DNA of 32,277 bases from a virus. Both the position numbers and the translations under genes were made by a program. This document shows, in pieces, positions 1 through 32,277 of this stretch (its first letter is position 1; the number at the start of each line of letters is the position of its first letter). The notes beneath the pieces were generated by a model that saw only the letters and a list, made by a program, of their open reading frames with translations, had not been told where the DNA came from and made no database searches. Location of the stretch: the IMG/VR virus record IMGVR_UViG_3300044629_000168, positions 1 to 32,277 of that record. One strand, written 5' to 3'.

Positions 1-1393
1 GCGGAAATGTGTCGCGTATGATCTTGCCAGCAAGCGCTTCCTCATAATAGCGCACAGAAAGAATATCGACACCAGACATCGCCTTGTCGATGGACCAGCG
101 CCAATCGCCCACCTTCATCACTTGCGCTTGTGCCGCCGCGTCACTCAGGATCTCGTCGTTATGCAGCTTTAGCGACGGCGGTTTGCGCTCCCATACATGA
201 CCGCATGTCGGGCATTCCATCACGGACAGGTGGACCAGGGTGTCGCACTCAGGGCAGACCTTGACGGGTGCGTCCCCGGTTTTCTGGCCTGGCTTGCGCG
301 GGCGCGGGTTATCGAACGGGCCATGCGTCGAGACAATCCCGGCGAAGTCCAGCACAAGGCAATCCTTCTTCCCCTCCGCCGTGCGCGTGCCACGCCCCAG
401 CATCTGCACATAGAGGGACGTGCTTAACGTCGGCCGGCAGGCGGCGATCAGATCCACGTTCGGCGCGTCAAAGCCCGTCGTCAGGACATTGGCGTTGGTG
501 ATCGCCTGTATCTCGCCAGCCTTGAACGCCGCTATAATGTCTGCCCGTTCTTCGGATGGCGTCTCGCCGACAACGGTTGCCGCTGTCACGCCTGCCCGCA
601 GAAGCGCATCGCGCAGGCCATAGGCGTGCGCCACGGATACAGCAAACACGATCCAGCTTCGCCGATCGCCCGCGTGTCGGATGATCTCGGCAGCAACGTC
701 CGCGTTCGTCTTCAGGTCGTTCACGGCGGCGTCAAGGTCCGCCTCGACATATTCCCCGCCACGGCGGCGCACATTATCGAGGTCATACGTTGTCGCCGTG
801 CGCTTGCACGTCAGCCTCGCAAGGTGGCCAGCCTTGAGCAGCTCCATGTACGTCACAGGCACTATAAGGGAGCTGAACAGGGCAGGAGGGTCCGTGATCA
901 TGCCGTGGCCAAGCCGGTAGGGCGTCGCCGTCAGGCCAATGACACGCAGAGCGGGGTTGATGCGTGTCAAGTCATCAATCAGTTTTCGGTACTGGCCAGC
1001 GGCGCCCGCCGGGATGCGGTGCGCCTCATCCACGATGAGCAGATCAATATGCCCGATCTCGTCCGCTTTACGGGCGAGGCTTTGTACGCCACCGAACACG
1101 ATTGATTGCGAGGCGTCCCGCTGGCGCAGGCCAGCGGAGTAAATGCCCAGCGGCGCAGTCGGCCAATATTCGCGCATCTTGGCGGCGTTCTGTTCGATCA
1201 ATTCCTTGACGTGCGTAAGCATCAGAATGCGCGTCTCAGGCCACTCGCGCAAAGCTTCCTGGCAATAGGCCGCGATGACGTGAGACTTCCCAGACCCGGT
1301 AGGCATCTCGATAACGGGATGTCCCTCCGGGTGGCGGCGGAACCAGTCGTCAAGCATGTCAATGGCGCGCTGCTGGTAATCCCTTAAAGCCAT
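1..1393 (-). CDS. SF2 DEAD/DEAH-box helicase, C-terminus cut by window edge
   Basis: I translated this by hand: 464 codons are open from an ATG at 1393 to the left edge with no stop, so the C-terminus is missing. Superfamily 2 motifs appear in order: Walker A PTGSGKS (residues 31-37), DEAH (122-125), TAT (155-157) and motif VI QMLGRGTRT (330-338). Four cysteines follow as CPEC (380-383) and CPTC (394-397), a likely zinc knuckle. The family hydrolyses ATP to unwind or remodel DNA. Phage members resembling UvsW/RecG-type enzymes act in recombination-dependent replication and fork repair. The start lies one base after the stop of the upstream nuclease gene, so it is probably coupled to the leftward operon. 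Family is secure; the exact substrate is inferred from context. Confidence 0.9.
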   Translation of the reverse strand, partial: MALRDYQQRAIDMLDDWFRRHPEGHPVIEMPTGSGKSHVIAAYCQEALREWPETRILMLTHVKELIEQNAAKMREYWPTAPLGIYSAGLRQRDASQSIVFGGVQSLARKADEIGHIDLLIVDEAHRIPAGAAGQYRKLIDDLTRINPALRVIGLTATPYRLGHGMITDPPALFSSLIVPVTYMELLKAGHLARLTCKRTATTYDLDNVRRRGGEYVEADLDAAVNDLKTNADVAAEIIRHAGDRRSWIVFAVSVAHAYGLRDALLRAGVTAATVVGETPSEERADIIAAFKAGEIQAITNANVLTTGFDAPNVDLIAACRPTLSTSLYVQMLGRGTRTAEGKKDCLVLDFAGIVSTHGPFDNPRPRKPGQKTGDAPVKVCPECDTLVHLSVMECPTCGHVWERKPPSLKLHNDEILSDAAAQAQVMKVGDWRWSIDKAMSGVDILSVRYYEEALAGKIIRDTFP

Positions 1394-1394
1394 G

Positions 1395-2354
1395 TCAAAA
1401 AGGAACCTGCGAATTGATCAGGTCAAAGCTGGTGCGGGCGCCCGTTTCCGGGTCGCCGTTCTTCTCGATCTTGCCGTCGATCTCCCAAATTCCTGTAACG
1501 CCGTCCGGGCTTTCCATCGGTTGCCACGGCACAAGGTCAGGGTGCAGGACATGCGACGTGCAACCCCTGCGCTGTGCTGGCACTGGGATCACGTCGTCAT
1601 AGACGCCGCAATGCCAGTAACCGTCAGGTCGGGCGGTGGAGTGCGCACACGTCCGACAGTTCACTTCGCGCGTGAGCTTCGTCTGGTGGCAGAACGTGTA
1701 AGCCGGGCAGAATTTGCATTGATACCAGGCAGGGGACGCGCCGGCGACAGGTTCGGGCATCCGGTCGGCTTCGCTGATCCGCCGCCCCCGATCGATCGCC
1801 GCTTGGGCCGCTTCCTTGTCATAGTAAATGCGCTCGATGTGCAGGCGGTCATCGTTCTTGTTGACGCCAACATACAATGCGCGGTCCAGCCCCGCGCCGT
1901 GCATGTAAACCTGCATCTGCACCCAGTGCTCTGGCTTTGCCTTGGCGACGCCGTCCTTCTCCAGCGCGGCGAATGACTTGTCCGAATGCGTCTTGAACTC
2001 GGCAACGTGCTGCGTCTTCGGCGCTTCGGGGACGTTGGACACGATGGCGTCTGCCGATCCGGAGATGTGACCGCCGAACGTGTAGTGCGCCTGCGTGGTT
2101 TCGATCTTGACGCCAGCCAGCTCGAGGTCGGCGAGAATAGTGTGTTCTTCCATCTGGCCGCGCCGGAACAAACGCAGGATGCGGCCTTCGTGCTGTTCGA
2201 TCACGGCCCAGCGGAAGGAAAGCCAGAGCCAGCGGTCGCAGGCGTGCCCTAGCGTGCTTGCACCCATGTGGGGGCGAGGCATACGCCCCGCCGCCTCAGC
2301 ATGGCGCTTGTCGATTAAGGTAACCAGGCCATTCTCAGGCGGCGGGATGCGCAT
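1395..2354 (-). CDS. PD-(D/E)XK nuclease, RecB/Cas4-like with probable Fe-S cluster
   Basis: This 319-residue protein carries a RecB-family nuclease core: an acidic residue in GSADAI (D102), EFK (E119, K121) and a downstream QMQVY (146-150) with the helix glutamine. A cysteine near the N-terminus (C39, followed by DRWLWL) and three more in CKFCPAYTFC (C213, C216, C222) match the 1+3 Fe-S pattern of Cas4 and AddB nucleases. Additional cysteines (C233, C236, C249, C265) could hold zinc. A GTG at 2366 would extend it by four residues. I prefer ATG 2354 because GGAGG lies five bases upstream and the ATG overlaps the upstream stop as TAATG. Expected role: 5' or 3' resection for phage recombination alongside the Sak4-like ATPase and helicase. 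Confidence 0.85.
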   Translation of the reverse strand: MRIPPPENGLVTLIDKRHAEAAGRMPRPHMGASTLGHACDRWLWLSFRWAVIEQHEGRILRLFRRGQMEEHTILADLELAGVKIETTQAHYTFGGHISGSADAIVSNVPEAPKTQHVAEFKTHSDKSFAALEKDGVAKAKPEHWVQMQVYMHGAGLDRALYVGVNKNDDRLHIERIYYDKEAAQAAIDRGRRISEADRMPEPVAGASPAWYQCKFCPAYTFCHQTKLTREVNCRTCAHSTARPDGYWHCGVYDDVIPVPAQRRGCTSHVLHPDLVPWQPMESPDGVTGIWEIDGKIEKNGDPETGARTSFDLINSQVPF

Positions 2355-2833
2355 TATTTCCTCCACGGCGGTGCTTTGGCGGCGGGGGCTTTCGGTGCCG
2401 GCGCTTCGGTCTTCATTGGTGTTGGCGTCCCTCCACCCCCATGCTTCCAGCCGCGCACCTCGTTGCGGGCGGCGTACTCACCGTCCGCGGCCTGCACGTC
2501 CAGTTTGATCTCGCAGGTTCCGCCGATCAGTTGGTCGGTGTCCTGTATCTCGGCAAGGCCGATCGCGCGCATCAGTTCGCCGAGTTGCTGGCGGCCAATC
2601 TGTTCGGCCTTGGCGTTCGGGTTGCGAATGTTGAGGTTGCCAAAGATCACGCGGCCCTGATGGGCTGGCCCGACAATGTCATAACGTACTTTGATATACT
2701 GACCGTTTCCGGCCTTGGTCGCCTTGACCTCGGCGGAGTGGATGCGCGCGGCATACCAGCCCGGCGGGACCGGATCGTATGAGCGGTCACTTTCTGGAAG
2801 CGATCCGATGCTGATGGTTTCATCAAGTCTCAT
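2354..2833 (-). CDS. DUF669-family protein, probable ssDNA-binding recombination partner
   Basis: The 159-residue protein begins with a segment typical of DUF669 phage proteins: PPGWYAARI (24-32), then a G-x-YI-KVRYDIVG strand, VIFGNLNI and a helix with QLGELMRAIGL. A Pro/Ala/Lys-rich tail (about 140-159) ends in PPWRK, like the flexible tails of single-stranded DNA-binding proteins. DUF669 genes commonly sit beside Sak4- or Erf-type recombination genes and helicases, as here, and a DNA-binding role is inferred from that company. Its stop overlaps the next start as TAATG. The start is two bases after the stop of the upstream gene. Biochemical function is not shown by the sequence. Confidence 0.75.
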   Translation of the reverse strand: MRLDETISIGSLPESDRSYDPVPPGWYAARIHSAEVKATKAGNGQYIKVRYDIVGPAHQGRVIFGNLNIRNPNAKAEQIGRQQLGELMRAIGLAEIQDTDQLIGGTCEIKLDVQAADGEYAARNEVRGWKHGGGGTPTPMKTEAPAPKAPAAKAPPWRK

Positions 2834-2835
2834 GG

Positions 2836-3216
2836 TTAGTTCCCATCTTTTGTGATTGAGAATGACGCGCGACCGGGCGTCACGGTTATTGCTTCGGACA
2901 GGACGTCGGTGATGGCGGGTGCCGCTGCTTTCCAGAGCGCCATGTTGACCTCTGGCTTCCAGCGGAACAGTTGGCCGAGATGCGCAGTCAGCCCGCGCGC
3001 CTCTGCAACTTCCTGCAGCTTGTCGCCGTCGATCTTCCAGTTATCGCGCGCCGTCAGGCGGACCTTGTGTCCAGGCCATTCAAGATGGCCGCTTTCAAGC
3101 ATCTCGTCTTCGATCTGCCGGCGGCGTTCGGTCCATTCCGTTTCGGCTTGCTTTGCCTCAAGCCAGAGGGCGGCGAGGTTGTCTTTCTTGAGCACAAATG
3201 GAGGTAGGCGGCTCAT
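2836..3216 (-). CDS. small protein of recombination operon, unknown function
   Basis: The 126-residue protein has a charged helical N-terminal half (AKQAETEWTERRRQIEDEML) and a later segment with EWPGHKVRLTARDNWKIDG that looks like a small beta unit. I do not recognise a named domain. It starts directly after the stop of the Sak4-like ATPase (TGA ATG), with AGGGGG as ribosome binding site, and ends two bases before the DUF669 start, so it belongs to the operon. Proteins of this size are often found between such ATPases and DUF669 genes in other phages, which suggests an accessory DNA-transaction role. No catalytic motif is visible. Confidence 0.7.
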   Translation of the reverse strand: MSRLPPFVLKKDNLAALWLEAKQAETEWTERRRQIEDEMLESGHLEWPGHKVRLTARDNWKIDGDKLQEVAEARGLTAHLGQLFRWKPEVNMALWKAAAPAITDVLSEAITVTPGRASFSITKDGN

Positions 3217-3891
3217 TCATTCCCCCTGTATCTTGGCAATGATCGCCCCAAGGTCCGGCGCTTCCCATGCGTCCAGCCGCCCAGAGCGATCCTTCGCCAG
3301 CCAGAGGCCGTCGCCGTCGCACATCAGCCCGCGCTGCGGCACGCCTTCGGCGTCTTTCTCGACGCGCAGGGCCAGCACCTCGTCGAAGAAGTAAGGCAAT
3401 TGCTGGCCGCTCTTCTGGCCGGGCATGGATGGCGCATAGAGGATGCGACCCATTTCGTCCTGGCTCTTGTCCAGCTTGGCCGACATGTAGACGTGCTTGC
3501 CGGGAAGGTCGCGGAACGCGCGGATAATGTGCGCCATCGCTTCCTGCATTGCGCCGTAAGCCTGACGCGGATCCTTTGCGATGCGCTTTTCGTCGCCGAG
3601 CACAACCTCGGCAATTTCGCTAATGCTATCCAGCGCCACGGACTGATATGCAGCCGCCTCTTCAGAGGCGGTCAGCCATTCAAGAGCGTCCTGCAAATCA
3701 GCGATGTTGCCGATCTCGATGTAGGGCAAATCAGCGCCCGCGATCGACAGAAGGCCAGCCTCTGCTGACAGCGTGATTGGATTTGGAAGTGTGGGAATTA
3801 GGGAAGTCTTGCCCGCGCCGGCTTGTCCGTACACGAGCAGTTTAACGCCATCACGCGCAAGTGCGCTCGTGCGCTTCAAGTTAATCGCCAT
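3217..3891 (-). CDS. AAA ATPase, Sak4-like recombination protein
   Basis: This 224-residue ATPase has Walker A GQAGAGKT (22-29), directly after the strand VKLLVY, and a Walker B-like VALDS (85-89). It resembles the RecA-core Sak4/AAA_24 phage ATPases, which promote single-strand annealing with a phage SSB. The reading frame is open upstream to 4170, but that extension has no family resemblance and would overlap the primase gene. I start at ATG 3891, which gives the normal family length and has GGAAA nine bases upstream. It is the first gene of the leftward operon, with a plausible promoter at 3941-3969. The DUF669 gene two genes downstream may encode its DNA-binding partner. Confidence 0.85.
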   Translation of the reverse strand: MAINLKRTSALARDGVKLLVYGQAGAGKTSLIPTLPNPITLSAEAGLLSIAGADLPYIEIGNIADLQDALEWLTASEEAAAYQSVALDSISEIAEVVLGDEKRIAKDPRQAYGAMQEAMAHIIRAFRDLPGKHVYMSAKLDKSQDEMGRILYAPSMPGQKSGQQLPYFFDEVLALRVEKDAEGVPQRGLMCDGDGLWLAKDRSGRLDAWEAPDLGAIIAKIQGE

Positions 3892-3940
3892 TGTTTCGTT
3901 TCCTGTTTCGCCCTGTCGGCTGATCCGGTCGGGCAGGATG

Positions 3941-3969
3941 TTTATTGCACAGCGTGCACGGATGTGCAA
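3941..3969 (-). promoter_or_regulatory. candidate leftward sigma70 promoter
   Basis: Read on the minus strand, TTGCAC (3969-3964) serves as a -35 box and AATAAA (3946-3941) as a -10 box, with exactly 17 bases between them. This would drive the recombination operon starting at 3891. The -35 matches four of six consensus bases and the -10 four of six, so the match is fair, not strong. The spacing and location support it. Confidence 0.45.
3945..3969. promoter_or_regulatory. candidate operator: TTGCAC, GTGCAC, GTGCAA half-sites
   Basis: TTGCAC (3945-3950) and GTGCAA (3964-3969) are inverted copies. The self-complementary GTGCAC (3954-3959) lies between them. The three words are spaced about one helical turn apart and cover the -35 to -10 interval of the candidate leftward promoter, in the gap between divergent replication operons. 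A repressor or autoregulatory replication protein could bind here. The binding protein is not identified in this window. Confidence 0.45.
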
Positions 3970-3996
3970 CCCTGATTTAAACAGGAGACGGAAATC

Positions 3997-5994
3997 ATGG
4001 TGGACGTGACGCAGATATTCGGCGGGCCGTGGCGTCTGCCGACGCCGGTGGCGATCGACGAGCAGATCCGCCAGGCGATGGCGTCGGCAGGCATAACACC
4101 GCCACCGTCGATAGAGATGGATGGCAAGCTGCATCGCTACGCAACCGGCAGCAAAGGCCAGCCGGGCCACGACAAGCCGGGATGGTATGTGTTCTTCCCC
4201 GATGGCGTTCCGGCGGGAATGTTCGGCGATTGGCGCACTGGTGCTTCCAGCACGTGGCGCGCGGACATTGGTCGTGAATTAACACCGGTCGAGTTGGCAT
4301 CAGTCTCCCGCCGGCAGGCCGAAGCTCGATCGGCCCGCGATGCCAAAGCGGCCAGCGCCGCCGATAGTGTGGAGCTGATCTGGTCACAAGCGGGAGCCGC
4401 CAGCCCGGATCATCCCTACCTTATGCGCAAGGGCGTTAGCGCTCATGGCCTGCGCATTACAGGCGACGGCCGCCTGATGGCGCCCCTGTTCAACACGGAC
4501 GGTTCTTTGTCCTCCCTCCAGTACATCGACGCTGACGGGGGCAAGCTTTATCACCCAGGCGGGGCCACTGGCGGCAAATACTGGAGCGTCGGGGCGCTTG
4601 AGGGTGACACGATTTACGTTGCGGAGGGCTTTGCGACAGCAGCCACCATCCACGAGGTGACGGGCCGCCCATGTGTCGTCGCCTATAGCGCATCGAACCT
4701 TGTGCCGGTGACGGGAGCCATTGCCGCGGCTCACCCTTCGGCAAGAGTTGTTATCGTCGCCGACAATGACGCATCCGGCGTCGGGCAGCGTTACGGCGAG
4801 CAGGCCGCCGCAAAGCACGGCGCCCGCCTTATCCTCGTCCCCATCCCCGGCGATGCCAACGATTACCGCGCCGCGGGCCACGACCTCGCGGCATTGCTTA
4901 ACCCGCCGATCGATCAATGGCTGATCCCGGCGGACGACTTTTCCGCCCAGCCCGCGCCGATATCCTGGCTGGTCAAGGGCTGGCTGCAGGATCGGGCCCT
5001 GATCATGGTTCACGGCCCATCCGGGGGCGGCAAGACGTTCCTCGTGCTGGATTGGGTCCTGACAATGGCGTCAGGGGCTCGTCAGTGGAACGGCCGCAAG
5101 GTGCGCCCCGGTCCCGTGGTCTACCTCGCCGGCGAGGGCCACCAGGGCCTGCGGGGCAGGGTAGCGGCGTGGAAGCAGCACCACGGCGTGCTCCGCCTCG
5201 ACATGTGGCTGTCGAAGGGCGGGTGCGACCTGAACACGCGCGAGGGCCTGCGCCGCGTTTCCGACGCCGTCCGGGAGCTTCCCGTTACCCCGGCCGTGAT
5301 CGTGGTCGATACCCTTCACCGCTTCCTGAACGGCGACGAGAACAAGGCGCAGGACGCCAAGACCATGCTGGATGCCTGCGCCGAGCTGATGGAAATCTTT
5401 TCCTGCGCCGTCGTCCTCGTCCATCACACAGGCGTGAGCGACGAGGCCCAGCATCGGGCGCGCGGATCCTCCGCCTGGCGCGGGGCGCTGGATATCGAAG
5501 TATCCGTGGTCCCGCAGGACAACGGAACCATGCAAGTCGTCCAGCGCAAGAGCAAGGACGCCGAGCTGGCCGAGGACATCACCGTTGAGCTGATGTCGGT
5601 CCCGATCACAGGCTGGCTGGACGAGGATGGCGAGCAGGTCACAAGCGCAGTCGTCTCCCTCAGCGAGCGCCAACACCAGCCCAAAGCACACCCCAAAGCG
5701 GGGCAATACCAGCAGACATTCCGGCGCGCGTGGGAGCATGGCGGATGTGTCTGGCGGGATAGTCTCCCCTTCGTTGACAGGGACGCTTTGCGTGAAGTTT
5801 TTCTAATAGATGGAATATCGGAAAAAGCCGTCCGGAACTACCTAAATCCCAACGCCGAACACAAGCCGGTCAGCGTCCTCTTGCAAGCCTCCTACATCGC
5901 ACCGACACAGGGCGGCTGGCACATCGTGCAGGCGGAATGGGTGGCGCAACTCAGGATGGTCAAGAGCGCACCTAGCGCACCTGAGCGCACCTAG
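3997..5994 (+). CDS. TOPRIM primase-helicase (bifunctional replication protein)
   Basis: This 665-residue protein joins two parts. The first is a primase-like half with a TOPRIM domain: conserved glutamate in YVAEGFATA (E210) and the acidic pair in VIVADNDASG (D256, D258). The second is a RecA-fold helicase of the RepA/AAA_25 type: Walker A GPSGGGKT (340-347), Walker B VIVVD (434-438), VHHTG (475-479) and RGSSAWRGALD (489-499). The layout resembles plasmid and satellite replication proteins that unwind and prime at an origin. No zinc-binding cysteine cluster is seen at the N-terminus. AGGAG at 3983-3987 supports the start. Its last codons (SAPSAPERT) are encoded by GCGCACCT repeats belonging to the origin-like cluster that continues past the stop. 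It is transcribed divergently from the recombination operon. Confidence 0.9.
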   Translation: MVDVTQIFGGPWRLPTPVAIDEQIRQAMASAGITPPPSIEMDGKLHRYATGSKGQPGHDKPGWYVFFPDGVPAGMFGDWRTGASSTWRADIGRELTPVELASVSRRQAEARSARDAKAASAADSVELIWSQAGAASPDHPYLMRKGVSAHGLRITGDGRLMAPLFNTDGSLSSLQYIDADGGKLYHPGGATGGKYWSVGALEGDTIYVAEGFATAATIHEVTGRPCVVAYSASNLVPVTGAIAAAHPSARVVIVADNDASGVGQRYGEQAAAKHGARLILVPIPGDANDYRAAGHDLAALLNPPIDQWLIPADDFSAQPAPISWLVKGWLQDRALIMVHGPSGGGKTFLVLDWVLTMASGARQWNGRKVRPGPVVYLAGEGHQGLRGRVAAWKQHHGVLRLDMWLSKGGCDLNTREGLRRVSDAVRELPVTPAVIVVDTLHRFLNGDENKAQDAKTMLDACAELMEIFSCAVVLVHHTGVSDEAQHRARGSSAWRGALDIEVSVVPQDNGTMQVVQRKSKDAELAEDITVELMSVPITGWLDEDGEQVTSAVVSLSERQHQPKAHPKAGQYQQTFRRAWEHGGCVWRDSLPFVDRDALREVFLIDGISEKAVRNYLNPNAEHKPVSVLLQASYIAPTQGGWHIVQAEWVAQLRMVKSAPSAPERT

Positions 5995-6094
5995 GTGCAC
6001 TGGTGCGGGGTTGGCAAAAAGCTAGCAAAATCAGGAAAGGGCCGCACCGCACCGCACCTACTACCTATAGGTAGGTGCGACTGGTGCGCTCTTG
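5961..6094. repeat. origin-like cluster of CGCACC/GGTGCG words with A-rich core
   Basis: Nine exact copies of CGCACC or its complement lie in 134 bases: CGCACC at 5967, 5976, 5986, 6043, 6048 and 6053; GGTGCG at 6002, 6074 and 6083. A variant GGTGCAC is at 5994. The first three are 9-10 bases apart. The outer ends form a perfect 12-base inverted repeat (5961-5972 with 6083-6094). A stem CGCACCTAC/GTAGGTGCG (6054-6062 with 6071-6079) encloses the palindromic TACCTATAGGTA. The A-rich stretch 6012-6040 lies between the two repeat groups. Iterons flanking an A+T-rich tract, next to a primase-helicase gene, resemble a replication origin. A regulatory site or terminator-like stem is the alternative. 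Confidence 0.55.
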
Positions 6095-6174
6095 ATTGCA
6101 GCTTGCTGGTTTTCGGTTGACCACACGCGGCAAGCGATGCACAACGCTCGCCTGACACGAGAGGAGACCACCCA

Positions 6175-6447
6175 ATGAACGAAGCCGAAGCCATCATGGA
6201 ATTCCGCGAAGCGTCCGCCGCAGTACGCCGAGCGTTCGGGGCGCGAGACGATGCCCGCGTTGACCAGATCCTGGCTGACACGCGCATGAGCCAGGCCACA
6301 GTAAATCTATCAGATGCCCAGGCTCGCTTGCATGCCGCCGACATCGCGCTGCAGGCCGCCCGCGCCGAACCGCCAGCGCCGGCTGACATCGACGTGACGC
6401 GCGTCGAGGCCACGATTACCAATGGCGCGGATGGTGGGGCGTGGTGA
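6175..6447 (+). CDS. small helical protein, unknown function
   Basis: A 90-residue, mostly helical, Ala- and Glu-rich protein (many Ala/Arg/Asp in the first 75 residues) ending in a short Pro/Ala stretch. I do not recognise a family. GAGGAG is well placed before the ATG, which supports the start. It is the first gene after the repeat cluster at 5961-6094 and overlaps the next small gene by a few bases, so the two are probably expressed together as early genes. No catalytic or metal-binding residues stand out. Confidence 0.7.
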   Translation: MNEAEAIMEFREASAAVRRAFGARDDARVDQILADTRMSQATVNLSDAQARLHAADIALQAARAEPPAPADIDVTRVEATITNGADGGAW

Positions 6448-6647
6448 GCTTTGATAGCCCGACAGCCAACGCGATCCTTGCCGCAGCCAAGGACAAGCTT
6501 TCCAGCGCCATCGTCCTCGGTTTCGATGTGGACGGCGCAGAATGGATTACGTCCAGCACAAGCGACGTGGGCGTGATCCTGTACCTGCTGGAACGCGCCA
6601 AAGCCAAGGCAATGGCGTCCGTGACGTTGACAGACGCGGCGGAATAG
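6441..6647 (+). CDS. small early protein, unknown function
   Basis: A 68-residue protein with the pattern VLGFDVDGAEWITSS followed by ILYLLERAKAKAM. Small phage proteins with a strand-turn-strand and then a LLERAK helix are common in early regions of other phages, but their function is unknown. The start codon is GTG, at 6441 or 6444. The latter gives a GTGA overlap with the preceding stop, and GGTGGGG lies upstream. It is probably translationally coupled to the preceding gene. Confidence 0.65.
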   Translation: MVSFDSPTANAILAAAKDKLSSAIVLGFDVDGAEWITSSTSDVGVILYLLERAKAKAMASVTLTDAAE

Positions 6648-6660
6648 GTAGATTTTCCGT

Positions 6661-6676
6661 GTCGGTGCTGACCGAC
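6661..6676 (+). other. hairpin, 6-base stem with tetraloop
   Basis: GTCGGT (6661-6666) pairs perfectly with ACCGAC (6671-6676) around the loop GCTG. It lies just after the stop at 6647 and before a longer hairpin. There is no following T-run, so it is not a standard terminator. Confidence 0.35.
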
Positions 6677-6685
6677 GAGGGGTCC

Positions 6686-6722
6686 ACCCGTCAGAGTAGA
6701 TTGAACCCTAACTCTGGCGGGT
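6686..6722 (+). promoter_or_regulatory. 12-base hairpin overlapping the ribosome-binding region of the next gene
   Basis: Bases 6686-6697 pair with 6711-6722 over 12 positions, with one G-U wobble (6691 with 6717) and a 13-base loop. The right arm contains GGCGGG, the only Shine-Dalgarno-like sequence before the ATG at 6730. Folding would therefore hide the initiation region and could lower translation. It may also act as a processing or termination stem. Confidence 0.4.
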
Positions 6723-6729
6723 CCTTCCC

Positions 6730-7071
6730 ATGGCCAATCTGATCCAAGCCGTGTTCTTCCCCCACATCGTTGATGATGAATTCATCGAAGCCATTGTCGG
6801 ACACGTCATCGAGGCGGTTCGCGAACTGGACGTCACCGACATGCGCCGGCGCAAGGCCCAGCGCCTGATCGAGGCTACAGCATGCAAGGCAGTCGCGGAA
6901 ATGTGGAGCGCGGCGTTTCGCAAGAACTTCCGCCCGACCCGCTCATGGCCCCAGGCAACCGCCATCCTGCTTGACAATCCGCGCCGTGTCGTGATTGAGT
7001 TATGGATAGGGCACGAGTACCACAACGCCGACATTCCGGACCCGATAGAGATATTCTTCGATGGCGAGTAA
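6730..7071 (+). CDS. unknown 113-residue early protein
   Basis: A helical N-terminal half (FIEAIVGHVIEAVRELDVTDMRRRKAQRLIEA) is followed by a mixed C-terminal part with RVVIELWIGHEYHNADIP. I do not recognise a family and see no metal-binding cluster. The Shine-Dalgarno match is weak and lies in the arm of a hairpin at 6686-6722, which may regulate expression. The 3' end overlaps the start of the next small gene by 11 bases. The gene is clearly protein coding, but no function can be assigned. Confidence 0.7.
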   Translation: MANLIQAVFFPHIVDDEFIEAIVGHVIEAVRELDVTDMRRRKAQRLIEATACKAVAEMWSAAFRKNFRPTRSWPQATAILLDNPRRVVIELWIGHEYHNADIPDPIEIFFDGE

Positions 7072-7219
7072 ACCGGGCCTGTACGCAAACATCAACGCCA
7101 AGAAGGCCCGCATTGCCGCAGGGTCTGGCGAGAAGATGCGCAAGGTTGGAGCCAAAGGCGCACCAACCGCCGCGGCGTTTCGGGCGTCCGCGAAGACTGC
7201 GAAGAAGCGGGGCAAGTGA
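7061..7219 (+). CDS. small conserved basic phage protein (52 residues)
   Basis: Translating from ATG 7061 gives a 52-residue lysine/arginine-rich protein with GLYANINAKKARIAAGSGEK, then MRKVGAKGAPT and an alanine/lysine-rich tail. I recognise this pattern from many unrelated tailed phages (usually G-x-GEKMRKPGSKGAPT), but no function is known to me. The high positive charge suggests nucleic-acid or virion binding; that is inference. It overlaps the preceding gene by 11 bases, and its stop overlaps the next start as TGATG. Confidence 0.75.
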   Translation: MASKPGLYANINAKKARIAAGSGEKMRKVGAKGAPTAAAFRASAKTAKKRGK

Positions 7220-7470
7220 TGGCCAGCCCAGCTCCCGGCAAAGCCCGCGTCAAGGTCACCGCTTCCGGCAAGCGTGTGAGCTATGGCCAGGCTGGTGAAG
7301 CCAAGGGCGGCGGTCCGCGTGTCAAGCCAGGAACCGCCAAGGGTGACGCCTACTGCGCACGATCGGCCGCCCAGAAGCGAGCGCACCCCAAAGCCGCGGC
7401 CGATCCGAATAGCCCCCTGAACCTGAGCCGGAAGCGGTGGAAGTGTTCGGGCGAGAAGTCAAAGCGTTGA
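7219..7470 (+). CDS. small conserved basic phage protein (83 residues)
   Basis: This 83-residue basic protein contains VKVTASGKRVSYGQAG, GTAKGDAYCARSA and DPNSPLNLSRKRWKC. The GDAYCARS and NSP-NLSRK-WKC signatures recur in small phage proteins of the DUF6321-like type, often beside the preceding 52-residue family. The two cysteines (about 46 and 76) might bind metal or form a disulfide. Function is unknown. A GTG three bases upstream could also start it, but the ATG forms a TGATG overlap with the preceding stop. Confidence 0.75.
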   Translation: MASPAPGKARVKVTASGKRVSYGQAGEAKGGGPRVKPGTAKGDAYCARSAAQKRAHPKAAADPNSPLNLSRKRWKCSGEKSKR

Positions 7471-7473
7471 TTG

Positions 7474-8106
7474 ATGGCGCGTAAAGCATCAAATGATGCG
7501 CAAACTGTAACGTCAACGCGCGCGAAGTGGCCTAGCGACGCGCCAGAACGTCGTTCAGTGGCCAGCCTGATCCCTTACGCCCGGAATGCTCGCACGCACT
7601 CAGAGGCGCAGGTGGCCCAGATAGCGGCCAGCATTCGCGAGTGGGGCTGGACGAACCCGGTGCTGATCGATGAAGCAGGCGGGATCATTGCCGGCCACGG
7701 TCGCGTGATGGCTGCGCGCAAGCTGAAGATCGAGGACGTGCCCTGCATCGTGGCGACGGGTTGGACCGACGCGCAGAAGCGGGCCTATGTGCTTGCGGAC
7801 AACCAGCTGGCGCAGAATGCCGGTTGGGACATGGAATTGTTGAAGGTCGAAATTGGCGAGCTATCCGTTGGCGGCTTTGACGTTGGGCTGATGGGATTTG
7901 ATGGCGCGTTTATCGACATGATGCTGATGGATGGCTTCGCCATTTCGGATGCGCTTGCCGAGATGGATGGAACCGGCAACGAGCCGCTGGCAGAGCGAAC
8001 CATCCACGTTCACTTCAAAAGCGCTTTTCAGGCTGATGAATTCGCGCGCCGCCTCGGCTGCAGCATTACAGACAAAACGAAATCCATATGGTTTCCGCAG
8101 GAATAG
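7474..8106 (+). CDS. ParB-like (ParB/Srx superfamily) protein, no methylase domain
   Basis: The 210-residue protein has a ParB/sulfiredoxin-type domain at about 28-115: the strand SLIPYARNARTH, QIAASIREWGWTNPVLID, then GGIIAGHGRVMAA with the nucleotide-binding G-H-G-R (74-77). In many phages this domain is fused to a DNA methyltransferase, but none is present here. The C-terminus has a separate small module, HVHFKSAFQADEFARRLG ending in DKTKSIWFP. From memory, that module recurs next to glycosyltransferases like the one that follows. ParB-fold phage proteins can bind or hydrolyse CTP/ATP and bind or nick DNA; which applies here is unknown. TTG 7471 is an alternative start. It overlaps the glycosyltransferase gene by 19 bases, which suggests a joint function. 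Confidence 0.85.
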   Translation: MARKASNDAQTVTSTRAKWPSDAPERRSVASLIPYARNARTHSEAQVAQIAASIREWGWTNPVLIDEAGGIIAGHGRVMAARKLKIEDVPCIVATGWTDAQKRAYVLADNQLAQNAGWDMELLKVEIGELSVGGFDVGLMGFDGAFIDMMLMDGFAISDALAEMDGTGNEPLAERTIHVHFKSAFQADEFARRLGCSITDKTKSIWFPQE

Positions 8107-8912
8107 CCCCCCGCTATCCGGTCTATGTTATTTCTAAGGGCCGATGGGAAGCGCGGCCGACATCCAGAGCGCTTGAGCTGATTGCTTGCCCCTATCGGAT
8201 CGTCATCGAGCCTCAGGAATTCGACAGCTACGCGGCAGTCATCGACCCCGCAAAGATCCTCGTGCTGCCATTTTCCAATTTAGGCCAGGGCAGCATTCCG
8301 GCCCGCAACTGGGTCTGGCAGCATTCGATTGATGAAGGCCACGCAAGGCACTGGATCCTTGACGACAATATCGCCGGCTTTCGGCGCTGGCATAAGAATT
8401 CGCGCGAGCGCGTGAGCGATCCGGCGATTTTCTGCGAAGCCGAGAATTTCGTGGATCAATACATCAACGTGCCCATGGCCGGCATGCAATACAGCATGTT
8501 CGCGGTGACTGAGACGACGCGAGCGATCACTAAACCCTTCCTTCTCAACACGCGCGTCTACTCCTGCATGCTTCTATCGAACTCCATTAGCCATCGCTGG
8601 CGGGGCCGATACAACGAGGATACCGATCTGAGCTTGCGCATCCTCAAGGATGGATATTGCACAGTTCTCTTTTACAAATTCCTGTGCGACAAGATGGCGA
8701 CGATGACCATGAAGGGCGGAAATACGGACGAGCTCTATAAGCAGGACGCCGCGTTTGATGGCCGCCTGGAGATGGCAAAGCATCTTTATCGCCAACATCC
8801 AGACGTGACCAAGATCACGCGCAAGTGGGGCCGCTGGCAGCACACCGTTAATTACAAGCCCTTCGCTAACAATCAGCTACTGAAGAAGAGGTCAGCCCAT
8901 GTCCCGGCCTAA
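8088..8912 (+). CDS. TET-associated-type glycosyltransferase (TAGT-like)
   Basis: The 274-residue protein begins PVYVISKGRWEARPTSRALE, then YRIVIEPQEFDSYAA, a pattern I recognise from TAGT, the GT-A-fold glycosyltransferases that decorate modified bases in phage DNA. Candidate catalytic/metal residues are the D-D pair in WILDDN (D92, D93) and the E-D-x-D in YNEDTDLSLRIL (E177, D178, D180). Known relatives act on 5-hydroxymethylcytosine made by TET dioxygenases, or on other hypermodified bases; no such enzyme is encoded here. Parts of the gene are poor in G+C (26 of 60 in 8641-8700), consistent with transfer. It overlaps the ParB-like gene by 19 bases and the terminase small-subunit gene by 14. 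A sugar-modifying role on something other than DNA cannot be excluded. Confidence 0.8.
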   Translation: MVSAGIAPRYPVYVISKGRWEARPTSRALELIACPYRIVIEPQEFDSYAAVIDPAKILVLPFSNLGQGSIPARNWVWQHSIDEGHARHWILDDNIAGFRRWHKNSRERVSDPAIFCEAENFVDQYINVPMAGMQYSMFAVTETTRAITKPFLLNTRVYSCMLLSNSISHRWRGRYNEDTDLSLRILKDGYCTVLFYKFLCDKMATMTMKGGNTDELYKQDAAFDGRLEMAKHLYRQHPDVTKITRKWGRWQHTVNYKPFANNQLLKKRSAHVPA

Positions 8913-9243
8913 GAAGGGGCAAGAGCACCCGCGCGAGGAATTGCGCAACCAGATTAAGCTGATGGCGGCGATCGGCATTGCGCACGCACAGATGGCAGGC
9001 GTCCTGAAGATGAGCCTTGAGACGCTGCACCGCTGTTACCGGGATGACCTAGACTATGGGGCTTCGTCGGCCAACACGGTTGTGGGTGGCAAGATATTCG
9101 AAGCGGCAAAGCGCGGGGAAAGCTGGGCCTGCAGCCTTTGGGCGGCCAGGCGGATGGGCTGGAAGGAAAGCAACGACCTGAACGTGTCCGGCGCGCTTGA
9201 TATCCGCAAGGTTGAATGGAATGTCATCGACCCTAAGACCTGA
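8899..9243 (+). CDS. terminase small subunit-like DNA-binding protein
   Basis: A 114-residue protein with a helix-turn-helix at about 28-50 (IGIAHAQMAGVLKMSLETLHRCY) and a C-terminal segment WAARRMGWKE typical of phage small terminases. Small subunits recognise the packaging start site (pac or cos) and recruit the large subunit. Assignment rests on the HTH, the size and its place directly before terL, overlapping it by 23 bases. It also overlaps the preceding glycosyltransferase gene by 14 bases. Confidence 0.8.
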   Translation: MSRPKKGQEHPREELRNQIKLMAAIGIAHAQMAGVLKMSLETLHRCYRDDLDYGASSANTVVGGKIFEAAKRGESWACSLWAARRMGWKESNDLNVSGALDIRKVEWNVIDPKT

Positions 9244-10450
9244 CGTTCCCCGCTGGTTCAAGCCATTCCTCGCGCCGGCCCGCTACAAAGGCGCATATGG
9301 CGGCCGCGGTTCCGGCAAGTCTCACGCCTTCGCATCCTACATCGTTGTCCGCTGCGTGAGCGAGCGAACCGACGTGGTTTGCCTGCGTGAGGTCCAGCGA
9401 TCCCTGAAACAATCCGTGAAGAAGCTGATCGAGAACAAGATAGAGGCGCTGGGCGTTGGCCATCACTTCGAGGTCCAGCACGACCGGATCAAGGGCCGGA
9501 ACGGGTCCATCATCATCTTTGAGGGCCTGGCCAACCATACGGCGGAAAGCATCAAATCGCTCGAAGGCTTTGACATTGCGTGGTTCGAGGAGGCGCAGGT
9601 TGCGTCTCAGCGATCGCTTGACCTGCTACGCCCGACCATCCGGAAGCCGGGTTCCGAAATCCTCTTCACGTGGAACCCGCGCCTAAGTAACGACCCCGTC
9701 GAGACGCTGCTGCGAGGTCCTAACCCGCCGCCTGACACGGTGGTGCACGAGGTCAACTTTGCCGATAACCCGTGGTTTCCGGACGTCCTCAAGGACGAGA
9801 TGGAATACGACAAGCGGCGCGATCCGGACAAGTACGCGCACATCTGGCTTGGCGAGTACGTCCGCAACTCCGAGGCCCGCGTCTTCCGCAACTGGTCAAT
9901 CGAGGAATTCGAAGCCCCGCCCGGCGCGATCCACCGTTTCGGCGCAGACTGGGGCTTTGCTTCAGACCCGACCGTGCTGGTCCGCTGTCACATCATAGGC
10001 CGCAAGCTTTACGTCGATCACGAGGCGTACCAGATCGGCTGCGAGATTGCCGACACGCCCAGCCTTTTCCTGTCCATCCCCGAAGCCGAGAAGTGGCCGA
10101 TGGTGGCAGACAGCGCCCGCCCGGAAACCATCAGCCATATGAGGCGCAACGGCTTTCCGAAGATCCAGGCGGCGGTCAAGGGGCCGAAGTCGGTAGACGA
10201 GGGCGTTGAGTGGCTGAAATCCTTTGACATTGTCGTTCACCCACGTTGCCAGCATACGATCGATGAACTGACCATGTATTCCTACAAAGCCGATCCGCTC
10301 ACCGGGCAAATCCTCCCGATCCTCAGCGACAAGGACAACCACGTCATCGATGCCCTGCGCTACGCCTGCGAGGGCGCGCGGCGCGTCAGCAGCCAGAAGC
10401 CTGGCGGAACAATTCGGCTCGTCCCCACCGTGACACCAATGTCCAGATAG
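9221..10450 (+). CDS. terL: terminase large subunit (packaging ATPase-nuclease)
   Basis: The 409-residue protein has the ATPase motor motifs Walker A GGRGSGKS (27-34), Walker B-like FDIAWFEEAQ (117-126) with catalytic glutamates, and coupling motif ILFTWNP (147-153). The RNase H-like nuclease domain follows: FGADWGF (D243), VADSARPE (D297) and DNHVIDALRYA (D377). It belongs to the PBSX/XtmB-like branch. It translocates DNA into the prohead through the portal and cuts the concatemer. The frame is open further upstream (TTG 9197), but ATG 9221 gives the normal family N-terminus. Confidence 0.95.
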   Translation: MSSTLRPDVPRWFKPFLAPARYKGAYGGRGSGKSHAFASYIVVRCVSERTDVVCLREVQRSLKQSVKKLIENKIEALGVGHHFEVQHDRIKGRNGSIIIFEGLANHTAESIKSLEGFDIAWFEEAQVASQRSLDLLRPTIRKPGSEILFTWNPRLSNDPVETLLRGPNPPPDTVVHEVNFADNPWFPDVLKDEMEYDKRRDPDKYAHIWLGEYVRNSEARVFRNWSIEEFEAPPGAIHRFGADWGFASDPTVLVRCHIIGRKLYVDHEAYQIGCEIADTPSLFLSIPEAEKWPMVADSARPETISHMRRNGFPKIQAAVKGPKSVDEGVEWLKSFDIVVHPRCQHTIDELTMYSYKADPLTGQILPILSDKDNHVIDALRYACEGARRVSSQKPGGTIRLVPTVTPMSR

Positions 10451-10466
10451 GTTACAGCCGCAAATC

Positions 10467-12845
10467 ATGGCGCGAGAAACCAGAGAGCAGCGGCTGCAAC
10501 GCGTCCACACCGAGGCGCTGGCGGAGTTCGACCGCATCCAATCGACGATGCGTGACGAGCGGTTCCAATGCCTTGAGGACCGCCGCTTCTACAGCATCGC
10601 CGGCGCACAGTGGGAAGGCAACCTCGCAGAACAGTACGCGAACAGACCCAGATTTGAGGTCAACAAGGTCGCGCTGTCCGTGATGCGGATCATCAGCGAA
10701 TACCGCAACAATCGCGTTACGGTTGATTTCGTCCCCAAAGACGGGAGCACCAACCTAAAGCTGGCCGACACGTGCGACGAGCTGTATCGCGCCGACGAAC
10801 AGGACAGCTCCGCCGACGAGGCTTACGACAATGCCTTCGAGGAAGCCGTGGGCGGCGGGTTCGGGGCGTGGCGTCTCTCGAACCAGTACGAGGACGAGGG
10901 CGATCCGGAGAACGAACAGCAGCGCATTGTATTCCAACCGATTTTCGACGCTGACACGAGCGTGTTCTTTGACCTGAACGCCAAGCGCCAGGACAAAAAG
11001 GACGCGCAGTCCTGCTTCGTTTTGTCGGCGATGACGGTGCAGTCATACAAGGATCGTTTCAACGACGACCCGACGACATGGCCCAAGGTGGTGCAGTTTG
11101 TACAGTTCGACTGGTCAACGCCAGACGTGGTTTACGTGGCGGAGTATTACGTCAAGGAACAGGTCAGCGAGACGTTGCGCATATTCCGCTCGCTTGACGG
11201 TGAGGAGACCAAGTATTCGGAAGCTGACTTTGAAGACGATCCGGAGCTGGAGCGCACGCTGCTCGCGACCGGCAGCGTCGAGGTCCGCGAACGCAAGATC
11301 AAGCGCCAGCGTGTGCATAAGTACCTGCTGTCAGGCGGCAAAGTGCTGGAGGATTACGGGCTGATCGCGGGCAGCGAAATCCCGATCATTCCCGTCTATG
11401 GCAAGCGATGGTTCGTTGACAACATCGAGCGTTGCCAGGGCCATGTGCGCCTAGCCAAGGATGCGCAGCGGCTGAAGAACATGCAGCTGACGAAGCTGGG
11501 CGAGATCAGCGCTTACAGCACGGTCCAGAAGCCCATCTTCACGCCTGAACAGGTCGCCGGCCACGAACTTGCGTGGGCTGAGGACAACATCAAGCGGTAT
11601 CCGTACCTGCTGGTGAACCCTGTGACCAATGCGGATGGCGGCGAGCAGCCCATGGGCGCGCTGGATTACACGCGGGCGCCGGAGATCCCGCCTGCAATGG
11701 CCGCGCTGTTGCAGATCACTGAAACCGACATGCAGGAGATCCTCGGCAACCAGCAACAAGCCGAAATCATGCAGCCGAACATGAGCGGCAAGGCGGTTGA
11801 GCTGATCCAGAACAAGCTGGACATGCAGACGTTCATCTACCTGTCGAACTTCGGCAAAGCCGTGAAGCGTTGCGGTGAAGTCTGGCTATCGATGGCCCGT
11901 GAAATTTACGTCGAGCCCAGCCGCAAGATGAAGGCCATACAGACCACGGGCGAGCCGCGCACGGTCGAACTGGCCCGGCCGATCGTCAACAAGGACACCG
12001 GGGCGATCGAGACAGAGAACGATATCGCGGAAGCCAAGTTCGATGTGGCGGTGGATGTCGGGCCGAGCACGACCAGCCGCCGCGCCTCTGTTGTGCGCGC
12101 CATCACCGGCATGATGCAGATCACGCAGGACCCTCAGACGCTGTCCATTCTCGGCAGCATGGCGATGATGAACATGGAAGGCGAAGGGCTTTCCGAGATG
12201 CAACAGTATTTCCGCAAGCAATTGCTGAAACAGGGCGTGCTTGAGCCGAACGAGGAAGAAGCGCAGGCGATGGCCGAAGAACTGCAAGCCATGCAGGACC
12301 AGCCCGACCCGCAGAAGGAACTGTCCGACGCGCTGGCCAACGAAGCCAGGGCCAAGGCCTCGCTTGCTATGGCCAACACCGAGAAATCACTTGCGCAGGC
12401 CGAAGAGAGCCGCGCCAACACCATCGTCAAGCTTACGGGGATCGGCATGGATGAGGACGCAGCCGCCAGCCCGTCAACAGCCGCGCCGGCACAGGCTCCC
12501 GTGGTGGACGAGCGCACGCAGCTTGAGCTAGAAGCCATGCGCCAGGAGAACAGGATCAAGAAGGCCAAGGCTGACCAGACGGACGATGAGCTGAACATGC
12601 TTAGGGCCGAGCGGCAGACGAACGAAGCGATGGTTGCCGGCGTCAATGCCATGCAACAGGCTATCGTCGGGCTGGGCGAGGCTGCGGCAATGATCCAGAA
12701 TTCTGCGCAGCAGATCAGCGAAACCGTCGGGCTGTTCTCAAAGGTGACGACAGCCAACACGGACAAGGCCATCGCAGCCATGTCCAAGCCTCGCCGCGTG
12801 GTCCGCAAGAATGGCCGCATCGATAGCATCGAGGTGGAGAATTGA
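10467..12845 (+). CDS. portal protein, P22 gp1-like
   Basis: This 792-residue protein matches the P22-type portal family: an N-terminal helical region with LEDRRFYSIAGAQWEG, then PRFEVNKVALSVMRIISEYRNNR, and a long central domain. Its C-terminal 200 residues are Ala/Glu/Gln-rich coiled coil (about 585-770), like the barrel that extends from P22 gp1 into the capsid. It forms the dodecameric channel at one capsid vertex, where terminase and tail factors dock. It is slightly longer than P22 gp1 (725 residues). It follows terL by 16 bases, with little Shine-Dalgarno match. Its stop overlaps the next start as TGATG. Confidence 0.93.
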   Translation: MARETREQRLQRVHTEALAEFDRIQSTMRDERFQCLEDRRFYSIAGAQWEGNLAEQYANRPRFEVNKVALSVMRIISEYRNNRVTVDFVPKDGSTNLKLADTCDELYRADEQDSSADEAYDNAFEEAVGGGFGAWRLSNQYEDEGDPENEQQRIVFQPIFDADTSVFFDLNAKRQDKKDAQSCFVLSAMTVQSYKDRFNDDPTTWPKVVQFVQFDWSTPDVVYVAEYYVKEQVSETLRIFRSLDGEETKYSEADFEDDPELERTLLATGSVEVRERKIKRQRVHKYLLSGGKVLEDYGLIAGSEIPIIPVYGKRWFVDNIERCQGHVRLAKDAQRLKNMQLTKLGEISAYSTVQKPIFTPEQVAGHELAWAEDNIKRYPYLLVNPVTNADGGEQPMGALDYTRAPEIPPAMAALLQITETDMQEILGNQQQAEIMQPNMSGKAVELIQNKLDMQTFIYLSNFGKAVKRCGEVWLSMAREIYVEPSRKMKAIQTTGEPRTVELARPIVNKDTGAIETENDIAEAKFDVAVDVGPSTTSRRASVVRAITGMMQITQDPQTLSILGSMAMMNMEGEGLSEMQQYFRKQLLKQGVLEPNEEEAQAMAEELQAMQDQPDPQKELSDALANEARAKASLAMANTEKSLAQAEESRANTIVKLTGIGMDEDAAASPSTAAPAQAPVVDERTQLELEAMRQENRIKKAKADQTDDELNMLRAERQTNEAMVAGVNAMQQAIVGLGEAAAMIQNSAQQISETVGLFSKVTTANTDKAIAAMSKPRRVVRKNGRIDSIEVEN

Positions 12846-12931
12846 TGGAATTCATGACGGGTCTCTGGATCGGCGGAACAGTCGGCGCGCTGATGATGGC
12901 GCTGATGTTCTTCGCGAGGGAGGCTGACTAA
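12845..12931 (+). CDS. 28-residue single-span membrane protein (DUF3789-like)
   Basis: ATG 12845 overlaps the portal stop (TGATG) and encodes 28 residues with one hydrophobic helix, GLWIGGTVGALMMALMFFA, then the charged end READ. Very short phage proteins with G-x-x-G-x-x-xG helices and this ending (DUF3789-like) are common near structural or early genes. It is too short for most gene finders. Its last codons carry the GGGAGG ribosome binding site of the next gene, so it may also set up coupling. Function unknown. Confidence 0.6.
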   Translation: MEFMTGLWIGGTVGALMMALMFFAREAD

Positions 12932-14554
12932 ATGGCTGATAATGTCGGTTACACACCAGGCGTAGGCGCAACCGTCGCAGCTGACGACATCGGCGGCGTA
13001 TTGCATCAGCGTGTCAAAATCGGCGTGGGCGCCGACGGCGTTGCAACTGACGTCTCCGCAGCCAACCCGATGCCTGTCACGGGGACGGTAGAGGTCACAG
13101 CAGGCACGCCGCTGGATGTCACCGGCACGGTTGCTGTCTCCGGATCCGTCGCGGTCACTGGCGGCCTCACTGACGCCGAGCTGCGTGCATCGCCCGTGTC
13201 AGTCGTGGCGCTTGACCCATCGACGGCGACCAGCTTCGGCCCGATCACCACGGCTAACGTGGTCCTGTTCTCGGCCATCGACACAACCGGCGAGCGGTCG
13301 ATTGTCCTGCAACTGACCGGCCTGTGGGATGGCGCGATCTACCTGCAAGCATCGCAGGATGGCACGACATGGGTCGATGCCATTGGCGTCTGCCAGACGA
13401 ACGAGATAGCGCCATCCAATGTGTTCTACGCGCCCGGCGTGATTGTCGTCCCTGCAACTGCAAGATACTTCCGCGCCATCACGAGCCTTGATTTCACCGG
13501 CTCTGTGTCGGGGCTCTATTCGCAGCGTGCTTTTGACGTCGCCCCGTTTTTCGTCAGGAACACGCTGACGGATGTGTCCAGCGACGTGCGGATGCCAATC
13601 GCGGGCCTCGATCCGCTGGGCAACCTGACGCAAGTGGCGCTGACGGAGAAGGGGCAGGTGATGCCTGCCGATGGGCGGGTCATCACCGGATCGCTGGCGC
13701 GCATCGGCACGATCTGGATGGTGGAGACGACAGGGTTCAACTCGATATCGGTGCAGATATTCGCACAGACTGCATTCGTGGCAACGATGACATTCCAAGC
13801 GTCGAACGACGCGACGACGTGGGCGGCTGTCAATGGATTTAACTCCACTGGACCGCAATCGGGCACCACAACAACAGCCGCCGCTGGACTGTTCATATTC
13901 CCAGCTATTGCTCGTTATTTCCGCGTTCAAATCACGGCCTATTCAAGCGGCATTCCCGCCGCTGTTGGGGTGCTGAAGTCTGCCCCTGCGTTTTTCCCGG
14001 TTTCAACGCCGTCAGTTAACCTCGGCCAGTTAAACACAAACTCAATTGTCACCGCCGCCACGGGCGTCATCGCAGTCGGCGGCAACGTTGCAGTCGGTGC
14101 AGCCCCCACAGCAAGCCCGACCCCGATTGGCGGATGGGACGGCACGAACACACGCCGCATCCTGACCGACGCAGTGTCGGGCGGCATTGCACTGGGTGCG
14201 AACGGAGCCAGCAACGGCTCCACGATGACCACGCTCATCAGCGCGGCAACGAACAACCTCACGCAGCTCAAAGCATCGCTGGGCAAGATCCTCCTGATCA
14301 ACATTCAGAACACGAACGCGGCTGTTCGCTATCTCAAGATATTCAACCTGCCGTCTGCATCGGTGACGATGGGCACGACATCAGCGGTGGGCAATTTTAG
14401 CATTCCCGGCTCTGGCAAGCTTGAGATCGAAACGCCGCTCGGCCTCAACTACGGCGGCACAGGCATATCCTACGCAATGGTCACAGGGTCATCGCTGACT
14501 GACAACACGGCAGTCGGCGCAGGCGACCTGATCGCCAACTTCCAATTCGTCTAG
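12932..14554 (+). CDS. virion-associated protein with two copies of a beta domain
   Basis: The 540-residue protein opens with VGYTPGVGATVAADDIGGVL and AANPMPVTG, a start I recognise from structural proteins of many phages. Two similar beta-sandwich-like segments follow: about 105-200 (SIVLQLTG...LQASQDGTTW...VVPATARYFRAI) and about 245-335 (SISVQIFA...FQASNDATTW...IFPAIARYFRVQI), an internal duplication. The remainder is Thr/Ser/Gly-rich beta. No catalytic motif is visible. It is likely a capsid decoration or neck protein. GGGAGG at 12917-12922 supports the start. It lies between portal and scaffold, where P22 has no such gene. Confidence 0.75.
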   Translation: MADNVGYTPGVGATVAADDIGGVLHQRVKIGVGADGVATDVSAANPMPVTGTVEVTAGTPLDVTGTVAVSGSVAVTGGLTDAELRASPVSVVALDPSTATSFGPITTANVVLFSAIDTTGERSIVLQLTGLWDGAIYLQASQDGTTWVDAIGVCQTNEIAPSNVFYAPGVIVVPATARYFRAITSLDFTGSVSGLYSQRAFDVAPFFVRNTLTDVSSDVRMPIAGLDPLGNLTQVALTEKGQVMPADGRVITGSLARIGTIWMVETTGFNSISVQIFAQTAFVATMTFQASNDATTWAAVNGFNSTGPQSGTTTTAAAGLFIFPAIARYFRVQITAYSSGIPAAVGVLKSAPAFFPVSTPSVNLGQLNTNSIVTAATGVIAVGGNVAVGAAPTASPTPIGGWDGTNTRRILTDAVSGGIALGANGASNGSTMTTLISAATNNLTQLKASLGKILLINIQNTNAAVRYLKIFNLPSASVTMGTTSAVGNFSIPGSGKLEIETPLGLNYGGTGISYAMVTGSSLTDNTAVGAGDLIANFQFV

Positions 14555-14563
14555 GGACACATC

Positions 14564-14782
14564 ATGGCGCTTTTCGATGAATTGACCGAACGCCGCGCGG
14601 AGATCGCAAGCAGGCGTGCAAATGCGTTGGCGGTCGCTGAAGCCCTGACCGAAGAACTGGACGAGCTGGACCGGATCATCGCCGCAGCGCAGCCCGCAGC
14701 CGATGAGATAGCGCAAGAGAAGCTCGCCAAGATCGAAGCGCAAGCCGTCGAAATCGCTGAAGCTGTCGTCGCCGCCAAATAG
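14564..14782 (+). CDS. small coiled-coil protein
   Basis: A 72-residue, almost wholly helical protein with Leu/Ile/Ala heptads and high Glu/Ala (LTERRAEIASRRA...LTEELDELDRIIAA). AGGGA lies before the ATG. It sits between two beta-rich virion genes. It could be a minor structural or assembly factor; I recognise no family. Confidence 0.7.
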   Translation: MALFDELTERRAEIASRRANALAVAEALTEELDELDRIIAAAQPAADEIAQEKLAKIEAQAVEIAEAVVAAK

Positions 14783-14803
14783 CGCGCAACAAGAGGAACC
14801 ATC

Positions 14804-15481
14804 ATGCCCATTTCACAGAACATCGTCGGCGCTCCAGCAGCAAGCGGCAACAACGCCATCGTCAGCGGCAGGGCAGGCCAGCTTGGCGACGTCATCATGT
14901 CTGACCTGCACGGGCGCTATTACGAGACGAACTACAGGGGCGCGGCATTCTTCGGTGGTCACTCTGCGGTTGCGGCGCTGTCGGCCAACACCATCACGCT
15001 AACGGCCACGACCACGCCAATCCTCGGCGTCTGGAACCCGACCAGCAACACGAACAACCTCGTCATTCTGCAAGCCAGCCTGAACTGCTTCTCAAGCAAC
15101 CTGACCAGCGGCGCAGGCCCTGGCGCTTTCGTGTGGGCGCTGAGCCTGAACAACGGCGCAATCTCGACGGGATCGAACCCCTACAACGCCAAGACCATGT
15201 TGCAGTCGGGCTCTAACGCAAAGTTCTTCGCGGGCTCCACGGCGCTGACCGGCCTCTCCAACAACCTCGTAGTGATCGGCGGCGCTGCCCTGCCATCGCC
15301 TTCGGGCCTGACCTACACGACGCTGGCGTCAACCGCGCTGCTGCCTAGCTACGTTGGCCGCGAAGACCTCGATGGCCTGTTCATCGTTCCTCCGGGCGGC
15401 GTGCTTGCGTTGCTCAACACGACATCGTCCACGACCTTCTCAGCGGTCGGACGGATCGCGTGGGAAGAAGTTCCGGTCTGA
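14804..15481 (+). CDS. beta-rich virion protein, unknown role
   Basis: The 225-residue protein begins MPISQNIVGAPAASGNN, then DVIMSDLHGRYYETNYRG, and continues as Ser/Thr/Asn-rich beta sequence with LTATTTPILGVWNPTSN and IVPPGGVLALLNTT. Such proteins are usual among podovirus decoration, neck or fibre-associated proteins. AGAGGAA precedes the ATG. No enzyme motif is seen. It lies in the accessory block between portal and scaffold. Structural role is inferred from context and composition. Confidence 0.7.
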   Translation: MPISQNIVGAPAASGNNAIVSGRAGQLGDVIMSDLHGRYYETNYRGAAFFGGHSAVAALSANTITLTATTTPILGVWNPTSNTNNLVILQASLNCFSSNLTSGAGPGAFVWALSLNNGAISTGSNPYNAKTMLQSGSNAKFFAGSTALTGLSNNLVVIGGAALPSPSGLTYTTLASTALLPSYVGREDLDGLFIVPPGGVLALLNTTSSTTFSAVGRIAWEEVPV

Positions 15482-15484
15482 TGA

Positions 15485-15940
15485 ATGTTTCTCACGCTCC
15501 TTCAGTCTGGCGGGTCACCGCCTCCGCCTCCGCCCCCACCGCCTACGGGCGGCGGACCGGGCGGTCCTGGCGCTGGCAGGCGCGCGCACGAGTGGGAACT
15601 GGAGCTGCAGCAGGCCGCAAGGCTTGCCGCGATCGGCAAGGAACTGGCGAAGTCAGACAGTCGGCAGGCCAAGCGGCTTGCACGCAAGGTCGCGGACTAT
15701 ACCGGCGACATCAGGCAGACGGAAATCCTTCGCCGCGAACTTTCCAAGCTGGAGGCAGCGCAGCGCGAACAGGTCGCCCGCACGGCCGAAGAGATCGAGC
15801 GGGACAGGGAACTGCGCGCGGCGATCAACGAACTCGACAATATCCTGCTTGAGGAAGAGGACGCAATTCAGGCATTCATCGAGTTCGAGGAGTTTGAAGC
15901 AAGATTGTTGCTCGCAGCCGTGGGCATCAAGCTGAACTGA
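15485..15940 (+). CDS. coiled-coil protein with nine-proline run
   Basis: The 151-residue protein has a hydrophobic start (MFLTLLQ), then nine prolines in a row (12-20), a Gly/Pro linker and a long charged coiled coil (about 35-140). It ends in a hydrophobic segment, LLLAAVGIKLN. Runs of this length stall ribosomes unless elongation factor P acts, so expression may be throttled. A portal- or scaffold-associated role is possible. I recognise no family. It starts four bases after the preceding stop. Confidence 0.7.
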   Translation: MFLTLLQSGGSPPPPPPPPPTGGGPGGPGAGRRAHEWELELQQAARLAAIGKELAKSDSRQAKRLARKVADYTGDIRQTEILRRELSKLEAAQREQVARTAEEIERDRELRAAINELDNILLEEEDAIQAFIEFEEFEARLLLAAVGIKLN

Positions 15941-15992
15941 AAACCGGCCAACCAGTCAGCCGGCACCAATGACTGAGCAAGGAAGCGCTACG

Positions 15993-16862
15993 ATGTTGAA
16001 CCCGGACGAGGACGAAGTTAACCCGCTTGCGGAGGGCGAGACGCCCCCGGAGCCCGCTGTCGATGGCGAGACGCCACCAGTGGAAGAAGGTGAAAGCGAA
16101 ATCGTCGTCAGCATTGGTGACGAAGAACCGCCGAGCGAACCTGAGATACCAGAAGGGGCTCCCCCTTGGGTCAAGGAAACGCGTCTAATCTCTCGGGCAA
16201 AAGAAAAGGAAAACCGCGAGTTAAGTCGGCGTATCAAGGAACTGGAACAAAAACTCCAGCAGCAAGCGCCAGTCGCGCAGGGTGAGACGACTTCCGCCCC
16301 GCCGCCAAAGCCAACGTTGCAGGATGTGGACTATGACACGGGCGCTTATGAGGCAAAGCTTGATGATTGGTACAAGGCCAAGGCCAAGTTTGATCAACAG
16401 CAAGCCGAACTGCAACGCAAACAGGACGACATCAACAAGGCCTGGATAGCCAAGCTAGCGAGCTACAATACCGCCAAGGCAGAACTCAAAGTTCGCGACT
16501 TTGACGACGCTGAAGCGGCCATGATGGATACGCTATCGGTTACCCAGCGCGGCATAATCCTTGATGGAGCCAAAAAGCCTGCAATCGTAATGTATGCGCT
16601 CGGAAAAAACCCTAAGAAGGCCGCTGAGCTGGCGGCCATCGCAAGCCCAATCGCATTTGCTTTTGCAATTGCAGACTTGGAGAGAGAATTGAAAGTCACA
16701 CAACGCAAGCCATCGGCGGCGCCAGAACAGATACCGAGCGGCAACGCTCCGAAGTCTGGGTCCGTTGATAACACATTGGAACGACTGCGCGAAGAAGCGG
16801 CTAAGACGGGCGATTTCACGAAGGTGATGGCCTACAAGCGCCAGCAACAGAAGCGCGGTTAA
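15993..16862 (+). CDS. scaffolding protein, P22 gp8-like by position and character
   Basis: The 289-residue protein is acidic at the N-terminus (many Glu/Pro, about 1-60), then helical and Gln/Lys/Glu-rich with coiled coil (about 70-150). Its basic C-terminus is KVMAYKRQQQKRG, like the basic coat-binding tail of P22 gp8 (303 residues). It precedes the coat gene, as scaffolds do. ATG 15969 is possible, but ATG 15993 has AAGGAAG seven bases upstream. Its role would be to direct coat assembly, then leave the prohead. G+C falls sharply inside the gene: hand counts are 45 of 60 at 16021-16080 but 27 of 60 at 16201-16260 and at 16561-16620. Confidence 0.8.
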   Translation: MLNPDEDEVNPLAEGETPPEPAVDGETPPVEEGESEIVVSIGDEEPPSEPEIPEGAPPWVKETRLISRAKEKENRELSRRIKELEQKLQQQAPVAQGETTSAPPPKPTLQDVDYDTGAYEAKLDDWYKAKAKFDQQQAELQRKQDDINKAWIAKLASYNTAKAELKVRDFDDAEAAMMDTLSVTQRGIILDGAKKPAIVMYALGKNPKKAAELAAIASPIAFAFAIADLERELKVTQRKPSAAPEQIPSGNAPKSGSVDNTLERLREEAAKTGDFTKVMAYKRQQQKRG

Positions 16863-16863
16863 C

Positions 16864-17592
16864 ATGACGACGGCACCCACAAAAATGTCCGCGTACATGA
16901 AAGAATGGCGCAGGCAAAAAATGCAGGAAGATCCTGAGTTCTTGGAGCGCGAGCGCGCCGAGGCCAGGGCAAGAGCGCGCGTAAAGTGGGAAGCCAACAA
17001 GAACGATCCTGAGTACATCGAGCGTGAGCGCATCCGGAAGCGTGAGCTACAACGGAAAAGGCGGGCTGATCCTGTGAAACGCGAAAAGATCAAGGCTCAA
17101 ACAGCCCTGATTGCGGCTAGACCGGATCAGAAAGAAAAGCAAAAACAGCGAGTAAAGAAGTGGAAAGCCGAAAAGGCGGACCACGTTCAAGCGTACCAGA
17201 AACAATGGCGTGACAAGAACTTTGACGCCGTCAAAGTCTATAATGCTGAGTACATGAAAGGTTACGCCAAGACCGAAGCGTATACAGCCAGTCGCACAAA
17301 GCGTCGCTTCAAAACCTACAACATCACCGCACTGGAGTTTAACTCCATGTGGGAAGGGCAGAACGGCTGTTGCGCCATCTGCCAAGTCAAGCTTGAGCCG
17401 CGAGGACGATCCAAAAACTCCGCGGCAATCGATCACAACCACAAAACGAGAGAAGTGCGCGGCATCCTCTGCCGGGGTTGTAATCACGGGATCGGACATC
17501 TTGGAGACAATCCAGAAACATTAATTGCAGCCGCAGAGTACCTGAAGAAAAAAGGGCACTACGGCGAAAACAGGAATGAAATCAATGCCTAA
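16864..17592 (+). CDS. HNH endonuclease, recombination endonuclease VII-like
   Basis: The 242-residue protein has a long basic helical N-terminal region (1-140, rich in Arg/Lys/Glu) and a C-terminal endonuclease VII-type zinc HNH domain. That domain has CCAIC (C170, C173), DHNH (190-193) and ILCRGCNHGIGHLGD (C203, C206, N207). The family includes T4 endonuclease VII, which resolves Holliday junctions, and free-standing homing nucleases. Sitting between scaffold and coat, with lower G+C (29 of 60 in 16861-16920; 28 of 60 in 17101-17160), it looks like an inserted homing-type gene. It could instead trim DNA for packaging. Its end carries the coat ribosome binding site and overlaps the coat gene by eight bases. 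Confidence 0.88.
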   Translation: MTTAPTKMSAYMKEWRRQKMQEDPEFLERERAEARARARVKWEANKNDPEYIERERIRKRELQRKRRADPVKREKIKAQTALIAARPDQKEKQKQRVKKWKAEKADHVQAYQKQWRDKNFDAVKVYNAEYMKGYAKTEAYTASRTKRRFKTYNITALEFNSMWEGQNGCCAICQVKLEPRGRSKNSAAIDHNHKTREVRGILCRGCNHGIGHLGDNPETLIAAAEYLKKKGHYGENRNEINA

Positions 17593-18862
17593 CGGTTTTT
17601 CGAAGGAAGAGAGGGTGGCTTTTGAGAATATTCTCGAAGGCTTCCAAGACGCGCTAGTGCTGTCCCGCAATGTCGCTGTGTTCAACACCGACCAGACGAC
17701 GATGGAACGCACGAACAACATCATGTGGCGCCCGCAGCCGTACATCGCGACGAGCTACAGCGGCACCGACATGACGACCAACTTTGACGACTACACGCAG
17801 CTGTCTGTTCCCGCGACGATCGGCTTTCAGCGCTCGGTTCCGTTCGTTCTGACGGCAACCGAACTGCGTGACGCCCTGCAGGAAGGTCGCCTCGGCGATG
17901 CTGCCAAGCAGAAGCTGGCGTCGGACATTAACGTGTCCGTTATGTCTGTCGCTGCCAACCAGGGTACGCTTTTCGTCAAGCGCTCTGCGGCGGCTGCTGG
18001 CTTTGATGACGTCGCCCTGTGCGAAGCCATCATGAACGAGCGCGGCGTGCAGATGGAGGACCGCTACCTCGCTCTGTCAACGCGTGACTACAACGGCATG
18101 GCGTCAAACCTCGCCGTGTCAACACGTTCGTTCGGCAACAGCATTTCGGATCAGGCGCTGCGTGCTGGCTTCGTCGGCAAGATTGCGTCCTTCGACACCT
18201 ACAAGCTGGACTACGCCAACCGCAAGACGGCTGCGGCCGGCGGCGGTGGCATTACCATGAGCACGCTGGTTGCGGGCGCAAACTTCTACGTTCCCAAGGC
18301 CACATCGGTTGCGACGACCGGCGAAACCTCAAACGTCGATAACCGTTACCAGACGATCACCGTGACATCCACAACCTCCGTGGCGGCGGGCGATGCGTTC
18401 ACGATCGCAAACTGCAACTCGGTGCATCTGATCACCAAGCAGGACACTGGCCAGCCGATGACGTTCCGCGTCATCTCGGTTCCGGCTGGTGGCACGACGC
18501 TCGTTATCTCCCCGCCGATCATCTCGGCGCAAAGCGGCTCTGATGCTGAAATCCAGTACCAGAACTGCACCTTCTCTGCGACGGCGTCTAACGCGGCGAT
18601 TACCTTCCTCAACACCGTGACGAACTTCATGAACCCGTTCTGGTACAAGGACTCGATCGAGATCCTGCCGGGTCGCTATGCGGTCCCGACCGATGCGGGC
18701 GCGGCGGTGATGCGTGCGGCAACTGATCAGGGCATCGAGCTCGTGATGCAGAAGCAGTACGACATCAACACGATGCGGACCAAGTATCGCCTCGACACGC
18801 TCTATGGCGTGGTGAACAAGCAGCCCATGATGACCGGCGTCATCATGTTCAGCCAGACCTAA
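17585..18862 (+). CDS. major capsid (coat) protein, P22 gp5-like
   Basis: The 425-residue protein is close to the P22 coat length (430) and shares its layout: an N-terminal helix (ENILEGFQDALVLSRNV), then QTTMERTNNIMWRPQPYI, SVPATIGFQRSVPFVLTATELRDALQ, and an inserted beta domain with NVDNRYQTITVTSTTSVAAGDAFTI, as in the P22 I-domain region. It builds the HK97-fold icosahedral shell. ATG 17576 is open but touches AGGA directly; ATG 17585 has AGGAA eight bases upstream and is preferred. Confidence 0.92.
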   Translation: MPNGFSKEERVAFENILEGFQDALVLSRNVAVFNTDQTTMERTNNIMWRPQPYIATSYSGTDMTTNFDDYTQLSVPATIGFQRSVPFVLTATELRDALQEGRLGDAAKQKLASDINVSVMSVAANQGTLFVKRSAAAAGFDDVALCEAIMNERGVQMEDRYLALSTRDYNGMASNLAVSTRSFGNSISDQALRAGFVGKIASFDTYKLDYANRKTAAAGGGGITMSTLVAGANFYVPKATSVATTGETSNVDNRYQTITVTSTTSVAAGDAFTIANCNSVHLITKQDTGQPMTFRVISVPAGGTTLVISPPIISAQSGSDAEIQYQNCTFSATASNAAITFLNTVTNFMNPFWYKDSIEILPGRYAVPTDAGAAVMRAATDQGIELVMQKQYDINTMRTKYRLDTLYGVVNKQPMMTGVIMFSQT

Positions 18863-18877
18863 CGGAGAAATCGCACA

Positions 18878-19522
18878 ATGAGTAACTTTCTGACAGGCGG
18901 CGGCCGTGTCTCCGTCACTCTCACCGCAACGCAAAAAGTGGCGGTCTACTCTCAAGGCCTGGTCAACGTTTACCGGACGTCTGGCTTTGTGAACTATCCC
19001 GACAACACGACCCTGATCGGCACTGTGATCAACGGTCAGACCGTGTTCGGCACCTACACCGGCGGCGCCACCATTGTCATCGACGCGGGCGGCGGCCTGC
19101 CGACTTTCTACGAAGTGGGTACGGACCCGGTCGTGAAGCAGGGCCGGATTGCCAACGGCGTTCAGGTCACGCCGACCGCCGAAACGACTGCCGTCACACT
19201 GACGGCGGCTGAACTCCTGACCGGCCTTGTGACCGGCACTCACGCAGCGGGCGCAACGCAGGCTTACACCCTGCCGACCGGCACGCTGCTTGATGCGGCG
19301 GGCACGTTCCTAGTCGATGAATACTTTGACTGGACGCTGATCAACCTGTCATCTGCGGCGGCTGATACCATCACGATCACGGCCGGCGCGGACCATACCG
19401 TTGTCGGCACCATGATCTGTCAGTCAGCTCACTCAACGACTGGCCTGATCCACGGAAACGCCTTGCGTCTCCGGACCCGGAAGACGGCGGCGAATACGTT
19501 CGTTTCGTATCGTCTGGCCTAG
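18878..19522 (+). CDS. beta-rich virion protein, candidate capsid decoration protein
   Basis: The 214-residue protein opens with GGGRVSVTLTATQKVAVYSQGLVNVYRTSG and is Thr/Gly/Val-rich beta sequence throughout, with TDTI-like beta turns (AADTITITAGADHTVVG) toward the end. It follows the coat gene by 15 bases with GGAGA as ribosome binding site. Its position and composition suggest a capsid-binding or head-completion protein. No catalytic motif is seen. A hairpin terminator candidate follows at 19540-19563. Confidence 0.72.
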   Translation: MSNFLTGGGRVSVTLTATQKVAVYSQGLVNVYRTSGFVNYPDNTTLIGTVINGQTVFGTYTGGATIVIDAGGGLPTFYEVGTDPVVKQGRIANGVQVTPTAETTAVTLTAAELLTGLVTGTHAAGATQAYTLPTGTLLDAAGTFLVDEYFDWTLINLSSAAADTITITAGADHTVVGTMICQSAHSTTGLIHGNALRLRTRKTAANTFVSYRLA

Positions 19523-19539
19523 GACTGAAGCAAGACTAA

Positions 19540-19563
19540 CCCCCGGCCCTGACCGGCCGGGGG
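19540..19563 (+). terminator. strong GC hairpin after capsid genes, partial terminator
   Basis: CCCCCGGCC (19540-19548) pairs perfectly with GGCCGGGGG (19555-19563) around a six-base loop. Only CATTTGCC follows, so the T-run of an intrinsic terminator is poor. It may attenuate or stabilise mRNA, allowing more coat than tail transcripts. The ribosome binding site of the next gene (GGGAGG) lies just downstream. Confidence 0.5.
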
Positions 19564-19582
19564 CATTTGCCGGGAGGACGCA

Positions 19583-19951
19583 ATGCCAGACTTTCCCACC
19601 ATCGTTTACAAATGCCCTGGCGATCGTTTCGGTCCTCCGCACACGACATACCAGAGCATTGGCGTCACTGATCAGAAAGCCTTTGACAAGGCGCTGACCG
19701 ATGGCTGGTACGCTACGCTGGTCGAGGCGGTTGACGCCTATCTGAAGCCCGCGCCCGCGCGTGTCGCGGTTGTGTCCGAGCCTGTCGACAACGCCCCGCC
19801 GACGCGGGACGAGATGCTGACCAAGGCGGCTGAGATCGGCCTGACCGTTGACAAGCGCTGGTCGGACAAGACCTTGGCCAACAAGATCATCGAGGCGCTT
19901 GAAGCGCAGGAAGCCGAGCTGCTGACCGTGCCAGAGGAGCCCCAACCGTGA
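19583..19951 (+). CDS. small protein with C-terminal HeH/LEM-like helix pair
   Basis: The 122-residue protein has an N-terminal part containing FPTIVYKCPGDRFG and YQSIGVTDQKAFDKALTDGWY. A Pro/Ala/Val linker leads to TRDEMLTKAAEIGLTVDKRW and KTLANKIIEAL (about 75-106), a helix-extended loop-helix pattern (HeH/LEM-like) frequent in small phage structural proteins. It sits where head-tail genes lie in P22-like phages, directly before the gp4-like gene, which it overlaps as GTGA. Role unknown; minor virion or DNA-binding protein are both possible. Confidence 0.7.
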   Translation: MPDFPTIVYKCPGDRFGPPHTTYQSIGVTDQKAFDKALTDGWYATLVEAVDAYLKPAPARVAVVSEPVDNAPPTRDEMLTKAAEIGLTVDKRWSDKTLANKIIEALEAQEAELLTVPEEPQP

Positions 19952-20436
19952 GCTGGACAAAGCGCGAGATCGTGCAGAACGCATTTGAAGAAGTGGGGCT
20001 CGCGTCCTACGCCTTCGACCTGCAGCCCGAGCAGATGCAAGCCGGGCTACGTCGCCTTGATAACATGATGGCGACGTGGAATTCGCGGGGCCTGCGCATC
20101 GGATACCCGCTCGCGGACAATCCTGGCGACAGCGATCTAGATCAGGACGCTACTGTCACCGACGAAGCAATCGAGGCCATCGTCAGCAACCTTGCAGTCC
20201 GCCTTGCGCCGATGATGGGCAAGACCGTCTCGCCGGATACGAAGGCAACGGCGCGCTCGTCTTACATGGCGCTTCTCAGCCGTCGATCGACGATCCCGGA
20301 AAGGCTGATAGACGTCAACGCTGTCCCGGCTGGTCAGGGCACGAAATACTGGCGCTTTAACGGCGACCCGTTCCTACAGCGCGAGGATCGTGGTTTAACG
20401 GTCGGGCCTGACGCAACGCTTGATTTTGAGAGCTGA
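19948..20436 (+). CDS. head-tail tail accessory factor, P22 gp4-like
   Basis: The 162-residue protein has the gp4 family N-terminus: SWTKREIVQNAFEEVGL, QPEQMQAGLRRLDNMMATWNSRGL. This matches P22 gp4 (166 residues) in length, helical composition and position. gp4 binds the portal after packaging and starts tail assembly; P22 gp4 also has peptidoglycan hydrolase activity, which cannot be judged here. The start is GTG, overlapping the previous stop as GTGA, with AGAGGAG upstream. Confidence 0.85.
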   Translation: MSWTKREIVQNAFEEVGLASYAFDLQPEQMQAGLRRLDNMMATWNSRGLRIGYPLADNPGDSDLDQDATVTDEAIEAIVSNLAVRLAPMMGKTVSPDTKATARSSYMALLSRRSTIPERLIDVNAVPAGQGTKYWRFNGDPFLQREDRGLTVGPDATLDFES

Positions 20437-20439
20437 TCC

Positions 20440-21156
20440 ATGACTGACATCAACCAACTCTCAACGTCTGACACGCTTACGGCCGGCGACCTCTTGCCGA
20501 TCTGGCGCACGAACAACAGCGACACGCGCAAGACGTCGCTGACGGCGCTGCAAGCTTTCATGCAGGCCAACCTGACTTTCTCGGCGGGCCAGTTCGTGGT
20601 GCAGTACGCAACGCCGGTGGCGACGGGCTTCACGGTTGCGCTTCTTGCCAACACCAACAACCAATGGTTGATCCTGACGCCGCTTGCGGCCTATGCGGCG
20701 GGAACGATCACCTTTCCGCTATCGTCAAGCGTGACGGACAACCAAGAGATATTGATCTTCTCGACGCAGGCTGTCACCACGCTGACGCTGGCAGGCAATG
20801 GCGCGTCTATCGTCGGGGCTCCCACGGGCATCAGCCAGAATGGCGCGCTGCGGTTCAAGTTCAATTCGCTCGCCTCGACATGGTATGTGATCGACAGCAC
20901 GGACACGTCAGGGCAGGCCTTCCTCGCCACGGCGCAGACCTTCACAGCGCAGCAAACCATGACAAGCGGGCTGGTGCTGCAGTCGGTTGCTGCTTCAGCA
21001 ATCGCAGCGGTTGCCAATGCAATCAACACAAGCGGCAAGGTAACGGGCAAGGTGGTCTATGACACGACCAACAATCGCCTGATGGTGTCGAGCGGGTCGG
21101 CTGCGGCTTCGCCCTGGTATATCGCGGATGGTTCTGGATCGGTGGTGCCGGCATGA
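20440..21156 (+). CDS. beta-rich tail/virion protein, unknown role
   Basis: The 238-residue protein begins with MTDINQLSTSDTLTAGDLLPIW and the segment NNSDTRKTSLTALQAFMQANL. This start is common in phage structural proteins attached to tails or fibres. The middle is beta-rich (TFPLSSSVTDNQEILIFSTQAV) and the end repeats Ala/Ser stretches. It begins three bases after the gp4-like gene and overlaps the next gene as ATGA. No enzyme motif is seen. Probable minor tail or fibre-associated protein. Confidence 0.7.
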   Translation: MTDINQLSTSDTLTAGDLLPIWRTNNSDTRKTSLTALQAFMQANLTFSAGQFVVQYATPVATGFTVALLANTNNQWLILTPLAAYAAGTITFPLSSSVTDNQEILIFSTQAVTTLTLAGNGASIVGAPTGISQNGALRFKFNSLASTWYVIDSTDTSGQAFLATAQTFTAQQTMTSGLVLQSVAASAIAAVANAINTSGKVTGKVVYDTTNNRLMVSSGSAAASPWYIADGSGSVVPA

Positions 21157-21758
21157 TGACGGAAGAAGAGCACGGGCAATTGAAGGCGCTGGCCTGGCGC
21201 ACGCTCAAGGCAGTTGACCACATCGACGCCAAGGCGGCGGATGAGGGGCTGACCATCTCGCCGGAATGGCGCATGTGGCGTTCGCAGGTTCGCTCCGTCA
21301 TTCGTGGCGATCGGCTGGACATTCCAAACGAGCCGCCGCGCTATCTAAGCGCGTATGAAGCGCACTGGAACGCAACCACGTCTGGCACGCTGGGCAAGGC
21401 TGCAACTGTCGCGCCTTTCCTTGATCAACAGACGTGTGAGCCAATCATTCTAAAAATTGTTGACAATCCGCGTGAAGCTGAAATTGACGCCCTGCGCGCA
21501 CGCATTGCTGAACTTGAGGCAGCACTTGCAACGCCAGTGCTTGAGCTGTCCAGCGATCCGCCGGCAGAGGCGCTGCAGGAAGCTTACCCGGACGAGGATC
21601 ACGCGGCGCTTAAGGCGCGCATCCTTGCCGAGTTCGCTTCGCTTCGGAACATGCTGATCGGGCAAATCCCGATGACGCAGGAACAGCTTTCGCGCCTCGT
21701 GGCGCTTGAGCATCCGAAATACCAGAGCTGGCTTCAAGGGGTAACAAATGGCAATTGA
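21153..21758 (+). CDS. helical protein, unknown function
   Basis: A 201-residue protein with an N-terminal helical segment (EEHGQLKALAWRTLKAVDHI), a tryptophan-rich motif PEWRMWRSQVRSVIRGDRL, a coiled coil (about 108-130, EAEIDALRARIAELEAAL) and a helical C-terminus. The PEWR-WR segment resembles tail-fibre assembly or tail accessory proteins, but not enough for a call. It sits between tail genes, overlapping both neighbours. Confidence 0.68.
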   Translation: MMTEEEHGQLKALAWRTLKAVDHIDAKAADEGLTISPEWRMWRSQVRSVIRGDRLDIPNEPPRYLSAYEAHWNATTSGTLGKAATVAPFLDQQTCEPIILKIVDNPREAEIDALRARIAELEAALATPVLELSSDPPAEALQEAYPDEDHAALKARILAEFASLRNMLIGQIPMTQEQLSRLVALEHPKYQSWLQGVTNGN

Positions 21759-22053
21759 TCGGAACTTTGGCCCGGCGTTCGGCTCTGGCGTTGTCGTGGC
21801 GAGCGTCACGACGACGTCGGCAAGCTCTGCGGTCGGCGTCAACAATCAGAATATCGTGGTAACGAACACGGGCAGCACGAACGCGGTGTTCGTTCGCACT
21901 GGCCTGTCCGGCGTGGTGGCGACGACTGCGGATTACATCGTGCAGCCCAATGCGCAGGTGAACATCTCCAAGCCGCTGGATCACACACACGTTGCCTACA
22001 TCACCGGCACGTCCACGTCCTCGGCTCACATCATCGCGGGCGACGGGTTCTAA
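21748..22053 (+). CDS. small beta-sandwich-like virion protein
   Basis: The 101-residue protein is nearly all beta: SAVGVNNQNIVVTNTGSTNAVFVRTG, then TADYIVQPNAQVNISKPLDHTHVAYITG. This pattern occurs in small capsid or tail attachment proteins of other podoviruses. It overlaps the preceding gene by 11 bases and is followed directly by the gp10-like gene. Role inferred from context only. Confidence 0.7.
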   Translation: MAIDRNFGPAFGSGVVVASVTTTSASSAVGVNNQNIVVTNTGSTNAVFVRTGLSGVVATTADYIVQPNAQVNISKPLDHTHVAYITGTSTSSAHIIAGDGF

Positions 22054-23454
22054 TTGCAAATCCCGATCCTCAGTGGCGCATTCAGCGATGGAAACGCAGA
22101 CTTTCGGGTCAGCTATCCGCTGAACATGGTCCCCGTGGTGCAGCAACAGGGCATCAGCAACGGCTACCTGCGGCCGGCAGACGGGATCGTAAGCAACGGC
22201 ACGGGCCCTGGCCTCGATCGCGGCGGCATCGAGTGGAACGGCATACTCTACCGGGTGATGGGAACCAGCCTTGTCAGCATTTCCGAGGCGGGAACTGTCA
22301 CCACGATCGGCACAATCCCCGGCACTGACCGCGCAATCATGGTCTACAGCTTCGATTACCTCGCCATTGCGGCTGACGGTAAGCTGTACCTCTATGACGG
22401 GACCACGCTGGCGCAGAACACGGACCCGGATCTTGGGACCGTGGTGGATGTTGTTTGGGTCGACGGGTATTTCATGACGACCGACGGGGAGTTCCTCGTT
22501 ATCACGGAACTGAATAACCCGTTCGCGGTGGATCCGCTCAAGTACGGCTCAAGCGAGATCGATCCGGACCCGGTGGTGGGGCTGATCAAGCTGCGGAATG
22601 AGATTTACGCCGTGAACAGGCACACCATCGAGGTGTTCCAGAACGTCGGGACCACGGGCTTTCCGTTTGAGCGCATCGCGGGCGCGCAGATCACGCGGGG
22701 GAGTGTCGGCGTCAACGCGAATTGCGCATACCTCGATCAGATCGCGTTCATCGGCGGTGGCATGGGCGAGGGCATTGCGGTCTGGCTGGGCGTGAATGGC
22801 AATTCGCAGAAGATCAGCACGCGCGAAATCGACATTGTCCTGTCGGGCTATACCGAGGCGCAACTTGCGGCATCTTTCATGGAAACCCGCACGGATCGCG
22901 ACCATCGCCAGCTTCTGATCCACCTGCCAGACAAGTGCCTTGTCTACGACGGGGCCAGCAGCGCCGGGGCGCAACAGCCGGTCTGGTATTGCCTGTCATC
23001 CAGCCTTGACGGGAACGGGGCTTACCGTTCCAGCCGCCTCGTCTACGCCTACAACCGCTGGAACACGGGCGATACGGCATCCAGCGCCTTTGGCTATCTC
23101 GTGGATGATATCTCGACCCACTGGGGCGAGACAGTCGGCTGGAACTTCCAAACGCAGATCGTTTACAACGAAAGCCGCGGCGTGGTGATCCACGACCTTG
23201 AGCTGGTCGCGCTGACGGGTCGCGTCGCGCTGGGCGCGGATCCGCAGATATCGACGTCCTACAGCCAGGACGGGGTGACCTACAGCCAGCAGAAATTCAT
23301 CCGCGCCGGCAAGATTGGCGATCGATCCAAGCGGCTGGTGTGGATGCAGCAAGGGGCGTTCCGCAATTGGCGGCTGCAACGCTTTAGCGGGACGTCTGAC
23401 GCCTTCCTAAGTTTCGCACGGCTGGAGGCGCGGCTAGAGCCGCTGGCCTGGTAA
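22054..23454 (+). CDS. packaged-DNA stabilisation / tail hub protein, P22 gp10-like
   Basis: The 466-residue protein matches P22 gp10 (472 residues) in length and layout: SYPLNMVPVVQQ near the start (P22: YLPVNMLATP), GYLRPADGI (P22: GYLRSFPGI), repeated beta-propeller-like blades with YNxxYRV, LLIHLPDKCLVYDGASS (P22: LLIIHLPRHVLVYDASSS) and a beta-rich end. gp10 closes the portal channel with gp4 and the needle and binds the tailspikes. The likely start is TTG 22054, directly after the preceding stop; no good ATG lies nearby (first at 22125) and the N-terminus aligns with gp10. Confidence 0.9.
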   Translation: MQIPILSGAFSDGNADFRVSYPLNMVPVVQQQGISNGYLRPADGIVSNGTGPGLDRGGIEWNGILYRVMGTSLVSISEAGTVTTIGTIPGTDRAIMVYSFDYLAIAADGKLYLYDGTTLAQNTDPDLGTVVDVVWVDGYFMTTDGEFLVITELNNPFAVDPLKYGSSEIDPDPVVGLIKLRNEIYAVNRHTIEVFQNVGTTGFPFERIAGAQITRGSVGVNANCAYLDQIAFIGGGMGEGIAVWLGVNGNSQKISTREIDIVLSGYTEAQLAASFMETRTDRDHRQLLIHLPDKCLVYDGASSAGAQQPVWYCLSSSLDGNGAYRSSRLVYAYNRWNTGDTASSAFGYLVDDISTHWGETVGWNFQTQIVYNESRGVVIHDLELVALTGRVALGADPQISTSYSQDGVTYSQQKFIRAGKIGDRSKRLVWMQQGAFRNWRLQRFSGTSDAFLSFARLEARLEPLAW

Positions 23455-24242
23455 TGGCGGACCCCAAAGCCCTGACCCGGAACCAGATTGCCGCCTTCGT
23501 CGGCAACGATCCGGAAGCCATCCGCGCCATTGAACGGCTGTTTCGGGTCGCGGGCGAGCTGACGCCATCTGACATTGCAACGTTAAGCGCATCCATTGAG
23601 GCCAACACGCTGGCGCTAGGCGCGGCGCAGGATCAGGCCGAGGTGCTGACGGCGATTGCGGGGGAGCTAACGCAGCGTGTGGTGCAAGCCGATACGGCTA
23701 CAGCCCTTGCGCAAGCGGCGCTGGACCAGTTGGCGCGTATGTCCGATACCGTACAGGGGCTGGCCCTTGCCCCGCCAATCATACCAGCGCCGCGCAGGGC
23801 TTACGGGACGTTCTACGATACCAACACGCAGAACGCTGCTGCAATTAACACGGCTTACACGGTGAGCCTGTCCAATACGGACCTGAGCTTCGGCGTCTAC
23901 CTGTCGGGGACGCAGATCACGGTTGACCAGAATGGGCTATATAACTTCCAGCACTCAATCCAGCTAGACAAGACCACGGGCGGCAAGGGGCTGTTTTATC
24001 TGTGGTACAGGAAAAACGGGGTGGACGTTGCCGAAAGCGCGACCCGGATGAGGCTTGAGGGAAACAATTCGGAGCAGGTCGCGGCGTGGAATTACGTGTT
24101 CCGGCTTAAGGCTGGCGACTACATAGAGTATAGATGGTCCGTGGATGATACAGGGGTCGAGATCAAGCGGTTCACTGCCGCTGCGCCGGCACCGGCAGTG
24201 CCGTCGGTCATCGTGACTGTAACGAACAACATCGGAGACTAA
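23454..24242 (+). CDS. helical stalk plus TNF/C1q-like jelly-roll; tail-needle candidate
   Basis: The 262-residue protein has an N-terminal helical region (about 8-100) with heptads (ANTLALGAAQDQAEVLTAIAGELTQRVV), a Pro-rich hinge (106-114), and a C-terminal beta jelly-roll (116-262: YGTFYDTNTQNAAAINTAY, FGVYLSGTQITVDQNGLYNF, WNYVFRLKAGDYIEYRWSV) resembling TNF/C1q trimers. In P22 the needle gp26 follows gp10, and Sf6 needle has a TNF-like knob, so this fits by place and fold. But the coiled coil is short, and similar proteins occur in unrelated phages, so a fibre or decoration role is also possible. It starts as TAATG with the gp10-like gene. Confidence 0.65.
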   Translation: MADPKALTRNQIAAFVGNDPEAIRAIERLFRVAGELTPSDIATLSASIEANTLALGAAQDQAEVLTAIAGELTQRVVQADTATALAQAALDQLARMSDTVQGLALAPPIIPAPRRAYGTFYDTNTQNAAAINTAYTVSLSNTDLSFGVYLSGTQITVDQNGLYNFQHSIQLDKTTGGKGLFYLWYRKNGVDVAESATRMRLEGNNSEQVAAWNYVFRLKAGDYIEYRWSVDDTGVEIKRFTAAAPAPAVPSVIVTVTNNIGD

Positions 24243-24245
24243 CGC

Positions 24246-24581
24246 ATGGCCGTTACAGCAAGGGTTCTGGTCCCGCCGAAGCAGTTGGAAAACGCTCAGA
24301 CGTCGCAATATACGGCGACGAACGTCCGCGCCATTATAGACAAGGCGACGGTGACAAACACGTCAGCCAGCAACGTCACGCTGTCGGTTAACCTTGTCAC
24401 GGTCAGCGGGTCGGCCAGTTCGTCCAACCTGATCATCGACAACCGCACCATCGTTCCGGACGAGACGTATCTATGCCCGGAACTGGTGGGACAGGTTCTT
24501 GAGGCGGGCGGGTTCATCTCCACTATCGCCGGGGCGGCAACTTCGCTAACCATGCGTGTGAGCGGGCGGGAGATTAGCTGA
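24246..24581 (+). CDS. small beta-sandwich virion protein
   Basis: The 111-residue protein contains VLVPPKQLENAQTSQYTATNVRAIIDKATVTNTSASNVTLSVNL and ends with SLTMRVSGREIS. The fold is likely a single Ig-like or jelly-roll domain. GGAG (24235-24238) precedes the start. It sits between the needle candidate and the gp7-like ejection gene. Its stop overlaps the next start as TGATG. Attachment to the virion is inferred. Confidence 0.7.
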   Translation: MAVTARVLVPPKQLENAQTSQYTATNVRAIIDKATVTNTSASNVTLSVNLVTVSGSASSSNLIIDNRTIVPDETYLCPELVGQVLEAGGFISTIAGAATSLTMRVSGREIS

Positions 24582-25306
24582 TGTGGCCTCTGATTGCGAC
24601 AATCGGGTCAGCCATCATTGGCGGGGCCATGTCGTCCAGCGCGCAGAAGAAGGCCGCCAAGACTGCGGCGGCTGCCCAGACGCAGGCTACGGACCAGAGC
24701 ATGGCCGAGCAGCGCCGGCAGTTCGACGCCATCCAAGCCATGTTCCGGCCCTACGTCGAAGCAGGCGGCGGGGCTCTGGCGCGTCAGCTTGACCTCACCG
24801 GCGTCAGCGGTCCCGAAGCGCAGCAGCGCGCCATCCAGGCTATCGAGATGGGGCCAGAGTTCGCAGCCATGACCCGTCAGGGCGAGGAAGCGATACTGCA
24901 GAACGCAGCGGCCACGGGCGGGCTTCGTGGTGGGAACGTGCAAGCCTCCCTTGCCAAGTTCCGCCCAGAGGTGCTGTCCTCGCTGATCAACCAGCAATAC
25001 CAGCGCCTTGGCGGACTGACGCAGCTGGGCCAAGCATCGGCGGGGATGCAGGCGGCAAGCGGGCAGGCGTTCGCCAACAACGCAACGCAGCTGTTTGGAC
25101 AGCGCGGCGAGGCACTGGCAGGCAGCGCACTGGCGAGAGGTCAGGCCAACGCGAACATGTTCGGCAACATTGCGGGATCGATCGGCTTCGCCGCGGGGCG
25201 GGGGATGTTCGGCGGCATGGGCATGTCCAACCCGGTGCCTGACGTGGCAAGGGGAGCTTATCCGGGCCAGTTCTCTGATCCGTACAGCACCGGGGGGTCC
25301 TTCTGA
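24581..25306 (+). CDS. DNA ejection protein, P22 gp7-like
   Basis: The 241-residue protein begins with a hydrophobic helix (2-19, PLIATIGSAIIGGAM), then a Gln/Ala-rich helix and the motif FRPYVEAGGGALARQL. After it comes GPEFAAMTRQGEEAILQNAAATGGLRGGN, followed by FRPEVLSSLINQQYQRLGGL. This arrangement recurs in ejection proteins of P22-like phages (gp7 has 229 residues). These proteins leave the capsid with DNA and form a conduit across the cell envelope. The TGATG overlaps before and after suggest co-translation with the following two genes. Confidence 0.8.
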   Translation: MWPLIATIGSAIIGGAMSSSAQKKAAKTAAAAQTQATDQSMAEQRRQFDAIQAMFRPYVEAGGGALARQLDLTGVSGPEAQQRAIQAIEMGPEFAAMTRQGEEAILQNAAATGGLRGGNVQASLAKFRPEVLSSLINQQYQRLGGLTQLGQASAGMQAASGQAFANNATQLFGQRGEALAGSALARGQANANMFGNIAGSIGFAAGRGMFGGMGMSNPVPDVARGAYPGQFSDPYSTGGSF

Positions 25307-26673
25307 TGGCCGTCAACTATCAGATGGACGTGATCAACCCGTTCCAGGCTGCCTTGCAAGGCTATGGCGCCGGGGCGCAGATGCTGCAGCAGGAGCGGCA
25401 GGTCGGGCAAGAGAACCAGTTGTTTCAGGCGCAGATGGCCGAGCAACAGGCACGAGCGGCAAAGCTACAGCAGGAAATGGCCGCGGCCGAGGAACGCAAT
25501 GCGGTCTATGGCGAGTTCTATGACGCGGTAGAGGCGGGAAACCTGACGCCAGCGATGGTCGCCAAGGTGACGGCGCTGGACGAAAAGCTAGGCACGTTCG
25601 GCGCTGAGATGATGGCGAACATGTCGGCGGAACAAAAGCGCGCCAGCTTCGGCAACCTCATGGCGCCGGCCACGGCCCTTGCCACGGGCGACATTGAGGC
25701 GGCCAAGTCCAACTTGCAGACGCAGTACGATGCCCTTGTCAATGCCGGTGACGAGCAGGGCGCCAAAGCCGTCAAGGGATATCTGGACCAGCTCGGCACG
25801 CCGCAGGGTCAGACGTTCGTGCAGGCGGCGCTGTTGCGTGGGGCAAGCATGATGGACCCGGAAGGGTTCAAGGCGCAACTTGAAAACATCACCGCGCTCA
25901 AGGGCGAGAAGGAAACCGAGGCGACGCAGACGGCGCGGGCTTACGCTGCGACATTTGGGGCGCCGGGTTCGCCGGAATACATGAAAGCTTTCCGCGAAAA
26001 GCTGATGCCGCCGCCGGCAGTTGGAACGCAAGTGTTTGTTGGTGGCGAAGGCAAGCCGCTGACGCCAGGCCAAAAGAAAGTGGACGAAAACTTTGCGGAT
26101 ACCTACGCGGCGTTCGTGAGCGGCGGCGCAACCGACGCGGCCAAGCAGGTGACGCAGCTTTCCAGCGCGCTGAAACAGCTTGAACAGAACAGCGAACTGA
26201 CCGGCCCGCTGATTGGCCTGATGCCTGAAACGCTTCAGAGCTTTGCGGCGCCAGAAGCGCTGGCGGTCAAGCAGACAATTCAGGAAGTGGTGCAGCGCAA
26301 CTTGCGCGCGGTTCTCGGCCCGGCATTCACGGCCAAGGAAGGCGAAGCGCTCATTGCACGCGCCTTTGATCCGGCGCTTGGCCAAAAGGAAAACGTGAAG
26401 CGGGTGCGGCGCCTGCTTGAGCAGATCGAACGCGCCAACGCCGACACACAAGCGGCGGTTGCGTATTACGAGGCTAACGGCTCGCTGCAGGGCTTCAAGT
26501 ACAAAGCCCCGGCGCTGTCGGATTTCGAAGCTGCTGCGTCTGGCAAGGGCGGCGCAACCACGATCGATTTCGGAAAGCTGGATAACACCACGCTTCTCCG
26601 TCAGGACATTGGCAAGATGACGGCAGACCAGCGCCGCGCACTGGCTGCTGAACTCGACAGGCGAGGGCTCTAA
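25306..26673 (+). CDS. DNA ejection protein, P22 gp20-like by position
   Basis: The 455-residue protein is almost wholly helical and Gln/Ala/Glu-rich, with coiled coil at about 28-65 (QERQVGQENQLFQAQMAEQQ). Its central third alternates helices and short loops. P22 gp20 (471 residues) has similar length, composition and place. Sequence homology is weak, so the call rests on gene order: gp7-like, this, then gp16-like. It would exit the head early in infection and help DNA cross the envelope. ATG 25306 overlaps the previous stop (TGATG). Confidence 0.7.
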   Translation: MAVNYQMDVINPFQAALQGYGAGAQMLQQERQVGQENQLFQAQMAEQQARAAKLQQEMAAAEERNAVYGEFYDAVEAGNLTPAMVAKVTALDEKLGTFGAEMMANMSAEQKRASFGNLMAPATALATGDIEAAKSNLQTQYDALVNAGDEQGAKAVKGYLDQLGTPQGQTFVQAALLRGASMMDPEGFKAQLENITALKGEKETEATQTARAYAATFGAPGSPEYMKAFREKLMPPPAVGTQVFVGGEGKPLTPGQKKVDENFADTYAAFVSGGATDAAKQVTQLSSALKQLEQNSELTGPLIGLMPETLQSFAAPEALAVKQTIQEVVQRNLRAVLGPAFTAKEGEALIARAFDPALGQKENVKRVRRLLEQIERANADTQAAVAYYEANGSLQGFKYKAPALSDFEAAASGKGGATTIDFGKLDNTTLLRQDIGKMTADQRRALAAELDRRGL

Positions 26674-28928
26674 TGCCGCCGCAGGATCAGCAACTGACCG
26701 ACGAGGACCGCGAAGCCGCAAAGCTCCTGCGCCGCATGTTGCAGGCGCAGGCAAAGCTTGATGAGCAGGCCGCAGGCAAAGCCCCCGCAGGCTATGAGCT
26801 GATCCGCGAGACGCCAGACGGCGGCAAGATATACCGCAAGCCTGACGGGCAACTGACGTTCACCAGCTCCGGCTACGCCACGAACAACCAGGCCGAAATC
26901 CAGCGCATGATACAGGGCATGGCGCCCGCACAGGCGCGCAGGGCCGAGACTAACAAGCAGATCGTGGAACAGGACGGCGTTCGCGGCGCGGCGGCGTCAG
27001 CCATCAAGGGCCTGCCTTTCATTGGCGAATACTTCGATGAAGCCGTGGGGATGATGACGGGCGATCCGCGCACCACGGCGGCGCTGCGCGAGACGTCTGC
27101 GGCCTATGCCGAGCAGAAACCGCTTGAAACGTTCGGCTTGCAGATGGGCCTTGGCGGGCTTGCTACAGCTCCGCTTGTGCCATTCCAGGCCGCTGGGCGT
27201 GCGTTGCAGGCTGCGCCTACGGTTGGCCGGGCTGTGCTTGGCGGGCTTGGCGTTGGCGCGACGGCCGGCGCGGTTGAAGGTGCGGTGTCTGGCTTTGGAG
27301 CTGGCGAAGGTACGGCAGAGCAGCGCTTGCCCGGCGCCGGGATTGGGGCGGGCGTTGGCGGCGTGCTTGGTGGAACGATCGGCGCACTGGCTGCACCCGT
27401 GGAAATGGGTGTCAGGAACGCCCTGCAATACTTTGGCAACAAGCCGGTTCGCGACCTTGCCAAACAGTTTGGCATCTCGCCGGATGCGGCCAAGGTGGTG
27501 TTGGCGTCCATTCAGGAAGGCGACTTGCCAACCGCGCAGGCGGCCCTGCAACGCGCGGGCAGCTCGTCCATGCTCGCCGAGATGACGCCCAGCACGAAGA
27601 ACCTGCTTGATGCGGCTATCGCGCTGGGATCGGGCGGCGACAAGGCGCAGCAGGCGCTCCTTGCCCGCAACCTGCGCGGCGAACAGGAAATGCGCGGAGC
27701 TTTCAATCGTTTCCTAGGCCAGCCGGAAGACATTGTGGATGTAACCGGCAACATCCGGCAGGCGTCATCGGCAGCACGCCAGCAGATGTACGATGCTGCG
27801 TATAGCAGGCCGATCGATTACTCGACGCTTGCCGGCCGCGAGCTTGAGAACTGGCAACGGCTTATCCCTGCCGAGGCGCTGAACTATGCCAACAAGATCC
27901 GCAGCATGGACCCTGGCGCACGGGCACCGCAGATCAAATTCACTGAAAACGCTGACGGCACAATTAGCTTTGAAGAACTGCCAAACGTCGAGCAATGGGA
28001 CCTGATCACACGCGGCCTTAACGAGATGGCGTATGGATCGCCTGCGGGCGTCATGGGCGGCAAGAGCGAGGTGCAATCTCTCGCCGCAAAGAACGCCCGC
28101 GAGATCCGCAAGCTGGTCATGGATCAGGTGCCGGAATACCGCGCCGCGCTGGGTTTGGCGCGTGACACCATTGAAGAAGTGAAAGCTGCAGAGCTTGGCT
28201 TTGACATGCTGTCGGGCGGCGTGACGGTCAAAGAGGTTCGGGACATGCTGTCAGGCCAGAACCCGGCAGCCGTGCAGTCAATGAAGCTGGGTCTGCGCTC
28301 TGGCCTTGATCACACGCTAGGCAACCTGAAGGTGGCAGCGGCTAATCCCAACACTGAAGTCAAGGAACTGATGGCCGGGCTGTCGGCCCTGCGCAGCCGT
28401 AACAATCAGAGCAAAGTCCGCGCGCTGCTTGGCGATGCGGATGCTAACGAGTTCTACAAGGTGCTAGACGAACAGGCGACGGGGATTGAACTGGCGGCGG
28501 CTGTGGCGGCGAACAGCAAGACGGCGCAGCGCCAGGCTGTCGGGCGTTCGGTGGAGGAAATCGCAGCGCCCGGCATCCTCGGCACAATGCTGCGCGGTGA
28601 ACCCGTCAACGCATCCCGCATGGTGGTGCAGAGCATCACCGGCAAGACGCCAGAGGCTGACGCTGCGCGCCGCATGGGGCTCTATGACGATATCGCCACG
28701 GTGCTAACCCGTGTGCAGGGCCAGCGCGCCAAGGATGCATTGAACCTGATCCAGCAGGCCAAGGCGGGAAAGGCGCTGACCGATGTGCAGGCGCAGATCG
28801 TCGCCAAGGCTGTGACAGCGCCTGCCGCCATCGGCGCATTCAAAGCGATCAACAGCGGCGAAAACAGCAAGCGGGCGCAATCCACGCAGCCCTATCAATC
28901 CGGCATGGGACGTGAGGCGACAGAATGA
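26673..28928 (+). CDS. DNA ejection protein, P22 gp16-like by position
   Basis: The 751-residue protein has a helical N-terminus, a Gly/Ala-rich hydrophobic block (about 155-242, including VGRAVLGGLGVGATAGAV and GIGAGVGGVLGGTIGALA) that could insert in membranes, and a long helical remainder. P22 gp16 has 609 residues and also forms part of the DNA conduit. No lysozyme or protease motif is evident. It starts as TAATG with the previous gene and overlaps the tailspike start as ATGA. Assigned by order and composition. Confidence 0.7.
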   Translation: MPPQDQQLTDEDREAAKLLRRMLQAQAKLDEQAAGKAPAGYELIRETPDGGKIYRKPDGQLTFTSSGYATNNQAEIQRMIQGMAPAQARRAETNKQIVEQDGVRGAAASAIKGLPFIGEYFDEAVGMMTGDPRTTAALRETSAAYAEQKPLETFGLQMGLGGLATAPLVPFQAAGRALQAAPTVGRAVLGGLGVGATAGAVEGAVSGFGAGEGTAEQRLPGAGIGAGVGGVLGGTIGALAAPVEMGVRNALQYFGNKPVRDLAKQFGISPDAAKVVLASIQEGDLPTAQAALQRAGSSSMLAEMTPSTKNLLDAAIALGSGGDKAQQALLARNLRGEQEMRGAFNRFLGQPEDIVDVTGNIRQASSAARQQMYDAAYSRPIDYSTLAGRELENWQRLIPAEALNYANKIRSMDPGARAPQIKFTENADGTISFEELPNVEQWDLITRGLNEMAYGSPAGVMGGKSEVQSLAAKNAREIRKLVMDQVPEYRAALGLARDTIEEVKAAELGFDMLSGGVTVKEVRDMLSGQNPAAVQSMKLGLRSGLDHTLGNLKVAAANPNTEVKELMAGLSALRSRNNQSKVRALLGDADANEFYKVLDEQATGIELAAAVAANSKTAQRQAVGRSVEEIAAPGILGTMLRGEPVNASRMVVQSITGKTPEADAARRMGLYDDIATVLTRVQGQRAKDALNLIQQAKAGKALTDVQAQIVAKAVTAPAAIGAFKAINSGENSKRAQSTQPYQSGMGREATE

Positions 28929-31231
28929 GCAACGAAGTAACCTCACCCTTCACTGTTTTCTATGAACGGTCAGGCGACCCGCTTGATGCCGGATACATCT
29001 ACATTGGGACGGCTGGCATCAATCCGGAAGTGTCGCCCATTTCGGTTTATTGGGACACTGCTCTGACCACGCCAGCAGCGCAGCCGATCCGCACGCTTGC
29101 GGGGTATCCAAGCCGAGACGGAAGCCCTGGCACAATCTTCATCAGCGTGACGTCCTATTCCATCGTGATCCGGGACAGGAACGGGACGCTTGTTTACAGC
29201 AACCTGAACGTCACCACGGACGCAGGCACAATGCCGGAAACGGTGGCAAGCATCGCGGCGCTGCGGTTGCTGACGGCATCCACAACGAGCACGCAAGTCC
29301 TGCTGTTTGCAAACTACGTCGCCGGCGATGGCGGTGGTATCTTCCGCTATGACAGCACGGACACGACGACGGCCGACAATGGCGGGACGGTCATCGTGGA
29401 TGCCGCCGGCAAGCGGTGGAAGCGTCAGTTTCCCTCCGGGCAGTTTCAGGCTGCCTGGTTCGGCGTTCAGGCTGCGAATGCGGCTGCGACGAACAATCCG
29501 TTCCTTCAGTCTGCCATCGACGCGCTCGTAGCAGCCAGCGGCGGCGTTCTGGAGCTTCCCGCGGGCGTGATCAACTTCACCAGCATCCTCGTTGACGGCA
29601 ACGACATAACGATCTGCGGCCAAGGCGCCGGCGAGACAATCCTGACGTCAACCTATACCGCAGGGGCGTGCATCACGCTCGGCGGGGCGGTGACCCGGAC
29701 TGCAAATTACCAGTTCAGGGATATTGGTTTCTCCGGGGCTATCGGCGGGACCATGTTCTTCCTGCGGTACGTCCGCGGCGTGTATTTCAACAATTTTGAC
29801 TATACCGCAGATAGGTGGATGAAGATTGGGGACGAGACGCTGGGAACATCCTTCCCCGCATACATCGTTCACATGGTTGACAATCCTAGCTCCAGCCAGA
29901 TCGCTGGAGCGACGCTGCATCACATCGAGTGTTACAACTACGCCGGTCAGTTCTTGATGCGGGATGTGTTCGTTGAAGGCCAATACATCGCGACTACCGA
30001 TGGGTTCACCACAACCAACAACATCCAGAACCGTGTTGACCACGTCATGATCACCGGAGGCTACTTCTCTCGCTTCCGAGTTAACTGGAACTTTGAAAAC
30101 GGCAGAGTTGTCAATCTCTACATGGACTCGGATCACCTGTCTGAAGGTGCAGGTCAGAACGCCATCCGTTTTGTCACCACGGCGGGATCGTCAAAGACCA
30201 TAGCCCAAGTAGGCTGGGAATTATGCTTCGTCTACTCTCAGTTTTCATGCTCGTCCGGGACGTCACCCGCATTCTACATGGCTGCAAATCAAGCAGGTGG
30301 CGTCTCCTGCGGTACGTTTGTGTTTGCCGGTGCAGCCTACCACCTAGGAAACTACACGCCGATTGTTATTGATGCCAGTATCAACAGCATCACGAACCTG
30401 ACTATTCGCGGCGTGGATTTCTTCGGAACCCCCCCGAACGTCAATCAGTATGTCGTCGAATTGATCGGCGGAACGTCGGCCGCAAACCTCCGCAATGTCT
30501 ATGTTGGCGACATCACAGGCCGCGCGTTTACCAACAATCTTGCAGCGGTTGTCCGTGTCTCCGGTTTCATTGATCGCGTTGTTATCGACACTGCGTCCAT
30601 TGCCGTCACAGGCGCCACAACTGCGCTGAGTGATGCCTCAGACGTCACGACCCCGCTTGCACTTACCAACACGACGGTTGCGGCAACGGACCTGATCAAC
30701 GTGCTTGACCAGTCCGTGAGCTGGTCGCGTCCGATGTCGATGCAGAACGCTGCGGATTATCTTGGTGCGATAGGCGGGTGGCGGGTGCTGGCCAAGTCAG
30801 CCGTAGCGGTCACCCACACAGGTGACACGACCGAGACTGCGCTGGCGACCATCACCATCCCCGCAGGCGCATTGGGGCCGAACGGCGCTATCCGCATCAC
30901 GTCGCTGATGCAGAACAACAACAACGCAAACGCAAAGACGTTGCGTTACAGGTTTGGCACCATCTCGGGTACGGACTACCTTGGGTACTCCACAACCACA
31001 AACATAACGCACCAAGGCCAGCGTCTAATCCAGAACCGCAACTCAGCGTCATCGCAAATAGCGTTCCCCGCAGGGATAACTAACGCCTACGCCGCCACAA
31101 ACGTCGCCCCCACCACGTCGGCCGTGAACACGGCAGTATCGACGACGCTGGTCATCACAGGCCAGCTTGCCAACGCGGCTGACACCGTGACGCTGGAGAG
31201 CTATCTGGTTGAACTGAGCTACGGGGCATAA
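28925..31231 (+). CDS. tailspike, head-binding domain plus beta-helix
   Basis: The 768-residue protein starts with a P22-type head-binding domain (about 1-105: TSPFTVFYERSGDPLDAGYIYIG, YSIVIRDRNGTLVYSN), which attaches to the gp10-like hub. A right-handed beta-helix (about 170-600) follows, starting AWFGVQAANAAATNNPFLQS and ASGGVLELPAGVINFTS, the entry motif of pectate-lyase-like spikes. A separate C-terminal beta domain (about 640-768, TALATITIPAGAL) may be a trimerisation or carbohydrate-binding tip. Spikes of this type bind and cut surface polysaccharide; the substrate cannot be predicted. G+C is lower in the helix (26 of 60 in 30061-30120) than at the ends (34 of 60 in 29101-29160; 39 of 60 in 31141-31200), consistent with receptor-domain exchange. 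Confidence 0.87.
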   Translation: MSNEVTSPFTVFYERSGDPLDAGYIYIGTAGINPEVSPISVYWDTALTTPAAQPIRTLAGYPSRDGSPGTIFISVTSYSIVIRDRNGTLVYSNLNVTTDAGTMPETVASIAALRLLTASTTSTQVLLFANYVAGDGGGIFRYDSTDTTTADNGGTVIVDAAGKRWKRQFPSGQFQAAWFGVQAANAAATNNPFLQSAIDALVAASGGVLELPAGVINFTSILVDGNDITICGQGAGETILTSTYTAGACITLGGAVTRTANYQFRDIGFSGAIGGTMFFLRYVRGVYFNNFDYTADRWMKIGDETLGTSFPAYIVHMVDNPSSSQIAGATLHHIECYNYAGQFLMRDVFVEGQYIATTDGFTTTNNIQNRVDHVMITGGYFSRFRVNWNFENGRVVNLYMDSDHLSEGAGQNAIRFVTTAGSSKTIAQVGWELCFVYSQFSCSSGTSPAFYMAANQAGGVSCGTFVFAGAAYHLGNYTPIVIDASINSITNLTIRGVDFFGTPPNVNQYVVELIGGTSAANLRNVYVGDITGRAFTNNLAAVVRVSGFIDRVVIDTASIAVTGATTALSDASDVTTPLALTNTTVAATDLINVLDQSVSWSRPMSMQNAADYLGAIGGWRVLAKSAVAVTHTGDTTETALATITIPAGALGPNGAIRITSLMQNNNNANAKTLRYRFGTISGTDYLGYSTTTNITHQGQRLIQNRNSASSQIAFPAGITNAYAATNVAPTTSAVNTAVSTTLVITGQLANAADTVTLESYLVELSYGA

Positions 31232-31238
31232 CGCAAAG

Positions 31239-31272
31239 CGGCCCCCGGATTTCTCCGAGGGCCGTTCTGTTT
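31239..31272. terminator. bidirectional intrinsic terminator between convergent genes
   Basis: Bases 31239-31249 pair with 31254-31264 (11 positions, one C-A mismatch) around the loop TTTC. TTCTGTTT follows on the plus strand. On the minus strand the stem is followed by CTTTGCGTT. It lies between the tailspike stop and the stop of the opposing membrane-protein gene, where both transcripts should end. Confidence 0.75.
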
Positions 31273-31732
31273 AGGCTGCTTTCTTCCACCGCAGCTCGGC
31301 AAGCATCCGGGCGGGGTTCGTGACCGGCTTCCGTTTCATGTCTCTTGCGAACGTGTACAAGCTGAACACGTTGAAGAACGAGAGCCCGAAGCTCACAACC
31401 CACAAGGCCCAATCAGGGGCCAGATCCTTGCGGGCGTCGATCCAGGCCAGACCTTGGTGGGTCATGGCCGCTTCGATCATCACCAGCACCAGTCCGAGGC
31501 CAATCGTCAGGCCGGCGGTGAGGTAATGCTTGTGCTCCGTTGCTTCACCGAACCGGGTGACGCATCCGGAGAGGATCAAGCTGACCGAGATCAGAGCCGC
31601 CGACATTCCAGCGGCAACGATCCAGTCAAGGGCTTCAGTAGCGCCAAGCCACCAAGGCAAGGCTCCGAAACCAATCGCCAACCACATGAGCACGTTAGAG
31701 GCGGCGATGGCACGAAATTGGGTATCGTACAT
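31271..31732 (-). CDS. four-helix membrane protein, unknown function (holin or exclusion candidate)
   Basis: The 153-residue protein has four hydrophobic segments (about 10-30, 36-58, 71-92 and 106-128) and a basic cytoplasm-facing tail (ARDMKRKP, then LRWKKAA), so both ends are predicted inside. It is the only gene on the minus strand in the late half, opposing the tailspike. Such isolated membrane genes are often holins, superinfection exclusion or lysogenic conversion proteins; I cannot tell which. AAGGAC lies eight bases upstream of ATG 31732. Confidence 0.75.
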   Translation of the reverse strand: MYDTQFRAIAASNVLMWLAIGFGALPWWLGATEALDWIVAAGMSAALISVSLILSGCVTRFGEATEHKHYLTAGLTIGLGLVLVMIEAAMTHQGLAWIDARKDLAPDWALWVVSFGLSFFNVFSLYTFARDMKRKPVTNPARMLAELRWKKAA

Positions 31733-31947
31733 ATCTGAGGGTCCTTCTCAGTAGACTGATTTTCAAACATCATCGAATTACTTCGATATACTCAATCTAT
31801 ACTGTTTGACCCTTGCTGATAGGTTACAGCCCCGCGTTACATCCGGCATTGCAAATCACATCTGCGTGATTACGTGGTTTTTAGGCCGCACATAGACCGT
31901 CCACCCGCAATCAGCTAAACAATTCCGGGCTGTTCTGGGGCTGGGCT
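31733..31947. other. 215-base intergenic region between divergent genes
   Basis: This is the largest gap without a gene. The first part (31753-31805) is A+T-rich, with two TATACT words (31787-31792 and 31798-31803) that could be -10 boxes, but I find no convincing -35 at the right distance on either strand. The remainder is mixed sequence with no repeat, tRNA or clear hairpin. Promoters for both flanking genes are expected here, but I cannot place them with confidence. Confidence 0.4.
31735..31751 (-). promoter_or_regulatory. small hairpin presenting the Shine-Dalgarno in its loop
   Basis: CTGAG (31735-31739) and CTCAG (31747-31751) can pair. On the minus-strand transcript the seven-base loop is AAGGACC, which contains the ribosome binding site of the membrane-protein gene. 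The stem is only five base pairs, so this may be chance. Confidence 0.3.
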
Positions 31948-32277
31948 GTGGACGATGAAGTCAGCGAACGCATCAAGGCGATCAAGCGCGAGCTGCGCGA
32001 GCTTGGCGAGGACGTGGAGCAATTACGCAAGCGCACGGCTAGGACCGAGGACGTGGAGCAAATAGCTGCGAAGGTCACAGCAATTGAAACGGAGATGAGG
32101 ACCAAGCTGGCCTCCCTCCAATCCGATAGCCAGGAAGTCCGCCACGCGCTCCAGAAACTCGTTGAGACAATCGAACATCTCCGCACCGACCTGTCAGTCC
32201 ACAAGCGTGAAATCGCAAGCGTACAGGATCAGCAAAAGGTCAGCATGTGGGCGCGTATCCCGGTCGGCGGCTGGATG
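31948..32277 (+). CDS. coiled-coil protein, C-terminus cut by window edge (possible XhlA-like lysis protein)
   Basis: I translated this by hand: 110 codons are open from GTG 31948 to the right edge, with an in-frame stop upstream at 31882. The protein is a long charged coiled coil (residues 1-98: ERIKAIKRELRELGEDVEQL..., with LTAIE-like heptads) that turns hydrophobic at the edge (MWARIPVGGWM). A short coiled coil followed by one C-terminal membrane helix is the plan of XhlA-type lysis proteins, and holin/lysis genes often follow the tailspike. The rest of the gene must be seen to decide. GTG start is the only one in frame; ribosome binding site is weak (GGGG). Confidence 0.6.
   Translation, partial: MDDEVSERIKAIKRELRELGEDVEQLRKRTARTEDVEQIAAKVTAIETEMRTKLASLQSDSQEVRHALQKLVETIEHLRTDLSVHKREIASVQDQQKVSMWARIPVGGWM

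Follow-up and report, generated by a model that had tools for sequence, protein, structure and literature searches.

A predicted phage replication origin that is exchanged together with the putative reader domain of its primase-helicase

Initiators and Their Repeats

At oriV of RSF1010, iterons are combined with palindromic single-strand priming sites; the 20-bp iterons are read by a separate protein, RepC, and priming is carried out by RepB. The O gene of lambda contains the iterons, which are bound by O dimers through the N-terminal part of the protein; the host helicase is recruited by O. Lambda O/ori pairs a replicon-specific initiator with an iteron array beside the opening region (PMC5043065; PMC4488673), and ectopic copies of ori block lambda infection (PMC4488673).

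In other elements, the initiator and its repeats are more closely tied to each other. For SaPI Rep and SCCmec Cch2, the iterons lie directly after the gene, and the C-terminal domain of the protein binds them; the SCCmec ori is putative (PMC7581432, citing Ubeda et al. 2007). In the RepA/ori modules of Vibrio PLE, the DNA-binding domain and the iterons swap jointly, and cognate pairing has been shown experimentally (PMC8263062, PMC7145576). An ori-cutting nuclease, Odn, may drive this module swapping (PMC8263062).

A Word Array Behind a Primase-Helicase Gene

The DNA analysed here (the window) is a 32,277-base IMG/VR virus record that encodes P22-like portal, coat, and stabilisation proteins and a terminase; with these phage structural genes present, the carrier does not fit a satellite or chromosomal island. 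A gene on the forward strand (3997-5994) encodes a primase-helicase of 665 amino acids, with TOPRIM at residues 206-292, a RepA-like AAA_25 helicase at residues 311-481, and a predicted C-terminal winged-helix domain. The helicase core matches Pfam AAA_25 with an E value of 7e-38 and shows a weak but recognisable relation to the RSF1010 RepA structure (1g8y, E 0.0012). The Pfam hits of the protein include no DUF927 or D5 model and no RepA_N initiator domain.

The divergent operon encodes a Cas4-type exonuclease, a single-strand DNA binding-like protein, and a Sak4-like annealing protein. A ParB-like gene is found at 7471-8106, 1.4 kb downstream of the array described below. This gene, annotated as a ParB-like nuclease, is adjoined by one for a TET-associated glycosyltransferase (TAGT, E 8e-42; window 8088-8912), a hint that the phage DNA might be hypermodified. 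Elsewhere in the window (12932-14554), a 540-aa protein encoded after the portal gene has a sub-threshold match to F5/F8 type C, a carbohydrate-binding-like domain.

The word CGCACC and its inverted form GGTGCG occur 26 times in the window, below the 37.9 copies expected from shuffles. Nine of these copies are packed into 122 nt (5967-6088), where about 0.1 would be expected at the window's own rate, and the other 32 kb hold 17. An initial annotation of this DNA had described a cluster of nine words beyond chance and had asked for a count over the whole genome; both the excess and the scarcity of the word outside the cluster are borne out. An imperfect inverted repeat of 23 nt (5960-5982 and 6073-6095, 87% complementary), which had been overlooked, encloses the cluster and marks the limits of the whole proposed origin at 5960-6095 (unstranded).

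The left block begins with three forward-strand copies of CGCACC (5967-5972, 5976-5981, and 5986-5991), followed on the reverse strand by a tenth, near-copy word, GGTGCA, seen in the sequence at 5994-5999, and by an inverted GGTGCG at 6002-6007 that closes the block. Next comes a spacer with GGCAAAAAGCTAGCAAAATC (6008-6042, forward strand); a GGGGCAAA-like, A-containing spacer is present at the same place in many relatives. The right block (6043-6058, forward strand) holds three CGCACC words, starting at 6043, 6048, and 6053, with one-base overlaps. These overlaps, and the spacings of 9 and 10 bases among the first three words, agree with the initial annotation. A perfect palindrome able to form a hairpin, CTACCTATAGGTAG (6061-6074, unstranded), includes the 12-base inverted repeat TACCTATAGGTA (6062-6073), and two inverted GGTGCG words on the reverse strand (6074-6079 and 6083-6088) make up the right end of the array (6074-6088). 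The 12-base repeat is thus real and perfect as first described, but it does not close the cluster: its place is after the right-hand direct words and before the final inverted pair. It had also been pointed out that the repeats shape the C-terminus of the protein. This holds for the window, where the first three words encode the tail SAPSAPERT, but it is not general, as the arrays of many relatives lie wholly downstream of the stop codon.

With several regularly spaced copies of one word beside a putative initiator gene, the array has the arrangement of an iteron-type origin.

Arrays in Related Phages

How widespread is this arrangement? Scans of viral contigs for encoded relatives, together with phage records and bacterial genomes, gave more than 350 loci, and 269 of them had enough downstream sequence for a word test (a 5-7 nt word with log10 P of at least 6.5, within -150 to +330 of the stop). 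By this test, in which over-representation rests on simple composition models, a strongly over-represented word lies downstream of the gene in 189 of the 269 loci (70%), versus 3.3% of 1076 control windows. Both orientations of the word are used in 180 of these 189 loci. A few of the 189, with the word TGATTGA, resemble coding repeats that arose by chance in a clade without arrays, and they were dropped from later counts.

Words are uniform within a locus and differ between loci. At least 26 six-base words were found, including CGCACC, CGTACC, GGTACC, GGTAAC, GGTACA, GGTTCA, TGACCC, TGCCCC, CGGACC, GGACAA, GGAACA, and GTCACC. The layout, by contrast, is the same throughout: it runs from direct words spaced at about 10 bp through an inverted word, an A-rich spacer of about 25-45 nt, two or three direct words, and the hairpin to two inverted words. 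Contigs binned with Firmicutes, Spirochaetes, and Lentisphaeria still show it, at protein identities of 36-54%. The array itself is conserved in all 15 members of the cluster to which the window belongs (N-terminal and helicase parts alike at 85% or more). The conservation expected by the initial annotation therefore holds for close relatives and, as layout, for distant ones; the word itself is replaced in the latter, which could not be seen from one genome. A blastn search with the array gave no match in phage records, as would be expected if words and spacers diverge, and an exact search for GCGCACCTAGCGCACC in viral contigs returned 34 stretches, the majority with just 2-4 words nearby. The genomes do not avoid their own word elsewhere (observed/expected 1.06).

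GC skew does not tell an origin apart from gene orientation: in four sequenced relatives (L346, L347, L348, and L349), the detrended skew reaches its minimum at the divergent promoter of the Sak4 and primase operons or close to it, at a distance of 1-2.5 kb from the array, and this minimum follows gene orientation.

Two further observations concern individual loci. In L338, L343, L354, and L360, the same helicase ends in a different-looking, shorter C-terminal domain (NSKKQAFxRV...LLExG), and an array of this type lies behind the gene; these loci may represent a second class of reader domain. In L142, ten copies of AGGTCAG occur within about 250 nt (1500-1800), away from the downstream array position.

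Joint Exchange of the C-Terminal Domain and the Array

Primase-helicases that are about 95% identical outside their last ~105 residues carry different words. At a backbone identity (N-terminal and helicase parts) of 85% or more, these last ~105 residues can drop to 30-45% identity, and eight such backbone clusters contain C-terminal domain types with different words. Among pairs with this backbone identity, the word is common to none of the 21 whose C-terminal domains are less than 50% identical, and it is shared in the 257 pairs with C-terminal domains more than 90% identical. Different domain types with a common word are the exceptions, namely L200/L208 (CGGAC) and L268/L270 (TGGACAA).

The exchanged DNA comprises the C-terminal domain and the array. 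Homology of about 90% ends 310-325 nt before the stop codon and resumes after it at 83 nt (L230/L199), 179 nt (L063/L194), or 236 nt (L303/L318); for L230/L199, identity is 90% up to -325 and again from +83. The C-terminal domain and the array are co-exchanged as one cassette.

The Predicted Reader Domain

Does the domain read the words, or does it merely travel with them? In the window, the C-terminal domain covers residues 568-656 (5698-5964, forward strand) and is the segment exchanged between phages. Its AlphaFold model is a winged helix, with a pLDDT of 81 for the isolated domain, and the helix at residues 609-616, the third of the winged-helix fold, appears in both the isolated-domain and the full-length models. 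The structural neighbours of the model are mostly winged-helix proteins with middling Z scores of 5-6, among them the C-terminal part of SaPIbov1 Rep (8tch, Z 5.4). A Foldseek search with the model gave weak matches, none with E below 0.001, and a sequence profile of the domain found no significant match in the PDB.

The residues that track the word across relatives coincide with the predicted recognition helix and the following loop, residues 608-621 (SEKAVRNYLNPNAE; 5818-5859, forward strand). When domain columns were associated with word bases, with the word register set by hand, all seven top columns fell within residues 610-620. A sliding-window partial correlation over 52 types, in which identity in the rest of the domain was controlled and the register was likewise set by hand, peaked at residues 610-621 with a rho of 0.43, versus a maximum of 0.22 in permutations that leave some shared ancestry in the correlation. 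The signal at 610-621 persists among pairs less than 45% identical (rho 0.38), and a weaker peak is seen at residues 568-577. Examples of helix and word are ERTVRNMxNPSY with TGACCC, RSVRNQMDPSRDD with TGCCCC, and EKAVRNYLNPNA with (C/T)GCACC.

Not all relatives have an array. About 68 loci (L060-L081 and others, e.g., L080, L168, and L150) encode a primase-helicase at 55-60% identity and have no word array downstream; a scan for arrays elsewhere in the loci of this clade gave no consistent one. Since the clade keeps the helicase without an array, not every helicase of this type needs one. In these proteins, the segment of the C-terminal domain at the recognition helix is rewritten and often longer. 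A proline that follows the helix (P618) is present in 138 of 170 array-bearing loci, versus 4 of 72 without a detected downstream array. In one of these four, L237, an array lies about 500 nt beyond the usual downstream position, and the sequence of its close relative L239 ends before the corresponding point. In L061 and L062 the helix is kept, yet no array was detected.

The C-terminal domain is best read, from sequence covariation and the predicted fold, as the probable reader of the iterons. The most durable alternative is that the domain and the array co-travel only as neighbours and the domain does not read the words; their adjacency and their exchange as one segment would fit this. Linkage of this kind predicts a similar signal across the whole domain, however, and the observed signal is strongest at the predicted recognition helix, also among pairs less than 45% identical; moreover, loss of the array accompanies a rewritten helix. 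We consider this explanation unlikely.

What Does the Array Do?

Clustered inverted and direct sites can also be operators, through which the primase-helicase or another regulator would control transcription. In Alteromonas, Salicola, and Idiomarinaceae phages, the primase is preceded by small HTH genes, which would fit this reading. Against this, the array is positioned after the gene, with the divergent promoter 2 kb away, and a promoter scan of 3700-6400 found no promoter-like site. In the window, the divergent genes are about 100 bp apart and no HTH gene was seen ahead of the primase, yet the array is present. A role as an operator is therefore very unlikely. As none was seen in the window, an HTH protein encoded before the primase was also rejected as a general reader of the words. 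In L116-L119, a small Cro/HTH regulator gene lies immediately upstream of the primase-helicase.

The hairpin raises the question of whether the array acts as RNA. A perfect stem of 7 bp or more, with an apex resembling CTATAG/CTTTAG, occurs in 79 of 170 array regions and in none of 850 control windows. Among 52 distinct hairpins, all four base-pair types are found at pairs 3-7 from the apex; the stem sequence is free but the palindrome is retained, which points to a structural role. A structured RNA or attenuator formed from the end of the primase transcript would agree with this free stem and conserved apex, and the array strand folds better than shuffles (z -5.05). Yet no terminator-like site lies inside the array, an Rfam search of the window and nine relatives (10 sources) gave no match above the gathering score, and an RNA fold would not need all eight or more words to be identical. 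An RNA element is highly improbable on this evidence. The least credible proposal, a parS-like partition site for the ParB-like protein of 7471-8106, has the proximity of that gene in its favour and can practically be dismissed, given that the word follows the C-terminal domain of the primase-helicase, that the exchanged segment in other phages stops just past the array, and that no ParA was found among the proteins scanned.

The reading that we favour, at a probability of roughly 85%, is that the array is the phage replication origin, or at any rate the site where the replicative helicase is loaded, and is read by the C-terminal winged-helix domain of the primase-helicase. It draws on the analogy with SaPI Rep and Cch2 (PMC7581432) and with the PLE RepA/ori modules (PMC8263062). 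The iteron-type origin beside a replication gene put forward in the initial annotation is thus the best-supported reading, with a word that is not dense elsewhere and an array retained by close relatives. We infer origin activity, direct binding, helicase loading, and a role for the hairpin. Several observations count against this reading: own words are not avoided elsewhere in the genomes, a few domain types have a word in common, one clade lacks the array, L061 and L062 retain the helix with no array detected, the Foldseek matches are weak, and GC skew does not single out the array.

How might such an origin work? The winged-helix domain would bind every six-base word through its recognition helix, and direct words about one helical turn apart, together with the opposing inverted words, would seat several subunits. 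The helicase would be loaded at the spacer, which it would open. The conserved hairpin may present the TOPRIM primase with a start site; that the hairpin is a priming site is a guess.

A broader proposal is tentative, and we hold it at less than even odds. It sees a large phage family with a replication address system, in which the winged-helix reader and its matching words would form a mobile cassette of about 400-550 bp, existing in dozens of mutually non-recognising types. Their diversity would be held by selection (e.g., from satellites, resident ectopic origins, or origin-cutting nucleases), and the hairpin with its CTATAG/CTTTAG apex would be the start signal of the TOPRIM primase. By analogy, ectopic origins (PMC4488673) and origin-directed nucleases such as Odn (PMC8263062) are possible drivers of diversity.

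These results provide a predicted origin for a widespread group of environmental phages, which includes the isolates Salicola CGphi29, Idiomarinaceae 1N2-2, and Alteromonas PB15 and XX1924. The approximately 50 reader-word pairs form a natural data set on how winged-helix domains change their DNA specificity. Near-identical phages that differ in this cassette alone also make it directly testable why phage origins diversify.

Comparison with Known Systems

Lambda O/ori resembles the present system in having a repeat array beside a proposed opening region; unlike in lambda, the helicase and the proposed reader are here one protein. The helicase fold is related to that of RSF1010 RepA (1g8y), but in contrast to the 20-bp iterons of RSF1010, the words are 6 bp long and track the helicase's own C-terminal domain.

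As in PLE RepA/ori, the predicted DNA-binding domain and the repeats swap as a module. PLE RepA differs from the protein in the window in belonging to the RepA_N family, with an N-terminal binding domain and no predicted helicase or primase; its iterons are about 30 bp long, its carriers are satellites, and it has few module types.

The closest parallel is with SaPI Rep/ori and SCCmec Cch2, where, as here, a helicase gene is directly followed by short repeats; in the window, the C-terminal domain is the predicted reader. The differences are also clear. The helicase described here is of the RSF1010 RepA/AAA_25 family and not of the DUF927 or D5 type, it is fused to a TOPRIM primase, and its carriers are phages that have structural genes of their own. 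The many words, the hairpin and its conserved apex, and extensive cassette exchange further set it apart from SaPI and Cch. The system is not a member of the SaPI family, given the different helicase family and the phage carrier. By analogy, it is best read as a SaPI Rep/ori-like arrangement that would work in phages on an unrelated RepA-like helicase with a TOPRIM primase.
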